A stretch of 64,000 nt of DNA from Candidatus Saccharimonadota bacterium (GTDB taxonomy: Bacteria; Patescibacteriota; Saccharimonadia; Saccharimonadales; Saccharimonadaceae): the NCBI GenBank assembly GCA_017540545.1, contig JAFYAV010000002.1, forward strand, positions 62,001 to 126,000, given 5' to 3'. The position numbers and the translations under genes are program-made. The notes below the pieces were generated by a model that made no database searches, was not told the origin of the DNA, and worked only from the letters and a program-made list of their open reading frames with translations. Below, one piece after another: positions 1 through 64,000 of this stretch (its first letter is position 1; every line of letters begins with the position of its first letter).

Positions 1-1
1 A

Positions 2-232
2 ATATCTGACGATAGACTAGAAGAGTTATCGCGCATAATCAACGACAATAAAATCTACGAATGGGATGGCTTCAACGAAGATAATAACGGCATCTTGGAC
101 GGATATAGTTTCGGACTTAAAATCAAGTACGTTGATGGCCGCGAAATAGTCGCCGAGGGGTACGAGAAATATCCGCAAAACTACGAACAGGCGCATAGGA
201 ATCTTAGGGAATTCCTAGAGTCGTTCGAATAG
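2..232 (+). CDS. C-terminal end of an unknown protein (truncated by window start)
   Basis: An open frame runs from the first base of the window to a TAG at 230-232, giving the last 76 residues of a protein whose start lies upstream. The segment is acidic and hydrophilic, with a WDGF..DNNGILDGYSFGL stretch and a C-terminal REFLESFE tail. It shows no membrane segment and no motif I recognise. It converges with the next gene (stop codons only 2 nt apart). It is called coding because the frame is open throughout, its composition looks protein-like, and it ends cleanly before the neighbour. Function unknown. Confidence 0.6.
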   Translation: MSDDRLEELSRIINDNKIYEWDGFNEDNNGILDGYSFGLKIKYVDGREIVAEGYEKYPQNYEQAHRNLREFLESFE

Positions 233-234
233 CA

Positions 235-1191
235 CTACTTAGTATTGATTACTCTAGTTTTTGCGAAGTTTTTGCCAATTAATCCAATATTCGCATCTTC
301 CCATTTGCAAGAAGTCTCTTTGAGTTGTTTTGGTGAAAGAATAATCATTTTATAGGTATCTTTGTCTGGTTTTAAAGCGCCTACTCCTACCCAAAATTTT
401 GCAATCGAAGATTTTGTAGTGCCTAAAGAAATCGTCGTTCCAGATGGGAGCGGTTGGTTAAATACTAAGATTTTATCTGGGCGATTTTTATGGTAGCCGG
501 TACCACCTTTTATCGCCAAATAGGCATCATGAATTCTATAAATTTTCTCGCGCCACTTTGGATCGTTAGATTGTCCATCGGCTAGTCTGACGTTTAACTC
601 AACCATCCTAGCGCTATCATCGGAAAGCTTAGGCAGAGGGGTTGTTTCAAGTTGTTTTTCAAGTGCTTGGTCAAAATCTTCACGAGAAGCAAATTGCGAG
701 CCAACAGTAGTAATTGTCATCTTTAGGTTCTCAGGTTGATATGGCCTCAAAAAGTCCATAAGTTCTTGATAGGAATCAATATAAGCTTTCACCTCTTCTG
801 GTTTATAGTTATCAAGGACTTCTACGATATAATCATCGACAAAGAGATCAAACCAAACGCCAGGCTTATATATCTCGCAAATTGGTTTTACGTATTTTGA
901 ATAATACATTAAAGAGAATAATTCCGCCCAGTCTACCTCGGGAGCTTCTTCTAGGCGCCATAGCTTATAGGCACCGTGAAGAAAGGTCAGATTGATAGGT
1001 TGGCTCTTTTCGGCGCAATAATGGACAGACTCCTTGACGTGATTAATAAGATCTTCATTTGCTGAGTACTTACGAAACTTTTTCGATAACAAAAGACGGA
1101 CTATCTGAGCTTCCAAATCATCTTCTGGTTGAATATCGCTCGGAGTTTTGAGTTTTTCTAGTTCAATCTTGATATATTGTTCGGCAGTCAT
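235..1191 (-). CDS. Hypothetical protein, 318 aa
   Basis: A soluble-looking 318-residue protein with no signal peptide or transmembrane segment. The N-terminal two thirds are helical and acidic. The C-terminal third (about residues 225-318) is more beta-rich and contains HDAYLAIKGGTGYH and GTTISLGTTKSSIAKFWVG. I do not recognise the family. The ATG at 1191 is preceded not by a Shine-Dalgarno sequence but by a compact three-helix RNA leader (1201-1272), with a TATAAT -10 box just beyond it, so the transcript should begin almost exactly at the leader's first base. The gene stands alone, divergent from the S51 peptidase gene. No function is proposed. Confidence 0.7.
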   Translation of the reverse strand: MTAEQYIKIELEKLKTPSDIQPEDDLEAQIVRLLLSKKFRKYSANEDLINHVKESVHYCAEKSQPINLTFLHGAYKLWRLEEAPEVDWAELFSLMYYSKYVKPICEIYKPGVWFDLFVDDYIVEVLDNYKPEEVKAYIDSYQELMDFLRPYQPENLKMTITTVGSQFASREDFDQALEKQLETTPLPKLSDDSARMVELNVRLADGQSNDPKWREKIYRIHDAYLAIKGGTGYHKNRPDKILVFNQPLPSGTTISLGTTKSSIAKFWVGVGALKPDKDTYKMIILSPKQLKETSCKWEDANIGLIGKNFAKTRVINTK

Positions 1192-1200
1192 AATCTTTTG

Positions 1201-1282
1201 GAGATGCGAGATGGTTGCTATGCCATCGTTGTAGTCTTGCCGACTACCACCTGCTCTCGGTCATCGCATCTCTTATATTATA
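1201..1282 (-). promoter_or_regulatory. -10 box plus structured 5' leader RNA of the 318-aa gene
   Basis: Reading the minus strand, TATAAT lies at 1282-1277. The RNA from about 1272 can then fold into a closing stem of 9 perfect pairs (GAGATGCGA at 1272-1264 with TCGCATCTC at 1209-1201). This stem encloses a GTAGTC/GACTAC hairpin and a GATGG/CCATC hairpin. The ATG follows 9 nt after the closing stem, and no SD is visible. The size and closure suggest a cis-regulatory element. It matches no riboswitch class I know. Confidence 0.5.
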
Positions 1283-1422
1283 TCCTGGAATGGAAATATT
1301 TCGAGTACAGTGTTGGGGGTTTAACGGACATTTATAGGTTTGGTGGGGCAAAATTCGCCAGGTATTAACAGCAACAAAGAGGATTTATATCAAAAATGAT
1401 ATTATGTTATAAAAGGATAAAA

Positions 1423-2073
1423 ATGAGATTATATCTAGCTAGTCATAATCTGGGACCATATGCAAATGAGTTATTAAAGCTGGTAGGAGGAGGCAGAAGG
1501 GCACTCTATATTGAGAATGCACGAGATTACTATCCAGGCGAGAAGCGCGCGAATGACCTGCAAGAAAAACTAAACATGCTATCTGAACTCGGATTCGAAG
1601 TCGAGGAGCTGAATCTTCGTAATTATTTCGGCAAATCAGATAAGCTGAGAAAATTTATAAATTCATATAAACCCGACTTAATATATGCAAGTGGCGGAAA
1701 TGTATTCTTGCTCGCGACCGCCTATCACCTGAGTGGTTTCGATGAAATTTTGCGAGAAGATCTTGCTAAAGATAAATATGTGTACGGCGGGTTTAGTGCA
1801 GGGATCATGGCTATTTGTAAAACGATAAGATTCTATGGGCATGACTACCTTGTACCAGAACGCGTGCCAGAGATTTATGGAGTTGATGCGGTGTTGGATG
1901 GTGTTGGTCTCGTAGACTATCAATTAATTCCTCATGCAGATGTTCCAGAACATCTTGAAACAACGAAGGAATATATTAAACGTATCGAGTTGGCCGGCCT
2001 AAAAGCCTTACCGCTAAACCAAGAAGCGGTTATTGTCATAAATGGCAACAATCAACGAATACTTGGTCAATAA
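1423..2073 (+). CDS. Peptidase S51 (dipeptidase E-like) / class I amidotransferase-fold protein
   Basis: A 216-residue protein of the alpha/beta fold shared by peptidase E and class I glutamine amidotransferases. Visible are YASGGNVFLLATAY, which matches the S51 'GG.N.F.L' loop, and the nucleophile elbow GGFSAGIMA, whose Ser is the expected catalytic residue. PLNQEAVIVING follows near the C-terminus, where family members carry a conserved strand and turn. S51 enzymes cleave Asp-X dipeptides or cyanophycin-like products in the cytosol. The substrate here is unknown. The ATG at 1423 is preferred over the in-frame ATG at 1396, because AAAGGA and a TATAAA -10-like box lie directly before 1423, and 1396 would add nine residues not expected in the family. 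Confidence 0.8.
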   Translation: MRLYLASHNLGPYANELLKLVGGGRRALYIENARDYYPGEKRANDLQEKLNMLSELGFEVEELNLRNYFGKSDKLRKFINSYKPDLIYASGGNVFLLATAYHLSGFDEILREDLAKDKYVYGGFSAGIMAICKTIRFYGHDYLVPERVPEIYGVDAVLDGVGLVDYQLIPHADVPEHLETTKEYIKRIELAGLKALPLNQEAVIVINGNNQRILGQ

Positions 2074-2109
2074 CGGTTTATATAAAATCTAGACCAAATT
2101 GCTATAAGC

Positions 2110-2234
2110 GTACGAACAGAAGGTTGTTTCAGCGAAAAGTCCAGTTTAACGGGAAGAATACAAAAAATTACACATCAGTTTTCGGTTTTTCCGCAATTCT
2201 GAAATTCGTACTTTTACATCTGTTAAATTGGACT
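2110..2234 (+). other. Possible structured RNA region, non-coding
   Basis: The 235 bases between the S51 gene and the zinc-ribbon gene contain no convincing ORF. They hold a 13-nt inverted repeat with one G:U pair (2138-2150 with 2222-2234), a nested AGAAT/ATTCT stem (2155-2159 with 2196-2200), and an interleaved 7-nt pair (GTACGAA at 2110-2116 with TTCGTAC at 2205-2211) that would make a pseudoknot. A TATAAG -10-like box lies at about 2103-2108. This could be a small RNA, or chance. Confidence 0.25.
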
Positions 2235-2308
2235 ATAAATCAAATTTTAGTCTAAATTTTGAATACCACATCAAACTGCATGCTACAATCGAATCAAAGA
2301 GGAGAAAT

Positions 2309-2764
2309 ATGGCTAAACAAACTAGCTCGGCCAAGAAGCCGGAATTAATCACTGCCAAATGTAACGATTGCGGACAAATCGTAAAAAGCAATCAGAAATT
2401 CTGCCCAGGCTGCGGCGCAGAACTAGACTGGAGCTCGCTCGACGACGAACCAGAAGAAAAACCGGCAACCAAAACTACGAAAAAGAGCTCCGCAAAGGCT
2501 GAAAGTGCACCAGCCAAAACTGTCACGCACGAGGAAAAAATCGATACTTTAATTCAAGAGCAAAAAGCTAAACTCAACAAATGGCTAATTGCCGGCGGCG
2601 TCAGCTTCCTAATAATGTTTATTATCGTTGGTACTACTCCGGACGGCGAAGATCCAAATAGTATCGTGGGAATCTTCATGTTTGGCGTCGTACTCTCCAT
2701 CATGAACATCATTATCATGACTATCAACTTATCGAAACTCCGCAAATCCAAGAATAAAAAATAA
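2309..2764 (+). CDS. Zinc-ribbon membrane protein, 151 aa
   Basis: The N-terminal region has a C-x2-C...C-x2-C zinc ribbon (CNDCG at about residues 15-19, CPGCG at about 34-38). A charged Lys/Ala/Ser-rich linker follows, then two hydrophobic segments at about residues 94-112 and 118-138, and a short basic tail. The protein is therefore expected in the membrane with a cytosolic zinc ribbon. Zinc-ribbon/two-TM proteins of this layout are common in CPR bacteria and have no defined role. The start at 2309 has AGAGGAG 7 nt upstream. An in-frame start at 2228 would lack an SD and overlap the structured region. A tRNA-Ala gene lies 10 nt past the stop, on the opposite strand. Confidence 0.75.
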   Translation: MAKQTSSAKKPELITAKCNDCGQIVKSNQKFCPGCGAELDWSSLDDEPEEKPATKTTKKSSAKAESAPAKTVTHEEKIDTLIQEQKAKLNKWLIAGGVSFLIMFIIVGTTPDGEDPNSIVGIFMFGVVLSIMNIIIMTINLSKLRKSKNKK

Positions 2765-2774
2765 GCACAAAAAA

Positions 2775-2850
2775 TGGTGGAGCACAGGAGATTCGAACTC
2801 CTCACCTCTTCCATGCCATGGAAGCGCTCTACCAAATGAGCTAGTGCCCC
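2775..2850 (-). tRNA. tRNA-Ala (GGC)
   Basis: A 76-nt cloverleaf on the minus strand. The acceptor stem is GGGGCAC/GTGCTCC, the anticodon loop ATGGCAT places GGC at positions 34-36, the T-loop is GTTCGAATC, and the 3' CCA is encoded. Confidence 0.95.
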
Positions 2851-2925
2851 AATGCGGCTATTATATTACATTTCAGACATCATTTCAACAAACGCACAAT
2901 TATTTTATTATGTTATAATATGCCC

Positions 2926-2973
2926 ATGTATTACTTTTCAGCACTCATACCATATTGGCCTAGCGCCTGCTAA
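2926..2973 (+). CDS. Possible Trp-containing leader peptide upstream of trpS (15 aa)
   Basis: A leaderless-type start: TATAAT at 2914-2919 lies 6 nt before ATG 2926, the same spacing as many genes in this window. The 15-codon frame encodes MYYFSALIPYWPSAC, with a single Trp at codon 11, and stops at 2971-2973, 59 nt before trpS. One Trp codon is little for classical attenuation, and trpS has its own promoter at 2986-3014. The peptide may be regulatory, may be an independent small protein, or may not be expressed. Confidence 0.3.
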   Translation: MYYFSALIPYWPSAC

Positions 2974-2985
2974 TACTGCTTATAC

Positions 2986-3014
2986 TTGATTTTTAACGCA
3001 AAATATGATATAAT
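2986..3014 (+). promoter_or_regulatory. sigma70-type promoter of trpS
   Basis: TTGATT (2986-2991) and TATAAT (3009-3014) are separated by 17 bp. Transcription would begin about 12 nt before the trpS ATG, leaving a very short leader. Confidence 0.6.
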
Positions 3015-3032
3015 GGAAAGATAACTTAAGTC

Positions 3033-4058
3033 ATGCAGACAATTCTTACAGGGGTACGAGTTAACGAAGAACCAACGCTAGGAAATTTCCTTGGCGCTTA
3101 CACGCCCATGGTAAACTTATCCCACGAACACGCAAAAACTAGCAATATTAACTTCTTCGTTCCAGACCTGCACTCATTTACTACACCAATCGACCATAGC
3201 AAGCTCTACGATCAGACAATCAAAGGCATCAAATATTACCTAGCTGCCGGCCTTGATCAAAACAACCCAAATTTGCACGTCTATCGCCAATCACGCGTGC
3301 CCGCACACTCTGAGCTCGCCTGGATACTTGATTGCTTCACGCCGTTCGGTGAGGCATCTCGTATGACACAGTTCAAGGAAAAGGGTGCCGAGCATCCAGA
3401 CGCCGTCACAGTCGGCCTCTTCAACTACCCAATTCTCATGGCCGCAGATATTTTACTGTATGACGCCAAATATATTCCACTCGGCGAGGATCAATTCCAA
3501 CATCTCGAACTCGCACGCAACATCGCCACTCGGATGAACAATAAATTCGGCGAAGACTTATTTACGATTCCAGCCCCGGAAAAAGAACAAGTCAAATTCA
3601 TGCATCTAGAAAACGGTCTACGCATCCGTTCGCTCACCGAGCCAACCAAGAAAATGAGCAAGTCGGCCGAGAACGAACGCTCAAAGATTCTCCTTTGCGA
3701 CGATCCGAAGCTTGCAGCAAAGAAAATCATGTCTGCCACTACTGACTCCGAGGGCGTTATTCGCTTCGATATGGTCAATCAACCCGGCATTAGTAATCTG
3801 CTCGTCATCGAAAGCCTCCTATCTAACCGCGACCTTCAGGATGTCATCGCCGATTGGAGTGGCCAAACCAGCTATGGCGACCTAAAGCATAAGGTTGCCG
3901 ACAGCGTCATGCACTTCCTTTCAGACTTCCAAGAACGCGTCAATGCAATTTCCGATGCGGATGTTGAAGAGATTCTCCAAAAAGGCGAGCAATACGCCAA
4001 TGAAGTAGCCAATACTAAACTCCGCCAAGTGCAGAAAGCAGTCGGTCTCATTAAGTGA
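3033..4058 (+). CDS. trpS: Tryptophan--tRNA ligase
   Basis: Charges tRNA-Trp with tryptophan in the cytosol. At 341 residues it has the usual size for bacterial TrpRS. The class I signatures are visible: PTLGNFLGA (the HIGH-motif region, residues 13-21) and KKMSKSAEN (the KMSKS loop, about residues 206-214). The GEDQFQHLELAR segment that helps bind Trp and the adenylate lies between them. The CmpB-like gene follows after 1 nt, so the two are probably co-transcribed. A consensus-like promoter lies just upstream. Confidence 0.97.
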   Translation: MQTILTGVRVNEEPTLGNFLGAYTPMVNLSHEHAKTSNINFFVPDLHSFTTPIDHSKLYDQTIKGIKYYLAAGLDQNNPNLHVYRQSRVPAHSELAWILDCFTPFGEASRMTQFKEKGAEHPDAVTVGLFNYPILMAADILLYDAKYIPLGEDQFQHLELARNIATRMNNKFGEDLFTIPAPEKEQVKFMHLENGLRIRSLTEPTKKMSKSAENERSKILLCDDPKLAAKKIMSATTDSEGVIRFDMVNQPGISNLLVIESLLSNRDLQDVIADWSGQTSYGDLKHKVADSVMHFLSDFQERVNAISDADVEEILQKGEQYANEVANTKLRQVQKAVGLIK

Positions 4059-4059
4059 T

Positions 4060-4875
4060 ATGGATGGCGCAACTTTCCCCCAAGTATTCATCTGGTTCAT
4101 TTTCTATTCTTTTCTAGGCTGGGCTTGGGAATGCGCCATTGTATCTCGACGCCAAAAGCGCTTCGTTAATCGCGGCTTCTTTAACGGCCCATATTGTCCA
4201 ATCTGGGGAGTTGGCGCGATACTATGCCTCCTAACTGCCAAATACATGCCAAACTTAATCGTACGCGCCATCGTCGACGCCACTGGTGCCTGTATCCTCG
4301 AATATTTCACCAGCTGGTTGCTAGAAATAATCTTCCACGCCCGCTGGTGGGACTATACACCACGCCGCTTCAATCTTAACGGCCGTATCTGCCTCGAGGG
4401 CTTCCTAGTGTTTTGTATCGTCTCGTTTATAGTACCAGCCATCCACCCCAGCGTAGTCGCCACCACTGCGTTGCTACCCACGGTGGTAGTAAACTCAATC
4501 TTCTCGATTCTCCTCATCGCCTTCATTGCCGATGCCGTTATTACCTTCCGCTCGCTCACAAAAATCGATCGCGTACTCGGCGAATACCAGCGCGTCATAG
4601 ATCGCCGCAATTCCGACCTAATTGAATTCGTCCGCCTTAGCCGCCGCGCCTTCGAGCTTCGTATTAACGAGAAGCACCATACTGGCGACTCGCTCAACTT
4701 CCAACAACGCCGCATCATTAATGCCTTTCCGCAGCTCGACGCCAAAGACAATATGGAAGCATTAGACAATATCCGCAAAATTTACGCTAAGGACAAAACC
4801 AAAACTAGTCGCGCCGCCCGTAAAAAGGCGCGCAAGAAGGCTACTAAAGTCGCACGCAGCAAACGTCCAAGGTAG
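4060..4875 (+). CDS. Membrane protein of the CmpB/'ABC-transporter type IV' family
   Basis: 271 residues with about five membrane segments in the first 170, then a cytosolic helical domain and a very basic Lys/Arg-rich tail (last 25 residues). The N-terminus (FYSFLGWAWECAIVSRRQ, then RGFFNGPYCPIWGVGA) and the central segment YFTSWLLEIIFHARWWDYT match the conserved pattern of the PF06541 family, annotated as putative ABC transporter type IV. Its real function is unknown. It starts 1 nt after the trpS stop and has no SD of its own, so coupling to trpS is likely. Confidence 0.75.
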   Translation: MDGATFPQVFIWFIFYSFLGWAWECAIVSRRQKRFVNRGFFNGPYCPIWGVGAILCLLTAKYMPNLIVRAIVDATGACILEYFTSWLLEIIFHARWWDYTPRRFNLNGRICLEGFLVFCIVSFIVPAIHPSVVATTALLPTVVVNSIFSILLIAFIADAVITFRSLTKIDRVLGEYQRVIDRRNSDLIEFVRLSRRAFELRINEKHHTGDSLNFQQRRIINAFPQLDAKDNMEALDNIRKIYAKDKTKTSRAARKKARKKATKVARSKRPR

Positions 4876-4906
4876 TCGCCACCTCGCCAAAGATACCCAA
4901 ATCTGC

Positions 4907-4912
4907 TAAAAT
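4907..4912 (+). promoter_or_regulatory. -10 box (TAAAAT) giving a leaderless mRNA
   Basis: TAAAAT is preceded by TGC (extended -10 style) and lies 7 nt before the ATG at 4920, so transcription should start at or next to the start codon. Confidence 0.6.
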
Positions 4913-4919
4913 AACAGAT

Positions 4920-5810
4920 ATGAGCAAGAAGTTCAGCAAGCCAGAATTATCCCGCCAAATCAACGGCGATATTCCTTTTGCTGTCCAAGATGCCAACGAA
5001 GACAAAGTTCCACAACAAAGACTAGACATCCTTACGTTCGAACAATATCCTCGCTATAGTCGCGCCACCATTCAGAAATTCATTAAAGACGGTCGCGTTA
5101 GCGCAAACGGCGTAACACATCTTAAACCGAATACGCTCGTTGACGAAAATTCACTAATCGAATTAGCTTTACCGAAAACAGAACCAACCCAGAAACCTTC
5201 AATCATCTACGAGGACGCCAATGTAATAGTGTTCAATAAACCTAATGGCATGCTCAGTATTAAAAAAGGCGATTATTCTGCCGAACCTGCAATCGAGGAT
5301 TGGGGCGAAATCGTCCATCGGCTCGACCGCGACACGTCTGGCGTAATCATTGTTGCCAAAAACCCTGCAACCAAAGCCAAACTCCAGAAACAATTCCAAG
5401 ACCGCAAAACTCATAAAACTTACTACGCAATTACCGAAGGTATCCCTAAGCAGCCACATGCCATTATTAAGGTCCCTCTCGCGCGCAATCTAAAAAAGCC
5501 CACCACTTTCATGCCCAACCCAAACGGCAGGGAAGCGATTACTGAATATAAAGTCGTCACGACAAATAAGAACCGCGCCCTCGTCGAGCTCAAGCCACAA
5601 ACCGGGCGCACGCATCAGTTACGTATTCACTTAGCACATATTGGCACTCCAATTCTTGGTGACCCCGTTTATAACACAAAAGGCCAAAAAGCAGAGCGTA
5701 TGTATTTGCATGCGTATTCGCTCGAAATTACTATTCCCGGCAAAGAGCATGGCGAGCGCAAAACCTTCACGGCCGACTTACCAGAAGATTTCAAAAATGC
5801 GCTTGAATAA
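4920..5810 (+). CDS. RluA-family rRNA pseudouridine synthase
   Basis: Isomerises uridines in ribosomal RNA (family function). The 296 residues comprise an N-terminal S4 RNA-binding domain (about residues 30-90, with IQKFIKDGRVSANG) and a catalytic domain containing HRLDRDTSGV (about residues 134-143). Its second Asp is the catalytic residue, and the family motif II is complete. KPQTGRTHQLRIHL (about residues 222-235) is the conserved C-terminal motif. The exact target uridine (RluC/RluD type) cannot be told from sequence alone. The gene is leaderless, and its last 14 nt overlap holB. Confidence 0.92.
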   Translation: MSKKFSKPELSRQINGDIPFAVQDANEDKVPQQRLDILTFEQYPRYSRATIQKFIKDGRVSANGVTHLKPNTLVDENSLIELALPKTEPTQKPSIIYEDANVIVFNKPNGMLSIKKGDYSAEPAIEDWGEIVHRLDRDTSGVIIVAKNPATKAKLQKQFQDRKTHKTYYAITEGIPKQPHAIIKVPLARNLKKPTTFMPNPNGREAITEYKVVTTNKNRALVELKPQTGRTHQLRIHLAHIGTPILGDPVYNTKGQKAERMYLHAYSLEITIPGKEHGERKTFTADLPEDFKNALE

Positions 5811-6462
5811 CATCGCCGACACTGAAGTCGTCAGTCAAAGAACTGGCTTTAGCATATTCGAACTTCCCGAGGCCGACTTCTCCAAGATTCTTCCCCACGC
5901 CAACCACTTTCGCCCTAGCAAGAATAATACCTATATTAAAGAAGAAATCGACGCCATCGCCGAGCTCGTGCATAACAAGCAACAAAAATCGTTCACGATT
6001 GTACTAGAAGAAGGCGAAGAGATGAACGAGCACGCTGCCAATACTTTTCTCAAAACTCTCGAAGAACCCGGCGAAAATGTCCACTTCGTCTTTTTAGTTC
6101 ACAATATTAGCAAAGTCCTCCCAACCATCAAATCGCGCGCGCAATGCTATTATTTACCGCCCGAAATCAAAATTACCGAAGCGCCAAAAATCGATATGGA
6201 TCTATTGGGTACCGCCAAGAAGTATCTTACCTGTACACCGCAGGATTTACCAAAATTTTGTGACCAAATCGCCAAAGATAAAACCGACGCCCGCGGTAAA
6301 GCTATTGCCATCGTCGATGCCGCCATTCAGCTTGCCTATAAATCATATTTCGTTACCAAACAGCCAAAATACCTTGATCGTCTGGATAGCCTCCTACAGA
6401 CCTACGAGGCCATCCAAGCAGGCGGACATATCAAACTTCAGCTAATTAACGGCATGCTATAA
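5797..6462 (+). CDS. holB: DNA polymerase III delta' subunit, short form
   Basis: A clamp-loader subunit that pairs with DnaX to load the beta clamp. The core IVLEEGEEMNEHAANTFLKT, followed by LEEPGENVHFVFLVHN and LPTIKSRAQ, matches the delta'/gamma AAA+ segment around the sensor 1 and SRC (here SRA) region. At 221 residues it is much shorter than typical delta' (about 300-330). It lacks the N-terminal P-loop and Cys4 zinc module, so only the later part of the AAA+ fold and a small C-terminal domain remain. The ATG at 5797 overlaps the rluA-type gene by 14 nt. Longer in-frame starts would lie far inside that gene. Confidence 0.8.
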   Translation: MRLNNIADTEVVSQRTGFSIFELPEADFSKILPHANHFRPSKNNTYIKEEIDAIAELVHNKQQKSFTIVLEEGEEMNEHAANTFLKTLEEPGENVHFVFLVHNISKVLPTIKSRAQCYYLPPEIKITEAPKIDMDLLGTAKKYLTCTPQDLPKFCDQIAKDKTDARGKAIAIVDAAIQLAYKSYFVTKQPKYLDRLDSLLQTYEAIQAGGHIKLQLINGML

Positions 6463-6473
6463 TAAGGTCAAGC

Positions 6474-6878
6474 ATGAATAAGATTAAAAAATACCTAATC
6501 ACGGCAATCGCAATCGTCGTCAGCGCTCTCTCTATATATGCGCCGCTATCTTATGCGACGGACACCTCCAGCGAAGATGCCTGCAAAATTACCGGCTATA
6601 GCGACCCTACCATCTGCGGACATAAGGGGAAGAACAATGAACAAGAAATCCAGAACCGCGTCAGAAGCGTGCTAAATACTGTCTACCTCTGGATCGGTAT
6701 TATTGCCGCCATCGTCATTGTTATCGGAGGCATCTTCTATATGATATCCATCGGCGACGCTGCCAAAATTCAAAGAGCCAAAAGTGCCATTCTGTATGCC
6801 GTTATTGGCCTCATCGTAACGCTCGCCGCCTTCGCCATTACTAACCTCGTTATTAACGCACTCGAGGGCAAACACTGA
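6474..6878 (+). CDS. T4SS pilin-like (VirB2/TrbC-like) protein, stand-alone
   Basis: A 134-residue exported protein: signal peptide (residues 1-28, cleavage expected after SYA), then EDACKITGYSDPTICGHKG with two Cys, then two hydrophobic helices (about residues 65-88 and 100-128). These are separated by a positively charged loop, GDAAKIQRAK, that should face the cytosol. This is the layout of the 'T4SS pilin' family (VirB2/TrbC-like), abundant in Saccharibacteria. Two larger paralogues with the same module, fused to other domains, lie at 9150 and 11609. It may form or line a surface conduit or pilus. The call rests on the clear similarity among the three copies plus family knowledge. Its start is 11 nt after holB. 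Confidence 0.8.
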   Translation: MNKIKKYLITAIAIVVSALSIYAPLSYATDTSSEDACKITGYSDPTICGHKGKNNEQEIQNRVRSVLNTVYLWIGIIAAIVIVIGGIFYMISIGDAAKIQRAKSAILYAVIGLIVTLAAFAITNLVINALEGKH

Positions 6879-6896
6879 CGCCACTCGCAAATATGC

Positions 6897-6902
6897 TATA
6901 AT
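6897..6902 (+). promoter_or_regulatory. -10 box (TATAAT) giving a leaderless mRNA
   Basis: The context TGCTATAAT has an extended -10 TG. The box ends 6 nt before the ATG at 6909, implying a leaderless transcript for the TPR protein. Confidence 0.6.
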
Positions 6903-6908
6903 ACGTAT

Positions 6909-7691
6909 ATGCTTGCAGCAGTTCTCATCTTGGTTATTGTCTTCTTCACGGCTTTTTTCATTCCAAATTATGGCAACGATACTTCCGAAGAGCAAGAAAC
7001 AACTAGCAAGGCCCCTCAAATGAAGAGGCTCTGGAGTTTAGCCCAGACCGCCATGCGCGAACGCAAACCGCTTAAGGCCGAAAAGGCACTCCTCACCATC
7101 CTCAAATTTGACGAGAAAAACGCCGCCGCCTATAACCGTCTCGGCATTCTGTACGCTAAGGAAAAACACTACAAAGAAGCTATTGAATGCTTTGAAATTG
7201 CCCAATCACTAGACAATAACGCTTCTAGCCTCCACAATGTTGGGCTAATTTATCTTGAAACTAACAAATACGAAAAAGCAGCTATGGCTTTCCGTCAAGC
7301 TATCGAGCTCGAAGGCGATCAGCCTGGTCGCTATATTGCCTATGCTAAAGCGCTAGAAAAAATCGGCGAACGCCACAAAGCCGCTGAGGCACTCGAGACA
7401 GCCTACAGCCTCAACCCCACAACAGTTGTTTTGCGCCACCTTCTCGAGCTGTACGAAAACTTCGGCGACCTCGAAAATATCGAGCTTACACGCAAACGCA
7501 TAGATGAGCTTCAAATTGCACGCGAGAAAAACGTCACAAAAGAAGCCAAGCCAAAGCGCCACCTCATTCGTCGCGCGCCAAAAGCCGAGAAAGCCGCTAA
7601 ACCCACTAAAGTAGTAAAAATGAACAAAACTACCACACGCGCGACCGCCAAACCACCTAAAAAAGTTGCGAAAAAGCGCAAAATAATCTAG
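6909..7691 (+). CDS. Membrane-anchored TPR protein
   Basis: 260 residues: one N-terminal membrane helix (residues 1-18), a short linker, then about four tetratricopeptide repeats (about residues 38-190). AYNRLGILYAKEKHYKEAIE, ASSLHNVGLIYLETNKYEKA and GRYIAYAKALEKIGERHKAA show the W/L-G-Y-A-F-A TPR pattern. The last 50 residues are very basic (Lys/Ala/Pro). TPR domains are protein-binding scaffolds. The partner is unknown, but the gene directly follows a T4SS pilin, so a role in the same envelope apparatus is a reasonable guess. It has its own leaderless promoter. tRNA-Thr begins 15 nt after the stop. Confidence 0.8.
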   Translation: MLAAVLILVIVFFTAFFIPNYGNDTSEEQETTSKAPQMKRLWSLAQTAMRERKPLKAEKALLTILKFDEKNAAAYNRLGILYAKEKHYKEAIECFEIAQSLDNNASSLHNVGLIYLETNKYEKAAMAFRQAIELEGDQPGRYIAYAKALEKIGERHKAAEALETAYSLNPTTVVLRHLLELYENFGDLENIELTRKRIDELQIAREKNVTKEAKPKRHLIRRAPKAEKAAKPTKVVKMNKTTTRATAKPPKKVAKKRKII

Positions 7692-7705
7692 AATAAAAGC
7701 ACTGC

Positions 7706-7781
7706 GCCGCAATAGCTCAGTTGGTAGAGCAGCCGCCTTGTAAGCGGCAGGTCATCAGTTCAAGTCTGATTTGCGGCTCCA
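7706..7781 (+). tRNA. tRNA-Thr (TGT)
   Basis: A 76-nt cloverleaf. The acceptor is GCCGCAA/TTGCGGC, the anticodon stem-loop CCGCCTTGTAAGCGG places TGT at positions 34-36, the T-loop is GTTCAAGTC, and CCA is encoded. Confidence 0.95.
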
Positions 7782-7786
7782 TTCGA

Positions 7787-7818
7787 GAAAAATGCAGCAA
7801 AAAAGCTAGCATTTTTTT
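7787..7818 (+). terminator. Rho-independent terminator of tRNA-Thr
   Basis: The stem AAAAATGC-AGC / GCT-A-GCATTTTT closes an A6 loop and runs into a T7 tract. Confidence 0.7.
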
Positions 7819-7883
7819 GATGCCCCCCAGAACGCCATCCAGACTTGCTTTTCAGCCCTCAAAATGCTAATATAATCATATTC

Positions 7884-7969
7884 GCTGGGATAGCGAAGTG
7901 GTCAAACGCATCAGACTGTAAATCTGCCGGCTTCGGCCTTCGTAGGTTCGACTCCTACTCCCAGCACCA
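7884..7969 (+). tRNA. tRNA-Tyr (GTA)
   Basis: An 86-nt type II tRNA. The acceptor is GCTGGGA/TCCCAGC, the anticodon loop CTGTAAA places GTA at positions 34-36, the long variable arm is built on CGGCTTCGGCC, the T-loop is GTTCGACTC, and CCA is encoded. Its 3' end (from 7952) is the start of a 90-bp direct repeat copied downstream. Confidence 0.95.
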
Positions 7970-8041
7970 AGAAAAGAATCCTAAGCATCAGCTTGGGATT
8001 TTTTCTTTGGAGTAGGAGGAGAACCGTTGGTTCGGACGAGG
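7952..8041 (+). repeat. 90-bp direct repeat, copy 1 (tRNA-Tyr 3' end plus terminator)
   Basis: It begins at the 3' half of the tRNA-Tyr T-arm, includes the acceptor strand, CCA and terminator hairpin, and ends at ...TTCGGACGAGG. Copy 2 at 8123-8212 is identical by eye, offset 171 bp. Within the repeat, GGAGTAGGAG (8009-8018) is the reverse complement of CTCCTACTCC in the tRNA 3' end (7952-7961), so the whole unit can form one long imperfect hairpin. Confidence 0.9.
7969..8007 (+). terminator. Rho-independent terminator of tRNA-Tyr
   Basis: AAGAAAAGAATCCTAAGC pairs with GCTTGGGATTTTTTCTT (one bulge, one G:U) around an ATCA loop, with a T6 run in the 3' arm. A second copy lies at about 8140-8178 in the repeat. 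Confidence 0.7.
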
Positions 8042-8122
8042 AAGGAGACGAGAGAAACAAAAATGCTTGCATTTTTATTTCCGAGTCGACGCTCCGAGTC
8101 GAGCAGCTCATAGAGCTGCGCT
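8042..8122 (+). other. 81-bp non-coding spacer between the two tRNA-end repeats
   Basis: Holds two perfect hairpins: AAAAATGC-TT-GCATTTTT (8059-8076, a terminator-like copy of the tRNA-Thr terminator arms) and GCAGCTC-ATA-GAGCTGC (8103-8119). It also contains a duplicated CGAGTCGA word. No ORF is convincing. The whole 7970-8269 stretch contains only repeats, hairpins and the promoter of the next operon. Confidence 0.6.
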
Positions 8123-8212
8123 CTCCTACTCCCAGCACCAAGAAAAGAATCCTAAGCATCAGCTTGGGATTTTTTCTTTGGAGTAGGAGGAGAACCGTTG
8201 GTTCGGACGAGG
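8123..8212 (+). repeat. 90-bp direct repeat, copy 2 (tRNA-Tyr 3'-end remnant)
   Basis: Identical by eye to 7952-8041. It carries the last 18 nt of tRNA-Tyr, including CCA, without the rest of a tRNA, followed by the terminator hairpin and the GGAGTAGGAG inverted word. It could be an attachment-site scar or a local duplication. Confidence 0.9.
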
Positions 8213-8256
8213 CGACGCCCCGAACCGAGCAATTCGCACACACGCGCAGAATCGTG

Positions 8257-8262
8257 TATAAT
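8257..8262 (+). promoter_or_regulatory. -10 box (TATAAT) at head of the pilin-fusion operon
   Basis: The box ends 7 nt before an ATG at 8270, which begins a 28-codon frame. This is the only plausible promoter seen between the tRNA repeats and the 8366 gene. Confidence 0.55.
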
Positions 8263-8269
8263 CGTAAGC

Positions 8270-8356
8270 ATGAAGAGGTCGATAGTAATGGCAAATGCAC
8301 TTGGTATCATTTTGCGCAACTGCACACCATTAGAAGAAGCTCCGAAGAAACGATGA
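8270..8356 (+). CDS. Possible small leaderless protein, 28 aa
   Basis: ATG 8270 has the leaderless spacing (TATAAT ending 7 nt upstream). The frame encodes 28 residues beginning MKRSIVMANALGIILRN and ending basic (EEAPKKR). It stops with TGA at 8354-8356, 9 nt before the start of the 8366 gene. It may be a real short peptide or a leader that couples translation to 8366. No similarity is recognised. Confidence 0.4.
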   Translation: MKRSIVMANALGIILRNCTPLEEAPKKR

Positions 8357-8365
8357 GGTATCGAA

Positions 8366-9148
8366 ATGCAAGACGAGACATCCAATAGGAACTATACTCA
8401 AGGCTTCCAGGCGCCAATATCGCCAAACTTTGCAGCGCAAGAACCACCGCAGCCCAAAAGAAGCAATCGACTCCCAATTATTATAATCGCGACTACCATA
8501 GCAATCATTGCAATAATCGCCACCATTATCATTGTGCAAATCATCAAACAGCAAAACACCATTTCGATTGGCGAAAGTGGCTGGCAAGAGTTAGGCAAGA
8601 ATATCGAAGGTGACACGTATTTCACTTTTGCCGCTCAGCTAAAGAATACATCAAAAGATAGAGTCGCCAGAAATGTCGTCGTTAATGCGGAAGTGATAGA
8701 TTCGAACAATAAAAACGTCGCCACCATCGACGGCATTTGCGTCATCGATTATCTTGCACCAGAAGACATGAACTATTGCGCCGGAAGCGTGATAAAAGAC
8801 AGCGACTATAGCATCTCGAAGATTAACTTCAAGATTAATAGTAGCGCAATTTCATACGAACCTTCTATTGAAGGCGCAACTGTCTTTGGAAAAGATTACG
8901 ATATATCCGAAATCGAAGAAAACAAAGAAGATGCAGAAATTAGCTGTGCTATCAAAAATAACGCAAAATCCACCATTACAAACCCTTACGCAACTGTTGT
9001 GTTTTATAAAAACGGTAAACTAATTGGCGGGACGAGCAGCGCCCCGGAATGGGAGTCGCTGGCAGCCGGAGAAGATGGATATTTACAATTTACGGGCCTT
9101 AGCGGGATAGAATATGATGAATATAAAATAAGCGTAACGGGTAATTAA
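8366..9148 (+). CDS. Single-pass surface protein upstream of the pilin fusions, 260 aa
   Basis: A cytosolic Pro/Gln-rich N-terminus (residues 1-32) precedes one strong Ile-rich membrane helix (about 33-58) with no cleavage site. An extracytoplasmic part of about 200 residues follows. It contains two similar beta-rich halves (for example FTFAAQLKNTSKDRVARNVV and ISCAIKNNAKSTITNPYATV), resembling FxLYD/CARDB-like modules that bind partners outside the cell. I am not certain of the family. It ends 1 nt before the first pilin-fusion gene, so co-expression is very likely. The start is chosen as the first ATG after the 28-codon frame. No strong SD is present, consistent with coupling. Confidence 0.7.
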   Translation: MQDETSNRNYTQGFQAPISPNFAAQEPPQPKRSNRLPIIIIATTIAIIAIIATIIIVQIIKQQNTISIGESGWQELGKNIEGDTYFTFAAQLKNTSKDRVARNVVVNAEVIDSNNKNVATIDGICVIDYLAPEDMNYCAGSVIKDSDYSISKINFKINSSAISYEPSIEGATVFGKDYDISEIEENKEDAEISCAIKNNAKSTITNPYATVVFYKNGKLIGGTSSAPEWESLAAGEDGYLQFTGLSGIEYDEYKISVTGN

Positions 9149-9149
9149 G

Positions 9150-11072
9150 ATGAAAAGTAAAGTACTATCGACACTGATAATTGGAGGAGCGCTAATTATT
9201 GCGACCTTCCTTAATACATTCTATATCCCAACATTCGCTGCCGCCGAAGACGCATGTGGCGTCGCCGGCTATAATGATCCGCTAATCTGTGGCACCCAAA
9301 GAACTGACGAAGAGTTAGAGCTTATGCATCGCATTAGAAACGTACTAAATGTAGTGTATTCTATCGTCGGAGCCTTAGCGGCAATTGTCATTATCATTGC
9401 CGGCATTAAAATCTCCACATCGCGAGGAGATCCCGGAAAAGTAACTACCGGGAAAAACGCCATTTTCTATTCACTTTGCGGCTTATTAGTTACTCTGTGT
9501 GCTTTCGCAATTACATCTTTGGTCATCGGCGCCGTCGATGGCAATACATCGAATAAACAAATAGCGAATGACCCCAATCAAAACCGCAACGAGGTGAGGG
9601 GGATTATGATGATCAAAAAAGCATCGCTAACCGTCGGCCAAACCACCACTATCCGACCAAAAGTGATCCCAGACTATGCTACTGATCAACACCTAAATTT
9701 TAAGTCTGAGAACTCATCTATTGCGAGCGTCGACGAATACGGTACTATCACCGCCAAAAAAGTCGGCAAAACCAAAATCAACGTCTCATCTAAAAATGGC
9801 GTCTCAAACGAAGCTGAAGTTGAAGTATATGATTTTGTCGCAATTCAGAAAATTACAGTTTCACCAAGTAGCCTCGAAATTGTAGAAGGGCGCAATCAAC
9901 AACTTAAAGTCACCATCTCCCCGGCAAACGCTACAGACAAGACTCTCGAATGGCGCAGCGATAATTCGAGCATCGCCAACGTCAGTAGCAGCGGCCTCGT
10001 GAGCGCCAATAAAGTCGGCAAAACCAACATTATCGTTACGCCGCGCAATTCGAGTAACTCAGCTTATAAGATAAAAGTCGTAATCCCAGTCGAGGTAGTC
10101 AACCTCTCTCATGTCAGCTCAGGCGATGGCACGGGGACGGGTGGCGGAGATAAGAAAACCGTAGGCGCCACCACGAACGTAAACTATTCAGGCTGGCTCG
10201 ATTTTCGCGAAGAGACTCGCCAAATCGTCAAGAAAAACATGGATGGCATCAACTGGAAAAATCATGATTCATTCTTGTCCTCAAAGGGTGGATATTCGAA
10301 TTACATAAAAAGTCTCGGTGGCGTCTTTGCGAAGTTTGGCGGCACAGATTATAAAATCCCAATCAAGACCGCAGCGGACCTACAGGAGGCCGCAGAGTAC
10401 TTCTATGGTATCTTTTCAATATATGGACCAGACTACAGCGCCGGTAAACGCTGGCCAGTTTGGGGGGAAAGCCTCAACAATCACGGTGTATCAACTAAGG
10501 GTACTAAAGACGGCTTCTACTATGGTTATGATGATCGCCCATACAAATCGTCAAAATCATCACCCTGCGGACGCCATGTACAAATGTCGATAGATTATGA
10601 ATTCGGCAAGGGCTACAAGGGCGAAAGCTGTCGCAAAAATCGCATTCGTAACAACTGCAACTATAGCCAAGACAGCTTTGCTCGCCAGACCGACCTCAAA
10701 TTACCATCTTCTAGCAAAAGCTGGACTTCATCTAGCTCATGGCACCATGGCAAAACTATTAAGCATACCAGCGAGCTGCTAGTCGGCGACTGGGTTAACT
10801 ACTCCAACTGTAGCAATAAATTCAGCGACGGCTGCTGGATACATATCGCAATGGTCGGTGAAGTCTATAAAGACGTTGTAGTGCTATATGATGGCGGTGG
10901 CCGCTTTAATAGGGACAGACACTATAAGAAAATAATGTACCGCAATACCGATTCGCTAAAGAATACAACTTACAAGGATTACAAAATGTGGGCCGCCGTA
11001 AGGCTATGGGACATTGACCAAAACGTCGTCCTCGACGGCATCAACGATAAGCCAAAGAACTGGATATGGTAA
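9150..11072 (+). CDS. T4SS pilin - Big_2 x2 - NlpC/P60-like fusion protein (copy A)
   Basis: 640 residues in this order. Signal peptide (1-31, cleavage near FAAA). Pilin module (about 33-132) with the Cys pair in EDACGVAGYNDPLICG and two membrane helices flanking a basic loop, which places everything after it outside the cell. Two bacterial Ig-like Big_2 domains (about 150-228 and 231-312; for example ITVSPSSLEIVEGRNQQLKV and SIANVSSSGLVSANKVGKT). A C-terminal domain (about 345-640). This last domain has a candidate catalytic Cys503 in RNNCN, then LLVGDWV and WIHIAMVGEV with candidate His565, then LYDGGGRF, matching the Cys...GD...H order of NlpC/P60-like peptidoglycan hydrolases. A paralogue follows at 11609, and a small membrane partner overlaps its stop. 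The hydrolase role is an inference. Confidence 0.75.
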   Translation: MKSKVLSTLIIGGALIIATFLNTFYIPTFAAAEDACGVAGYNDPLICGTQRTDEELELMHRIRNVLNVVYSIVGALAAIVIIIAGIKISTSRGDPGKVTTGKNAIFYSLCGLLVTLCAFAITSLVIGAVDGNTSNKQIANDPNQNRNEVRGIMMIKKASLTVGQTTTIRPKVIPDYATDQHLNFKSENSSIASVDEYGTITAKKVGKTKINVSSKNGVSNEAEVEVYDFVAIQKITVSPSSLEIVEGRNQQLKVTISPANATDKTLEWRSDNSSIANVSSSGLVSANKVGKTNIIVTPRNSSNSAYKIKVVIPVEVVNLSHVSSGDGTGTGGGDKKTVGATTNVNYSGWLDFREETRQIVKKNMDGINWKNHDSFLSSKGGYSNYIKSLGGVFAKFGGTDYKIPIKTAADLQEAAEYFYGIFSIYGPDYSAGKRWPVWGESLNNHGVSTKGTKDGFYYGYDDRPYKSSKSSPCGRHVQMSIDYEFGKGYKGESCRKNRIRNNCNYSQDSFARQTDLKLPSSSKSWTSSSSWHHGKTIKHTSELLVGDWVNYSNCSNKFSDGCWIHIAMVGEVYKDVVVLYDGGGRFNRDRHYKKIMYRNTDSLKNTTYKDYKMWAAVRLWDIDQNVVLDGINDKPKNWIW

Positions 11073-11578
11073 AGAATATGAAAAGCACACGAATCAAAAT
11101 CATAGCAGCGTCCATTGTCGCGGTAGCCGTTCTCGCTACAATCGTCACGGTTGTCATCGTCTCTTCAAGCCCTCGCCAAATCGCGCAGACGACAGAAGAG
11201 GATCCAGTAGACAAAAATTTTACCGACATGCAAAAAGTTTACTACCACATCGAGACCGATACGCAACTAGAAGAGCTTGAAGAAGTCGCAAAGAGCATTA
11301 ATAAAGAGATTAAAGTAAAAATAGATGGCGCTTGGGGCGGAATTACTCTAGAAGATTCCGACGAATATATAACCTTCGAAATTGTCACTGACAAAGAGAG
11401 CGGATATGCCGAATCCGAAAATGTTGTTTACTATGACACCGTCAACGGCAAAGAATCGTATATCCTCCAAAGTGGCTACATCAAATATCAACATTTCAAT
11501 GGCAGCATCTCGAATGAATTTGATACCATTGAAGATGCCATTAATGACCACATATCATACACTAAGGAAACCTTGTAG
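11066..11578 (+). CDS. Small membrane-anchored partner protein of fusion A
   Basis: 170 residues: an N-terminal membrane helix (about 9-33) and an acidic extracytoplasmic domain. The second half (DSDEYITFEIV, then GYIKYQHFNG and FDTIEDAINDH) is clearly related to the gene after fusion B (13453). The ATG at 11066 overlaps the fusion stop by 7 nt (ATGGTAA). An alternative ATG at 11078 gives a tidier N-terminus (MKSTRIK). No known family is recognised. Its constant position directly after a putative wall hydrolase, its export topology and its paralogy suggest a cognate inhibitor, chaperone or accessory subunit. That is a guess from context. Confidence 0.75.
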   Translation: MVKNMKSTRIKIIAASIVAVAVLATIVTVVIVSSSPRQIAQTTEEDPVDKNFTDMQKVYYHIETDTQLEELEEVAKSINKEIKVKIDGAWGGITLEDSDEYITFEIVTDKESGYAESENVVYYDTVNGKESYILQSGYIKYQHFNGSISNEFDTIEDAINDHISYTKETL

Positions 11579-11595
11579 CAAAGAAGGGCGTAATA

Positions 11596-11601
11596 TATAA
11601 T
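11596..11601 (+). promoter_or_regulatory. -10 box (TATAAT) of fusion B, leaderless
   Basis: TATAAT ends 7 nt before the ATG at 11609, so the second fusion/partner pair has its own start of transcription as well as possible read-through from fusion A. Confidence 0.6.
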
Positions 11602-11608
11602 CATAAAC

Positions 11609-13453
11609 ATGAAGTGGCTGAGGATTCTGATATTAATAGCGCTACTAGCTCTCGGGGCGGTGAACTTTACTCCGACCAATGTCTACGCAGACGACCCCTG
11701 TAGCGTCACCGGATATTCCGACCCGCTTCTTTGCGGCACGCCAAACAGCGACGAAGAGAAAGCCGTCATCACCAAAATTCGCAATATACTCAGCGTAGTT
11801 TACCTATGGGTAGGCATTATAGCAGTTATTTTTATTGTCGTAGGCGGCGTCCTATTTATGACATCGCAGGGGGACAGCGCAAAAATACAACGCGGAAAGA
11901 GTACTATTCTGTATTCCGTTTGCGGACTCATCATCACGCTATCGGCCTTTGCTATCACCAGCCTTACCATTGGCGCCATTGAAGGTAGAACCAATGGCAG
12001 CGTCGCAAAGGAAGGGGAGCCTAGCGACCCATTCAACTCACCAGATCGCAACAAAGTTCGAGCCATCTCCACTATTGACCATACTAATGTTATTGCTGGC
12101 GGATCAATCAGAATCAAGGCAAAAGCAGTGCCAGATTACGCCACGAATAAGCAGCTGACCTACAAATCGAGTAATTCCAGCATTGCAACTATCGATAATG
12201 ATGGCAATATTAAAGCCAAACGCGAAGGCGAGGTTACAATAACTATCTCTTCGGCCGATGGCGTCAAAAAAGAAGTAAAGGTCACGGTGCTAAAACCAAT
12301 CCCCGTTACATCAATCAGAGTCAGCAAAACCGAAGTTACACTCAAAAAAGGTAAATCAACTACAGTTAAAGCGACGCCATACCCACTAAACGCCTCGGAT
12401 CGCACTGTCACCTGGGCAAGTGAAGACCCCAAAATTGCAACAGTTGACCAAACTGGTACGATTAAGGCCATCGAATCCGGAAAAACCACCTATGTGACCG
12501 TAACGGCGCAAAACAAGCAAGTATTTGCCCTCAATGAATCGCCAAACAAAATAACGCTTGCCGCCACGAAAGCCGCTAGTACACCCAAAGAAGTCAAAAC
12601 GAGAATCAAAGTCACCGTAGAAAGCGAATATTACGCCTGCCAAGGTCCGACCAGCGGTAAAAAATTCTCCGGTTACCTCGATCTTCGTCCGGTCACCAAA
12701 CAATTCGTTACACCTCACACGAAAGACTTTAAATGGGACACCTTCGATGGCTACATTAAATCAAAAGGTGGCTACACATCCTATGTAAAGAGCCTAGGCG
12801 GCATCTTTACTATATTTGCAGGCAAAGATAAGCGAATCAAAACCGTCAGCGCTTGTGACTTCCAAGCCGCGGCCGAATATACCTATGGCCTTATGACTAT
12901 CTGGGGTCCAGACTACGACAATGGTACCACTTATCACAAATGGGGCGACGAAACGCCCGATCAATCCGACGCTTATCACAACGGGGAAGGTGGACGTTAT
13001 GCGCGGGGGCATTACTCTGAACATATAGTCGACGAAAACCTATCAAGCAGCAGTAAACCAGTGCGCGTCAACTGCAACGCAAGTTGCGACACACTCTTAT
13101 CGAAAACGACACTCTGGCATGAAGAGCATATGTGCACACACTTCATATCCGGCGTGCGGTTTTCAAAAGTCGGCAAAATCACCGACGTCTCCAAGCTACA
13201 AGTCGGAGACGTCCTGCACTTCTTCGATGGTGGTGGTGGATGGCACCACGTCGCGGTAGTGGGGGAAGTATATAGTGACTACATTGTGACATACGACGGA
13301 GGCGGGCGTTTTATTAGCAATAAGAAATTCAAGTGGAAAATCCCACGCCATGGCTCTATGATAAAAAACACGACATATAGCAATTACGACATTTGGTATG
13401 GCGTTCGCTACTGGAATATTGACCAAAACCGCACTCTTGAGGGGCTTCATTGA
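11609..13453 (+). CDS. T4SS pilin - Big_2 x2 - NlpC/P60-like fusion protein (copy B)
   Basis: 614 residues with the same architecture as copy A. Signal peptide (1-27, cleavage after VYA). Pilin module (about 28-130; DDPCSVTGYSDPLLCG, two helices, basic loop GDSAKIQRGK). Two Big_2 domains (about 146-228 and 232-340; the second is preceded by ITSIRVSKTEVTLKKGKST-like sequence). A C-terminal domain (about 355-614). Candidate catalytic residues are Cys489 in VRVNCNASC, then LQVGDVLHF, His547 in WHHVAVVGEV, and TYDGGGRF. The segment SKGGYTSYVKSLGGIF and the AAAEYTYG..IWGPDY block are strongly shared with copy A, while the region between them (about 430-500) diverges. The stop overlaps the partner gene as TGATG. 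Confidence 0.75.
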   Translation: MKWLRILILIALLALGAVNFTPTNVYADDPCSVTGYSDPLLCGTPNSDEEKAVITKIRNILSVVYLWVGIIAVIFIVVGGVLFMTSQGDSAKIQRGKSTILYSVCGLIITLSAFAITSLTIGAIEGRTNGSVAKEGEPSDPFNSPDRNKVRAISTIDHTNVIAGGSIRIKAKAVPDYATNKQLTYKSSNSSIATIDNDGNIKAKREGEVTITISSADGVKKEVKVTVLKPIPVTSIRVSKTEVTLKKGKSTTVKATPYPLNASDRTVTWASEDPKIATVDQTGTIKAIESGKTTYVTVTAQNKQVFALNESPNKITLAATKAASTPKEVKTRIKVTVESEYYACQGPTSGKKFSGYLDLRPVTKQFVTPHTKDFKWDTFDGYIKSKGGYTSYVKSLGGIFTIFAGKDKRIKTVSACDFQAAAEYTYGLMTIWGPDYDNGTTYHKWGDETPDQSDAYHNGEGGRYARGHYSEHIVDENLSSSSKPVRVNCNASCDTLLSKTTLWHEEHMCTHFISGVRFSKVGKITDVSKLQVGDVLHFFDGGGGWHHVAVVGEVYSDYIVTYDGGGRFISNKKFKWKIPRHGSMIKNTTYSNYDIWYGVRYWNIDQNRTLEGLH

Positions 13454-13971
13454 TGTCTAGCAACATGACTGGATACAAATCTCGTTTCAAAAAACCTGCC
13501 ATTATCACGCTTGCCATTATCATTGTAATGGTACTAGTTGCAATCTGCGTTGTTCTAGCTTCACCAAAGAGCACACCGGAGACTGGCGATGACATTTCCT
13601 ACGATAAAACAGCCGACTTCACTAAGATCCAAAAACTCTTTACTAAATTATGCGGCAATAGAGTCGTTTTGGAATTCATGGAGAAAGATTATTTCCAGAA
13701 GGAAGATCAATTCGAAATCGAAACTTTCGCCAATCGCACCGGTCGAATTACCGTTCCAGATACCAACGAATATATCTCATACGACATCGTCAACGAAGAA
13801 GAGGATTCGCCAGACACGGCCATTAACTTCGCCTACCATGAGCCCTTCGACGACCTCGATACTTATGTGATTAAATCTGGGGAATTAACCTACCAACATT
13901 TTGACGGCCATGTCACTACCGATTACGACAACATCGAAGATGCCATCATGGCGCACCAATTATTGCAATAA
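13453..13971 (+). CDS. Small membrane-anchored partner protein of fusion B
   Basis: 172 residues: an N-terminal helix (about 15-38) and an acidic outer domain. It shares with the 11066 product the pattern NEYISYDIV, then TYVIKSGELTYQHFDG and YDNIEDAIMAH. The middle part has diverged more than the C-terminus, as specificity-determining parts often do. The start at ATG 13453 overlaps the fusion B stop (TGATG). The neighbouring TTG at 13450 is less likely. The gene ends 11 bp before the convergent lipoprotein gene, which shares its terminator region. Confidence 0.75.
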   Translation: MSSNMTGYKSRFKKPAIITLAIIIVMVLVAICVVLASPKSTPETGDDISYDKTADFTKIQKLFTKLCGNRVVLEFMEKDYFQKEDQFEIETFANRTGRITVPDTNEYISYDIVNEEEDSPDTAINFAYHEPFDDLDTYVIKSGELTYQHFDGHVTTDYDNIEDAIMAHQLLQ

Positions 13972-13991
13972 AAAATGCCCCCTAAGGGGCA
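13970..13991 (-). terminator. Terminator of the 14530 lipoprotein gene
   Basis: On the minus strand TGCCCC-TTAG-GGGGCA is followed by T6. The stop codon of the lipoprotein gene (TAG, 13984-13982) lies inside the hairpin. Confidence 0.7.
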
Positions 13992-14530
13992 GGGGCATTG
14001 CCCCATTCGTCGTATTCATCATACGACGTCACGCTAATGGTACATCCATTAACGCTAATCGCCTCAAGGCTCTCTTCGAGGCAGTTGCTGTACTCTGAAT
14101 CCGTAATGCGGTCAAGCACTGTATTCAGCTCAACTAGTAATGCTTTGGGAACCACCTGATCAGAGTAGCCCTTAACGTACGCCGTGTCAGGCTCAGAGCA
14201 TACGCACTCAATCGAACGTATGCCGTCAATTCCATCAACGATGAATATCGATCCGCTCTGCGGGCTCAACATTAAATTGACGTGCGTCTCGGCTGGCGCT
14301 TTGGCTTTTGCACTAAAGACACCATAGCCTTCGTACTGAAGCTGGCCCAGTCCGTATTCCGAAAAGCACCCCTCGAGATCAAAGGTATTGCTCTTCTGGT
14401 CATACCACGAAAGGGCACTCTTTCTCACTTCGGGCTCTTCCAGAAAAGCACGATCGACACTCTCAGTCCGGCTGCAACCACATAATCCCAAGAGTACGCT
14501 TAGGACAAATAAACAAAAGAACCTCTTCAT
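13982..14530 (-). CDS. Lipoprotein with one copy of a ~125-residue repeat domain
   Basis: 182 residues. The signal peptide MKRFFCLFVLSVLLGLCGCS carries a lipobox (LCGC, lipidated Cys at residue 19), so it should be a surface lipoprotein. The mature part holds one domain: WYDQKSNTFDLEGCFSEYG, then a beta-rich segment with IFIVDGIDGI, then VPKALLVELNTVLDRITDSE. Versions of this domain recur in the 15293 and 16828 products. I know no family name for it. The start at 14530 has a strong SD (AAGGGGGG) and a consensus promoter upstream. A longer in-frame start at 14743 would overlap the upstream gene and hide the signal peptide. Confidence 0.8.
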   Translation of the reverse strand: MKRFFCLFVLSVLLGLCGCSRTESVDRAFLEEPEVRKSALSWYDQKSNTFDLEGCFSEYGLGQLQYEGYGVFSAKAKAPAETHVNLMLSPQSGSIFIVDGIDGIRSIECVCSEPDTAYVKGYSDQVVPKALLVELNTVLDRITDSEYSNCLEESLEAISVNGCTISVTSYDEYDEWGNAPAP

Positions 14531-14567
14531 CTTAATATCCCCCCTTCTATTGAAGATTAGTAATAAC

Positions 14568-14596
14568 ATTATATAATAAACTCGCATAAATGTCAA
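14568..14596 (-). promoter_or_regulatory. Consensus sigma70 promoter of the 182-aa lipoprotein
   Basis: On the minus strand TTGACA (14596-14591), a 17-bp spacer and TATAAT (14573-14568): a perfect match, unlike the leaderless promoters of neighbouring genes. Confidence 0.8.
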
Positions 14597-14631
14597 TTCA
14601 ATTAGAGCTTCTTGCCGCTTGGCTTGCATGG

Positions 14632-14662
14632 AAAAACGCCCCTTCAGATATGAAGGGGCGTT
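14632..14662 (-). terminator. Terminator of the 16828-14703 operon
   Basis: AACGCCCCTTC (14635-14645) pairs perfectly with GAAGGGGCGTT (14652-14662) and is followed on the minus strand by T5. Confidence 0.75.
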
Positions 14663-14702
14663 AAGTACACAACAAGTAACTAAGCCTAAGCTATGGATAG
14701 TT

Positions 14703-15293
14703 CTAATACTGCTCCAGCTCTTTCCGGACGTCGCCTCGCTCAACTACAATACTGATGCCAGGGATTTTGCCGTTGAGAGCCTCGAATTTCTCATCGAGAG
14801 AATAAGGCTCTTTCTGGATCGTGTCGAAAGCTGCATCCAGCATTTCAATAACGATCCGAGGCACCTTGCCGAAAGATGTTGTTGTTATAGTCCGATACCC
14901 CATGCCGGGGTCGTAATAGACATAGACCCGCTCGCAGTCACCGACATAAAGGATATCGAACCCGCAGAGCTTGATGCCGCCACTATCCTCATAGCAGCAG
15001 ACTCCGACTTGGGACGCATAATACAGCGGCCCATCGACTTTATCCTGCCATGAGCGGTAAAAGTCTTTACTGGACCTATAGCCGACGTCCCAGCCATGTT
15101 CCGAAAAGAATCTCTCCATATCGAAAAGGCCGAGCGGATTAGTATATTCATCGATGTCGTGACCAGCCTCGACGCCTTCCGGCAGCTGAGGATCAAATCC
15201 GCCTGAAGGTCTAGCATAAAGCAAGATTCCAAGCAGCGCCGCCGCGAAGCCGACAAACACGACGGCAACGATGATACATACTTTTTTCTTCAT
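14703..15293 (-). CDS. Membrane-anchored protein with the ~125-residue repeat domain
   Basis: 196 residues: a hydrophobic N-terminal anchor (MKKKVCIIVAVVFVGFAAAL..., about residues 4-27) without a lipobox, then one copy of the repeated domain (LGLFDMERFFSEHGWDVGY, IKLCGFDILYVGD, VPRIVIEMLDAAFDTIQKE). The order F-D-hydrophobic-x-x-[FY]-[FL]...G-W followed by a PK/PR-hydrophobic helix is shared with its neighbours. It starts at ATG 15293, overlapping the stop of the 16828 gene as ATGA. AGGAGG lies 7 nt upstream, so translation does not depend only on coupling. Function unknown. Confidence 0.8.
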   Translation of the reverse strand: MKKKVCIIVAVVFVGFAAALLGILLYARPSGGFDPQLPEGVEAGHDIDEYTNPLGLFDMERFFSEHGWDVGYRSSKDFYRSWQDKVDGPLYYASQVGVCCYEDSGGIKLCGFDILYVGDCERVYVYYDPGMGYRTITTTSFGKVPRIVIEMLDAAFDTIQKEPYSLDEKFEALNGKIPGISIVVERGDVRKELEQY

Positions 15294-16828
15294 TGGTACA
15301 CCTCCTGAAATTGAACAACTTCCAGATATAAGCTATCACCGAGCCCATTTCCATCAGCGAACTCCATGAGATGATCGCCGAGCTCCGTCCTTTCATATCT
15401 CCACTCTTCAAGAGTGAAAATCAGGATGTCGAGCAGATCTCTCGAGACATTCCACTCATCGGTGGTCTCGACGATGCTCTTATCGTCAAAGCGCTTAACT
15501 ATTATTTGATATGCGGGGGAGCCGTCCTCAAACAACAGCTCCAACGAAAACGCATTAATTGCGTCTTCGTCCTCGGCCCACATATTGAGTCGCGTGTCAT
15601 AACAATAACCGACAATCATGTGATCGTCGCTCCAATCGCTATAATCGCGCAGGTCGAAGCTGTCAAACATCAGCTCCGGAACGAGTCTAGGACTCGTAGG
15701 GTCAAGCCAATCGTCTACGCCATTAACGGTAGCAATCTGCTTGCCGCCAATCTCGATGACGTGCCTAGCTTCAGGGTTCAGCATTTTAGATACTGACGTA
15801 TCTTCCATGTTGCCACAAAGCTTGACGGTCATATGCTCAACCTCAAACGCCTCCAAATCATCCTCATGACAGCCCTTTGTCACGCGATCCAGAACCGCAT
15901 TCAGTGCTACGAGTAGTGACTTCGGCGCATTCTCGCCAATCCGCGGAATCCGTACGGATTCGCTTTCAGAGACATCCCAGACACCTTCAGCTACAATACC
16001 GCCAGCATCAACGACGAACGCCGCTTCGCGCGGGTCAAGTCGCAGGTAGATTGTGCCGTTATCGGAGCTGATTTTGCGCAGTCCATAACTGGCGTACTTG
16101 ATATCGTCATCTCCCCATCCATAATTGGCAAGAAAAGCAGACAAATCGAACGTATTGCTCAATTCGTTATACCAATTACGGACTTCGTGCTCAACTTCAG
16201 GCCCCTCAGGAAACAAAGCTTCTGCCTCTTTATAGGTCAGAACACTGATTTCGGCATAGCTGGCTCTGATTGCTTCAAGGCTCTCCACGAGACTATCCGC
16301 GTCCTCAGCCTCACGAATGCAGTCAAAGACCTCATTCATGACTATGAGAAATTCCGACGAAATTTCATCGTGATCCGAGTCGACAATCCGTACTCGTTCG
16401 TGCGGATAGTCGGACTCAATCCTGACAAGCGCCAGGCCGCAGATGTCTCTGATTACAAACATCGTGTGTTCGTAGCCGTCCAGTGTCAACGACGCATGAG
16501 CACCTTCGAACAAACTGGAGTCCACTACGTACTCCCCATACTCGGGGCGTGTGTAGTTTCGATCCCAGCCGCAGGCCTCGAGATACCCCTGAAGGTCGAA
16601 GGCTCCGTAAGTATCGACCTCTGGCTCCTCGTCTGCGACAAAGAAATCATTCAGATCAACTCCGGACTCCGCTTTCGGGAATACACTACGTTCCTGCGCC
16701 TGAGCCGCACCATCCGTTTGGCGCTCAGTCTCTTGCTTATGGCAACCCATAGTACCGACAATGACAGCGATGACGCATAGCGCAACGAAAAATACTCTTA
16801 TGTACTTACAAAGGTTCGTTCTTTTCAT
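15290..16828 (-). CDS. Lipoprotein with three copies of the ~125-residue repeat domain
   Basis: 512 residues. The lipoprotein signal ends in VGTMGC (lipidated Cys about residue 29). Domain 1 (about 75-205) begins YGAFDLQGYLEACGWDRNY. Domain 2 (about 225-350) begins WYNELSNTFDLSAFLANYGW and is closest to the 182-aa lipoprotein. Domain 3 (about 385-510) begins FDSFDLRDYSDWSDD and is the most diverged. Domains 1 and 2 have a hydrophobic-V-x-D/G-I strand and an LLVALNAVLDRV-type helix. The ATG at 16828 follows GGGAGGG by 6 nt. An in-frame TTG at 16843 would put the SD inside the gene. It leads a two-gene operon with 14703. Confidence 0.8.
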   Translation of the reverse strand: MKRTNLCKYIRVFFVALCVIAVIVGTMGCHKQETERQTDGAAQAQERSVFPKAESGVDLNDFFVADEEPEVDTYGAFDLQGYLEACGWDRNYTRPEYGEYVVDSSLFEGAHASLTLDGYEHTMFVIRDICGLALVRIESDYPHERVRIVDSDHDEISSEFLIVMNEVFDCIREAEDADSLVESLEAIRASYAEISVLTYKEAEALFPEGPEVEHEVRNWYNELSNTFDLSAFLANYGWGDDDIKYASYGLRKISSDNGTIYLRLDPREAAFVVDAGGIVAEGVWDVSESESVRIPRIGENAPKSLLVALNAVLDRVTKGCHEDDLEAFEVEHMTVKLCGNMEDTSVSKMLNPEARHVIEIGGKQIATVNGVDDWLDPTSPRLVPELMFDSFDLRDYSDWSDDHMIVGYCYDTRLNMWAEDEDAINAFSLELLFEDGSPAYQIIVKRFDDKSIVETTDEWNVSRDLLDILIFTLEEWRYERTELGDHLMEFADGNGLGDSLYLEVVQFQEVYQ

Positions 16829-16867
16829 TTTTTGCCCTCCCAAAAATAGATTGAAAATAACACTTTA

Positions 16868-16896
16868 ATTATATCACAAGATACCGAAAAAGTCAA
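16868..16896 (-). promoter_or_regulatory. Consensus sigma70 promoter of the repeat-lipoprotein operon
   Basis: On the minus strand TTGACT (16896-16891), a 17-bp spacer and TATAAT (16873-16868), about 40 nt before the ATG at 16828. Confidence 0.8.
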
Positions 16897-17079
16897 TAAC
16901 GTTAACGCTTTACGGCTCAGAAAGCAAATACATACGACCGGGCACGATTCCGTCTAAGTTTATCGTCAAAAATAGTTAAAAAACTCGCGCTAAAATGTTA
17001 AAATATACAGTAATTACGCAGTGCTATAGGAGTGGAGTTCCGAGGGAGCGTAAGGTAATAAACTACCTACATAATTTTT

Positions 17080-18945
17080 ATGAAGCAAAAAAATACGCGA
17101 TCATTCGATCAGAAGATAATCCGAGTTACGCTACTTGCGATACTGGATATTCTTTCTGTAGCTTTGGCTACTTTTTTAACACTATGGTTCCGCTTCGATC
17201 TTAAAAGTATTCCTGAAGGATATGTCCCAACTTTTACGGAATACATTATCTACGACGCCGCCATCGTTACCATCGTCTTCGCCGCTTTCGGCCTCTATTC
17301 ATCAGTTTGGAAATATGCCTCCATTACCGAACTAATCTCTATCGCCCTTGCTGTCGGCGTCTCGGATCTGCTCCTCTTCACCTACAAACATATGTTGCTT
17401 CTGCCCAGCCCTCGCAGCTTTTGGCTAATATTCCCAATCGTTCTCATGATACTAACCTGCAGCATTCGCTTTTCTTATCGTATTCTTCGAGAACTCATCA
17501 ACACTATCGGGTACGGCAGACGCAACAATACCATTATGGTCATCGGCGCCGGCGATGCCACGAGACTACTCATCGACGAGATGTCTCGCAATGAGGTCTA
17601 CGAAGATACTCGCATTGCCTGCATCATTGATGACGACGTGCGCAAAATTGGCACCCGCATTCGCAAAATTCCAGTAGTCGGTACGCGCAAGGACATCGAA
17701 GAAATGGCAGACAAATATCTCGTCACCGAGATCATTATCGCCATCCCGTCGGCCCGAAAAGACAATCTGGCCAGAATTGTCGCGGAATGTCAAAAAGTCG
17801 GCTGTGAAATCAAAATTATCCCCGCCGCCTACCTCGACATAGATAATGGTGAAGACATTGCTCGCCAGATTCGCCCACTGCAATACGAAGACTTCCTTGG
17901 TCGCGACCAGATCGTCGTCAATAATCAAGAAATCGTAGACAACCTCACGGGCAAGACAATTCTCGTTACGGGTGGCGGCGGCAGCATCGGATCGGAATTA
18001 TGTCGCCAAATCGCCAAGGCCAAACCAAAACTCCTTATTATCTTCGACATCTACGAAAATAATGCCTACGACATCCAGCAAGAGCTCTACCGCAATTATC
18101 CAGATCTCAATCTCGAGACTATCATCGGCTCCGTCCGCGACTATGCGCGCCTCGAAAAAGTCTTTCAAGAATTTAAACCCGAGCAAGTCTATCATGCGGC
18201 CGCCCACAAGCATGTCCCCCTCATGGAGGTTAGCCCCAACGAGGCTATCAAGAACAACTGCCTCGGAACCCTCAATACCGTCAAGCTAGCAGACAAGTAT
18301 GGCGTTAAGAAGTTCGTTCTGGTTAGTACGGACAAGGCTGTCCGCCCAACCAATATTATGGGAGCTTCTAAGCGTATCTGCGAAATGATCATTCAAACCT
18401 ACGATAAACACTCTAAAACAGATTTCGTGGCCGTACGCTTTGGTAACGTACTCGGTAGCAACGGCTCCGTGATCCCGCTCTTCTTAAAACAGATTGAGGC
18501 CGGCGGGCCCGTTACGGTCACGCACAAAAACATTACGCGCTATTTCATGACTATCCCCGAGGCCGTCAGCCTAATCTTGCAAGCGTCCGTCTATGCTGCA
18601 GGAGGGGAAATCTTCGTGCTCGATATGGGTAAACCAGTCAAAATCTACGACCTTGCCCAAAAGATTATTCGTTACAAAGGCCTCGAACCGGGTAAGGACA
18701 TCCAGATCAAAATTACCGGCCTCCGCCCCGGAGAAAAGCTCTACGAAGAGATGCTCATGGAGGAAGAGGGGCTTAAAGAAACACCAAACAAGCTCATTCA
18801 TATAGGACAACCACTCGAAATCAAAGAATCCTTCCTAAACGACCTAAATGAGCTCATCAATACCGCAGAAAACAACGTTAATAACATCAAGCAATTAACC
18901 GCTAAAATCGTTAAAACATATAAGCCAGAAAAGGAGACGCTATGA
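17080..18945 (+). CDS. Membrane nucleotide-sugar 4,6-dehydratase (PglF/CapD/FlaA1 type)
   Basis: Likely converts UDP-GlcNAc to the 4-keto-6-deoxy sugar that the next gene would aminate. 621 residues: four N-terminal membrane helices (about 18-140), a CoA-binding-like Rossmann domain (MVIGAGDATRLLIDEM, about 153-168), and an extended SDR domain with TGGGGSIGSE (about 296-305), AAHKHVPLMEVSP and STDKAVRPTNIMGASKR. In the last motif Met stands where classical SDRs have Tyr, as is usual for the PglF/FlaA1 family. First gene of the polysaccharide operon. Its stop overlaps the aminotransferase start (ATGA). No clear SD. TAAAAT boxes at 16991 and 16999 may be the promoter, leaving a leader of about 70 nt. 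Confidence 0.92.
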   Translation: MKQKNTRSFDQKIIRVTLLAILDILSVALATFLTLWFRFDLKSIPEGYVPTFTEYIIYDAAIVTIVFAAFGLYSSVWKYASITELISIALAVGVSDLLLFTYKHMLLLPSPRSFWLIFPIVLMILTCSIRFSYRILRELINTIGYGRRNNTIMVIGAGDATRLLIDEMSRNEVYEDTRIACIIDDDVRKIGTRIRKIPVVGTRKDIEEMADKYLVTEIIIAIPSARKDNLARIVAECQKVGCEIKIIPAAYLDIDNGEDIARQIRPLQYEDFLGRDQIVVNNQEIVDNLTGKTILVTGGGGSIGSELCRQIAKAKPKLLIIFDIYENNAYDIQQELYRNYPDLNLETIIGSVRDYARLEKVFQEFKPEQVYHAAAHKHVPLMEVSPNEAIKNNCLGTLNTVKLADKYGVKKFVLVSTDKAVRPTNIMGASKRICEMIIQTYDKHSKTDFVAVRFGNVLGSNGSVIPLFLKQIEAGGPVTVTHKNITRYFMTIPEAVSLILQASVYAAGGEIFVLDMGKPVKIYDLAQKIIRYKGLEPGKDIQIKITGLRPGEKLYEEMLMEEEGLKETPNKLIHIGQPLEIKESFLNDLNELINTAENNVNNIKQLTAKIVKTYKPEKETL

Positions 18946-20213
18946 AAGATATAGAACCATTTCAAAATAAAGTCTGGCTAAGCACGCCAACTATGCACGG
19001 TGAAGAGATTAGGTATATCACCGAAGCATACGAATCAAACTGGATGTCTACAGTCGGCGAGAACATTAACGAAGTCGAAAGATTAATGGCCGAAAAAATC
19101 GGCGCAAAACACGCCATTGCACTCAGCTCTGGCACAGCATCATTACATCTTGCAATCAAGCTCGCAGGAGAAAAGTTATATGGTAAGACTAAGACCAGCA
19201 AAGGTGCCCTAGCTGGCCACAAAGTATTCTGCAGCGACATGACTTTTGGCGCAACCGTCAACCCGGTCACCTATGAGGGCGGTGAACCAATCTTCATCGA
19301 CACGGAATACGACACGTGGAATATGAGCCCAGAGGCTCTATCTAGAGCTTTTGAGCTATATCCAGACGTAAGGCTTATCGTTGTCGCTCATCTTTATGGT
19401 ACCCCAGGCAAAATAGACCAAATCCGCGCCATCGCCAAAGAACACGAAGCGCTAATCGTAGAAGATGCGGCCGAATCACTTGGAGCTACGTACAAAAACA
19501 CACAAACTGGCATATTTGGAGATTTTGGCTGTATCAGTTTTAACGGTAATAAAATTATCACCGGGTCCTCCGGCGGGATGTTCTTCTGCAAAAAAGAGGA
19601 GGATGCAAATCAAATCCGCAAATGGTCCACTCAGGCCCGTGAAGACGCTCCTTGGTATCAGCACGAAGAGGTAGGCTACAACTACCGCATGAGCAACGTG
19701 ATTGCCGGCGTCGTTCGTGGCCAAATTCCATACCTAGAAGAGCATATCGCCCAAAAGAAGGCCATATACGAACGCTATAAAGAAGGTCTAAAAGATTTGC
19801 CAGTTCAGATGAATCCTTACGACGAGACAAATTCCAAGCCAAATTTCTGGCTATCATGTATGATAATCAATCCAGACGCCACGTGCAGACAAGTGCGAGA
19901 CGATCATTCGGCACTCTACATTAGTGAACCCAGAAAATCTTGTCCGACGGAAATCCTCGAAACTCTGGCAAAATATAACGCAGAAGGTCGTCCGATTTGG
20001 AAGCCAATGCATATGCAGCCAATCTACCGAAATAATGACTTTATCACAAAAGATGGCTCTAGCAGAGCTAAAACAAATGCGTATATTCCTAGCAGCGTTA
20101 CCGATATTAGCATGGATATATTCGAACGCGGGCTCTGCCTACCTTCCGACAACAAGATGACAGCCGAAGACCAAGATAAAGTAATTCAAATCATCCACGA
20201 GTGCTTCAAATAG
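18942..20213 (+). CDS. DegT/DnrJ/EryC1/StrS-family sugar aminotransferase (PglE-like)
   Basis: A PLP enzyme that transfers an amino group to the 4-keto sugar made by the preceding dehydratase. This is family knowledge combined with gene order. The 423 residues are near normal length for the family. SFNGNKIITGSSGGM contains the Schiff-base lysine (about K204), LSSGTASLHLAIKLAG is the phosphate-binding N-terminal motif, and VEDAAESLGATY is the conserved Asp segment that contacts the PLP ring nitrogen. The C-terminus has the expected KPMHMQPIY. It overlaps the dehydratase by 4 nt and is followed 2 nt later by the phosphoglycosyltransferase. Confidence 0.93.
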   Translation: MKDIEPFQNKVWLSTPTMHGEEIRYITEAYESNWMSTVGENINEVERLMAEKIGAKHAIALSSGTASLHLAIKLAGEKLYGKTKTSKGALAGHKVFCSDMTFGATVNPVTYEGGEPIFIDTEYDTWNMSPEALSRAFELYPDVRLIVVAHLYGTPGKIDQIRAIAKEHEALIVEDAAESLGATYKNTQTGIFGDFGCISFNGNKIITGSSGGMFFCKKEEDANQIRKWSTQAREDAPWYQHEEVGYNYRMSNVIAGVVRGQIPYLEEHIAQKKAIYERYKEGLKDLPVQMNPYDETNSKPNFWLSCMIINPDATCRQVRDDHSALYISEPRKSCPTEILETLAKYNAEGRPIWKPMHMQPIYRNNDFITKDGSSRAKTNAYIPSSVTDISMDIFERGLCLPSDNKMTAEDQDKVIQIIHECFK

Positions 20214-20215
20214 AC

Positions 20216-20854
20216 ATGGCCAAATACGAGAATCAGCACAAGCCATACGGCCCATACGAAAAATATTTTAAACGACCCCTCGATTTTCTTTTTTCGTTGC
20301 TAGCCCTGATTATTCTTTCACCAATATTGCTAATTACCTACATACTCGTAATTATATTTTTAGGTTTCCCGGGCATCTTCAAACAGCCGCGTCCGGGCAG
20401 AGACGAAAAAATCTTTAACCTCTACAAGTTTCGCACCATGACAAATACAAAAGACAAAAACGGAAAACTGTTACCAGACGAGAAGCGCTTAACGAAGTTT
20501 GGTAAATTTCTACGCTCCACGTCCTTAGATGAATTACCAGAACTTTTTAATATCCTAATTGGCGATATGAGTTTTATCGGACCGCGACCGCTTCTAGTCG
20601 ATTATTTACCACGCTATAATATAAAACAACGACGCCGCCACGAAATCAGGCCTGGCCTTACTGGCCTAGCGCAAGTGTCTGGACGTAATTCCATACCATG
20701 GCAAAAACGATTCGACATAGATATACTATATGTCGACCGTATTACTTTCTTACAAGATTCATCCATTATACTAAAAACTATCAGTCTAGTTCTGAAACGA
20801 AAAAACATTAACTCCAACACTTCCGCAACCATGGAAGAATTTATGGGAAATTAA
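20216..20854 (+). CDS. Priming undecaprenyl-phosphate sugar phosphotransferase (PglC/WcaJ type)
   Basis: Starts glycan assembly by moving a sugar-1-phosphate onto undecaprenyl phosphate at the inner leaflet. 212 residues: a short cytosolic start, one hydrophobic re-entrant helix (about 20-48), then the conserved catalytic part. That part includes KQPRPGRDEKIFNLYKFRTM, TSLDELPELFNILIGDMSFI, GPRPLL and RPGLTGLAQVSGRN. The short form without extra N-terminal helices resembles PglC. The start at 20216 is preferred over an in-frame codon at 20201, which would overlap the aminotransferase by 13 nt. Together with the two preceding genes it forms a classic amino-sugar priming set. Confidence 0.93.
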   Translation: MAKYENQHKPYGPYEKYFKRPLDFLFSLLALIILSPILLITYILVIIFLGFPGIFKQPRPGRDEKIFNLYKFRTMTNTKDKNGKLLPDEKRLTKFGKFLRSTSLDELPELFNILIGDMSFIGPRPLLVDYLPRYNIKQRRRHEIRPGLTGLAQVSGRNSIPWQKRFDIDILYVDRITFLQDSSIILKTISLVLKRKNINSNTSATMEEFMGN

Positions 20855-20864
20855 GGAGATAAAT

Positions 20865-22463
20865 ATGATCACTATTTTGTTCACTGGCGTAGGTAGAAGA
20901 ATTGAATTAATACAAGCATTCAGACAGGCAGCGCTAGTCCTAAATAAAAGAATTCGCATCATTGGTGCAGACATTGCGAATAATGCTCCAGCATTACCAT
21001 ACTGCGACGCAATTAAAATCGTAAAGCCAATGGACGACCCAGATTATATATCTAGTCTATTAAAAACTTGCGAAGAAGAGGAAGTTGATATACTCGTACC
21101 GACCATAGATACGGATTTATTGACCCTAGCAAACAATCGAGAGCAATTCGAGAAGACGGGCACAAGAGTCCTAATTAGTGCTCCAGATAAAATTCACATC
21201 TGTCGAGACAAGAATATTACATCTCAATTCTTCGTAGACTGCGGGCTAGCGGCACCAATGCCAACCAATAGCGTGGACAAATACAATTCGGGTTTTCCAG
21301 CCTTCATTAAACCAAAAGATGGCAGCAGTTCGATTAACGCCTTCAAGGCAAACAGCCTTGATGAGCTTAGAACATACGCATCAAAAATAGAAGATTACAT
21401 AATTCAACCATTCATCGAGGGTTCGGAATACACTGTAGACGTATTTTGCGACTTTAGCGGAAAACCAATATTTATTACTCCACGTCAGCGCATTCAGGTA
21501 CGTGCAGGCGAAGTCCTTAAAACCCAAATCGCGGTAGACGACACAACTGAACAAGAAATCCGCGCCATTTGCGACAAGTTTAAACCATGCGGCCCACTAA
21601 CCGTGCAATTTATACGTGAAAAAAAGAGCGGAATTAATTACTATATCGAAATTAATCCACGCTTCGGCGGCGGAGCGCCCCTATCAATGAAAGCAGGAGC
21701 AAAAAGCGCCGAAGTACTACTGAAACTCATTGACGAAGAAGCTTTAGACGAGTCATCGTACATCACCCAGAATGGCGCGATATACAGCCGCTTTGACCAA
21801 TCCGTGCGCATAACTAATGAAATCAATAAAAGCATCAAGGGAATTATTTTCGATTTAGATGATACGCTATATAACGAAATTGAATATGTTAAATCGGGCT
21901 TCGAAGCAGTATCAAGATATCTTGGAGATGCATCCTACGCCAGTAAGTTATTATACTACTTCAATAATGAGGCAAACCCAATCGATAAGCTACTAGAAGA
22001 GATAGGTCGTATCGGCGAAAAAGACGCCGTCGTCGACATTTACCGCAAGCACAAGCCGCGCCTAGCCCTAGACGAAGCCGTCGCGGTAACACTCAATAAT
22101 CTGCGCGGCTCAAACATTAAACTCGGTATTATCACAGACGGTCGCCCAGAAGGCCAACGGGCAAAAATAAAAGCACTGGGTATAGAAAGCTACATCGACG
22201 ACATTATCATTACTGACGAACTTGGGGGCAAGCAATTTCGCAAACCGAACGATATACCATTTCGGATTCTCCAGAATCGCTGGCGCCTCGCCCCAGAACA
22301 AATAATATACGTAGGAGACAACCTGAACAAAGATCATCTGGCACCACAACAGCTTGGGATGAACTTTATCCATTATCGCAATGAAAATGGTCTATATAAA
22401 GAATCCAATGAATGCGATTACCCTCAGATTACGAATATTGAAGACATCAAAAAGTACGTCTAG
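20865..22463 (+). CDS. ATP-grasp - HAD hydrolase fusion protein
   Basis: 532 residues in two enzymes' worth of sequence. The N-terminal half (about 1-325) is an ATP-grasp ligase of the carbamoyl-phosphate-synthase/D-Ala-D-Ala type: a pre-ATP-grasp Rossmann start (ILFTGVGRR), FIKPKDGSSSINAFK as the nucleotide-binding loop, IIQPFIEGSEYTVDVF, and YIEINPRFGGGAPL as the metal-binding motif. The C-terminal half (about 326-532) is a HAD phosphatase: IIFDLDDTLYN (nucleophile Asp330), IITDGRPEGQRAK and IYVGDNLNKDHLAP. Such fusions occur in polysaccharide clusters and may ligate an amino acid or similar group to a sugar precursor. The substrate is unknown. A good SD (AAGGAG) precedes the ATG. Confidence 0.88.
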   Translation: MITILFTGVGRRIELIQAFRQAALVLNKRIRIIGADIANNAPALPYCDAIKIVKPMDDPDYISSLLKTCEEEEVDILVPTIDTDLLTLANNREQFEKTGTRVLISAPDKIHICRDKNITSQFFVDCGLAAPMPTNSVDKYNSGFPAFIKPKDGSSSINAFKANSLDELRTYASKIEDYIIQPFIEGSEYTVDVFCDFSGKPIFITPRQRIQVRAGEVLKTQIAVDDTTEQEIRAICDKFKPCGPLTVQFIREKKSGINYYIEINPRFGGGAPLSMKAGAKSAEVLLKLIDEEALDESSYITQNGAIYSRFDQSVRITNEINKSIKGIIFDLDDTLYNEIEYVKSGFEAVSRYLGDASYASKLLYYFNNEANPIDKLLEEIGRIGEKDAVVDIYRKHKPRLALDEAVAVTLNNLRGSNIKLGIITDGRPEGQRAKIKALGIESYIDDIIITDELGGKQFRKPNDIPFRILQNRWRLAPEQIIYVGDNLNKDHLAPQQLGMNFIHYRNENGLYKESNECDYPQITNIEDIKKYV

Positions 22464-22469
22464 GCCAAA

Positions 22470-23582
22470 ATGAAAACGAAAAAAATACTATACGTAGCCA
22501 CGACGGACTCGCATATTAAAGCTTTCCACATACCGTACTTAAAAATGATGCACGAAAAAGGTTGGGAAGTCCATGTTGCAACGAACGGTAACGAAAAAAT
22601 TCCATACTGCGACAAGAAACATGCGATATCTATGAGTAGAAGCCCGTTCAAAATAAACAACGCTAAAGCTATAAGGCAAATGAGGAAAATCGTCAAAGAA
22701 GAAAAATACGATATCATTCATTGCCATACCCCCATAGGATCAGCCATCACACGCTTAGCCGTAAAACAGTCTCGCAAACATGGGACGAAAGTAGTCTACA
22801 CCGCGCACGGCTTCCATTTTTACAAGGGGGCACCTATCGTCAATTGGCTAATATTCTACCCGATAGAAAAATATCTGGCTAAATATACGGACGCATTAAT
22901 AACAATTAACCAAGACGACTTCAATTTAGCAAAAACAAAACTTTCCAAAAGATGTAAACAGATTACATATACGCCCGGCGTCGGCATAAATACAAAAAAA
23001 TTCGCAATAATCGTATCGGAAGAAGAAAAAAGAAAAATAAAAGAAGAATTAAGTCTTAAAAGCACAGACATTGTTTTACTTTGTATAGCAAGATTGGATA
23101 AAAATAAAAATCAAGCGTTCTTAATCGACGTCATGAATAAAATTCAGAATAACGACATACATCTGCTCCTGGCCGGCCCGGACGAGCTAGGTGGCTATTA
23201 TCAAAAGTTAGCCGAGCAAAAAGAGCTAATAAACATCCACTTCCTGGGCGAGAGAAATGATGTTCCGAAACTTTTATCGATATCCGACATACTGGTAACC
23301 GCAAGCAAAAGGGAAGGGCTTCCAATTAACATAGTCGAAGCGCTCGCCGCGGGCAAGCCAGTAGTATCACTTGGTTGCAGGGGCACAAACGATTTAATAA
23401 AAAACGGAGTCAACGGCTATATAGCGAACGACCAAAGCGACTTCATTGGCAAAATTAACACAATCCTTAATGACGAAAAATTAAGAAGGAAAATCAAGAT
23501 TAATGATAAAAAAGAATGTAAAAAATATAGCATCGATAAGATAACCCAACAAGTATATAACATATACGATGAACTGGCTTAG
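22470..23582 (+). CDS. GT4-family glycosyltransferase
   Basis: A 370-residue GT-B glycosyltransferase that would add a sugar to the lipid-linked intermediate in the cytosol. The N-terminal acceptor domain has YDIIHCHTPIGSAITRL and YTAHGFHFYKGAP. The C-terminal domain has ARLDKNKNQAFLIDVM, then LLLAGPDELG, and the nucleotide-sugar motif KREGLPINIVEALAAGKPVV (E-x7-E type). The closest familiar pattern is the EpsD/CapM-like group of Firmicutes exopolysaccharide clusters. The gene is AT-rich and uses ATA and AGA codons, unlike the housekeeping flanks. It sits 6 nt after the ATP-grasp/HAD gene. Confidence 0.9.
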   Translation: MKTKKILYVATTDSHIKAFHIPYLKMMHEKGWEVHVATNGNEKIPYCDKKHAISMSRSPFKINNAKAIRQMRKIVKEEKYDIIHCHTPIGSAITRLAVKQSRKHGTKVVYTAHGFHFYKGAPIVNWLIFYPIEKYLAKYTDALITINQDDFNLAKTKLSKRCKQITYTPGVGINTKKFAIIVSEEEKRKIKEELSLKSTDIVLLCIARLDKNKNQAFLIDVMNKIQNNDIHLLLAGPDELGGYYQKLAEQKELINIHFLGERNDVPKLLSISDILVTASKREGLPINIVEALAAGKPVVSLGCRGTNDLIKNGVNGYIANDQSDFIGKINTILNDEKLRRKIKINDKKECKKYSIDKITQQVYNIYDELA

Positions 23583-23584
23583 CC

Positions 23585-23680
23585 ATGAAGAAAACCATAA
23601 ATCATGAAGAATTGCAAGAATGCGAGAACAACGACACCTTGCGCGGAGTCGCTAATGGATATAAAATAAAACAAATATGA
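23585..23680 (+). CDS. Possible small coupled ORF between glycosyltransferases, 31 aa
   Basis: ATG 23585 lies 2 nt after the GT4 stop. The frame encodes 31 polar residues (starting MKKTINHEELQECENND) and ends in TGA overlapping the next ATG as ATGA. Exact overlaps on both sides fit the compact operon style, so it may be translated. Alternatively it is the decayed end of a lost gene. No similarity is recognised. Confidence 0.35.
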   Translation: MKKTINHEELQECENNDTLRGVANGYKIKQI

Positions 23681-24666
23681 ATAAGCCTCTCCTATCCGTA
23701 ATTGTCCCTGTATATAATGTCGAAAAATACCTAAGGGAGTGCTACGCGAGTATCTACGACGAAGACGAGATAGAAAAATTAGAGATAATCTTGATAGACG
23801 ACGGAGCAACAGACTCGTCGGGAGCAATTTGTGATGAGCTTTCGAAAAACAAAAACACTATAACGGTGCATAAGCAAAATGGCGGACTAGCAACCGCAAG
23901 AAATGAAGGCTTAAAGCATGCGAAAGGAAAGTATGTGACGTTTATTGATCCAGACGACAAAATAAACCCAAAAACATGCAAAGTGCTATTAAACTATATC
24001 GCGAAAAATGACACGGATTTAATCTATTTAAACATAACAAAATTTTACAAAGACGGCACAACCGAAGACATAGGCGACAATATAGATAACAACATGATCG
24101 CTGGCCGCAGCAAGAACGAATGTATAGAATATTTGTCATGTAGACCTAAATTCCCGGCAAGTGCATGTGGGAAAGCGTATTTAAGAAAATTTTTAACGGA
24201 TTATAAAATATCATTCCCGAACGACGACAGAATATCCGAGGATATGGATTTCTCGTTTAAATGCATTCTTGAAGCAAAAACATTTTACAAAATCGATGGA
24301 CCATTTTATTATTACAGGCAAAACAGAGACGGCTCAATCACAAACAAAACCACAATTAAAAGCTTCGATGGTCTGAGCCAATTCATAGTGGACAGCATCA
24401 ACCTATATGCGGCCAATGACACACCGAAAGACGACAACATAAAAAAGATGTTCAACTACTTAGCGTATGAATATACAATTCTTTTATGGCAGTATAATTT
24501 CATAGCTAAAAGCCACAAAAAAAGAGCATTTAGTTTTCTAAAAAAGTACAGATATGTAATGAAATGGTCTTCAACAAGAAATAACAAAATCATTAAGATA
24601 CTAGTGGCGCTGCTTGGGGTAAAAGCTACATCTAAGGCATTATTAATTGCAAAGAGAAATAAATAA
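23677..24666 (+). CDS. GT2-family glycosyltransferase
   Basis: A 329-residue inverting GT-A enzyme. SVIVPVYNVEKYLRECYASI at the start, IILIDDGATDSSGAICDE (first Asp pair), KQNGGLATARNEGLKHAKG, and TFIDPDDKI (the DXD-like metal site) are the hallmarks of the EpsJ/CapH-like GT2 group. ISEDMDFSFKCILEA carries the usual E-D base region. It is expected at the cytosolic face of the membrane, extending the polysaccharide repeat unit. The sugar cannot be predicted. It ends overlapping the next gene by 1 nt (TAATG). AT-rich, AGA-biased codon use. Confidence 0.9.
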   Translation: MNKPLLSVIVPVYNVEKYLRECYASIYDEDEIEKLEIILIDDGATDSSGAICDELSKNKNTITVHKQNGGLATARNEGLKHAKGKYVTFIDPDDKINPKTCKVLLNYIAKNDTDLIYLNITKFYKDGTTEDIGDNIDNNMIAGRSKNECIEYLSCRPKFPASACGKAYLRKFLTDYKISFPNDDRISEDMDFSFKCILEAKTFYKIDGPFYYYRQNRDGSITNKTTIKSFDGLSQFIVDSINLYAANDTPKDDNIKKMFNYLAYEYTILLWQYNFIAKSHKKRAFSFLKKYRYVMKWSSTRNNKIIKILVALLGVKATSKALLIAKRNK

Positions 24667-26882
24667 TGAACAAAAAAGTAACTATCATAATACCTACATA
24701 CAAGGGCGAGGACTATTTGGGAAGAGCAATACAAACAGTGCTAGACCAGTCTTATACCAACTACGAATTAATCGTGGTAGACGACAATGGGAAGAATACC
24801 CACCACCAACTAGAAACTCAAAAAGTAATCGATAGCTTTAAAGACGACAGAGTCAAATACATAGTCCACGAAAAAAACAAAAATGGCGCAGCTGCAAGAA
24901 ACACGGGCCTGAAAATAGCAGAGGGTAAATATATTTGCTTCCTCGATGATGATGACCTACTGCTCGAGAATAGAATTAAAAATGCCGTCGAGTATTTGGA
25001 GTCAAATCGCGAATATGACGCCGTTTTCTCAGATGTCGCATGTAGCGACGAGAACCTTAGTGTCACGAGAATAGTTCACGTCAGCAAAAAAGGAAACTGC
25101 ACAAACGAAATCCTATTAGATGATATGTTCTTTGGCACGGGAAGTAATATTTTTATTACAAAAAAAGCCGCGGACGAAATCGGCTATTTTGATGAAAAAT
25201 TCGTACGGCATCAAGATCTCGAATACATGATTAGGTTTTATAGAAAATTCAAAAGCGGCACAACAGGCAAAATAGACATCATTAAGTCAAAAAATAGCAT
25301 TAATAATATTCCCAATTACGAAAAGCTGCAGAAAAATGAAGACCTGTATAATTCGACATTTAAGAAAGAAATAGACCAGCTAGGCGATGAAAAACAGAAA
25401 GCATACTTCGAAAAACAAAACCTAATGTTGCGAATTTCAAAAATATGCAGCTCGCCTATCTCGATAGACAACATCAAAGATTTTGCAAAAGTGCCAACAG
25501 TAAATAAAATCATAATCGCAACAAATAAAACTGGAATCTCAAAATTTAAATCTTTCGAGAAAGCCAACTCGTGTATCAAAAAAAGAAAATACCGAAGCAT
25601 GAAGGGGGAACTCCCGAAACACCTTGTTGCATTTATCGAAAAAAACAAAAAAAAAGCTTATAGGCCAGCACTAGAAAAAGACAATACAAAGCTAAACAGC
25701 TTAATAATCTCGCTTTTGCTGATGACTCCCGCAATTATGACTTTTTTAAGCGCATCGCTCCAGATGAACGTAACGCAATCTTCGCCATTGTTAGGCATAC
25801 TAATCTGCGTCCTTATTTGCAAGACACTGATTGATGCAAAAAGCATAAAATACGATCTGCAAATGTTGGCTTTCTCAACTGCGCTAATGATAATCTATAT
25901 CGTCACCGCCACAACTAGGCAAGAATTCAACTACTCACTATTTCAATTGGCATTCTACGCAATAATTCCAATCGCCATCTGTCAGCAAAAATTCGATATC
26001 AAACAAGTGATTGTCGACATTCTACTGCTATCATTACCGTTAGTAATAGTCATCAACAAGATACTAGCAGTAGACAACGTAGGTCTCAACCAGGCAAACA
26101 TGTACAATACATATTGCTTTATCCCGCCAGTTATAGCCGCAATCACCTATTTTGTATTTTATAGAAAGAATACTTCGTCTTTACTCTTAAAAATGGCACT
26201 ACTGCTTAACGCTTATTATTTGGTTAGAACCTTATTTACTGCAACTCGAGGCTTCTGGCTGGTTTTGGCTTCCTATGTAGTCTTGCTTATATTTTATCGA
26301 CTACAAATAAAGGCAACGAACAGGAAGTACATAGCAATATTGTCAGTTGTAGCAATCATTTTGTTAGTTGTCTCCTTAAATGCTAGCTCCATTATTTCGC
26401 TATTCTCAGATGTGGCCGAAAACACATTTGGAAACGGAATAGGTATCGTCGCAAAAACCAAAAGGTTACTAGGAATGGGCGACATATTAAATGGCAGAAG
26501 TGTCATCTGGGGAGAGACGATGATGAATATCCTGAAAAACCCGATACTCGGATATGGGCTAGAAGCCACCAAATATCTTACATCCGGACCATACCTATAT
26601 CCGCACAACTATATCCTGCAACTAATTTTGGACTGCGGGATAATTGGACTGTATCCAATTTATATTACAATCAAGGCAATGGTATTTTTCCTCGATAAGA
26701 ACTACGATAAAATTGACAATAAAATATCTCTGTTGTTCCTATTATCAATCAGCATACCGATTGTCTCGTTCTCGTATGACATATGGAAATACTCAGCCTT
26801 CTGGCTATTAATTGGATTTGGAACAACCTTATTAATAGGGAATAAAAACCATGACAAATACAAAAAAGAATTTCGTATATAA
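24666..26882 (+). CDS. GT2 glycosyltransferase fused to a Wzy/O-antigen-ligase-like membrane domain
   Basis: 738 residues. About 1-230 is a GT2 domain (TIIIPTYKGEDYLGRAIQTV, LIVVDDNGKN, AARNTGLKIAEG, CFLDDDDLL as the metal site). A basic linker follows. From about residue 340 to the end come about ten membrane helices with a large loop containing GMGDILNGRSVIWGETM, then NPILGYGLEATKYL and YPHNYILQLILDCGIIGL. That last set (a G-R-x-x-x-W...G-x-G...H-N) is the pattern of Wzy polymerases and WaaL/O-antigen ligases. One polypeptide could therefore add a sugar inside and polymerise or transfer chains outside. No frameshift is seen, so the fusion looks genuine. Confidence 0.85.
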   Translation: MNKKVTIIIPTYKGEDYLGRAIQTVLDQSYTNYELIVVDDNGKNTHHQLETQKVIDSFKDDRVKYIVHEKNKNGAAARNTGLKIAEGKYICFLDDDDLLLENRIKNAVEYLESNREYDAVFSDVACSDENLSVTRIVHVSKKGNCTNEILLDDMFFGTGSNIFITKKAADEIGYFDEKFVRHQDLEYMIRFYRKFKSGTTGKIDIIKSKNSINNIPNYEKLQKNEDLYNSTFKKEIDQLGDEKQKAYFEKQNLMLRISKICSSPISIDNIKDFAKVPTVNKIIIATNKTGISKFKSFEKANSCIKKRKYRSMKGELPKHLVAFIEKNKKKAYRPALEKDNTKLNSLIISLLLMTPAIMTFLSASLQMNVTQSSPLLGILICVLICKTLIDAKSIKYDLQMLAFSTALMIIYIVTATTRQEFNYSLFQLAFYAIIPIAICQQKFDIKQVIVDILLLSLPLVIVINKILAVDNVGLNQANMYNTYCFIPPVIAAITYFVFYRKNTSSLLLKMALLLNAYYLVRTLFTATRGFWLVLASYVVLLIFYRLQIKATNRKYIAILSVVAIILLVVSLNASSIISLFSDVAENTFGNGIGIVAKTKRLLGMGDILNGRSVIWGETMMNILKNPILGYGLEATKYLTSGPYLYPHNYILQLILDCGIIGLYPIYITIKAMVFFLDKNYDKIDNKISLLFLLSISIPIVSFSYDIWKYSAFWLLIGFGTTLLIGNKNHDKYKKEFRI

Positions 26883-28278
26883 TACAATCTATCAACTTTT
26901 CTCCATCATTGTACCGATTATTCTCGCCCCGTTCTTGTCCAGAAGGCTCGGCGTAGGCGGAAGCGGCATTTATTCGTATACGTACTCAGTAGTCTACTAC
27001 TTCACGCTATTCACACTTCTCGGAATCAATAACTATGGAAGCAGACTCGTAGCCAAAGTCAGGGAAGATAAAAAAGAGGTAAGCAAGGTCTTCTGGGAAT
27101 TAGCATCTTTGCAGTTGACGCTAGGAACTATAATGGTGTCACTATTTCTAATAATGACATTTACGGTATTTGATAAATACAGAATTATATACTTAATACA
27201 GGGGCTGTTCATATTTTCTGCAGCGCTAGACATAAACTGGTTCTTTTATGGAATGGAAGAGTTCAAGCTAACTGTAATAAGAAGCCTGATTATTAAAGTC
27301 ATTAACTTCATTTGCATTCTCATTTTTGTCAAAAGCCCTGACGACGTATGGGTCTACGCACTAATAATGTCCACAAGTGCACTGGCTAATCAAATAGTGC
27401 TATGGCCTTTCATGAGAACTAGAGTCATATTTGTACGCCCAACAATCAAGAATATGAAAAAACACATTAAGCCGCTACTTGTATTATTTATCCCCGTTAT
27501 CGCAATTAGCATCTACAAGATTATGGACAAAATCATGATTGGCATAATCTCCAATGTTAACGAAGTAGGGTTATATGAATACGGCGAAAAAATCAACAGT
27601 ATTCCGCTTACTATAATTGCGGCCCTGGGAACCGTGATGCTGCCAAAAATATCGAATTTAGCGGCCAAAAAGAAACGTACAGAGATTCGCCAATATCTAA
27701 ATAAATCAATCAGTTTTGTTTTGTTTATTTCTACGCCATTATTCTATTTATTCGCCATTAGTCTAAATATTATCGTCCCCATGTATCTCGGAAATGATTT
27801 CTCCCCAACATCTTCTCTGACGATGTTGCTCTCGATATCGCTACCATTTGTATCATTTGCAAATGTAATCAGAACGCAATACCTAATACCGATGGAAAAA
27901 GATAGAATCTATGTCACGTCCGTAGTAATTGGCGCAGTACTCAACTTTATCGTTAATATGTTAATGATTCCATCATTAGGAGCGAAAGGAGCTTGCTACG
28001 GAACAATCATTGCCGAAATCAGCGTAATGGTCTTCCAAACATTATGCATCAAAAATGAAATTCAACTAACAAATAATATCAAAACATTCATTATATTCGC
28101 CCTCAAATCTGCTGCAGCATTCGCGCCATCGCTAATATTGGGTAATTTCATTGAAGACGGACTCAAGAAAGTGTTCCTGCAATTATTAGTTTATGCTTCC
28201 ACATATACGATACTTAATATAGAATACATTAACAAAAACATAATACGAATTAACACCACAAGAAAGCATGCGCAATGA
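26851..28278 (+). CDS. Wzx-type oligosaccharide flippase
   Basis: 475 residues with 12-14 membrane helices, typical of the polysaccharide-transport (MOP superfamily) flippases that turn lipid-linked repeat units across the membrane. The N-terminal NTIYQLFSIIVPIILAPFLS, the segment LGVGGSGIYSYTYSVVYYF and the later PVIAISIYKIMDKIMIG are characteristic. It overlaps the preceding fusion gene by 32 nt, and its stop overlaps the acetyltransferase start (ATGA). With the GT2-Wzy gene it completes a Wzx/Wzy-dependent pathway. Low GC and ATA/AGA-rich. Confidence 0.92.
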   Translation: MTNTKKNFVYNTIYQLFSIIVPIILAPFLSRRLGVGGSGIYSYTYSVVYYFTLFTLLGINNYGSRLVAKVREDKKEVSKVFWELASLQLTLGTIMVSLFLIMTFTVFDKYRIIYLIQGLFIFSAALDINWFFYGMEEFKLTVIRSLIIKVINFICILIFVKSPDDVWVYALIMSTSALANQIVLWPFMRTRVIFVRPTIKNMKKHIKPLLVLFIPVIAISIYKIMDKIMIGIISNVNEVGLYEYGEKINSIPLTIIAALGTVMLPKISNLAAKKKRTEIRQYLNKSISFVLFISTPLFYLFAISLNIIVPMYLGNDFSPTSSLTMLLSISLPFVSFANVIRTQYLIPMEKDRIYVTSVVIGAVLNFIVNMLMIPSLGAKGACYGTIIAEISVMVFQTLCIKNEIQLTNNIKTFIIFALKSAAAFAPSLILGNFIEDGLKKVFLQLLVYASTYTILNIEYINKNIIRINTTRKHAQ

Positions 28279-28832
28279 TAAAAAAATTATTAATTCTATT
28301 CCAAATAAAACTATTATCCATATTAAAGAAAGACGCCACGGGCGCAAAAATCAAGCTATATCGTATTAGAGGGTACAAAATAGGCGATAAATGTAGGATA
28401 TTTACAGAGCTCGGCGGATCGGAAGCATACCTAGTTTCGATAGGAGACAATGTAACTATATCGACCAATGTAACTCTTTTAACCCACGATAATTCAATAA
28501 TTAAAATAAGCCACGGCAATTATACTGATTTATTCGGCGAGATAACGATTGGTAATAACTGCTTTATTGGCGCAAATGCCACCATTTTGCCAGGAGTCAG
28601 CCTGGCAGACGGCACAATCGTCGCTGCTGGTAGTATCGTTACAAAAAGCACCGATAAGCCAAACATGATAATTGGCGGTAATCCAGCAAAAATAATAGGG
28701 AACGCATCGGACTATTATAATAAGAATAAAAACAAAGCTTTTAATTGCGCGAACTTAAATAAAACAAAACGAAAAGAGATAATTGAGAATAACCGAGACA
28801 AGCTCATCCGTAAACGAGTCCTAACGAAATAA
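28275..28832 (+). CDS. Left-handed beta-helix acyltransferase
   Basis: A 185-residue hexapeptide-repeat acetyltransferase (maltose/galactoside acetyltransferase type) that probably O-acetylates a sugar of the polysaccharide. The repeats are visible in ISIGDNVTISTNVTLLTH-like turns, then ITIGNNCFIGANATILPGVS, LADGTIVAAGSIVTKS and IIGGNPAKIIG, the usual acetyl-CoA-binding end. The expected catalytic His is in LLTHDNS. It is the last gene of the long operon beginning at 17080. A 104-bp gap with a leaderless promoter separates it from galE. Confidence 0.88.
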   Translation: MIKKLLILFQIKLLSILKKDATGAKIKLYRIRGYKIGDKCRIFTELGGSEAYLVSIGDNVTISTNVTLLTHDNSIIKISHGNYTDLFGEITIGNNCFIGANATILPGVSLADGTIVAAGSIVTKSTDKPNMIIGGNPAKIIGNASDYYNKNKNKAFNCANLNKTKRKEIIENNRDKLIRKRVLTK

Positions 28833-28924
28833 TACTCATCAAAGCAAAACGTCCAATCTGATTCGATTGCTAATATGCCATAACAGATGTATTGTGCATG
28901 CTAGAGACTAAACACCATTAATGC

Positions 28925-28930
28925 TAAAAT
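28925..28930 (+). promoter_or_regulatory. -10 box (TAAAAT) of galE, leaderless
   Basis: TGCTAAAAT ends 6 nt before the ATG at 28937. This marks a new transcription unit after the polysaccharide operon. Confidence 0.6.
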
Positions 28931-28936
28931 AAAAGC

Positions 28937-29938
28937 ATGCAAAAAGTTCTAGTTACTGGCGGTACCGGTTATATCGGCTCCCATACCGTCGTCGAATTAC
29001 TAAACTCCGGATATGACGTAGATATTGTCGATAATCTTTCTAATAGCAAAATCGAAGTCATTAACGCAATTGAGAAAATCACCAATAAGCGACCCAACTT
29101 TCACAAGCTCGACCTACTCGACAAAACCTCATTAGACAGCCTAATCGACAACAATCACTACGTTTTCGTCCTCCACTTTGCCGGTCTAAAAGCAGTCGGC
29201 GAATCGGTCGAAAAGCCGCTCTTATACTATCGCACGAACCTCGACTCTACTATCAACATCATCGAAGCGATGCTCGTTTACGGCGTTAATAACTTCGTCT
29301 TCAGTAGCTCCGCAACCGTCTATGGCCAACAAGAATCTCCAGAATGCATCGAATCCATGCAAACCGGCTCCGGCATCACTAATCCATACGGCCGCACTAA
29401 GTATATGATTGAAGAAATGCTCAAAGATGTACACATCGCACATCCAGACTTTTCCGCAACCCTCTTGCGTTACTTTAATCCAATCGGCAATCATCCGTCT
29501 GGCCTGATCGGCGAAGACCCTAACGGTATTCCGAACAATATCATGCCAGTTATCATGCGCGTCGCAACGGGCAAAATCAAAGAGCTCAGCATATATGGGA
29601 ACGATTACGATACTCCAGACGGCACCTGTCGACGAGACTATATTCACGTAGTTGATCTTGCCAAAGGCCACCTTGCCGCTATGCAGCATGCCAAGCCCGG
29701 CATCTCTGTATATAATCTAGGTACTGGCAAGCCGACCTCCGTGCTTGAGCTGCTAGCCGCTTTCGAAACCGCCGCTGGGCGTAAAATGCCGCACATTTTT
29801 GCACCACGTCGCTCTGGCGATGTCGCCGAAATGTGGGCAAATCCAAACCTAGCAAACCAAGAATTAAACTGGCATACCGATCTTACCATTGCGGACGCCA
29901 TGCGCGACACACTCAAGTTTCTAGAGTCGCAACGATAG
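28937..29938 (+). CDS. galE: UDP-glucose 4-epimerase
   Basis: Interconverts UDP-glucose and UDP-galactose (or the N-acetyl forms) for glycan synthesis. 333 residues, as expected. The NAD site is VTGGTGYIGSHTVVELL at the N-terminus. FSSSATVYG supplies the catalytic Ser, NPYGRTKYMIE the YxxxK pair (about Y149/K153), and RYFNPIGNHPSG and RDYIHVVDLA are GalE signatures. Codon use returns to the CGC/GCC style of the housekeeping genes, and it has its own promoter, so it is probably a resident gene beside the imported cluster. Confidence 0.95.
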   Translation: MQKVLVTGGTGYIGSHTVVELLNSGYDVDIVDNLSNSKIEVINAIEKITNKRPNFHKLDLLDKTSLDSLIDNNHYVFVLHFAGLKAVGESVEKPLLYYRTNLDSTINIIEAMLVYGVNNFVFSSSATVYGQQESPECIESMQTGSGITNPYGRTKYMIEEMLKDVHIAHPDFSATLLRYFNPIGNHPSGLIGEDPNGIPNNIMPVIMRVATGKIKELSIYGNDYDTPDGTCRRDYIHVVDLAKGHLAAMQHAKPGISVYNLGTGKPTSVLELLAAFETAAGRKMPHIFAPRRSGDVAEMWANPNLANQELNWHTDLTIADAMRDTLKFLESQR

Positions 29939-30001
29939 CCAATTGCGACTAAACGCTATCCATTGTAAAATAGCACAAAGTAATCATTTGGGAATAACTG
30001 C

Positions 30002-31186
30002 ATGAAAATCGCAATTGCTGGCGCCGGCTACGTAGGCCTCTCTCTGGCCACCTTGCTTGCACAAGACAATGAAGTCGTTACGTTAGAGATTCAAAAAGAC
30101 AAAGCCGAAAAGGTAAACAACTTATACTCACCAATTCGCGACGAATACATCGAAAAATATTTCGATGAAGCCCGCGCAGGGAAGCGCAAATTAAACCTCC
30201 GCGCCACCTGTAACTACAAAGACGCGCTCAAAGACGCTAGCTATGTCATTATCGCTACCCCAACCAACTATAACGATGAAACTAACACCTTCGACACTTC
30301 AGCCGTCGAAGATATCATCGAGAAAACCATCAAAACAAGGGGCGAAAAGACCACTATAGTTGTCAAGTCCACTATTCCAGTTGGTTATATCGAAAAGATT
30401 CGCAAGAAATACGGCATCAGCAACATCTTCTTCTCGCCAGAATTCCTCCGCGAAGGCAAAGCCCTCTACGACAACCTCTATCCATCCCGCATCATTGTTG
30501 GTGACGAGACCGAAGAAGCCAAGACCTTCGCCAAGCTACTCAAGAAAGCATCGCTCAACCAGGATGTCCCCGTATTATTTATGCAACCAACTGAGGCCGA
30601 AGCCGTTAAGCTCTTTGCCAATACCTATCTCGCCCTCCGCGTTGCCTACTTCAACGAGCTCGACACCTACGCATACATCAAAGGGCTAAACACTAAAAAT
30701 ATCATCGATGGTGTATGTCTCGACCCACGCATTGGCATGCATTACAATAATCCGTCTTTCGGCTACGGCGGCTACTGCTTACCTAAAGATTCCAAACAGC
30801 TGCTGGCTAACTATCGTGGCGTCCCCCAAGATTTAATTCGCGCCATCGTCAACGCCAACAAAATCCGCAAAGAATTTATCGCTAAAGATATCGCTAAGCG
30901 GGAGCCAAAAACAGTTGGTATATATCGCCTCACCATGAAAAGCGGCTCTGACAACTTCCGCTCATCCGCAATCCAAGACGTCATGAAACACCTCCGCGGT
31001 GAGGGGATCGAGGTAATCATTTACGAGCCAACCCTTAAAGATACAAAGTTCAACGGATTTGAAGTAGAGAGCGATTTCGATAAATTCGCAGAACGTAGTA
31101 ATATTATTCTCGCCAATCGCATCGAAGATCAACTTCGCGACTTCGCCGATATCGTATACACCAGAGATTTATTCTCGCGCGACTAA
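30002..31186 (+). CDS. ugd: UDP-glucose 6-dehydrogenase
   Basis: Oxidises UDP-glucose twice to UDP-glucuronate for surface polysaccharide. 394 residues, the short form seen in Gram-positive capsule clusters. The N-terminal Rossmann motif is AIAGAGYVGLSLATLLAQ. VVKSTIPVGY and FSPEFLREGKALYDNLYPSR form the active-site wall, and GYGGYCLPKDSKQL carries the catalytic Cys (about C259). A UDP-ManNAc dehydrogenase role is less likely given the FLREGKA and PSRI segments. Probably transcribed from TAAAAT at 29965-29970. A bidirectional terminator follows. Confidence 0.93.
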   Translation: MKIAIAGAGYVGLSLATLLAQDNEVVTLEIQKDKAEKVNNLYSPIRDEYIEKYFDEARAGKRKLNLRATCNYKDALKDASYVIIATPTNYNDETNTFDTSAVEDIIEKTIKTRGEKTTIVVKSTIPVGYIEKIRKKYGISNIFFSPEFLREGKALYDNLYPSRIIVGDETEEAKTFAKLLKKASLNQDVPVLFMQPTEAEAVKLFANTYLALRVAYFNELDTYAYIKGLNTKNIIDGVCLDPRIGMHYNNPSFGYGGYCLPKDSKQLLANYRGVPQDLIRAIVNANKIRKEFIAKDIAKREPKTVGIYRLTMKSGSDNFRSSAIQDVMKHLRGEGIEVIIYEPTLKDTKFNGFEVESDFDKFAERSNIILANRIEDQLRDFADIVYTRDLFSRD

Positions 31187-31193
31187 GCATTTA

Positions 31194-31226
31194 AAAAAGA
31201 CCCTTCCGCAAGGAGGGGCCTTTTTA
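31194..31226. terminator. Bidirectional terminator between ugd and the phosphoesterase gene
   Basis: The stem GACCCTTCC / GGAGGGGCC with a GCAA loop is flanked by A6 on the left and T5 on the right, so it can stop transcription from both converging genes. Confidence 0.75.
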
Positions 31227-31250
31227 AGGAGATTTAACGTTCTGCGATGG

Positions 31251-32243
31251 TCAGATCTGTACCATTTCACCGGGCTTGACCCAGATACACTTAATGGCTA
31301 CCCGCTCACAGCCTTTCGGCCCGACGGTTTTATTCCATCCCATAAACGGAGGGTACTGGTTCATCCTCTGATCTCCGGCGCCCAAATGGATATGGCCGAA
31401 ATAAAGCTCGGCTCCACTACGAAGCTGCAATAATCCAAGCATATTATCGAGCGCCTCGATTCGACGCTTGTCTACTTTCTTGCATTTCCAGAAGCCAAAG
31501 CTGGCGCCAAGCGGTGCTACCATCGGAGGATAGTGAACGATTACCTTAGCGATCTCCACCTTCTCACGACCAAAAGCCCCAACGGACTCAAGTTCCATCT
31601 TGATGGAGCTCTCGTCCTTATCGAGTAAGTATGTGCTCAGCAGAAGCACGCAGCCATCGGGATGAGGCAGCAGCTTCGCACCTGGCACAAACTGGATACC
31701 GAACGAATCGAAATGCCCCGCTCGAGCAAGCTTGTTGTAGTAATAGCCCTCGGGACTGATGGTCTTCTCGACCGAAATATCGTTGGACGTGTCGAAATCG
31801 AACGGGACCAGCTCACCATTGCCGGAAATGTAATAGATAGTCGCCCCGCATTCCTTAGCGGCTGCGCCAAGAGGCGCCAATGTCTCATTGATGGCGTAGA
31901 CAATCTCGGAGCTGATCAGCTCTCTGAACTTAGCATTACGCTCCGCCAGCAAGGCACGAAAGATTCCAAAGTGCGCCGCCTCGCGAACCCACTCGCGCGG
32001 AATAGAAATCTGCTCACCTACCAGTTTCCAAACCTCCTCATAGAGAGCTGACTCGTCAATCTCTGACCGGATCACGCGATAATAAATGTCTGCAAGATTA
32101 TTCATCAGCGGACCACGTGAACCCGCAATGTCCCCGTTTGCGATTAATACATCACCAGGCTTCACAATCTCACGTATCAAGCGAATAGCATCTTCTGTGA
32201 GCTTGCTATTGCCGTGAAAGTCGTTAAGAACATACATAGCCAT
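31251..32243 (-). CDS. Calcineurin-like metallophosphoesterase
   Basis: 330 residues with the metal-site motifs of the superfamily in order: NDFHGN (D-x-H), NGDIAGSRGP (GD), SGNGELVP (the GNHE position, with Gly in place of His), VHYPPM (His) and FGHIHLG (GH-x-H). The substitution GNGE for GNHE removes the His usually involved in catalysis and may alter activity. No membrane segment, so probably cytosolic. The substrate is unknown. It has a consensus promoter and a good SD (AAAGGAG). It interrupts the polysaccharide region on the opposite strand, which fits an inserted gene. Confidence 0.8.
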   Translation of the reverse strand: MAMYVLNDFHGNSKLTEDAIRLIREIVKPGDVLIANGDIAGSRGPLMNNLADIYYRVIRSEIDESALYEEVWKLVGEQISIPREWVREAAHFGIFRALLAERNAKFRELISSEIVYAINETLAPLGAAAKECGATIYYISGNGELVPFDFDTSNDISVEKTISPEGYYYNKLARAGHFDSFGIQFVPGAKLLPHPDGCVLLLSTYLLDKDESSIKMELESVGAFGREKVEIAKVIVHYPPMVAPLGASFGFWKCKKVDKRRIEALDNMLGLLQLRSGAELYFGHIHLGAGDQRMNQYPPFMGWNKTVGPKGCERVAIKCIWVKPGEMVQI

Positions 32244-32303
32244 GTTAATGTTATCTCCTTTCTAAAAAACTACGTAGCGTCAAAGACATCATACATCTAC
32301 CCT

Positions 32304-32332
32304 ATTATACCAAATTTTACTCTATTTGTCAA
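32304..32332 (-). promoter_or_regulatory. Consensus sigma70 promoter of the phosphoesterase gene
   Basis: On the minus strand TTGACA (32332-32327), a 17-bp spacer and TATAAT (32309-32304). Confidence 0.8.
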
Positions 32333-32378
32333 GGTAAGCAACAAGTCGCACTACTTACGATAGCCCCAATCGCCGCAC

Positions 32379-32433
32379 TAGACGGTAGCCACAAGTTATG
32401 TTATAATATCGACGAAATATGCTACATATTTCG
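32379..32433 (+). promoter_or_regulatory. Promoter and 5'-terminal hairpin of the 32481 gene
   Basis: TAGACG (32379-32384), 17 bp, TATAAT (32402-32407). The predicted transcript begins at or within a base of a perfect 8-bp hairpin, CGAAATAT-GCTAC-ATATTTCG (32413-32433), which could protect the mRNA 5' end. Confidence 0.6.
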
Positions 32434-32480
32434 ATTGGCACCTTTCAACCCAGACAACCATAAGAAAAAGGAGGAATCTT

Positions 32481-33173
32481 ATGGATGAAGTTACAATCGG
32501 ATTCAGCAACGAAATAAGGGATTTCTATCCCTCAATAAAGAAGGCAATCGAAGAGGCTGCAGAAATGATTCCGGGTTTCAATATTCATATCATTGGCCCA
32601 TACGATACATACGGCCTCCTCCCGAATGCCAAAAACGTCACGGAGACCATCGAGCAGAGCTTCAGGGCACTATATGTAAATAGTGCTAAAGTGGATGTAG
32701 CTAGAGTTTTTGACATGATTGAGGCTAACGGCGTCACCCACGAACCAGACGACAAAAAGCACATCATTCTCGTAACCGGACAGCAACTCGTAGGAAAAGA
32801 CGGCAGCAGCTATTACGCTTACAATAACTGTTTCGACGGCATAATAACGCTAGCAAACTGCCATGGCGAGTTAGATGTCGAAGAGACTTTAAAAATGCTA
32901 TTGCTCCAAGTTCTCGCCTGTATCGGGGCAGCGATTACCTGCAATGAGCCACGGCTGTGTCTTACGAAACCAATCAGTCATGAAAACAAAGACGACATCG
33001 TCGATATGACTCGAGGTTTGATCAAAGCTAAGAAAGAGCAGGCGATCGGCAGCCCACTCTATTGGGTGGTCTTAGACCAGCTCTTCTGTCCTAAATGCCG
33101 ACTCCATATCAGAAGATATTGCGATTTCGATTATCCGTCAACTGTCGAGAGTAACATGCACCCAAACAGTTGA
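32481..33173 (+). CDS. Archaemetzincin-like protein lacking the catalytic HExxH (pseudoprotease)
   Basis: 230 soluble residues. The C-terminal half resembles archaemetzincins in layout: a strand IITLANCHG, then a helix where the family has HExxHxxGxxHC but this protein has QVLACIGAAITC (all three His and the Glu are replaced), then CNEPRLCL in the place of the family's C-x4-C-x-M, and finally FCPKC. The structural zinc-site cysteines therefore appear kept while the catalytic zinc site is gone. If right, it is a binding or regulatory protein rather than a protease. The assignment is from memory of the motif, not an alignment. AAGGAGG SD, own promoter and a strong terminator. Confidence 0.55.
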   Translation: MDEVTIGFSNEIRDFYPSIKKAIEEAAEMIPGFNIHIIGPYDTYGLLPNAKNVTETIEQSFRALYVNSAKVDVARVFDMIEANGVTHEPDDKKHIILVTGQQLVGKDGSSYYAYNNCFDGIITLANCHGELDVEETLKMLLLQVLACIGAAITCNEPRLCLTKPISHENKDDIVDMTRGLIKAKKEQAIGSPLYWVVLDQLFCPKCRLHIRRYCDFDYPSTVESNMHPNS

Positions 33174-33185
33174 CCCCCCACCCCA

Positions 33186-33215
33186 CCGGCAACGACTGCG
33201 TTGCCGGCAATTTTT
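33186..33215 (+). terminator. Terminator of the archaemetzincin-like gene
   Basis: CCGGCAACG-ACTG-CGTTGCCGG, a perfect 9-bp stem, followed by CAATTTTT. Confidence 0.8.
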
Positions 33216-33274
33216 ATGCCCATCAAAGTAGCGCAAAAATCTGCTATACTATAAGCAATATCAAGCGAGGAAAT

Positions 33275-34789
33275 ATGCCAAAACATAAAAAGGCTCCTGT
33301 TGGCCTTATTAATACTGTTTCTAGCCTTCTTCTGCAAGTCGTCACAATTATCGGCGGCTTCATTATCCCGCGGCTCATACTGAGTCATTTCGGCTCCGAA
33401 ACAAACGGTCTTGTCTCTTCGCTCAACCAGTTCTTAAATTACGTATCGCTACTCGAAGGCGGCCTCAATGGCGTCATTATGTCCTATCTCTACAAGCCGC
33501 TCGCCAGTCGAGACAACAAAAAAGTTAGCAGCATCGTTGTAGCTAGCACGCGCTTCTTTAGGCGCATTTCCTATATCTTCATCGGCTACGCAATTATTCT
33601 CTCTTTTATTTTTCCCGTTCTTTCGCATAGCTCTTTCAGCTACGAATTTGTCGCTTCGCTGACGATGATTCTCGGCATCAAACTATTTTCGCAGTACTGC
33701 TTCTCGCTCAGCTACAAGAATCTTCTTCTAGCCAGTAAACATGGCTATATCATAAACTTCTCCCAAATCGCCCTAATTATTCTCGATGTCATCTCCGCAA
33801 TTGTCGTTGTAAACTTCTTCCCAAGCATCCACGCACTCAAGTTTATCTCTGCACTAATCTATATCCTGCAACCGATAATCTATGGCCATTATGTAAAAAA
33901 GCATTTCAAACTAGACCGCAACGTCAAGCCAGACAACGGCCTAATCGCCAGCCGTTGGGATGGGCTATCTATCAACATCGCCTATTTTATCCATAGCAAT
34001 ACCGACGTCACACTTCTAACTATATTTACGCGCCTCGAAACCGTTTCCGTTTATGGCGTTTACGCATTAGTTATTGCAGGGCTACGCAATCTAGTCATGT
34101 CCATCGAATCCGGCATCGGCCCCTCGCTAGGCAATCTGTATGCCATTGGCGATCAAAAAGAGCTCAACCGCAAATTCGATTTATTTGAATACGTCATCTT
34201 CTTGGCAACTTTTTTGCTATTCACGATTGGCGGACTTTTAATTACGCCATTTGTCATGATCTATACACACAATGTTGCCGACGCCGATTATTTTCAGCCG
34301 CTATTCGGCGCGCTATTCCTGCTCGGAGAAGCCATCTATGTTCTTAGAAGCCCGTACGTCCGCCTGGCTTATTCCGCCGGCAAATTTAAAGATATGCGCA
34401 AAGAGGCCTACATCGAAGCGGGCATAAATATTCTTATCTCTATAGTCTTAGTCCAATCGCTAGGACTCGTCGGTGTCGCCATTGGTACACTTATAGCCAT
34501 GACTTATCGCACATTATTCCAAATTTGGTACCTGCGTGACCATTTGCTTAACCGACCATTTATGAAATTCGTACGACGCTTCATCGCTTTCGCCATACCG
34601 ACCATTCTCGGCATACTACTCTGCATATTCGTATGGCCAATCACGGAATTTACAATCCAAAAGTGGCTCATGGGCGCCGCCATCTATTCCATAATTTTTG
34701 TATTAATTTATGCCGCTGTAAGTTACCTATTCTTCCATAGCGACCTAGTCGTCCTCAAAAACTATCTTAAGCATCACCGTCCAGAATAA
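33275..34789 (+). CDS. Second polysaccharide flippase-like membrane protein
   Basis: 504 residues with about 14 membrane helices of the MOP/polysaccharide-biosynthesis type: GLINTVSSLLLQVVTIIGGF at the start, IPRLILSHFGSETNGLVSSL with the conserved G-S-E-x-N-G turn, and a middle loop NPDV-like HSNTDVTLLTIFTRLETVSVYG. It resembles the flippases of teichoic-acid or O-antigen clusters and is distinct from the 26851 protein. The start at 33275 (SD GCGAGG, after TATACT) is preferred to an in-frame codon at 33170, which lies inside the preceding gene. CGC-rich codon use, so probably native. Likely works with the LCP protein that follows. Confidence 0.88.
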   Translation: MPKHKKAPVGLINTVSSLLLQVVTIIGGFIIPRLILSHFGSETNGLVSSLNQFLNYVSLLEGGLNGVIMSYLYKPLASRDNKKVSSIVVASTRFFRRISYIFIGYAIILSFIFPVLSHSSFSYEFVASLTMILGIKLFSQYCFSLSYKNLLLASKHGYIINFSQIALIILDVISAIVVVNFFPSIHALKFISALIYILQPIIYGHYVKKHFKLDRNVKPDNGLIASRWDGLSINIAYFIHSNTDVTLLTIFTRLETVSVYGVYALVIAGLRNLVMSIESGIGPSLGNLYAIGDQKELNRKFDLFEYVIFLATFLLFTIGGLLITPFVMIYTHNVADADYFQPLFGALFLLGEAIYVLRSPYVRLAYSAGKFKDMRKEAYIEAGINILISIVLVQSLGLVGVAIGTLIAMTYRTLFQIWYLRDHLLNRPFMKFVRRFIAFAIPTILGILLCIFVWPITEFTIQKWLMGAAIYSIIFVLIYAAVSYLFFHSDLVVLKNYLKHHRPE

Positions 34790-34836
34790 GCAAAAGCGCA
34801 AAAAACTATGATAAAATCTAACAAGGAGAAATAATA

Positions 34837-36303
34837 ATGCCAAAACGAAGAAAGCCTACAAAGAAGGAAGAAAAAGAAACTGTCACTAATGCCAAACTCA
34901 AGATCGTTTTCTGTATTCTGGTTGTTATCCAGGCTTTCGCTAGCGCACTACTGGCATTCTCGCTCGCTAAGCTAAATATACTTCAGGCTTGGCAATACGT
35001 TCTAGTTTTAATCGTTCTCCTGCTTCTACTCGGCTTTAATATATTTAAACTTTTGATTAGCAAGCGCGCCGGACGCGTCGTCAAAATAGTCTGCATCATT
35101 ATTTCTATTCTTATCGCCGTCGGTTGCGCCATGTGCTATAGATATACTTGTCAAACCATTGATTTCGTCGAAAGCATCACCGGTGAACATCACGAAATTC
35201 AAGCATATCAGGTACGCGCACTCAAAAGTTCAGATTACAAGAAGTTAGGCGACATCAAAGGCCAAGAAGTCGGGTTCCTCAGCGTCAACCCGAACATAGA
35301 TAAAACCGTCTCAGCTCTTAAGGAGTCGGTGGATTTCAAGAAAAAGGCCTACGAAGACGTCGGTACCATGATTGTCGCCATCGAAGATAAGAAAATCGCC
35401 GCCGTCGTGCTTAGCCAAAGTTACGTCGATATGCTCGAGGACGCGAAAAATGAATTTATCAGCAACAGCATCGTTCTACATGAGTTCGAGATCGAGATAG
35501 AAGCTCCAGACACTCGGCAGGCGGTCGATGTCGCTAAAGAACCGTTCATACTATATATCTCGGGCTCCGACTCGCGCATCGGCATCTCCGAAGCCGCCCG
35601 CAGCGACGTCAACATGCTCGCCGTTATTAGCCCGAAAGATTTCAAGATGCTTCTCGTCTCTATCCCGCGCGACTATTACGTTCAGCTCCACGGTACTACT
35701 GGCCTTAAGGACAAACTCACCCATGCTGGCGTCTATGGCATCAATATGAGCCGCGACACCATTCAAGACCTACTCGATATCAAAATCAATTACACCCTCA
35801 AGGTTAGCTTTTCAACCCTTACTAAACTTGTCGACGCAATCGATGGCGTCGAGGTCAATTCCGACACTGCATTCTACCGCGGTGGCTGTGCAATCAAGCA
35901 GGGCAGGCAGCAGCTAAATTCAGCCTGCGCGTTAGTTTACTCACGCGAAAGGTATTCTTACAGCTCTGGTGATCGTCATAGAGGCCAAAACCAGCAAGAA
36001 GTCATCGGCGCTATTGTCAAAAAAATTACCGATCCACATTATCTCGTACGCTATTCCGATATTCTGAACGCCATTAAGGGCTCTTTCGAAACATCGCTCA
36101 GTTACGACGAAATCACCTCGTTAGCACGTTATCAACTTTCCGAACTCCGTTCCTGGAAAATCGAAAATTATTCCCTAGACGGCACCACCATGTCGGCACC
36201 GACCTATTCGATGGGCGCCGATAAACCGCTTTCTGTCATGGAGCCAGACCAAAATACAGTTAAGACTGCAAAAAATAAAATTAACTCTTATCTCGACAAA
36301 TAA
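34837..36303 (+). CDS. LytR-CpsA-Psr (LCP) family glycopolymer transferase
   Basis: Attaches lipid-linked glycopolymers to the cell wall (family role). 488 residues: a basic N-terminus, three membrane helices (about 15-110), an accessory domain (about 125-225) and the LCP domain (about 245-400). The domain is marked by YISGSDSR, ARSDVNMLAVISPKDFKMLL, SIPRDYYVQL (catalytic Arg/Asp region) and YSRERYSYSSGDRHRGQNQQ, with the conserved R-x-x-x-x-D-x-x-R-x-x-x-Q. An SD (AAGGAG) is 8 nt upstream. With the neighbouring flippase it links the polysaccharide cluster to wall anchoring. Confidence 0.93.
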   Translation: MPKRRKPTKKEEKETVTNAKLKIVFCILVVIQAFASALLAFSLAKLNILQAWQYVLVLIVLLLLLGFNIFKLLISKRAGRVVKIVCIIISILIAVGCAMCYRYTCQTIDFVESITGEHHEIQAYQVRALKSSDYKKLGDIKGQEVGFLSVNPNIDKTVSALKESVDFKKKAYEDVGTMIVAIEDKKIAAVVLSQSYVDMLEDAKNEFISNSIVLHEFEIEIEAPDTRQAVDVAKEPFILYISGSDSRIGISEAARSDVNMLAVISPKDFKMLLVSIPRDYYVQLHGTTGLKDKLTHAGVYGINMSRDTIQDLLDIKINYTLKVSFSTLTKLVDAIDGVEVNSDTAFYRGGCAIKQGRQQLNSACALVYSRERYSYSSGDRHRGQNQQEVIGAIVKKITDPHYLVRYSDILNAIKGSFETSLSYDEITSLARYQLSELRSWKIENYSLDGTTMSAPTYSMGADKPLSVMEPDQNTVKTAKNKINSYLDK

Positions 36304-36318
36304 TAGTGTACTGAAGAT

Positions 36319-37029
36319 ATGCTCAAGACTTGGTGGGGGGACATCAAACAAATATCCAACATCGACGCCAGCTGGGCCGTTATCTGGATAAGTATCTATT
36401 GCGGTTTTCTACTATTGGACGTGTTCTTTCCTGGATGGTTCGGAACGAGTCTTCTTAAATACATCGGAATCTTGCTATGCGTGATATATGCATACACGCA
36501 GTACAGTACCGACATTATGCTCTCTCTCGCATTATTATTCACTTTTATGGCCGATACCGTACTTGTGTGGACCGAATGGACAGTCGCCGGCGTGTATATA
36601 TTCTGTTTCGCTCAATTTATGCATCTCTTACGCCTATGCAAGGCGAAGTTTGAATATATTTTCGCGTGGGCCGCTTTCGTCTCTATAGCCTTTGCTATTG
36701 CCGTCATCCAGGGCTGCAAACCAATATACGCCATCGCCAGCATTTATGCTCTCGTCCTGTTTAGTAATCTCTACTTTGCCACTTGTCGCTTCATTGACCA
36801 TAAGACCGACTTTAAATCACGCTGCGCCCTCTATGGCTTCATCGCCTTCGTCTGCTGCGATGTCTGCGTCGCTACTCGCTTCCTGGCCCTCGACGGATAC
36901 TTAACTCTAGCCGTCCTGCCTATCGTTAATTTTCTCGTGTGGGTGTTTTATTATCCGTCGCAAGTACTTATCGCCAACAGCTCCGCAATGAGTCCTACTC
37001 CACGACTCGTGAAAAATTTGCGAAAATAA
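36319..37029 (+). CDS. Multi-pass membrane protein, possibly YhhN/TMEM86-like
   Basis: 236 residues with seven or eight membrane helices. SLALLFTFMADTVLVWTE and VYIFCFAQFMHLLRL resemble the conserved second and third helices of the YhhN (lysoplasmalogenase-like) family, where an Asp and a His lie in the membrane. The match is by pattern only. It follows the LCP gene after 15 nt and is probably co-transcribed. The final 20 residues are basic and cytosolic. Confidence 0.5.
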   Translation: MLKTWWGDIKQISNIDASWAVIWISIYCGFLLLDVFFPGWFGTSLLKYIGILLCVIYAYTQYSTDIMLSLALLFTFMADTVLVWTEWTVAGVYIFCFAQFMHLLRLCKAKFEYIFAWAAFVSIAFAIAVIQGCKPIYAIASIYALVLFSNLYFATCRFIDHKTDFKSRCALYGFIAFVCCDVCVATRFLALDGYLTLAVLPIVNFLVWVFYYPSQVLIANSSAMSPTPRLVKNLRK

Positions 37030-37052
37030 TTCCAATAGAGTAAACTTATCTT

Positions 37053-37553
37053 ATGAATGGGAAGTCGAAACCTTATGCTATCTTGGTTTTCGGTGCGCCA
37101 ATGAGCGGCAAAACCACCTTTGCGGAGCAATTCAGCGCACGCTTCAATGCACCATATCTTAATCTTTCTGCGTTATACGAAGAGCATAAGCTAACTCGCA
37201 AACTTGCAATCGTCCTGATTTGTCAGCTCACCAAATGTGGACAAACTTTAATTCTCGAAGGTGGTCTAGACAACGAAAAACAACGAAACGAGCTCAAAGA
37301 CGTCCTAGCCAAGCACGGCTATCGACCAGTGCTTGTTTGGGTACAGACAGATCTCAACGCCATTAAGCATCGCATGCGCCACAAATACAAGAAACTCGAA
37401 GATGCTAAAGCTGCCCTTGCAGAACAATACAAAAAACTAGAAGCCCCGTCGGAGCTCGAGCAACCATTGGTTATTTCTGGTAAGCACACTTTCCAGACGC
37501 AGTGCAAGAATGTCCTTGCCGGGCTTTCCGAACGCAGACGCAGCATCAAATAA
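37053..37553 (+). CDS. P-loop kinase-like ATPase (AAA_33 type), 166 aa
   Basis: A small nucleotide-binding protein: Walker A FGAPMSGKTTFAEQFSARF (residues about 13-31), a TLILEGGLDN strand in the Walker B region, and a lid-like basic helix IKHRMRHKYKKL. This is the build of the shikimate/gluconate/zeta-toxin-like kinase group. The substrate is unknown. Its ATG is 1 codon upstream of a second ATG-like context, with TAAACT (37041-37046) ending 6 nt before it, so it may have a leaderless promoter as well as read-through. The metallopeptidase gene starts 1 nt after its stop. Confidence 0.75.
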   Translation: MNGKSKPYAILVFGAPMSGKTTFAEQFSARFNAPYLNLSALYEEHKLTRKLAIVLICQLTKCGQTLILEGGLDNEKQRNELKDVLAKHGYRPVLVWVQTDLNAIKHRMRHKYKKLEDAKAALAEQYKKLEAPSELEQPLVISGKHTFQTQCKNVLAGLSERRRSIK

Positions 37554-37554
37554 T

Positions 37555-38100
37555 ATGACTTTTACTGACCCTGAGTTTGGCGAAGTCGTCATTCGCAAGA
37601 GTGCTTGGTCTACCAATCCCAAGTTTTCGGTCTCAACTTCTGGAAAACTCACCATTTCCGGACCAAAACATACCACGGTTTTTCTCGCCAAACGCTGGCT
37701 CAACGCCTCACGTAAGCAAATTCGCGAAAAACTCCCCCTCAAAGACCCATCCACTCAGCGCGCACGCGACGCCCAAAAGAAAATCCTCGCCAAAAAAGCC
37801 AAAGAATACCTCCCATATCGGCTAGAATTCTGGGCTAAGAAGTATGGCTACAATTATTCCGGCCTGCGCCTATCGCATGCCAACACTCGCTGGGGCAGCC
37901 GCAGCTCTTCGGGAACAATTTCTCTTAATATTGGTCTCATGAAAGTCCCCGAGCCACTTCGCGATTACGTCATCTTGCATGAACTCGCTCACATCAACCA
38001 CATGGATCATTCCGCAGCTTTCTGGGCCGAAGTCGAAGCGCACGACCCCAGCTACAAACGCCATCGCAAGCTCCTCAAGGCATTCTCTCCAGGCGTTTAA
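37555..38100 (+). CDS. YgjP/WLM-like zinc metallopeptidase
   Basis: 181 residues. HELAHINHMDHSAAFW contains the HExxH zinc motif with the third His/Asp region typical of the YgjP (DUF45, SprT/WLM-related) family, and TRWGSRSSSGTISLN just before it is the family's W-G-S signature. The N-terminal half is a beta-rich domain with basic helices. The family is cytosolic, and its substrates are poorly known. The ATG at 37555 directly follows the kinase stop. A longer in-frame start at 37510 would overlap the kinase gene by 44 nt. Confidence 0.85.
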   Translation: MTFTDPEFGEVVIRKSAWSTNPKFSVSTSGKLTISGPKHTTVFLAKRWLNASRKQIREKLPLKDPSTQRARDAQKKILAKKAKEYLPYRLEFWAKKYGYNYSGLRLSHANTRWGSRSSSGTISLNIGLMKVPEPLRDYVILHELAHINHMDHSAAFWAEVEAHDPSYKRHRKLLKAFSPGV

Positions 38101-38136
38101 GCATTAGTGGTATAATTCAGAAAAGGAATTTACACT

Positions 38137-38493
38137 ATGCCACATTTTATTGATATCTTATCGCCACATTATCAAAAGCTCCTCACGAGCTGCGACCGTC
38201 GCAAAATTGCCGTCAACTTAGACATCCAGGACTTAACAGTAAACATTCGCAACGCCGAGCAAGTTGATCAATTTTTTGCATCAGAAATTAAGCGCGCCAT
38301 CAAGAATTGCGGGCCTAACGATAAAATCACACTAGCCCAAACGGTCGATTCGCAAAGCATTCGCATTTCCGTTAAAAATTCTGGTCGCTCAACGCTCACT
38401 CCAGAAGAGAAAAACGCACTCCACGCTGCTGGCTATGAAGTGCGCGCCCGCTTCGGCTACGACACGGTCATTACGTTCGTTATTGAGCGCTAA
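38137..38493 (+). CDS. Stand-alone HATPase-like domain protein, 118 aa
   Basis: A small soluble protein whose body resembles the ATP-binding (GHKL) end of histidine kinases: AEQVDQFFASEIKRAIKNCG in the place of the N-box helix, DKITLAQTVDSQSIRISVKNSG like the strand ending in V-x-D/N-x-G, and a final GYEVRARFGYDTVITFVI. There is no phospho-accepting His helix, sensor domain or clear G2 box, so if related it is degenerate or works as a binding module. Preceded by TATAAT (38110-38115) and an AAAAGGA SD. It ends flush against the convergent GH97 gene. Confidence 0.45.
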   Translation: MPHFIDILSPHYQKLLTSCDRRKIAVNLDIQDLTVNIRNAEQVDQFFASEIKRAIKNCGPNDKITLAQTVDSQSIRISVKNSGRSTLTPEEKNALHAAGYEVRARFGYDTVITFVIER

Positions 38494-40461
38494 TTATTGT
38501 TTGTGAATCTTCATCGCAAAACCGCCGCCCGGAGCAATATACATCTCCACGCGATCGCCATTGCGAATTACCTTTTCTTCAATCACATATCCTAACTGAT
38601 GGTCGCGATAGTGAGCATCCTCGGAATCTCGATATATCGTCGCCACATAATTAGTTTGCGGCTGCAAGAAATCGACATATAAATCAACCCGGCGCCCCTC
38701 CTCATTAGTCACACCGCCAATGTACCAATCATCCGAATCCCAAACCTGACGTGCTACTACATAATATTTGCCAATCTCACCTAAGAGCGGCAAGGTGCGC
38801 TCCCAGCGCAGTGGTACATCGCGAATAAACTCAAACAAATCTGGGTACTGAACCTCATAAATTTGCGGTCGATCAGCCGCCATCTGCATCGATGAATATA
38901 TCGTTACATAATACGCCAGCTGTCTCGTTATTGTAGAAGCAATGCGCTTCGCAAAGTTGCCAACGTCTAAAATACCAGGAGTGTAATCCATACCGCCCGC
39001 CAATAATCGCGTAAACGGCAAATAACAAGCGTGCGATGGCGCCAAAGCACCACCTTCATATTCCTGACCACGTGCGCCTTCGCGCGTCATCAGGTTCGGC
39101 CAAGTCCGCTCAATGCCAGTTGACTTAATCGGCTCGTGCACATCAAGCATGATATGATACTTCGCCGCCAATTCAAGTGCGCGCTGGTAATGCAATACGC
39201 CTAACTGCGAATGGTGGAATTCGCGGCGGCCATTAATCGTCATCTTCGAACCGGCATAGCCAGACTTTACATATCGAACATTATAATTACGCAAATATTG
39301 ATATGCGCCTTCTAGCTGCTCTTCATAATTGTCTATAAAACCGACTGTTTCATGGTGACCAACCAGTTCAACGCCATTCGCACGTGCATAATCCGTCACA
39401 ACTTGCATATCAAAGTCCGGCGTCGATACCATGTATTTATTATTTACGCCATTTTCGAGCCAATCGCCCTCCCAACCATCATTCCAACCCTCGATTAATA
39501 GGCCAGGAATGCCCAGATTCTTACAAGAATCAATGTATTGCATGGCATGCTCGGTCGTTGCACCATGGCGTTCGCCTGGAGCCCACGTCCACTCGCCGAC
39601 ATACATCGCCCACCAAATACCCAAGAATTTCGTTGGTTCTACCCAAGAAAAATCATCGTGCGGCGGATCATTCAAGTTCAGCATAATCCGCGAAGTAATC
39701 AAATCAAGAGCATTATTGCCGACTATCACCATTCGCCACGGAGTAGAGAAGGGGAGCTCGACATAAGCGCGCATGCCGTCAGACAACGGCGTAATGTCTG
39801 CTTTCAGTGAGGCTCCATTAAGCTTCAGGGTCATTGCGCCATAATTGTAGAGCGCAGCTTCATGAATAGATAAATAGTGACCAGTTGGAGATTGGATAGT
39901 CAATGGCGTATGCACGGAATCGGTCAGAGAATAAACAGGATGCTCAACGTAATCATATTCATAACGATCCGGCTGATAAGCCGGAATACTCCAAGAACGC
40001 GAATTAGCATCAACCGAAAACTCCGTTAACTCATCGGCAAGTACCATATTCTTCATTTCTGGCTGAGCCGGAATTTCGTACCTAAACGCAAAACCATCAT
40101 CATAGACGCGGAAGCGCAAAGTCAACAAACGGCACGGCTTCTCGTGTTCCTCTAAATAAATAGCTGTTTCATTGTAATGGTTGCGAATCACATGTTGCTC
40201 ACCCCATTCAGCCTTCCAAGTCTCATCAACAGTACGCGCATAGGCTCGAATCACAGCAAAGTTATCCGCCATCGGTGTCGCGTCTTTCAAGATTAAACCT
40301 AAGCGAGATTTGCGTAAGATTACTTTATCGTTCTTCTTCACGAAATAAGAAATCTGACCATGATCGAGCACAAAAACTACATTCAGCTGACCATTCGGCG
40401 ATTTAACCTCGTAGATAGCATTAATCTTCGGCTTCCTAAAAATATCACCGAAAATGCTCAT
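38494..40461 (-). CDS. Glycoside hydrolase family 97 enzyme (alpha-glucosidase/galactosidase type)
   Basis: 655 residues. The N-terminal beta-sandwich (about 1-250, with SPNGQLNVVFVL and YDDGFAFRYEIP) and the (beta/alpha)8 domain (about 265-545) fit GH97. PGLLIEGWNDGWEGDW, LDVHEPIKSTGIERTWPNLM and TREGARGQEYE are near-identical in form to the SusB motifs, including the catalytic Glu of the TREGARG segment. It hydrolyses alpha-linked glucosides or galactosides. No signal peptide is present, so a cytosolic place is implied unless export is unusual. GH97 is best known from Bacteroidetes, so lateral transfer is plausible. ATG 40461 is chosen, with TAAAAT about 25 nt upstream. A GTG 36 nt earlier is unlikely. 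Confidence 0.9.
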   Translation of the reverse strand: MSIFGDIFRKPKINAIYEVKSPNGQLNVVFVLDHGQISYFVKKNDKVILRKSRLGLILKDATPMADNFAVIRAYARTVDETWKAEWGEQHVIRNHYNETAIYLEEHEKPCRLLTLRFRVYDDGFAFRYEIPAQPEMKNMVLADELTEFSVDANSRSWSIPAYQPDRYEYDYVEHPVYSLTDSVHTPLTIQSPTGHYLSIHEAALYNYGAMTLKLNGASLKADITPLSDGMRAYVELPFSTPWRMVIVGNNALDLITSRIMLNLNDPPHDDFSWVEPTKFLGIWWAMYVGEWTWAPGERHGATTEHAMQYIDSCKNLGIPGLLIEGWNDGWEGDWLENGVNNKYMVSTPDFDMQVVTDYARANGVELVGHHETVGFIDNYEEQLEGAYQYLRNYNVRYVKSGYAGSKMTINGRREFHHSQLGVLHYQRALELAAKYHIMLDVHEPIKSTGIERTWPNLMTREGARGQEYEGGALAPSHACYLPFTRLLAGGMDYTPGILDVGNFAKRIASTITRQLAYYVTIYSSMQMAADRPQIYEVQYPDLFEFIRDVPLRWERTLPLLGEIGKYYVVARQVWDSDDWYIGGVTNEEGRRVDLYVDFLQPQTNYVATIYRDSEDAHYRDHQLGYVIEEKVIRNGDRVEMYIAPGGGFAMKIHKQ

Positions 40462-40515
40462 AAAGTATCCCACATTAGCATAAGTACATTTTACCACAGA
40501 ACCAAAGCGCTAATG

Positions 40516-40521
40516 TATAAT
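40516..40521 (+). promoter_or_regulatory. -10 box (TATAAT), leaderless, for the EamA transporter
   Basis: TATAAT ends 7 nt before the ATG at 40529. Divergent from the GH97 promoter. Confidence 0.6.
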
Positions 40522-40528
40522 AATTCTT

Positions 40529-41440
40529 ATGTTGTGGTTATTTTTAAGCGTAATCGTCGCCTTCATCTGGTCTATTAGCGCGTTCATAGATAACTACGTC
40601 ACTGACGTCATCTTCAAAAAGAAGAAACCGCAATCCATGAAGGTATTTGACGGCTGTTCATACCTTGTCACCGCAACGGCCATTTTCTTTTTTATCGGCA
40701 TCGAGTCGCTAGATATCTATACTATTGGCTGGATGGTACTCGCCGGCGCCCTCGCATCTATCGCCACAGTGCCGTATTATCTTGCATTGAGAGACGAAGA
40801 GGCTACCACTTCCGCCATCTTCTATCAGCTCAGTCCGGTCCTTATCCTCGTTGCAGAATGGTCCATCTTCAAGCAATCTCTTACCTGGCTCCAGACCGTC
40901 GGTCTTGCAATCATTCTCATTGCACCTATTATAATCATCTTCTCGCGCAAGCGCCCTAAAAGTCGCCGCATGGAATTTGGCGCCGCACTCTTGCTTACGA
41001 TTTTTGTAATTATCTGCACAACCTCAACCCTCATCACTACCCACGCAGGCGATAACTTAGACTTCGTTAGCATCTTTTTCTGGTTCCTCATCGGCCGCGG
41101 GGCATCAGACTTAATTCTCTACGCCACGCATCAAGATTGGCAACAACGCATGAAGTATATTTGGCGCCGCAACCGAATAAAATTCGTTTTCACTATGCTT
41201 ATTAACCAGCTCATCAGCATTATTGCCGAATTCCTCAATCGCTACGCACTCATTATTGGCATCGCCTCACTTGTCTCCGCCACTTGCAATGTGCTTGAGC
41301 TCATTATGACCTTCCTGCTAGGCATCATTCTCTCCATCATCTGGCCCAAATTTGGTCGCGAAAAACTCGAACGCCACGTCATTATTGCCCACTTAATCGC
41401 TACAATTCTTGCCTCAATTGGTATACTATTAATACAATAA
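40529..41440 (+). CDS. EamA/DMT-family transporter
   Basis: 303 residues with ten membrane helices in two similar halves, as in drug/metabolite transporters. FIWSISAFIDNYV at the start, then LAGALASIATVPYYLALRDE, TTSAIFYQLSPVLILVAEW and LTWLQTVGLAIILIAPIIII follow the EamA repeat pattern (W at the helix 1 end, P in helix 4). The substrate is unknown. It is the first gene of a small operon with 41451. It lies beside the GH97 gene, so sugar-related transport is conceivable but not shown. Confidence 0.85.
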   Translation: MLWLFLSVIVAFIWSISAFIDNYVTDVIFKKKKPQSMKVFDGCSYLVTATAIFFFIGIESLDIYTIGWMVLAGALASIATVPYYLALRDEEATTSAIFYQLSPVLILVAEWSIFKQSLTWLQTVGLAIILIAPIIIIFSRKRPKSRRMEFGAALLLTIFVIICTTSTLITTHAGDNLDFVSIFFWFLIGRGASDLILYATHQDWQQRMKYIWRRNRIKFVFTMLINQLISIIAEFLNRYALIIGIASLVSATCNVLELIMTFLLGIILSIIWPKFGREKLERHVIIAHLIATILASIGILLIQ

Positions 41441-41450
41441 AAGGAGTTAT

Positions 41451-41987
41451 ATGGAAACAATCCCTACCGAAATAATCACAATTATCATCGGTCTATTTTT
41501 GTTATTCTTCGGCTATCGCCTCAAAAAGATCGCTATCACTATTATTTGGTTTATTGTGGGCTTCTGGTTAGTTCAGCAATTCATCGGGTATATACATATC
41601 GAATCGCAGCTCTGGCAATTTATCATATGCTGTCTCGGCGGCCTAGTCCTCGGCGTGTTCGGTATGACTATCGAAAAATTCGCCGTGTTTGTCACCGTAG
41701 GCGTCACCTTTGGCATGTCCGTTATGCAAACATTTGGTCCGGCCGCCGACTGGACTCTGCCAGCTATTGCTGTCGCCGTTGGCGTTGTCGCCGGAGTCAT
41801 TGCTGCTGGACTCATTAAACCAATGGTCATTATCGCTACTTCAATTGAAGGCTCGTACCTAGCTCTCACCTATGCACTTAGCTTACTTAATATCGCTAAG
41901 CCAGAAGGGCTATATCCGGTTGCACTACTCGCCATCGCCGCCGTCGGCATTGTCTTCCAGTGGAATAGCTGCCGCAATATCGAGTAA
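41451..41987 (+). CDS. Membrane protein, DUF4203/TM7SF3-like
   Basis: 178 residues with six or seven hydrophobic segments, Gly-rich in the manner of DUF4203 proteins (IIGLFLLFFGYRLKKIAITI, then CCLGGLVLGVFG and VAVGVVAGVIAAGLIKP). No catalytic motif. AAGGAG is 7 nt before the ATG, 10 nt after the transporter gene. Its stop is 2 nt from the end of the convergent hydrolase gene. Function unknown. Confidence 0.65.
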   Translation: METIPTEIITIIIGLFLLFFGYRLKKIAITIIWFIVGFWLVQQFIGYIHIESQLWQFIICCLGGLVLGVFGMTIEKFAVFVTVGVTFGMSVMQTFGPAADWTLPAIAVAVGVVAGVIAAGLIKPMVIIATSIEGSYLALTYALSLLNIAKPEGLYPVALLAIAAVGIVFQWNSCRNIE

Positions 41988-41989
41988 CA

Positions 41990-43039
41990 CTATCTCTTGA
42001 GGATAACTTCTCTAAAGAGGCTAACCATCAAGTCTTTGCTCTCTTTATCGATACCCTTAGAAGATCGGAATATCTTAATTAGATTACGCGCTTTCGCCAA
42101 AGAGACCGTATCAAGAATATCGCATCCCTCAATGGTGCCAAATATTGCCTCGAGCAACTTTTTGCGCTCGACATCATCATGCTTAGCCAGCCAGCTCCAC
42201 AAGCGACGCTCAGCATCCAAGCTCCGCTCCGAACGCCGCGAACGCTTGAAGTGATCTCCCACTACCTGCCATGTCATGGCGGCATGACTGATAATATTTT
42301 CTTTATCAGACTGAACTACTAGATAATTACTATTGTGCATCATCGCGCCCACCAACGTACTGTGCGGTACGATGTGAATATATTTCTTTAGCACTCTTTC
42401 ATAGTTGCTCGACTCGAATTCCGCATCGCGCAAGCCCGGCCCATCATTGTTATATATCGTCTTAATCCGCTGACATTTAAGCTTATTCATACACATCGCT
42501 GCCACCAATGCCAAATTGCCGCCTTTTGAATGTCCACACACAATTACTTTAGGCCCAAACAATCTCACGTGTTCATTAAGATACTTAGTCGCCTCGATAT
42601 GCGACGGAACCGGGAAGGAGCAGGACATTTCAAAATCCTCACGCCAACCACTAATCAATTGGTCTGTGCCTTCAAATGCAATACATTCCAGCCCCCGCGT
42701 CACCCTGAAAGTGATTGCACTGAATTGCATGTCGCGTTTCGTATTGTAAATATAATTCGAGACAATCAAATGGCGGTAGCGATTCTGCTCGACCACCTCC
42801 TTAAGTAACAAATACGCATCACCCATCGCAATGCCTAACTTACGAATATCTTTATATGTATTTTTCAACAAATATTCGCGCCCAATCTCTTCTAGGGTGT
42901 GGCAATTCTCATTAATCTTGGTATTTGTAAAATCCAAGTAGGTCAACACCGAAAAAACAAGGTTATCAACTTCGTTGAACTTCTTGTTCTCAAATCGCAC
43001 GTCGCCATATTTGCGCACGTAATCAATAATATTTGCCAT
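41990..43039 (-). CDS. DUF2974/Mbeg1-like alpha/beta hydrolase
   Basis: 349 residues. The core VIVCGHSKGGNLALVAAMCM is a nucleophile elbow (G-H-S-K-G-G), and FRVTRGLECIAFEGTDQLISGWREDF is the DUF2974 segment that contains the oxyanion strand and the F-x-G-T-D motif. IYNNDGPGLRDAEF carries the likely catalytic Asp, and HIVPHSTLVGAMMHN precedes the final His region (VVGDHF). The family resembles lipases/esterases found in Firmicutes and CPR bacteria. No signal peptide. TATAAT-like ATATAATATA on the minus strand lies just before the ATG (43040-43050), so it is probably leaderless. Confidence 0.85.
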   Translation of the reverse strand: MANIIDYVRKYGDVRFENKKFNEVDNLVFSVLTYLDFTNTKINENCHTLEEIGREYLLKNTYKDIRKLGIAMGDAYLLLKEVVEQNRYRHLIVSNYIYNTKRDMQFSAITFRVTRGLECIAFEGTDQLISGWREDFEMSCSFPVPSHIEATKYLNEHVRLFGPKVIVCGHSKGGNLALVAAMCMNKLKCQRIKTIYNNDGPGLRDAEFESSNYERVLKKYIHIVPHSTLVGAMMHNSNYLVVQSDKENIISHAAMTWQVVGDHFKRSRRSERSLDAERRLWSWLAKHDDVERKKLLEAIFGTIEGCDILDTVSLAKARNLIKIFRSSKGIDKESKDLMVSLFREVILKR

Positions 43040-43051
43040 GAGTATATTATA

Positions 43052-43459
43052 TCAGGCTAAGTAGGTATATATACGCTCCAGCATCATCGCAAAAAACGCA
43101 ATTTCCGCCATACTCATAATCTTTTTATTTTCAATTTGCCCATTATCGTGCAGAAAATCCCACAAACGCGAAAGCGTATCTTTATTATAAGGATTCATTA
43201 CACACTCAGCGCAAAATAGCTGTCGCGCCGACAATGGTCGCGCCAACTCACGCTTCTCTTCATCTTCTAGCTCTTCCCATAGATGCTCAAATTCTTCTGG
43301 CTTTCGCCCAAAGAAAGACGATTGTTCGTCTCGAACAAATTGAAAATTTCGCTTCAAAAACTGATCTACCTCTTGATCAGTCGGATCATACTTGATAAAA
43401 CTGTCCAGCTTCTTGTGTAGTTTTCTAATTTCGTCGTAGTATACTAAATGATCTTTCAT
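43052..43459 (-). CDS. Hypothetical acidic protein, 135 aa
   Basis: A soluble, helical, acidic protein (many Glu/Asp/Lys, segment EEFEHLWEELEDEEKRELAR), with LFCAECVMNP holding two close Cys and a hydrophobic C-terminal helix, MSMAEIAFFAMMLERIYTYL. No known family is recognised. It sits between the rlmH gene (9 nt upstream) and the hydrolase gene, all on the minus strand, so it is probably co-transcribed from the rlmH promoter. AGGAG lies about 6 nt before its ATG. Confidence 0.65.
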   Translation of the reverse strand: MKDHLVYYDEIRKLHKKLDSFIKYDPTDQEVDQFLKRNFQFVRDEQSSFFGRKPEEFEHLWEELEDEEKRELARPLSARQLFCAECVMNPYNKDTLSRLWDFLHDNGQIENKKIMSMAEIAFFAMMLERIYTYLA

Positions 43460-43468
43460 AACACTCCT

Positions 43469-43897
43469 TTATGCATGATGGTATGCATGTTCTAAATATA
43501 TTTCTTGCGCTCGGTATAGTTGCTCCACCACAATTAAGCGACAAATCTGATGCGGAAATACCAGCTTGGATAAACTCCAAACCACGTTTGCTCGCGCCAG
43601 GACGTCAGGCGAAAAGTGCCCAAAAGCCCCACCAATAATCACCACGACATCACGACCGCTCTCCAACGGCTCACGCAAAACCTGCGTCAGCTCCGGCGAA
43701 CTCATCATTTTGCCATTCTCGTCTAGCAGAATAACATAATCGTCAGCCTTTAGACGTGCCACGCGCTCGTCAAGCTTATCCTCATCGACAAACTGCCACT
43801 CTATAGCCCACGGCTTCCTGAGGCGCTTCTCATATTCGTCGCAGGCCTCCTTTAGCCAGCTCGCATGTTTTTTACCGCCCGCAATTATCTTTAACAT
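43469..43897 (-). CDS. rlmH: 23S rRNA (pseudouridine1915-N3)-methyltransferase
   Basis: Methylates pseudouridine 1915 in helix 69 of 23S rRNA, a SPOUT-fold enzyme. 142 residues, slightly shorter than the usual 155. MLKIIAGGKKHASWLKEACDEY at the start, DYVILLDENGKMMSSPELTQ, the knot loop VVIIGGAFGHFSPDVLARAN, and the C-terminal LSKLVFPHQICRLIVVEQLYRA match the family end to end. The start at 43897 is chosen because a TATAAT (minus strand, 43910-43905) ends 7 nt upstream, giving a leaderless mRNA. Longer in-frame starts would begin inside the divergent promoter. Confidence 0.95.
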   Translation of the reverse strand: MLKIIAGGKKHASWLKEACDEYEKRLRKPWAIEWQFVDEDKLDERVARLKADDYVILLDENGKMMSSPELTQVLREPLESGRDVVVIIGGAFGHFSPDVLARANVVWSLSKLVFPHQICRLIVVEQLYRAQEIYLEHAYHHA

Positions 43898-43921
43898 CTC
43901 TATAATTATACCATCTGAACC

Positions 43922-43950
43922 TTGCAAATCATACGAAAACTTAGTATAAT
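43922..43950 (+). promoter_or_regulatory. sigma70 promoter of the rplJ-rplL operon
   Basis: TTGCAA (43922-43927), 17 bp, TATAAT (43945-43950), back to back with the rlmH promoter. Confidence 0.7.
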
Positions 43951-43956
43951 ACATGC

Positions 43957-44085
43957 GGTTACCAAAGACAGCGGCGGTGCAATAGCACTTAATTATGCCG
44001 CCGAGGAGATTAATTCTTGTATTATTGGTGACGTTTTCTACCTAAAAGGTAGATTTTAACATTCTGGCTACCAACTAATACCAAA
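43957..44085 (+). promoter_or_regulatory. Ribosomal protein L10 leader
   Basis: The segment has the recognisable L10-leader core: AAAGACAGCGGCGGTGC, a small hairpin (GTGC-AATA-GCAC), TTAATTATGCCGCC and GAGGAGATTAATTC, with GGCGG pairing CCGCC. A second hairpin (CTACC-TAAA-AGGTAG) lies downstream. In the known element, L10(L12)4 binds the leader and represses its own operon. Confidence 0.8.
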
Positions 44086-44100
44086 AGGAGATTTCTATCT

Positions 44101-44625
44101 ATGGCAATTAGCAAAGATAAGAAACAACAATTGGTTGCCGACTTAAACGAGCTTCTCAGCGACGCTAAGATGACCGTTTTTGCAAAATACCAAGGCCTTA
44201 CGGTCGCGGAAATGCAAGAACTTCGCAAGGCTGCTCGCGAGAATAATGTCAAAATTAAAATCGTCAAGAACCGCCTTGTCCGTGTTGCTATGGGCAATAT
44301 CGCGGTTTACAAAGACACCGACACTAGCGCCCTCGAAGGCCAGTTACTTTACGCCGTTTCAAACGACGACGAAGTCGCTCCAGCCCAGGTCCTCGCAAAA
44401 TTCGCAAAGGATCATGGCGCCCTCGAACTCAAAGGCGCATTCAGTGGCGAAGGTGCTACTCTTGGCGAGACAGAAGTAAAAGCACTTGCCGATCTTCCAA
44501 GCAAAGATCAGCTCATTGGCCAAGTTGTGGATATGCTCCTCAGCCCAGTCAACGATGTTACCAATGGTCTTTCCGGCAACTTGCATGCTTTGCTCGACGG
44601 CATTGCCGACAAAGCAACCAATTAA
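44101..44625 (+). CDS. rplJ: 50S ribosomal protein L10
   Basis: The base of the ribosomal stalk; binds 23S rRNA and L7/L12 dimers. 174 residues, normal length. VADLNELLSDAKMTVFAKYQ, TVAEMQELRKAARENNVKIK and IVKNRL are the N-terminal rRNA-binding core, and the C-terminal helix (about 140-174) is where L12 dimers dock. An AAAGGAG SD lies upstream. Preceded by its autoregulatory leader and followed 41 nt later by rplL. Confidence 0.97.
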   Translation: MAISKDKKQQLVADLNELLSDAKMTVFAKYQGLTVAEMQELRKAARENNVKIKIVKNRLVRVAMGNIAVYKDTDTSALEGQLLYAVSNDDEVAPAQVLAKFAKDHGALELKGAFSGEGATLGETEVKALADLPSKDQLIGQVVDMLLSPVNDVTNGLSGNLHALLDGIADKATN

Positions 44626-44666
44626 TTTACTATACTATCAACCTATAAATAATAAAGGAGTCTAAC

Positions 44667-45047
44667 ATGGCTGCTGATGTTAAAAAACTAGCAGAGGAAT
44701 TGGTTAAGCTCACCGTCCTCGAAGTTAACGAGCTAAAAACCATCCTTAAGGATGAATATGGCATTGAGCCTGCTGCTGCCGCTGTCGCTGTAGCTGCTGG
44801 TCCAGCTGATGCTGGTGCCGCTGCCGCCGAAGAGAAGAGCGAATATGATGTCGTTCTTAAAGATGCTGGCGCACAGAAGATTGCAGTTATCAAGGTCGTC
44901 AAGGAAGCTACCGGTCTTGGTCTCGGCGAAGCTAAGGCTATCGTCGATGGCGCTCCTGCCACTGTAAAAGAAAAGGTTGCAAAGGACGAAGCCGAGGCTA
45001 TGAAGAAAGCCCTCGAAGACGCCGGCGCAACTGTCGAACTCGCTTAA
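44667..45047 (+). CDS. rplL: 50S ribosomal protein L7/L12
   Basis: The multimeric stalk protein that recruits translation factors. 126 residues: N-terminal dimerisation helix (about 1-30), a flexible Ala-rich hinge ([20 protein letters not shown]), and the conserved C-terminal domain with [20 protein letters not shown] and [22 protein letters not shown] is 8 nt upstream. Last gene of the operon, followed by a clear terminator. Confidence 0.98.
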
Positions 45048-45076
45048 GTTCTATCAAATTAGTCAGAATGTTATCG

Positions 45077-45105
45077 AAAAGCGATCGCTCATGCGGTCGC
45101 TTTTT
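45077..45105 (+). terminator. Terminator of rplJ-rplL
   Basis: AAAAGCGATCGC-TCAT-GCGGTCGCTTTTT: a 12-bp stem with one G:U, ending in T5. Confidence 0.85.
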
Positions 45106-45126
45106 CGTTCCCGTGCCACACCCCAC

Positions 45127-45155
45127 TTGACTAGACGGCCATCAAATGGTATAAT
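45127..45155 (+). promoter_or_regulatory. Consensus sigma70 promoter of the 45207 gene
   Basis: TTGACT (45127-45132), 17 bp, TATAAT (45150-45155). Confidence 0.8.
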
Positions 45156-45206
45156 TAATAAACGAGTCACTTTAGGTAAAACAAATCATCCATAAGGGGA
45201 GGGAAA

Positions 45207-46022
45207 ATGGAAGCACTTAGAAAATTTGAGACAAACACACTGATCGTCAAGGCAATTGCGACCGCGCTAACTGCCACGCTGATGACACTGGCATGGTTTA
45301 ATGCCGATGAACTGAATGTGTGGTCGGAGCATATTGCGATCGGGGCACTATACTATACGGCGCTCGTAATTACTGCACTGGCATTCGGCATTTCATGCCA
45401 GCCAACGCAAAAATGGAACTATCGACTCGCAACACTTGTTACCCTCTGCGCCAGAGCCGCCGCAGACGTCAAGATAAGCGTCGCGGAAGGACAAATTAAG
45501 CTCATTTTCGCCGCAGGTGTAACATTTGCCGCGTTCGCTATCGCAGCGTGCTTTTCGTACGATTACGTTCGGGTGATACGCGAAACAGCAATCGAGAACG
45601 CCAACGTATCGAAGCAGATAAAGGAGCGTATGCAAAGAGCCCAGATGGCCAAGAACCACTGCATGCTCATTTGCGCAGCTATATTTGCACTGACGTGGAT
45701 CGCCACCAGCGATATTAACGTCTGGCTCAGCACCGATAGCGGTGTAACATACTATCTGCTAAGTACTGGAATAACCTTTGTCGCGTCGATACTACTTTCG
45801 ACAGCTAGCACAGAACTCAGGGTCAGCAGATATCAGGAGCGCGCGAATTTCCGCTATGCCTGCATCGGAGTCGCCACTGCAGGAATCCTCAGGGCGATTA
45901 TTGACGTTGCCTTATCGATCGTGATGAGATTACGTCCAGCGGCAATCATCGGCCCCGCCGTAGCCGCGCTCATCTTTGTAATGATGGCGACATGGGCGAT
46001 TTTAACCGTTTACAAACAATGA
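45207..46022 (+). CDS. Eight-helix membrane protein of unknown function
   Basis: 271 residues, almost entirely membrane-embedded: about eight helices arranged as two sets of four (about 10-130 and 148-268), separated by a charged cytosolic loop VSKQIKERMQRAQMAKNHC. The two halves look alike in spacing (for example MTLAWFNADELNVWSE and FALTWIATSDINVWLS each end a helix with a W...D-x-N-V-W turn), suggesting an internal duplication. No family is recognised. SD GGGGAGGG, consensus promoter and a GC-rich terminator make it a self-contained unit between rplL and the next operon. Confidence 0.75.
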   Translation: MEALRKFETNTLIVKAIATALTATLMTLAWFNADELNVWSEHIAIGALYYTALVITALAFGISCQPTQKWNYRLATLVTLCARAAADVKISVAEGQIKLIFAAGVTFAAFAIAACFSYDYVRVIRETAIENANVSKQIKERMQRAQMAKNHCMLICAAIFALTWIATSDINVWLSTDSGVTYYLLSTGITFVASILLSTASTELRVSRYQERANFRYACIGVATAGILRAIIDVALSIVMRLRPAAIIGPAVAALIFVMMATWAILTVYKQ

Positions 46023-46029
46023 GACTCGA

Positions 46030-46054
46030 GCCGGGATAATAATCCCGGCTTTTT
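46030..46054 (+). terminator. Terminator of the 45207 gene
   Basis: GCCGGGAT and ATCCCGGC form an 8-bp stem followed by T5. Confidence 0.8.
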
Positions 46055-46078
46055 CACGTATGCTAAACTATAAGCAAT

Positions 46079-47221
46079 ATGCCCCACAAAACAGGTTTTC
46101 TGTCTGGCGACGAACCGCAAGAGATAGAAGAGAAGACCGAAGCGCAAAAAATTGATGAACGTCGACCGGCCGCCATGGCGGCTTCGCGCAGTATGTTCGA
46201 CGCAGCCGAAGATGACGACACGCCAGCTATCGAACAAAAAATCGCCAACCAAGACATCATCGGCGAACATAAAGAAGATAATCAGCCAAAATTCGAAATC
46301 GACAGCTTCTTTGAGCAGGAGATGAAAACACGCATGGCCGAAGAACGCACAGCGCGCGCCAAGCGAGAGGAAGCACAAAAAGAACAGGCCAAACAAGCTG
46401 CCGAAATCCGCAAAGAAGCCGTCAAAAAAGAACTTGAACATACACAAACATTAGACGCAGAAGAGCTCCGCGATAAAATCACCGAAGAAACCAACCGAAG
46501 CAACCTACAAAAACTCTACCCCGACGCCAAGCCGCTCACGACCGACGTCGAGGATGAACTTTGGCGCCAGCGCACAGACAATGGCCGCAAGGCTACCGAA
46601 CGCGCCAAAATCGAATCTGTCTACGACACAAATCTTAGCAAAACCATCACATTATCATTTGTCATGCAGCTAGTTGGAGTAATCATTCTAGCTAGCACCC
46701 TCTTCGGCCAGCTAAAAGGCCTCATTGCAGCCATTCTCCACCTTGCTGGCATTGTCGTAATATTCTCGTCCGCCGTCATCCTCGCCCTACAGTGTGAAAA
46801 ATGCAAAAATCGCACCATTCCGTTCGACCAACGCACTAAATTCACACTAGCAACGGTAATTCCAGGCCTGACTCTACGTATTATCTGTATCGGCATATTT
46901 GCCACAGTCCCTATTACGGGCCCTTATATCTGTTATATCGCTGGCGCCGCAGTAGGCGCATCCGTCCACTACCAAATCACCAATCGCTATAAAGTCTATG
47001 TCTCCATCACTAATACGGCCATCAACACATTGGCATACGCTATCGTATGCCTGCTAGAACTATTACCGCTCTCTATGGCAACAAGCACATCCGGAGCCGG
47101 AATCCCAATTGCAAGTTCTGCTTTTGCGGCGCTTGGCATCATTTCTATCGTGATCAACGTAGCAGAATTCTTCCTTGGCGACCTTGCCGCAGTACGGCTC
47201 GCACTATTCACGAACAAATAA
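46079..47221 (+). CDS. Membrane protein with long charged coiled-coil N-terminus, 380 aa
   Basis: Residues 1-180 are very hydrophilic and rich in Glu/Lys/Ala (for example MKTRMAEERTARAKREEAQK and KQAAEIRKEAVKKELEHTQT), likely a coiled coil in the cytosol. Residues about 185-375 hold six membrane helices (ITLSFVMQLVGVIILASTLF first). A CEKC pair lies in a short loop after the second helix. No recognised family. A -10-like TAAACT lies 9 nt before the ATG, so it is near-leaderless. It could be a scaffold at the membrane. Confidence 0.7.
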   Translation: MPHKTGFLSGDEPQEIEEKTEAQKIDERRPAAMAASRSMFDAAEDDDTPAIEQKIANQDIIGEHKEDNQPKFEIDSFFEQEMKTRMAEERTARAKREEAQKEQAKQAAEIRKEAVKKELEHTQTLDAEELRDKITEETNRSNLQKLYPDAKPLTTDVEDELWRQRTDNGRKATERAKIESVYDTNLSKTITLSFVMQLVGVIILASTLFGQLKGLIAAILHLAGIVVIFSSAVILALQCEKCKNRTIPFDQRTKFTLATVIPGLTLRIICIGIFATVPITGPYICYIAGAAVGASVHYQITNRYKVYVSITNTAINTLAYAIVCLLELLPLSMATSTSGAGIPIASSAFAALGIISIVINVAEFFLGDLAAVRLALFTNK

Positions 47222-47318
47222 AACCCATACAAAAAGTCAATGGTTAAAAATACAACGTTTTCGCGGCTACCTCTGTAAAATATGTGGAAAAACCCACAAC
47301 TTTTTCATAAACTATTCA

Positions 47319-47347
47319 TTGACAAGCAGGAGTCAAAAATATATCAT
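47319..47347 (+). promoter_or_regulatory. sigma70 promoter of the 47384 gene
   Basis: TTGACA (47319-47324), 17 bp, TATCAT (47342-47347). Confidence 0.65.
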
Positions 47348-47383
47348 AGAATTAATTAAACTAACACAGGCAGGATGCGAGGT

Positions 47384-47902
47384 ATGTCTGAAATATCAGA
47401 AAAACAAATAAAAAGGTTGCGCAGTCTCCTCACGGAAGCAGAGACTAATTTATCAGCAGCGAAAGAATTACTAACATCGATGCTCGGCGATGGTGATATT
47501 ATCACTGCTCCCGCCAGTACGATTTCCGATAGTCCAGAAGGTAAAGTTATCGAGGGCGTCTTTGATGGTCAAATCATGATTGGCCCAGACGGCAAGAACT
47601 ACCCAGTGCCAGCCAACTACGCCTCGAAGTCCAAGCTCGTCGAAGGCGATATCCTCAAGCTCACCATTGGTGAAAGCGGCAAATTCATGTACAAGCAAAT
47701 CGGCCCCGTCGAACGCAAGACAGTTATCGGCACGCTCACCAGCCACGACGATCAATATTTTGTCGAGATTAATGGCAAAGAGTTCAAGATTCTCTATGCA
47801 TCCGTCACTTACTTCCGCCTCAAGGTTGGCGACCAAGTCACCGTCGTCATCCCGGCAGACAACGACGATGCCACTTGGGCGGCCGTCGAAGCAAGCCTAT
47901 AA
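47384..47902 (+). CDS. Hypothetical protein with helical N-terminus and beta-rich body, 172 aa
   Basis: An N-terminal helix or coiled coil (MSEISEKQIKRLRSLLTEAE, about residues 1-38), then two beta-rich segments, VIEGVFDGQIMIGPDGKNYP...GDILKLTIGESGKFMYKQI and KTVIGTLTSHDDQYFVEING...LKVGDQVTVVIP (each under 45 residues), that resemble tandem small-barrel (OB or SH3-like) units. Soluble. I know no family name. The ATG at 47384 has GCGAGG 3-5 nt upstream and an in-frame ATG at 47375 has less support. Consensus-like promoter and strong terminator suggest good expression. Confidence 0.7.
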   Translation: MSEISEKQIKRLRSLLTEAETNLSAAKELLTSMLGDGDIITAPASTISDSPEGKVIEGVFDGQIMIGPDGKNYPVPANYASKSKLVEGDILKLTIGESGKFMYKQIGPVERKTVIGTLTSHDDQYFVEINGKEFKILYASVTYFRLKVGDQVTVVIPADNDDATWAAVEASL

Positions 47903-47918
47903 AGAAGCGAATTTTAAA

Positions 47919-47945
47919 ATTCCCAGCCAAGCTGGGAGTTTTTTA
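47919..47945 (+). terminator. Terminator of the 47384 gene
   Basis: TCCCAGC-CAA-GCTGGGA followed by GT6. Confidence 0.85.
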
Positions 47946-47963
47946 TTGTCTAGCTAAACTCGT

Positions 47964-48284
47964 TTACGACGCAGTTAATCCGACAAAAGAGAAGGTCATC
48001 AATACGTACATAAACAATAATGCCGTCAACCCAAGTACAATCACAGACGCTAAAACATAACTCGCGTGACCTTCATAGTGCATATTATTGACGAGCGCCA
48101 AGAACAGTGCCACGACTGCCAACGAAACCAATACCATAATAGTCGTAATATTAATATCGTCCCAGCTGCCATTAAGCGTCATCGCAAAATGAAAAAACGC
48201 CCGCACAAATACAACGGTGTCAATAATTATGACGCAGATATTCAATAATTTATTACGATTCTTTTGTCTTTGTTTTCTAGTCAC
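47964..48284 (-). CDS. Small four-helix membrane protein, 106 aa
   Basis: A basic N-terminus (MTRKQRQKNRNK) followed by three or four membrane helices (LNICVIIIDTVVFVRAFFHF, ITTIMVLVSLAVVALFLALV, YVLASVIVLGLTALLFMYVL) covers nearly the whole length. The start is a GTG at 48284. A TATAAA on the minus strand ends 6 nt before it, the same leaderless spacing seen at other genes. Convergent with 47384, sharing the terminator region. No family recognised. Confidence 0.65.
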   Translation of the reverse strand: MTRKQRQKNRNKLLNICVIIIDTVVFVRAFFHFAMTLNGSWDDINITTIMVLVSLAVVALFLALVNNMHYEGHASYVLASVIVLGLTALLFMYVLMTFSFVGLTAS

Positions 48285-48383
48285 AGTTTATTTATATCAT
48301 GCTTAAGCTTTTTTGATAAGGGCGGGCTCGGCGACAATATGATATACAGCCTATGCTATAATGACCAACAATAGGAGGTATGA

Positions 48384-50918
48384 ATGGACAAAGAGAATCG
48401 TCCAAATCGCGAAGAATTGCGCGATGATCCATCATCATTATGGGAACATTTAGATAACCCAGAAGAAGCATTCAGGGGAGGAGAAGCGAAACAAGGAGTT
48501 GCGCCAGAAGCGGAAACTATGAGCGTAGCAAGCGGTTTCTCCGAAGCCGGAAGCAGCATTATTGACCCACATAAATGGGAGCTATATTTTCGAGAAAAAG
48601 ATAAAGGCGTCAACAAAGACGAAACCTACTACCGCAAGGTAATGCAAGCTATCGCGACATGGAACAACCTCTCACCATCAGAACGGGCCACATATTTAAG
48701 CACTGGCCAATACACTGACAGCATCACTGAAGACCTAATCAGCACGCTCACGAGCGGTCGCATTATTGATATGCACAAAAAGCCAACATTCGGAGGCGGG
48801 GGAGGAGGGGGTGGTGGACACTTCCCGGGTGGCGGCGGACACTATCCCGGAGGTGGCGGACACTTCCCAGGTGGTGGTGGACACTTTCGAGGTGGCGAGC
48901 ATCTCCCGGGCGGCGAGCACTCCCGAAGCAACGAAGGGCTCCGGCGCAGATTTCCATTTCCATGGCGTCGCATAATGAATATTCCGAAAGGAACTCCAGA
49001 AAACGGAGTCCCAGGCGGTGGAATGCCTAGCGACGAAATTCCTGAGAGTGAAATCCCGAGCGCAATCCCAGGCGGCGAAATATCTAGCAGCACGCCGAGC
49101 GGCGAAGTCCCAGGCGGTGAAATACCTAGCAGCACGCCGAGCGGCGAAGTCCCAAGCGGCAGAATGCCTAGCGGCGAAATTCCCGAGAGTGAAACCCCGA
49201 GCACAATCCCAGGCGGTGAAATGCCTAGCAGCACTCCAAGCGGCGAAATGTCTAGCGACGGAATGCCTGAAGGTGAAACCCCGAGCACAATCCCAGGCGG
49301 CGAAATACCTGGAGGCGAAATCTCAGAAGACGAAATTCCGAGTGGCGAAGTATCTGGCGATGAAGACGAAACCCCCAGCAACAAACCAGAAAAAGAGGAA
49401 GACGAAGAAACAGAAGGCGAAAAAGTCTACGTCATCATCAAAGTAGTTAAGAAAGAAGAATTGCCGCCAGAAGAGCAAGAAGCTGTCGAAGAAACCGTCC
49501 GCAAAGAAACCAACAAAGTTATCGGCGCACTAAAGCGCTCCGCGTTGCTAGCCGTACTGACCCTAGCCCTACTCAAAAACCCCATCGACCAGACCAATAT
49601 CCCGGCCGAACAAAGAATAGTAGCCACTAGTCAACACGAAGAAGAGACTCAGTATCCCGGACGCGAATACGAACGCGAAATGACCGAGGAGGAACGCCAA
49701 GAGCTAGTAGAAAAGCTTCTCCGCGATTGCAAACTCGGTGACACTATCGAAGCCCCATCAGGTTTAGTGCTGCACCGATCATCTGATTATCAGTATGTCG
49801 TCGAATTGGGCGGCGAAGACGTTACGGTCACTATCGGCGAGAGCGAATATCGCGCTGAAGGTGAATATACAATGGATCGCATATCATTCACAGAAAGGGG
49901 TGGAGCAGGTCCAATTATTGCCTCCTACCATTACAACGAAGGCGACCGTGGTAGTTTCCAAGATTTATTGGAAGAGACTCGTGAAAAAACAGGCTACGAA
50001 GGTCAAATTGGCATCCATGTTCATCTCGATGGTCCGAACGGCGGCATCGAACTAAGTGGTCAAACCGGATGGACTGAAGACTTTGCCTCAGTATTCGTAC
50101 CAGAAGGCACAACAATCACCGAGCAAATCCCCAGCCACTACGAGCACTATACGGTCACCGACAGATATACGAGCCAAGGGGAAATCCCAAAAGACGGAAC
50201 AATCAAGCTTAAAGGCGAAAACGGCAAGGAAGTATTTGTCAATATTCTCAACCCAGACGGAACCTATCGCAAACACGGCGATACTATAATCGGTTCAGAT
50301 GGGTGCGCTTACCAAATTGAATCAATCGCAATCCAAGAAGGCACAACCGAGCATAGGCTTAATCTGCTCAAGCTCGCCCACGATATCGCAATGATTGGCA
50401 TTGCAGGAACTGGCATAGCTATCGCAATGTCTGGTAACCGTAAACGAGAAGGCGAGCCCGAGGATTCAAGCGCAGAAACCAACACGGAAGGCGGCGGGAC
50501 GGGGTCATCTCCAGAACTTGAGACCAAGCGCGAATATATGGAGCTAAATGGCGAACAGCTCGTTCGGCTAACTAAGATTTTTACTGAACGTACAGGCGAT
50601 CGTGCACCAGAAATCGCCAAGAAATTTGCCGAAAAAGCTGGCATCGAAATTCCTGAGCAGCCAAACGAAACGGAATCTGTACCATCTGAGACTTCAGGCG
50701 AAGCGGAATCTGACGAACAAACCGTATTTGACCAAATGACGGACGCCGAAATGTTACTCGCGCAAGCATTGCTCATTAAACACGATGAAGTAACTTTGCG
50801 CGAACTTAGCGAAGAAGTCGGCTTTGACCTAGAAGAATATGCGAATCTAATCTTAAACGGCGCACAAGAAACCGCCGACGAAGCAACTAACCAAACGCAA
50901 GAGGAGACTCAACAATGA
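48384..50918 (+). CDS. Large repeat-rich membrane protein, 844 aa
   Basis: In order: a polar N-terminal region (1-130) with no signal peptide; a Gly/His/Pro-rich stretch (about 137-185) built on GGGGHFPG units; a Pro/Ser/Glu repeat stretch (about 205-330) built on SGE[IV]P and PGGEIPSSTPSGEVP units (42-bp period at 49069-49152); a Glu-rich helix; a membrane segment (about 388-405, ALKRSALLAVLTLALL); a folded beta-rich region (about 410-660); a second membrane segment (about 673-692, IAMIGIAGTGIAIAMSG); and an acidic tail. This looks like a membrane-spanning surface or septal protein of unknown kind. Its stop overlaps the 50915 gene (ATGA). Leader AATAGGAGGT gives a good SD. Confidence 0.75.
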   Translation: MDKENRPNREELRDDPSSLWEHLDNPEEAFRGGEAKQGVAPEAETMSVASGFSEAGSSIIDPHKWELYFREKDKGVNKDETYYRKVMQAIATWNNLSPSERATYLSTGQYTDSITEDLISTLTSGRIIDMHKKPTFGGGGGGGGGHFPGGGGHYPGGGGHFPGGGGHFRGGEHLPGGEHSRSNEGLRRRFPFPWRRIMNIPKGTPENGVPGGGMPSDEIPESEIPSAIPGGEISSSTPSGEVPGGEIPSSTPSGEVPSGRMPSGEIPESETPSTIPGGEMPSSTPSGEMSSDGMPEGETPSTIPGGEIPGGEISEDEIPSGEVSGDEDETPSNKPEKEEDEETEGEKVYVIIKVVKKEELPPEEQEAVEETVRKETNKVIGALKRSALLAVLTLALLKNPIDQTNIPAEQRIVATSQHEEETQYPGREYEREMTEEERQELVEKLLRDCKLGDTIEAPSGLVLHRSSDYQYVVELGGEDVTVTIGESEYRAEGEYTMDRISFTERGGAGPIIASYHYNEGDRGSFQDLLEETREKTGYEGQIGIHVHLDGPNGGIELSGQTGWTEDFASVFVPEGTTITEQIPSHYEHYTVTDRYTSQGEIPKDGTIKLKGENGKEVFVNILNPDGTYRKHGDTIIGSDGCAYQIESIAIQEGTTEHRLNLLKLAHDIAMIGIAGTGIAIAMSGNRKREGEPEDSSAETNTEGGGTGSSPELETKREYMELNGEQLVRLTKIFTERTGDRAPEIAKKFAEKAGIEIPEQPNETESVPSETSGEAESDEQTVFDQMTDAEMLLAQALLIKHDEVTLRELSEEVGFDLEEYANLILNGAQETADEATNQTQEETQQ

Positions 50919-51169
50919 ACCTAGAAGCAGGCGACCAAATCCAGCTTTCGGACGGTCATACATATTTGTTCTTATTTGCTTTTAAATACCACGACCAAGA
51001 GTATCTAATGTTCTCATCTAAAGAAAACGAAGACGTTTTTCGTCTTGGCAGATACACTAAGCAAGATGGGCAAGATTCGATTACCTTCATTTTCGACGAA
51101 AACAGAATCAAAGAAATAAATGACTATCTCAACCAGCATCCGGAGCTGACGCCAAATCCCGCACAATAA
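50915..51169 (+). CDS. DUF1292-like small protein, 84 aa
   Basis: A small acidic beta-rich protein. The sequence LEAGDQIQLSDGHTYLFLFA, FKYHDQEYLMFS and the late FIFDENRIKEINDYLN follow the DUF1292 (YrzB-like) pattern of a D-G-x-x-Y/E-hydrophobic strand, then a Y-hydrophobic strand, then an acidic helix. That family has no known function. Its ATG overlaps the 844-aa gene by 4 nt, so the two are translationally coupled and may act together. Confidence 0.6.
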   Translation: MNLEAGDQIQLSDGHTYLFLFAFKYHDQEYLMFSSKENEDVFRLGRYTKQDGQDSITFIFDENRIKEINDYLNQHPELTPNPAQ

Positions 51170-51262
51170 GACAACAAGGGCACCACGGCCACAATAGCAA
51201 TATTATATCACACTTATGCTTATTTTTCAATAGCGCCCTACTTATCTACGGATAAAGTGTGC

Positions 51263-51268
51263 TAAAAT
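51263..51268 (+). promoter_or_regulatory. -10 box (TAAAAT) of dnaX, leaderless
   Basis: TGCTAAAAT ends 7 nt before the ATG at 51276. Confidence 0.6.
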
Positions 51269-51275
51269 ATCTCTA

Positions 51276-52676
51276 ATGAAGGCGCTGTATCGTAGATATC
51301 GCCCCAAAACGCTAAGCGAGGTAGTTGGGCAAGAACAAATCACCGATATTCTCCAGAATTCACTGAAGAATGGTAAATTGGCTCATGCATATCTTTTTGT
51401 TGGCCCACGTGGCACTGGCAAGACTTCCGTTGCGCGTATTCTCGCTCACGAAATCAATGGCTTTAAATACGAACTCGAAGACGATTATCTCGACATCATC
51501 GAAATCGACGCCGCCAGCAACACTGGCGTCGACAATATCCGAGATTTGCGCGAAAAAGCCATCATCGCCCCCGCAAAAGGTAAATACAAAGTCTATATCA
51601 TCGACGAAGTTCACATGCTCTCGAAATCAGCCTTCAATGCGCTACTGAAAACCCTCGAGGAGCCACCAGAACACGTCATCTTCATCATGGCTACGACCGA
51701 TGCGTACAAAGTGCCCATCACTATTACCTCGCGCAGTCAGACCTTCACTTTCAAGCTCGCCGACCCGAGCACAATGTTTGAGCATCTTAAGAAAATCGCC
51801 AAAAAAGAAAATATCCAAATTACCGACGATGCTCTGCAAATTGTCGTCAAGCGCGGTGGCGGCTCGTATCGCGATTCGCTAAGCCTACTTGATCAAATTT
51901 CCACTCTTAGCGACGGAAAGATAGATGCCGAGCTAATAACCAAAGCTCTTGGTTTGCCACACGCAGAAGCAATTACAAACATCCTCAATGGCTATGCCGC
52001 CAGCGATCCCACTCGTATTCGCGAGCAACTCAAAGACCTTCTAGAGTCCGGCATTAAGCCAGAAACTATCGCCGAGAATCTCATCAACGAAATACTCGCA
52101 AATCCTCAGCCGGTTCATCTCGGTTTACTCGACAAACTGCTCGACGTGTCGCGCTCTCCGTACCCCGAGGCCAAACTTCTTCTGGCGTTAATGCCGCAAA
52201 CTACATCATTCACTCAGCCGGCGCCAGCGATACCAATTAAGCCAATCGTCCAGAAAGCCGCAGCTACTACTCCGACTCCTTCTCTCAAGCCAAAATCAGA
52301 GCCCGAAGCAAAACCAGAGCCAACACCCGAACCTGTAGCAAAAACCACTACAGCCCCAGTCGCCATCGAACCAAGCGCGGACGACGCCGAAATATGGAAT
52401 AATATTTTGCTTTACGCGCAAGACAAAATCCCAGGCATCTACAAATATCTCAGCAATTCCGATTACGTCTTTGAGGGCGAAAAACTGATAATCTATGCAA
52501 AGAAAAAGTTCAATAAAATGCAGATCGATAAGAAAATTCCCCTAATTTCCGAGCTACTCAAAGGCAAGTACACGATCGAGGTTAGGCCAGAAACGCTAGC
52601 AAAAGATTCCGAAATGGCCGCAATTGCCGAAATAATGGGCGGGGGAGAGGAGGTTACACTCGATGCCGACGAATAA
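51276..52676 (+). CDS. dnaX: DNA polymerase III subunit gamma/tau
   Basis: The clamp-loader ATPase. 466 residues: AAA+ core (about 1-215) with Walker A FVGPRGTGKTSVAR, DEVHMLSKSAFNALLKTLEE (Walker B and following helix) and the SRS/SRC-like TSRSQTFTF; clamp-loader domains 2-3 (to about 305); a Pro/Glu-rich linker (about 320-370); and a C-terminal domain that would contact polymerase. The Cys4 zinc module normally between Walker A and IEIDAASN is missing: the chain goes straight from ARILAHEINGF through an acidic turn to DIIEIDAASN. Leaderless. Its last 14 nt overlap dnaB. Confidence 0.95.
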   Translation: MKALYRRYRPKTLSEVVGQEQITDILQNSLKNGKLAHAYLFVGPRGTGKTSVARILAHEINGFKYELEDDYLDIIEIDAASNTGVDNIRDLREKAIIAPAKGKYKVYIIDEVHMLSKSAFNALLKTLEEPPEHVIFIMATTDAYKVPITITSRSQTFTFKLADPSTMFEHLKKIAKKENIQITDDALQIVVKRGGGSYRDSLSLLDQISTLSDGKIDAELITKALGLPHAEAITNILNGYAASDPTRIREQLKDLLESGIKPETIAENLINEILANPQPVHLGLLDKLLDVSRSPYPEAKLLLALMPQTTSFTQPAPAIPIKPIVQKAAATTPTPSLKPKSEPEAKPEPTPEPVAKTTTAPVAIEPSADDAEIWNNILLYAQDKIPGIYKYLSNSDYVFEGEKLIIYAKKKFNKMQIDKKIPLISELLKGKYTIEVRPETLAKDSEMAAIAEIMGGGEEVTLDADE

Positions 52677-54018
52677 AACCAAAAATGCCGCAGAACGCAT
52701 TCCACCTCAGAATCTCGACGCCGAAAAATCCCTACTCGGAGCCATCCTGATTTCCGAGGAATCACTTCCAGACATTACAGAAATTGTCAAACCTCAGGAC
52801 TTCTATGACGAACGCCACCAGCATATTTTCAGCGCCATGTGGAGCCTCTACGAACGTCATCAGCCAGTTGATCTCCTTACCGTTCGCGACGAGCTTAAAA
52901 AGAAGAAACTCACCGAGAAAGCTGGCGGCTCCGCTTATCTTTCCGAACTCGCAAGTTTCGTGCCAACCGCCGCACACGCCAAGGCTTACGCCGAAATCGT
53001 CAACAAAGCCGCCGTGCGTCGCCGTCTTATTTCGGCCGCCGCAACTATTACAGAAGACGCATACAATGAGGATTCCGAGACGCTAGAATTGCTTGGCGAA
53101 GCCGAGCGCGCGCTCTTTGAGGTATCCGAACAAAACGTCCATAACGACCTTGTTTCTATTTCGGACTTATTATCTGAAACCTTCGACTTGCTCGAAACCC
53201 TTAACGAAAATAAGGGTAGTATTGCTGGCTACAAAACTGGTTTTCCGGACCTCGACCGCCTCACGGCCGGTTTTCACAAATCCGACCTCATCATTCTGGC
53301 CGCTCGCCCAGCCATGGGTAAAACCGCTCTGGCGCTAAATTTCGCTAGCAATGTAGCTCGCATCAATAATAAGGCTGTTTTAATCTTCTCGCTCGAGATG
53401 GGCAAACAGCAGCTCATCAACCGTATGCTTTCCGATGCGTCTGGCATCGATTCGTTCAAACTTGAAACGGGCAATTTCTCTGGCGACGATTTCTCGCAAA
53501 TCTCCGAAGCTATGGCCGAGCTCTCCGAGCTTCCGATCTATATCGATGACACTCCGGGTCTTACCGTTATGGAGATGCGCACCAAAGCACGCCGCGCCGC
53601 GCACGATCATGAGATTGGCCTGATTATCGTAGATTACCTCCAGCTAATGTCGGGCTCATCTAAGCGTTCTATGGACAACCGCGTACAAGAAATTTCCGAA
53701 ATCTCCCGTGGCTTAAAATTAATCGCCCGCGAACTTAACGTGCCGGTGATCGCACTATCACAGCTTTCCCGTACCGTAGAAACACGCAGTCCTCAAATTC
53801 CGATGCTTTCCGATTTGCGTGAATCCGGTTCTATTGAGCAGGATGCCGATATTGTCATGTTCCTCTATCGCGAGGACTACTACAATCCCGATACGGAGCG
53901 CCAAAACATCACCGACCTAATCGTCGCTAAGCATCGCCGCGGCGCCACCGACAAAGTCGAGCTTTACTTCGACAAAGCTCGCGTCCGCTTTATGTCGCTA
54001 GACACTAAGCATGAGTAG
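52663..54018 (+). CDS. dnaB: Replicative DNA helicase DnaB
   Basis: The hexameric 5'-3' helicase of the replication fork. 451 residues, normal length. The N-terminal helical domain begins NLDAEKSLLGAILI, the linker is at about 160-185, and the RecA-like domain has Walker A ARPAMGKTALALNFA, the Walker B strand GLIIVDYLQLMSG, and LSQLSRTVETR and RESGSIEQDADIV typical of DnaB motifs H3-H4. It overlaps dnaX by 14 nt, so both replisome subunits are made from one mRNA. No intein. Confidence 0.97.
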   Translation: MPTNKTKNAAERIPPQNLDAEKSLLGAILISEESLPDITEIVKPQDFYDERHQHIFSAMWSLYERHQPVDLLTVRDELKKKKLTEKAGGSAYLSELASFVPTAAHAKAYAEIVNKAAVRRRLISAAATITEDAYNEDSETLELLGEAERALFEVSEQNVHNDLVSISDLLSETFDLLETLNENKGSIAGYKTGFPDLDRLTAGFHKSDLIILAARPAMGKTALALNFASNVARINNKAVLIFSLEMGKQQLINRMLSDASGIDSFKLETGNFSGDDFSQISEAMAELSELPIYIDDTPGLTVMEMRTKARRAAHDHEIGLIIVDYLQLMSGSSKRSMDNRVQEISEISRGLKLIARELNVPVIALSQLSRTVETRSPQIPMLSDLRESGSIEQDADIVMFLYREDYYNPDTERQNITDLIVAKHRRGATDKVELYFDKARVRFMSLDTKHE

Positions 54019-54047
54019 TTTGCTTGCGTCACTATAGTTAAACATGG

Positions 54048-54053
54048 TAGAAT
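54048..54053 (+). promoter_or_regulatory. -10 box (TAGAAT) of a GTG-started leaderless gene
   Basis: GGTAGAAT ends 7 nt before GTG 54061. There is no SD, so leaderless initiation appears possible on GTG as well. Confidence 0.55.
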
Positions 54054-54060
54054 TAATATA

Positions 54061-55515
54061 GTGAAAAAATCTAATAGATTACCTTTTTTATTTCGCCACC
54101 GCTTTGTTTTAGGCTATATTCTACTCATTATTGCATTTGCTATACTGCTAAGTTTTCTGCCAATGGTGGCTCCTGGTGGCATTAGCTCCGAAGAAATGCA
54201 CTCCGTAGTGGAATCGCAAAAAATCGACCAAAACTTCATTTCGAATGGCCAAGTTATAGATTTACCATACCGCGCCATTCAGAAACTAAGTACCAGCGTC
54301 TTCGGCCTCTCGCTTTATTCAATCAAACTCCCATCCATCATTATCGCCATACTGACAGCGCTTTTTCTCGTACTCCTGCTCAATCGCTGGTTCAAATCCG
54401 ACGTCGCCATTGTCAGCTCCATTCTTACAACACTCTCAGCAGCATTTCTATTCTTGGCCGGATTTGGCACGCCGAATATCATGTATGTTTTCTGGCTAAC
54501 CATCATCCTCTGGTTGGGGTCAAAGATTATCGGCAACGATAATACTCATCCTATGCTCGTTATATCATTCGCCTTCTGCGTAGCCATGTCGCTCTATACG
54601 CCACACCTTATCTATGTAGCACTAGCAATTGCGCTCGCTGGCATTACGCACCCACATATGCGCCATTCGCTCAAGCAACTCAAAATCTACCAACTCATTA
54701 TCAGTATCGGCGTCTTCATCGTTATCATTACGCCACTTGTCTTAGGCTGCATTTTCAACCAAACTACACTGTTGCAACTCGTGTTTACGGAAAACATTAA
54801 TACATTTCTATCAAATACTTCAACCGCCTTTGCGCCGTTCTTCAGCTTCATTAACGCCTACGATAGCGTCTACCTGGCGCCACTCTTTGGCCTTGGAACG
54901 GTCGCACTTATCATCATTGGCGCACTTGCCTCAATTGGCAAGCTGTTCACCTCACGTAATACCGTCGTTAGTCTACTAGTTCTCTATGCAATTATCGTCG
55001 CCGGCCTAAATCAAAACGCGGCTATCGCAATTATTGTCCCCATCTCAATCCTGACCGCCGCAGCCGTCGAATCTATCATCCAAAAATGGCATTCACTCTT
55101 TCCGGAAAACCCTTATGCGCACATTGTCGGGGCATTACCTGTGCTTTTCCTAGTGCTATTCATTAACGGAGCAGATCTGTCGCATTTCATTTTTGGCTAT
55201 CACTACACACCAGTGGTCGCCAATAATTTCAACAACGACATCTCGCTCATTAATACCAACCTCGAAAGCGGATCAACATTGATCATGTCGGAAGACCATC
55301 AAGATTATGATTTTTATAAGCTGCTCGAAAATAGCAATGGTATCGCCATAGCGCAAGAAGTCCCCGAGGAAGGCGAACGGCCAATTGTCTCGCTTGGTGA
55401 ACCGCTCAAAACAGACAATCTCGAGTTAAAACGGATCATAACATCGCCAAAGAAGCTAAACTCTGCTAGACTATACATATACGAAAAAACTACTACTGAT
55501 AAACAAGGGAGTTAG
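54061..55515 (+). CDS. GT39/ArnT-like membrane glycosyltransferase
   Basis: 484 residues with about ten membrane helices and a first outer loop holding acidic residues after helix 1 (APGGISSEEMHSV), the site where GT-C enzymes of the PMT/ArnT family have their catalytic Asp/Glu. LPYRAIQKLSTSVFGLSLYS and LPSIIIAILTALFLVLLLNR resemble PMT_2 segments. The C-terminal 100 residues form a soluble outer domain. Such enzymes move sugars from polyprenyl-phosphate donors to proteins or glycans outside the membrane. GTG start, leaderless. It lies 3 nt before ybaB and shares its transcript. Confidence 0.7.
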   Translation: MKKSNRLPFLFRHRFVLGYILLIIAFAILLSFLPMVAPGGISSEEMHSVVESQKIDQNFISNGQVIDLPYRAIQKLSTSVFGLSLYSIKLPSIIIAILTALFLVLLLNRWFKSDVAIVSSILTTLSAAFLFLAGFGTPNIMYVFWLTIILWLGSKIIGNDNTHPMLVISFAFCVAMSLYTPHLIYVALAIALAGITHPHMRHSLKQLKIYQLIISIGVFIVIITPLVLGCIFNQTTLLQLVFTENINTFLSNTSTAFAPFFSFINAYDSVYLAPLFGLGTVALIIIGALASIGKLFTSRNTVVSLLVLYAIIVAGLNQNAAIAIIVPISILTAAAVESIIQKWHSLFPENPYAHIVGALPVLFLVLFINGADLSHFIFGYHYTPVVANNFNNDISLINTNLESGSTLIMSEDHQDYDFYKLLENSNGIAIAQEVPEEGERPIVSLGEPLKTDNLELKRIITSPKKLNSARLYIYEKTTTDKQGS

Positions 55516-55518
55516 ACT

Positions 55519-55815
55519 ATGGGTGCCACTATGGACCAAATGAAAATGATTAATCAGTTGCGCAAGACGCAAAAAGAACTCAAAAACGAAATCGTCGAAG
55601 TTGAAGCTGGCGATGGCGCCGTTGTGATTCAAATTACCGGCGAACTAAAGATTAAGAAGGTTGAGCTCGACCCAGAAAAAATTGACCTAGACGATATTCA
55701 CGAGCTCGAACGTTGGATTGAGAACGCCCTACGTGACGGCTATGCCAAAGCTCAGGAGATTGCGACCGACAAGATGAAGCCACTTATGGGCTCTCTTGGC
55801 AGCTTCGGCATGTAA
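55519..55815 (+). CDS. YbaB/EbfC nucleoid-associated protein
   Basis: A 98-residue DNA-binding protein of the YbaB family, almost always next to recR, as here. It has an N-terminal coiled helix (MDQMKMINQLRKTQKELKNE), the strand set VEAGDGAVVIQITGELKIKK, and a C-terminal helix (ALRDGYAKAQEIATDKM). A GAG SD-like element lies just before. It is 6 nt upstream of recR. Confidence 0.9.
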   Translation: MGATMDQMKMINQLRKTQKELKNEIVEVEAGDGAVVIQITGELKIKKVELDPEKIDLDDIHELERWIENALRDGYAKAQEIATDKMKPLMGSLGSFGM

Positions 55816-55821
55816 AGCGCC

Positions 55822-56427
55822 ATGCTCCCTAGCGCCCTGAATGATTTAATTGACGCCCTTGGGCGTCTACCCGGTGTGGGTTCGCGCACAGCCGAACGCT
55901 ATGCTTACTTTTTGCTTAAATCCGATGAGGACGTATCGGAAAAGATTGCTAGTGCGCTCAATAATCTCCATAGTGGTGTCAAGTACTGCCCAATCACTTT
56001 CGCCATCATGGATGCCAGTCAAACCGTTTCGCCTCTTTATGACGACGCTACGCGCGACAAAAAGACCGTTCTTGTAGTAGAGGAACCTTTAGATATTTAT
56101 GCTATCGAACATACCAAAGCTTTCACGGGCACATATCATGTACTCGGCGGCGCCATCTCCCCTATGGATGGAGTCACTGCCGACAAGCTACATATCAAAG
56201 AGCTTGCTGAACGCATTAAAAAAGACTCCGTAGAGGAAGTCATTATTGCGACAAACCCATCCGTAGAGGGAGAATCTACGGCTATCTTGCTCGAAAAGCT
56301 CTTGCACGAAGAATATCCAGACCTCAAAATTACTCGTCTAGCGCGCGGGCTACCGCTCGGCGTATCTTTGGAATACGCCGATCAGATAACCCTTGCCTCC
56401 GCGCTCAATAACCGCACGAATCTATAA
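55822..56427 (+). CDS. recR: Recombination mediator RecR, zinc finger degenerate
   Basis: Acts with RecO/RecF to load RecA at gaps. 201 residues, normal size. The N-terminal HhH (LGRLPGVGSRTAERYAYFLL) and the Toprim domain (VLVVEEPLDIYAIEHTKAF, YHVLGGAISPMDGV and IIATNPSVEGESTAI) are intact, and RLARGLPLGVSLEYAD is the family C-terminal motif. The C4 zinc finger that normally follows the HhH is reduced: KYCPITFAIMDASQTVSPLY keeps a single Cys. The fold of this segment may be stabilised otherwise. Confidence 0.95.
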   Translation: MLPSALNDLIDALGRLPGVGSRTAERYAYFLLKSDEDVSEKIASALNNLHSGVKYCPITFAIMDASQTVSPLYDDATRDKKTVLVVEEPLDIYAIEHTKAFTGTYHVLGGAISPMDGVTADKLHIKELAERIKKDSVEEVIIATNPSVEGESTAILLEKLLHEEYPDLKITRLARGLPLGVSLEYADQITLASALNNRTNL

Positions 56428-56437
56428 AAACGCTTTG

Positions 56438-57799
56438 TTAAATCCCTGGGACAGGGAAGATTTCGGCAATTTCACGCACCTCTTCACGCATGGTTGCCAA
56501 TTCCTTCTTAAATGCATCCTCCGACTTGCCATTCTTCTCGATTTCCACGCAAATCTCAGCCAAACGTCGCATCCAATTGGCGATTTTCTTCATTTCTTGT
56601 CGCTTCATACCACGCGTCGTGATTGCTGCTGTGCCCAAACGAATTCCGGACGGCTTGAATGGCGGCAAAGTGTCATTTGGAATGGCATTCGCATTCAGAG
56701 TTAGACCAACTTTATCCATCATCTCTTCCATAATTTTTCCATCGACGCCAAAGGACGCCATCATGTCGACAAGCATTAAATGATTCTCCGTGCCGCCACC
56801 AATCAACTTGAATCCATGCGATATTAATTCGTCTGCCAAAGTCTTAGCATTATCCATTAAATCCCGTGCATAATTCTGGAACGATACTTGTTCAGCCTCA
56901 TAGAAAGCTACGGCCTTTGCGGCAATAATATGCATCAGTGGTCCACCTTGCGTACCAGGGAAGACTGAGCGATCAATCAAAGTCGGAATGTTTTCCAAAG
57001 TATGCTCGGGCTTTTTTAGTGGATTACTTACTTTGCCGCGGCTCAAAATCAAACCACCACGAGGCCCACGCAAGGTTTTATGCGTAGTAGTAGTCATAAC
57101 GTGAAAACCATAGTCAAGCGGATTCGGATGTGCACCACCAGCAATCAGGCCAGCTACGTGCGCCATATCCGCCATCAGTAGACAGTCCGGTATTTCCTTG
57201 CCAATCTTGACCACACGCTCAAAATCTGGAATCTTCGCAAAAGCCGAATAGCCGATTAGGATAATTTTTGGCTTATGCTCCTTAGCCAACCTTTCTAATT
57301 CATCATAGTCAATATCGCCGGTTTCAGGATTCGTGCCATAAGCAATGAAATTGTAAATCTTCGCACTCAGCGTCACTGGCGAACCATGCGTAAGGTGGCC
57401 GCCATGGCCCAAATTCATACCTAGGACGGTATCGCCCGGCTCTAGCCAAGCATTATAAACCGCGTTATTCGCCTGCGCCCCAGAATGCGGCTGTACGTTC
57501 GCATGATCCGCATGAAAAAGTCGTCGCGCCCGCGCAATCGCTAGACGCTCAATCTTGTCGGTGTTTTGCTGACCACCATAATAGCGGTGGTTTGCCGGCT
57601 CGCTCGCCAAGACGTCATCATCGGAACCGTCTAAATCTTCAAAACCTGGATAGCCTTCAGAATACTTATTCGTAAAGACAGAACCCATCGCCTCTAGTAC
57701 CTCGCGCGAAACGTAGTTCTCGCTCGGGATAAGCTCCAAACCTTCACGCTGGCGTTGCTTCTCAGCTTCAATCAGCTCAAATATCTTGTTGTCCTTCAC
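56438..57799 (-). CDS. glyA: Serine hydroxymethyltransferase
   Basis: A PLP enzyme converting serine to glycine while charging tetrahydrofolate with a one-carbon unit, needed here for thymidylate and other synthesis. 453 residues. PSENYVSREVLEAMGS, NKYSEGYPG, VQPHSGAQANNAVYNAWLEP, DMAHVAGLIAGG and TTTTHKTLRGPRGG (Schiff-base Lys) are all present. It starts at GTG 57799 with AAAGGAG 6 nt upstream. A TATACT-like -10 lies about 85 nt further up, so the mRNA has an unusually long leader for this genome. Confidence 0.97.
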   Translation of the reverse strand: MKDNKIFELIEAEKQRQREGLELIPSENYVSREVLEAMGSVFTNKYSEGYPGFEDLDGSDDDVLASEPANHRYYGGQQNTDKIERLAIARARRLFHADHANVQPHSGAQANNAVYNAWLEPGDTVLGMNLGHGGHLTHGSPVTLSAKIYNFIAYGTNPETGDIDYDELERLAKEHKPKIILIGYSAFAKIPDFERVVKIGKEIPDCLLMADMAHVAGLIAGGAHPNPLDYGFHVMTTTTHKTLRGPRGGLILSRGKVSNPLKKPEHTLENIPTLIDRSVFPGTQGGPLMHIIAAKAVAFYEAEQVSFQNYARDLMDNAKTLADELISHGFKLIGGGTENHLMLVDMMASFGVDGKIMEEMMDKVGLTLNANAIPNDTLPPFKPSGIRLGTAAITTRGMKRQEMKKIANWMRRLAEICVEIEKNGKSEDAFKKELATMREEVREIAEIFPVPGI

Positions 57800-57917
57800 T
57801 AGAATCTCCTTTCGATTATTATTCGCCTCCTATGCGAGCATCTAGATCATAACTGCACTCCAAATTATCTAATCTTAGTATAAGACATATATCATTTCTT
57901 TCCTACCTTTTCGCAAC

Positions 57918-57938
57918 AAAAAACAACCCCTCAGGGTT
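57918..57938 (-). terminator. Terminator of tRNA-Phe
   Basis: On the minus strand AACCC-TGAG-GGGTT is followed by GT6. The plus strand also carries ATTTTTTC after the stem. Confidence 0.7.
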
Positions 57939-57946
57939 ATTTTTTC

Positions 57947-58022
57947 TGGTGGCTCCGGTCGGACTTGAACCAACGACACAAGGCTCTTCAGGCCTCTGCT
58001 CTACCAACTGAGCTACAGAGCC
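57947..58022 (-). tRNA. tRNA-Phe (GAA)
   Basis: A 76-nt cloverleaf. The acceptor is GGCTCTG/CGGAGCC, the anticodon loop CTGAAGA places GAA at positions 34-36, the T-loop is GTTCAAGTC, and CCA is encoded. Confidence 0.95.
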
Positions 58023-58089
58023 ACGCTCCGTTAGTATAGCACAATAATCTGAAAAAGAAAAACCCGCTATAACCCACAGCACCCATTGA

Positions 58090-58129
58090 TTGAAAAAAAT
58101 GCGATTTTATGGTACAATATATATACCAT
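58090..58129 (+). promoter_or_regulatory. sigma70 promoter with palindromic operator-like site
   Basis: TTGAAA (58090-58095), 17 bp, TACAAT (58113-58118). The -10 box lies inside an inverted repeat ATGGTA-N9-TACCAT (58109-58129), a plausible operator for a repressor of the Gly-rich protein gene. Confidence 0.5.
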
Positions 58130-58151
58130 ATTACGAAAGGAGGGGATGTAT

Positions 58152-58511
58152 ATGGCGATGTTTGGTGGACCGTTTGGTGGACCGTTTGGCGGACCGTTTG
58201 GCAGCCCAGATGGCGGGGCGCATGGGCCAGGCAGAGGCCACGGAATACCTGGAGCCCCTCCGGGGGGACGGCGATTCGGCGGCGGCTTCGGTCGCAGAGC
58301 ACCGGGGGGACGGCGATTCGGCGGCGGCTTCGGTCGCAGAGCACCGGGTCCTCGCATGATGCCGGGGTTCGGATGGTTCTTTTCGCCTAACCCAGACAGC
58401 CCTGGGTCTGGCACTATCAGCCAGGAAGACCAAGACAATAACGTAAAGGAAAGCTCTTGGGCTCGCTTCTGGCGATTCGTTGGCTCAACGATCGACGAGC
58501 TGACAAAATAA
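58152..58511 (+). CDS. Gly/Arg/Pro-rich small protein, 119 aa
   Basis: A low-complexity N-terminus (FGGPFGGPFGGPFGSPDGG) and a 14-residue unit GGRRFGGGFGRRAP repeated exactly twice (42-bp tandem repeat at 58261-58302 and 58303-58344), then a Pro-rich hinge and an amphipathic C-terminal helix (SSWARFWRFVGSTIDELTK). The RGG-like basic repeats suggest nucleic-acid binding or a condensate-forming protein. This is inference from composition. The start is set at ATG 58152 because AGGAGG lies 8-9 nt upstream. ATG 58146 and 58158 are alternatives. Own promoter. Confidence 0.65.
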   Translation: MAMFGGPFGGPFGGPFGSPDGGAHGPGRGHGIPGAPPGGRRFGGGFGRRAPGGRRFGGGFGRRAPGPRMMPGFGWFFSPNPDSPGSGTISQEDQDNNVKESSWARFWRFVGSTIDELTK

Positions 58512-58570
58512 ACCCACAAACAGTTCATGCGTCCAGTCATACAATTCTGGGCGCTTTTTTATATATTTAG

Positions 58571-58576
58571 TACAAT
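58571..58576 (+). promoter_or_regulatory. -10 box (TACAAT), leaderless
   Basis: TACAAT ends 6 nt before ATG 58583. Confidence 0.5.
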
Positions 58577-58582
58577 AGAGGC

Positions 58583-59029
58583 ATGAAAAAGCGCCCGGCA
58601 AAGACCAATTCCGAAAAAAGTAGTAAAAATAACAAACGCCGCAAAATGGTCATCGCCGGCTCGGCCTGCTTCCATGAAGAAGCCGCAAAATACAAGAACA
58701 AATTCGAACAAAAGAATCATCAAGTCGTTGCCTGTATGGAACCGGCCGACGCACCTCGTGGTTGGCACGAAATCTACACCGACTTTTACGACGGGCTTTC
58801 CCAAGCCGACGATATTTTCGTTCTTAACCTAGACAAGAAAGGCGTCAAAGGCTACATCGGATACGAGACTTTTGCCGAAATGTCTAGCATGGTCGTGCGC
58901 AAAATCAATGGCGAGGACATCAATATTTATCTACATCAATGGCCCGACGAGTCCTGTGGCTGCTACGACGAAATCATGGAAATGGCCAAAAACGGCTGGA
59001 TCAAGCTACTAGAACCACCTAGCGAATAG
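58583..59029 (+). CDS. Nucleoside deoxyribosyltransferase-fold-like protein, 148 aa
   Basis: A basic N-terminal tail (MKKRPAKTNSEKSSKNNKRR) followed by an alpha/beta domain: KMVIAGSACF, a DGLSQADDIFVLNLDKKG strand-turn and GYIGYETFAEMSSMV. The last resembles the 'N..G.iG..t..E...A' motif of nucleoside 2-deoxyribosyltransferase-like and DUF4406 proteins, where the Glu is catalytic. ESCGCYDEIMEMAKNGW follows. The match is partial, so a nucleotide-related role is only suggested. Leaderless. hisS follows 15 nt later with its own -10 box. Confidence 0.45.
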   Translation: MKKRPAKTNSEKSSKNNKRRKMVIAGSACFHEEAAKYKNKFEQKNHQVVACMEPADAPRGWHEIYTDFYDGLSQADDIFVLNLDKKGVKGYIGYETFAEMSSMVVRKINGEDINIYLHQWPDESCGCYDEIMEMAKNGWIKLLEPPSE

Positions 59030-59032
59030 TTA

Positions 59033-59038
59033 TATAAT
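59033..59038 (+). promoter_or_regulatory. -10 box (TATAAT) of hisS, leaderless
   Basis: TATAAT ends 6 nt before ATG 59045. Confidence 0.55.
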
Positions 59039-59044
59039 ATTACT

Positions 59045-60340
59045 ATGAAAAAATACAATACGTCGCCGCTTTCAGGCATGCAAGAACTCCTACCAACCGA
59101 GCAGGCCGTTTTTGACCAGCTCAAGCAAAATATTAGCGACGTATATCATCATTACGGTTTCCTCAGTATCGAAACGCCCATTATCGAACGAACCGACATC
59201 TTATTCGCCAAAGCTGGCGGCGATACCGAGAAACAAATTTACATGGTTAGCAAAACTGCCGAATCTGCTGACTCTGCCGACCAGGCACTTCGCTTCGACC
59301 ACACCGTACCACTCGCACGCTATGTTGTTGAGCATAATAATGATTTGGTGTTCCCGTTCCAAGTCACCCAAATCAACCGCAACTTCCGCGGCGAACGCGC
59401 TCAGCGTGGCCGCTTTCGCGAGTTTTATCAATGCGACGCAGACATTATCGGTCGCGAAAAACTCCCTATCGCATACGACGCAAAAGTTATCGCTTGCATC
59501 TACGATGCGCTCAAGACATTCAAGCTGCCCAAAATGCTCATTCGCATCAGTAATCGCAAGGTCCTAGCCGGCTTTCTCGAGTCGCTAAAACTTTCAGACA
59601 AAACTACCGAAATTTCCAACATTATCGACCACGCCGAGAAAGTTCCGCTCGAAAAGAGCAGAGAAGCACTTGCCGAAATCGACCTCAACCAAGATCAAAT
59701 CGATAAAATTATCGCCTTCATGTTCACGCGCGGCGACTATACCGAAATCGAGGAGAAGCTTCACGATATTATGGGCGATCTTGCTCCAATCTCCGAGGGT
59801 CTCGCCGAGCTCAAAGAAGTTTTCGACATTCTTAATATCAAGAAGACCGGTAATTGCATCATTGATTTTATGATTATCCGCGGCCTCGATTACTATACTG
59901 GAACTGTATTCGAAATCATGCTCGAAGATCACCGCGAAATTGGTAGTATTTCTGGCGGCGGCCGCTACGAAAATCTAGCCAGCAACTTCACTGAAATGAA
60001 ATTTCCAGGCGTTGGCGGCTCAATCGGCCTTACTCGCCTTTTCTTCGTTTTGCGCGAATACAACCTCATTAACCTCGAAGCAGCTCAGCCAATCGATTAT
60101 ATTATTCTACCAATCAGCAAAAACGAATATGAAGCTAGCTTCGAACTAGCCGAGCGCTTACGCGAACAGGGCAAAACCGTCGACATCGATCTTTCCGATC
60201 GCAAACTCGGCGACAAATTCAATCGCGCCAGCAAAATCTCCGGCTACGCCATCGCCATTGGCAACGACGAAGTACTCAGCGGCAACTATCGAGCAAAGAA
60301 TCTCAAAACTGGCGAGCAAACACCGCTTATGCTACCATAA
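59045..60340 (+). CDS. hisS: Histidine--tRNA ligase
   Basis: Charges tRNA-His. 431 residues, typical. SGMQELLPTEQAVFDQLKQN at the start, class II motif 1 around GFLSIETPIIERTDI, motif 2 RGRFREFYQCDADIIG, the HisRS-specific RGLDYYTGTVFEI, motif 3 GVGGSIGLTRLFF, and an anticodon-binding domain at the C-terminus (about 340-431). Leaderless start. It ends 5 nt before the 60346 gene. Confidence 0.97.
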   Translation: MKKYNTSPLSGMQELLPTEQAVFDQLKQNISDVYHHYGFLSIETPIIERTDILFAKAGGDTEKQIYMVSKTAESADSADQALRFDHTVPLARYVVEHNNDLVFPFQVTQINRNFRGERAQRGRFREFYQCDADIIGREKLPIAYDAKVIACIYDALKTFKLPKMLIRISNRKVLAGFLESLKLSDKTTEISNIIDHAEKVPLEKSREALAEIDLNQDQIDKIIAFMFTRGDYTEIEEKLHDIMGDLAPISEGLAELKEVFDILNIKKTGNCIIDFMIIRGLDYYTGTVFEIMLEDHREIGSISGGGRYENLASNFTEMKFPGVGGSIGLTRLFFVLREYNLINLEAAQPIDYIILPISKNEYEASFELAERLREQGKTVDIDLSDRKLGDKFNRASKISGYAIAIGNDEVLSGNYRAKNLKTGEQTPLMLP

Positions 60341-60345
60341 TAGCT

Positions 60346-62778
60346 ATGGATAATAGCTCTAGCCTTCAACCCATCAATCAGCCAACACCTGAAACAAACA
60401 TTTTCAACGAACCAATCTCGACACCGAATTCTACACCGACCACACCCACGACAGCTACAGCTAAAAAATCCCACAAAGGCACAATCATTATCGTCATTAT
60501 CGTTGCCATCATCTTCATCGCTGGTATTGTAGCGCTAATCATTTTGCTTCCAAAACTATTCGGTCAGAACGAACAAATCGACGACAATATCAGCGTCGCT
60601 GAACCCGCCAAAGAAACTCTAGATGTTTACGATAATCTAGCCATCGACTACAAAAGCGGGGGCATTGATATTGCAGAATATTTCAAGCAACTCGTTTATC
60701 TCGAAATCGACAGCAGCAAAGCCGACAAAGGCTACCAAACCGAATACGACCATCCCGGCATCAGTCATCGCGACGAAATTCTGCGCATCATCGAAGAAAA
60801 TTCTAGCAAATTAGATAAAGATCTCGTCAAACAATACATCCTTACGTTAACTCAAAAAAGTTTCGTCTACGGCGCCGAAAACGAGACAACGTCAAGCGCC
60901 GACGACGTCATACTTGCCGACAGCGAAGAGGAAGAACGCTCATACAAAATGCATTATTTTGACCGCGCAAGACTATCCAAAAATAAGCATTTCATCATTT
61001 GGTATACCGAAAAAGGCGAAGATAAAGCCACTCAATCCCAAATCGACACTATCGACGATACGCTCGAAAATACCATTAGTGCATACGGTAATACTTTTGG
61101 CGAAAAATACCGTTTCGATCCCGAGATAACTACCGCAAGTCCACAATTAGCAAAAGGCGCAAACAAAATCCTTCGCGAGAACGGCATTCCAGAAAATACC
61201 TGGAAAAACACTATGAATGTTTATGTATATGACACAAAAAGCGAATCCGTGCTAGGATACTGGCTGGTCGGCAAAGCTAACACGGACAATATTATCCTGC
61301 GTTTCGTCGTTGATGCCGCAATGAAAGAAGATTATCTCACTCGACCATATATAGTTCTAAACAAACGACTCTTAAATAATACGGTCGATTTCAAACAAAT
61401 CGTAAGCCATGAACTTTTCCATCACTACCAATATAGCTATTGTATGGCTAAAACAAATGACGCCTGCCCAGACAGCCAAGATTTCTCATATTCGGAAATG
61501 GCCGCCAATTACGCCAGCGCCACGATTCATGGATACTCAAAAAATTCTTTCCTATCAAACTGGAGTAATATACATCGTGAAGAAATTCACAATGGCCTTC
61601 TAAATATAATTAGCGGCGACTTAACTGGGTATGGTAGTTTTCCATACCTAGCAGCCTATACAAAATATGGCTCAAATCAAACCGTCATGGCTGCTCATTC
61701 GCGTTCAAATCCACTCGCATACCTCGAAGAAAAGGCCGGCACATCCAATATGCAAAAAATCGCCGCCGCAAGCGCGTACTACACTATCTCAAATAGTTAC
61801 GACGGCGTAAATGCTAGCAGTGACGAGTCAGTTCAGCCAGTTATTAACGAGTTCGAACTTGAAGGCGAAGCTACAATTTCGCTTGAGCCAGGCGCCATCA
61901 GCTTCTATAAACTCGACCAAAACGCCACTATCAAACTAAACAGCGCCAATGCAGTCTACGTTCTTATTGGCCAAAAAGGAAATAGTTACCAAAAAATTAA
62001 CGAATATTACGACTCCAGCCAAAGCGTCCAAACTGAAGAATGCGCCAAAAACCACGACACATGCTATCTGGCCGTCGCAAACCCATCCCTCACCAGCGCA
62101 ACGACCATCGAAGCCGACTATGACAATCTCGACAATAACGGCAAGATTTTCCGTACGCGCTACCAAAACTACAAGACCAAAATTGTTCTCAATTTGAGCA
62201 TGAACGGGATTGACGCCAGTACTACCGCCGAAGGCGTTGTTGATGAGTTGCATCAGCGCCAACACCTCAATCAAAAAGTAAACGCCGGCATTGGCGGCGT
62301 CTCCATGGATTGCGAACTCTATACCGACTTTTACCACGGCGTCTCTTATATGTCGCGGCCAAAGCTCGGATTCGAAGGCATAACTGGTCTCGACATTCCG
62401 TCCAACACGATGCCCGAATGGACGAAGAGCGAAGACGTAAGCGCGCAAACTAACCTCGGCATTCTTGCGCAAAAGCTCGAAAAAGGCGACAACGTCGAGA
62501 AGATTGACGACGCTCACTATAAGCTCACAATTAGTGCCGCCGACCTAAAAAGCTATATGTCCATGAGTGGCGACAGCACAAGCAAAATCTCCCTCCCTAA
62601 AGATGGCATACCGGCCGAAATTAGCGTCGAAAACGGCTATATTACCAACGCCAAATATGATTTCAGCGGTATTGCTGGCATCGATAAATTCACAGCCAAC
62701 GTATCCTTCTCCGACTACAACAAAAACGAATCCGTGTATATTCCGCTCAGCGTCGTTCGTAACGCGAAAACAGAATAA
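60346..62778 (+). CDS. Membrane-anchored HExxH metallopeptidase-like protein, 810 aa
   Basis: A cytosolic Pro/Thr-rich start (1-42), a membrane helix (about 45-70, IIIVIIVAIIFIAGIVALII), then a large outer region. KQIVSHELFHHYQYSYC places HELFH at residues 355-359, and SYSEMAANYASATIH about 25-35 residues later gives a Glu in the place expected for a gluzincin third ligand. The C-terminal third (about 500-810) is beta-rich, with a segment from about 615 resembling a lipid-binding LolA/LppX-like sheet (weak). A surface protease acting on host or envelope proteins is plausible. The family is not recognised. Only 5 nt separate it from hisS. Confidence 0.65.
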   Translation: MDNSSSLQPINQPTPETNIFNEPISTPNSTPTTPTTATAKKSHKGTIIIVIIVAIIFIAGIVALIILLPKLFGQNEQIDDNISVAEPAKETLDVYDNLAIDYKSGGIDIAEYFKQLVYLEIDSSKADKGYQTEYDHPGISHRDEILRIIEENSSKLDKDLVKQYILTLTQKSFVYGAENETTSSADDVILADSEEEERSYKMHYFDRARLSKNKHFIIWYTEKGEDKATQSQIDTIDDTLENTISAYGNTFGEKYRFDPEITTASPQLAKGANKILRENGIPENTWKNTMNVYVYDTKSESVLGYWLVGKANTDNIILRFVVDAAMKEDYLTRPYIVLNKRLLNNTVDFKQIVSHELFHHYQYSYCMAKTNDACPDSQDFSYSEMAANYASATIHGYSKNSFLSNWSNIHREEIHNGLLNIISGDLTGYGSFPYLAAYTKYGSNQTVMAAHSRSNPLAYLEEKAGTSNMQKIAAASAYYTISNSYDGVNASSDESVQPVINEFELEGEATISLEPGAISFYKLDQNATIKLNSANAVYVLIGQKGNSYQKINEYYDSSQSVQTEECAKNHDTCYLAVANPSLTSATTIEADYDNLDNNGKIFRTRYQNYKTKIVLNLSMNGIDASTTAEGVVDELHQRQHLNQKVNAGIGGVSMDCELYTDFYHGVSYMSRPKLGFEGITGLDIPSNTMPEWTKSEDVSAQTNLGILAQKLEKGDNVEKIDDAHYKLTISAADLKSYMSMSGDSTSKISLPKDGIPAEISVENGYITNAKYDFSGIAGIDKFTANVSFSDYNKNESVYIPLSVVRNAKTE

Positions 62779-62829
62779 ATACGCATTTTCTCCCCATTGA
62801 TGTTAAACTAATTATCAAAAGGAGGAATT

Positions 62830-63417
62830 GTGGCAGAATTATTTTTCAGGTACGGCGCGATGGGTTGCGGCAAAACGATGCAACTTCTACAGGTCGCCTT
62901 CAACTACGAAGAGCGTGGCCAAAAAGTCTGCGTCATGAAACCGGCAACTGACACTAAAAACGGCACAAAACTACTAACACGCATCGGTCCGGAACGCGAA
63001 ACTAACTATTGTTTCGACCGCCGCGCCAATCTATATAACTATATACGAAAAAATTATTCAGATGCCGCCTGCATCCTAGTCGACGAAGCGCAATTTTTGA
63101 CGCCCAAACAAGCCGACCAGCTAATGCAGGTGGCAGTCAGGCTAGATATTCCAGTCATTTGCTACGGTCTCCGCCTAAACTTCCGCCAAGAAGACGGCGG
63201 CTTCGAGGGTTCCACGCGCCTACTCCAAATCGCCCATCGCATCGACGAAATTAAAACTATCTGCGATTGCGGCCGAAAAGCCACGCTGAACACTCGCTGG
63301 CTCAACGGCAAACTCGTAACCGACGGCCCCGATATCCTAATCGATGATGGTACCACCAAAATCGAGTATCGCGCCATCTGTGCAAACTGTTATTTCAAAT
63401 ACAAAGAGGAGAAGTAG
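62830..63417 (+). CDS. tdk: Thymidine kinase
   Basis: Phosphorylates thymidine to dTMP, a salvage step fitting an organism with little de novo nucleotide synthesis. 195 residues of the TK1 family: P-loop RYGAMGCGKTMQLLQVAF, DEAQFL (Walker B), CYGLRLNFRQEDGGFEGS (lasso region), and the structural zinc pairs CDCG and CANC. Starts at GTG 62830 with AAAGGAGG 6 nt upstream. tmk follows after 1 nt, so TMP made here feeds the next enzyme. Confidence 0.95.
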   Translation: MAELFFRYGAMGCGKTMQLLQVAFNYEERGQKVCVMKPATDTKNGTKLLTRIGPERETNYCFDRRANLYNYIRKNYSDAACILVDEAQFLTPKQADQLMQVAVRLDIPVICYGLRLNFRQEDGGFEGSTRLLQIAHRIDEIKTICDCGRKATLNTRWLNGKLVTDGPDILIDDGTTKIEYRAICANCYFKYKEEK

Positions 63418-63418
63418 T

Positions 63419-64000
63419 ATGTATTTCGTCATTGAGGGGCAAGACGCCACCGGCAAAGACACTCAAGCCGCCAAGCTCGCTGATTATTTCCGCGCTCAAG
63501 GGAAAAACGTTGTTCACTATGCCGAATCTGGCACTGCGTCTACGAACGAATTCGTTAAAACCATCGCTGAATTAAACTATGGCAGCAAAAACGACATCGA
63601 CAAACGCACCCGCGCATTGTTGTACATCGTCAATCGCTATGAACAGTTCAAAAAATATGCGGAGCCCGCACTCAAAAAAGACGATGTCGTCATCATCACG
63701 CGCTATTGGTTTTCGACTTACGTTTATGAAGGCTACGGCACCGGCGTTAGTCGCACACTTATTAAACGTCTGCACAAAATGATCATGCCGGAACGATATT
63801 TTCAACCCGACAAAATCGTAATTTTAACCCTCTCAGATGAAGAGCGCCAAAAACGCCTGATTTCCCAAGGCAAACGCTCCAAAGAATTCTTCAAGTCCCA
63901 ACAGGCCATCTATGGTAAGAAAATTAACGACGCCTACCTCAAAGTCGCCGAAGAATTTGATATACCGACCCTAGATACTTCCGGCACACCAGACGAAGTT
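63419..64000 (+). CDS. tmk: Thymidylate kinase (truncated by window end)
   Basis: Phosphorylates dTMP to dTDP. The first 194 residues are present, and the C-terminus lies beyond the window. EGQDATGKDTQAAKLADYF is the P-loop (family G-x-D-G-x-G-K-S/T, here with Asp after Lys), TRYWFSTYVYEGYG is the D-R-Y/F substrate region with Thr for Asp, and LTLSDEERQKRLISQGKR is the Lid/Arg segment. It differs enough from E. coli Tmk to suggest a related deoxynucleoside-monophosphate kinase as an alternative, but the pairing with tdk favours tmk. AGAGGAG is 6-8 nt upstream. Confidence 0.85.
   Translation, partial: MYFVIEGQDATGKDTQAAKLADYFRAQGKNVVHYAESGTASTNEFVKTIAELNYGSKNDIDKRTRALLYIVNRYEQFKKYAEPALKKDDVVIITRYWFSTYVYEGYGTGVSRTLIKRLHKMIMPERYFQPDKIVILTLSDEERQKRLISQGKRSKEFFKSQQAIYGKKINDAYLKVAEEFDIPTLDTSGTPDEV

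Follow-up and report, generated by a model that had tools for sequence, protein, structure and literature searches.

Putative endolysin-type wall hydrolases carried on T4SS pilin hairpins in a Saccharibacterial genome

The gene pairs and their modules

The window, the whole 64,000-nucleotide stretch of DNA that was analysed, belongs to a Candidatus Saccharimonadota genome of 795 kb in two contigs. It lies on contig C2, and the T4SS core of the organism is on the other contig, C1. Two adjacent genes in the window, W1 and W2, encode large proteins with the same module order, and each overlaps a downstream gene for a small membrane protein, here called its partner. The features, with the C-terminal domain named the C-domain, are listed below.

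6474..6878, + strand: stand-alone T4SS_pilin, 134 aa (Pfam)
8366..9148, + strand: FxLYD-domain single-pass protein, ending one base before W1
9150..11072, + strand: W1, 640 aa, open ORF with signal peptide, T4SS_pilin hairpin (aa 62-124), two Big_2 domains (the second at aa 232-306; Pfam) and C-domain (aa 339-640, predicted papain-like endolysin-type, Cys503, His565)
10164..11069, + strand: putative endolysin-type C-domain of W1, 35% identical to that of W2, with conserved motifs
11066..11578, + strand: W1 partner, 170 aa, predicted to cross the membrane once (N-in/C-out) and to have an alpha/beta outer domain
11609..13453, + strand: W2, 614 aa, open ORF with signal peptide, T4SS_pilin hairpin (aa 48-118), two Big_2 domains (the second at aa 232-302; Pfam) and C-domain (predicted papain-like endolysin-type, Cys489, His547)
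12644..13450, + strand: putative endolysin-type C-domain of W2, used for structure prediction
13450..13971, + strand: W2 partner, 173 aa, single-pass protein paralogous to the W1 partner

An earlier sequence-only reading described this adjacent pair with its shared order of signal peptide, pilin, two Big_2 domains and C-domain, and the description holds, with both ORFs open, the Pfam matches above cut-off and the Cys and His residues at the positions claimed. W1 and W2 are 39% identical overall, and the similarity of their C-domains, which are ~270–300 aa long, extends over 293 aa (E 5e-55). The downstream single-pass proteins are also as described, overlapping the fusion genes by 7 nt and 4 nt and sharing 30% identity with each other (E 1e-24). 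The survey proposed for the same gene pair found the fusion architecture and the partner again in other genomes, and because the arrangement recurs it is neither a chance product nor an assembly artefact. In five related genomes a gene of the FxLYD kind (245-246 aa, with a similar C-terminus) stands directly upstream of the W1-like fusion. The stand-alone pilin at 6474..6878 is 51% identical to the hairpin of W1 and 59% identical to that of W2, and it follows a DNA polymerase delta-prime-like gene, a site at which related genomes have a fusion.

The assignment of the hairpins to T4SS_pilin (PF18895) is supported by Pfam matches of 1.3e-9 for W1 and 6.7e-9 for W2 (38.4 and 36.1 bits against a gathering score of 26.6), and by the two-helix form with a charged inner loop. 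The hydrophobic segments lie at about residues 68-86 and 109-127 in W1 and 66-84 and 104-122 in W2. The two Big_2 stretches of each protein are likewise above cut-off (3.5e-29 in W1 and 3.1e-28 in W2). In the predicted hairpin topology the whole C-terminus would be outside the cell, as was proposed earlier. The fused hairpins have a mean identity of 44% to the stand-alone pilins of the same genome, which are 42% identical among themselves. The fused hairpins appear to have retained pilin-level similarity, which would fit assembly alongside the stand-alone pilins. Two further fusions are encoded in the same genome: another pilin with an endolysin-like domain attached (ELLD 5.6e-11, T4SS_pilin 1.9e-10), and a pilin-like hairpin, matched weakly, that is linked to Big_2 and GH114.

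The C-terminal domain and its viral relatives

The AlphaFold2 model of the W2 C-domain, built from a 12-sequence alignment, has a mean pLDDT of 78 and a pTM of 0.84. In it Cys144 of the domain opens a helix and His202 lies on a strand of the sheet, the arrangement of the papain-like fold. Foldseek alone gives no match with E under 0.001 for this model or for the partner model, and the VIA matches were therefore judged on the families they represent and not on Z alone. Of the 50 VIA matches listed, nearly all belong to papain-like or NlpC/P60 hydrolases or to relatives of these. The best are Tse1/Tae1 (Z 8.1) and the C. difficile autolysin Acd24020 (Z 8.0), values that would be borderline on their own for a model from 12 sequences. 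Autolysins and RipD-type non-catalytic NlpC/P60 domains are both represented among the matches.

Sequence profiles point in the same direction at lower strength. The printed matches stay below the cut-offs of the curated NlpC/P60 and CHAP profiles, with CHAP matching W2 only (0.019), while sub-threshold matches are found to NLPC_P60 (6.4e-4, best member of A3) and to CHAP (1.8e-4, viral protein L179). Among the profiles suggested by the sequence-only reading, PF18895 and Big_2 are thus matched above cut-off, and CHAP and NLPC_P60 below it. When the C-domain is compared with four NlpC/P60 domains by hhalign, only the VGD...HVA stretch is aligned (78.9%). A search of PDB sequences with the C-domain profile returned antibody-like chance matches only. 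Cys144, VGD, His202 and VGE are invariant across 20 aligned C-domains from Saccharibacteria and Bacillota, which upholds the expected conservation of the Cys and His in homologues, and both residues are present in the viral relatives too.

The viral relatives come from IMG/VR, where the C-domain occurs in nine contigs at 30-36% identity. It forms the N-terminal part of the viral proteins; in the five read with Pfam, CW_7 repeats follow at the end (up to 7e-18), and the viral proteins scanned against PHROGs match lysis families through their C-terminal part. In both contigs checked for it, L175 and L179, the gene for a GH25 + CHAP lysin lies at a distance of one or two genes. In a Clostridia protein the C-domain is joined to M23-like and Glucosaminidase domains. 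The viral CW_7 proteins and the Clostridia fusion together indicate that the C-domain is an endolysin-type hydrolase by homology, related to the catalytic domain of viral lysis proteins. No CW_7 repeats are present in W1 and W2 by Pfam, and Big_2 and pilin stand in their place. The earlier proposal of a papain-like wall hydrolase therefore gains support from the predicted fold and from endolysin homology. The family has apparently not been described before, and its C-domain is absent from the plasmids searched and from 50,697 named phage records.

Exchange of enzyme ends, the T4SS link and the partner

Among the 101 genomes of relatives, the C-domain is found in eight, all of one genus; Saccharibacteria from the guts of goats and sheep have it too, as do Bacillota assemblies. 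When 380 genomes were drawn from the whole phylum, the source genome alone gave a full C-domain match; weak matches in G257, G547 and G496 were discarded as a generic CHAP-like stretch or Mfd-like proteins. Rumen Candidatus Saccharibacteria assemblies are among the close relatives in that genus, and the Bacilli carriers are small-genome gut Bacilli.

In the Bacilli proteins L059-L064 and L097 the C-domain follows the T4SS_pilin hairpin directly, without Big_2. The Saccharibacterial protein L038 combines W2-like Big_2 domains (55% identity) with a C-domain that is 60% identical to the Bacilli pilin fusion L097b and 29% identical to W2. The L038 contig is Saccharibacterial because its rpoA is 97-99% identical to the genus (98% to the genome of the window) and about 40% identical to Bacilli, which speaks against contamination or misassembly. 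The trees place L038 among the Bacilli domains, where it pairs with L097b (98/86 and 96/86), while the remaining 13 Saccharibacterial domains cluster together and the viral domains make up a further group. At least two label changes are required. The sequences thus point to domain exchange between Saccharibacteria and Bacilli, in either direction, within this single gene.

The enzyme end appears to be exchanged within the genus as well. L162 and two L166 genes carry the pilin and Big_2 with C39-like or weakly NlpC/P60-like domains, so that by sequence the pilin + Big_2 module seems constant and the enzyme end variable. Bacilli that possess the C-domain encode several pilin-hairpin proteins, whose ends are NlpC/P60, Amidase_3, Glucosaminidase or phosphodiester glycosidase domains, with further weak D-Ala-D-Ala carboxypeptidase-like and esterase-like matches. 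Since most of the Bacilli fusions lack both Big_2 and a signal peptide on the pilin half, the shared architecture may partly be convergent.

The T4SS core of the organism, near dnaA, comprises a pilin array, VirB6-like, PrgI-like and VirB4 proteins and a Phage_lysozyme2 protein, the last a separate protein encoded two genes from virB4. W1 and W2 do not adjoin virB4. A virB4-type ATPase is encoded in all 14 of the searched genomes that carry the C-domain. In one Bacilli order pilin matches are found in 29 of 35 virB4-positive genomes and in one of five virB4-negative genomes (Fisher p 0.01). Several secreted proteins that bear a pilin hairpin are encoded ~4-5 kb from virB4.

Each partner has one strong N-terminal hydrophobic segment, and the model of its outer domain is of high confidence, most blocks from residue 51 being over 90. 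The 13 highest-Z fold matches of the partner are all to the beta-lactamase inhibitor BLIP, at values (Z 5.4-6.2, rmsd 4.8-6.1 Å) too weak to name a fold. The presence of a partner beside homologous fusions, which the sequence-only reading expected, is borne out in part. Of 21 Saccharibacterial fusions, 17 are followed by a partner gene that lies within 8 bases of their stop codon; the gene is missing in cis from the other four (G005a, G026a, G031a and L038) and from the neighbourhood of the Bacilli fusions examined for gene adjacency.

That reading also took the partners to be cognate inhibitors with a specificity paired to that of the enzyme, a proposal that is weakened and not supported in that form. 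Partner distances track C-domain distances (r 0.72, p below 1e-4, 11 pairs), yet the correlation falls to r 0.41 without near copies and, when only the six pairs from the same genus that are not near copies are kept, to r 0.40 (p 0.10). The hairpin co-varies as well; the co-variation is significant but not specific to the enzyme. Partner relatives at E 0.001 are found in 57 of the 101 genomes, many as short matches around the membrane helix, and the strong relatives are confined to the same genus. Those examined adjoin either giant surface proteins (~1,400-1,545 aa where complete) without such an enzyme or C39-like and NlpC-like pilin fusions. With four fusions lacking a partner and relatives beside giant surface proteins, a strictly cognate inhibitor was rejected, and an obligatory, enzyme-specific pairing of the toxin-immunity kind was not found. 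These neighbourhoods fit a general role better, and the partner most likely helps large surface proteins to mature or assemble, as a factor bound to the membrane; that it is a dedicated inhibitor is less likely.

Proposed role and comparison with known systems

The reading that we find rather probable is that W1 and W2 are surface-displayed peptidoglycan hydrolases on a T4SS pilin, with interchangeable enzymes that cut the wall near the contact site. Both proteins would be exported by Sec, and the pilin hairpin would lodge in the membrane so that its two ends face outwards. It would then be a minor subunit of the T4SS pilus or its base, if it polymerises with the pilus, or else a pilin-like anchor. 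The two Big_2 domains would form a stalk, and the papain-like, NlpC/P60-CHAP-type domain of the endolysin family would cut cell-wall peptides near the contact site. Recombination of pilin + Big_2 with different cysteine-peptidase domains may allow the epibiont to match or change the wall that it attacks, with the membrane-bound partner presumably acting in the maturation or assembly of these large surface proteins. Sequence and homology establish the module order, predicted topology, enzyme family, Cys/His conservation, exchange and virB4 co-occurrence; from these we infer that the enzyme is outside the cell, that it is associated with a T4SS pilus and that the wall of a neighbour or host is its target.

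A wider reading, which can be put forward tentatively, is that T4SS pilins of Saccharibacteria and small-genome gut Bacilli serve as a modular platform displaying phage-related wall hydrolases on a contact pilus or its base, a docking machine that would open the neighbour's wall with enzymes traded between phyla. Three considerations count against the main reading of W1 and W2: they are not encoded beside virB4, a bulky C-terminus may hinder pilus packing, and the enzymes could serve the organism's own wall.

The last of these leads to the strongest competing explanation, in which the hairpin is a mere membrane anchor and W1 and W2 are autolysins that remodel the organism's own wall during division or the insertion of surface machines, regulated by the partner. 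Known wall hydrolases such as MepS, CwlO and LytE are regulated by adaptors or inhibitors. The distance of the fusions from virB4, the presence of partnerless Bacilli fusions beside housekeeping genes (L061 adjoins a ribosomal protein gene) and the autolysins among the structural neighbours all favour this explanation, but the fused hairpins keep pilin-level similarity (44% against 42%), the enzyme is patchy (8 of 101 genomes) and swapped in a manner unlike that of a housekeeping autolysin, and the family is also found in viral lysis proteins. We regard this explanation as unlikely, if still worth weighing.

Less likely again is an effector-like system, in which the C-domain would be directed as a weapon against competitors or hosts and the partner would confer immunity. 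A constant module with exchanged enzyme ends would suit such a system, as would the T6SS amidase effector among the closest fold matches, a partner predicted on the same side of the membrane that tracks the enzyme (r 0.72) and the run of BLIP matches, the top 13 of the partner, though at a Z of only 5.4-6.2. However, partner relatives stand beside giant surface proteins devoid of such an enzyme, four of the 21 fusions have no partner in cis, the co-variation drops in the same-genus pairs and extends to the hairpin, and the covalent hairpin anchor speaks against injection. That the C-domain does not cut and is a wall-binding adhesin is very improbable, for although Big_2 stalks are frequent in adhesins and RipD-type non-catalytic domains exist and are among the fold matches, the Cys and His are invariant in the aligned Bacilli and Saccharibacterial domains and present in the viral relatives.

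The components of the preferred reading, surface display of exchangeable hydrolases on a pilin hairpin, are already known separately, namely the pilin family, the papain-like fold and T4SS-linked wall hydrolases. In the accessible papers searched, no description turned up of their fusion as an exchangeable display module, of the endolysin family, or of the trading of this family between Saccharibacteria and Bacilli. The exchange between phyla is visible inside a single gene, and the product, as a surface protein, is directly testable.

Several known systems resemble W1 and W2 in part. The T6SS amidase effectors Tse1/Tae1 have the papain-like fold in common with the C-domain, with no sequence relation found and a different mode of delivery. 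The likeness of the partner outer domain to BLIP is below the level for claiming a shared fold, and again no sequence relation was found. Phage endolysins with CW_7 (Cpl-7) repeats have a catalytic domain homologous to the C-domain, whereas in W1 and W2 pilin + Big_2 replaces the repeats, in what would be a membrane-held protein rather than a lysis protein. The VirB1-like T4SS hydrolases (TraG of pIP501, PrgK and CwlT) combine a lytic transglycosylase with a CHAP or NlpC/P60 domain. They are alike in being wall hydrolases that may serve a T4SS in monoderms, but W1 and W2 are fused to a pilin, have no lytic transglycosylase domain in Pfam scans and are encoded away from virB4, on C2 instead of with the core on C1.

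The VirB2-like pilins of Patescibacteria (PF18895, arranged in arrays; PMC12102498) share the hairpin family, the signal peptide and the occurrence in Saccharibacteria, while the hairpin of W1 and W2 bears in addition ~500 aa of stalk and enzyme; the available passages of that survey make no mention of pilin-hydrolase fusions. According to a 2025 review, Gram-positive T4SSs have no VirB2 pilins except in Patescibacteria (PMC12857230); the T4SS_pilin hairpins and wall enzymes of virB4-positive gut Bacilli stand in contrast to this. The fusions bear on how Patescibacteria cross the wall of the cell on which they live. According to the survey, most genomes with VirB2 pilins have no VirB1 wall hydrolase (PMC12102498). 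Against this lack, a putative hydrolase is here fused to the pilin itself, as part of a mix-and-match surface kit that is apparently common to small gut Bacilli and could be a route for breaching a neighbour's wall.

Surroundings of the fusion genes in the window

Upstream of the first fusion gene, between tRNA-Tyr and the FxLYD gene, lies a perfect direct repeat, and downstream of the second (W2) are a gene cluster and the start of a surface-sugar locus:

Window 7952-8041 and 8123-8212: two copies of the 90-base repeat, 171 bases apart
Window 13982-16843, minus strand: cluster encoding secreted or lipoprotein-like proteins of 253, 196 and 517 aa
Window 17080-20854: UDP-GlcNAc 4,6-dehydratase-like, LegC-like aminotransferase and sugar transferase genes

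A related two-copy repeat is found in another genome (L163:7323-7570), immediately 5' of a homologue of the partner, the small single-pass protein. The 253 and 517 aa proteins have repeated segments in common (33% over 141 aa), and Pfam assigns neither to a family.

Related genes in the same genome and in viral contigs

The genome of the window encodes further pilin or pilin-like fusions (L040) and, outside the window, a partner-like protein (L167):

L040:7631-8584, minus strand: pilin with an endolysin-like domain, no signal peptide visible
L040:5099-7627, plus strand: protein with Big_2, GH114 and a pilin-like hairpin
L167:6274-11852: partner-like protein (309 aa) and surface protein (1,545 aa)

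The two L040 genes are convergent, and likely homologues of the Big_2/GH114 protein adjoin fusion pairs in related genomes. At L167, the partner-like protein is encoded immediately 5' of the surface protein, in which Pfam finds no domains. Viral contigs (L172-L180) carry an endolysin family with CW_7 repeats, to which named phage records gave no match.

Pilin hairpins in Bacilli

In loci from the Bacilli order of genome G103 (L139-L147), secreted proteins with variable outer domains have the pilin hairpin at the end, and several of these are encoded ~4-5 kb from virB4. VirB2-like pilins seem to be commoner in Gram-positive T4SSs than a recent review states (PMC12857230), in which they are described as absent apart from Patescibacteria.
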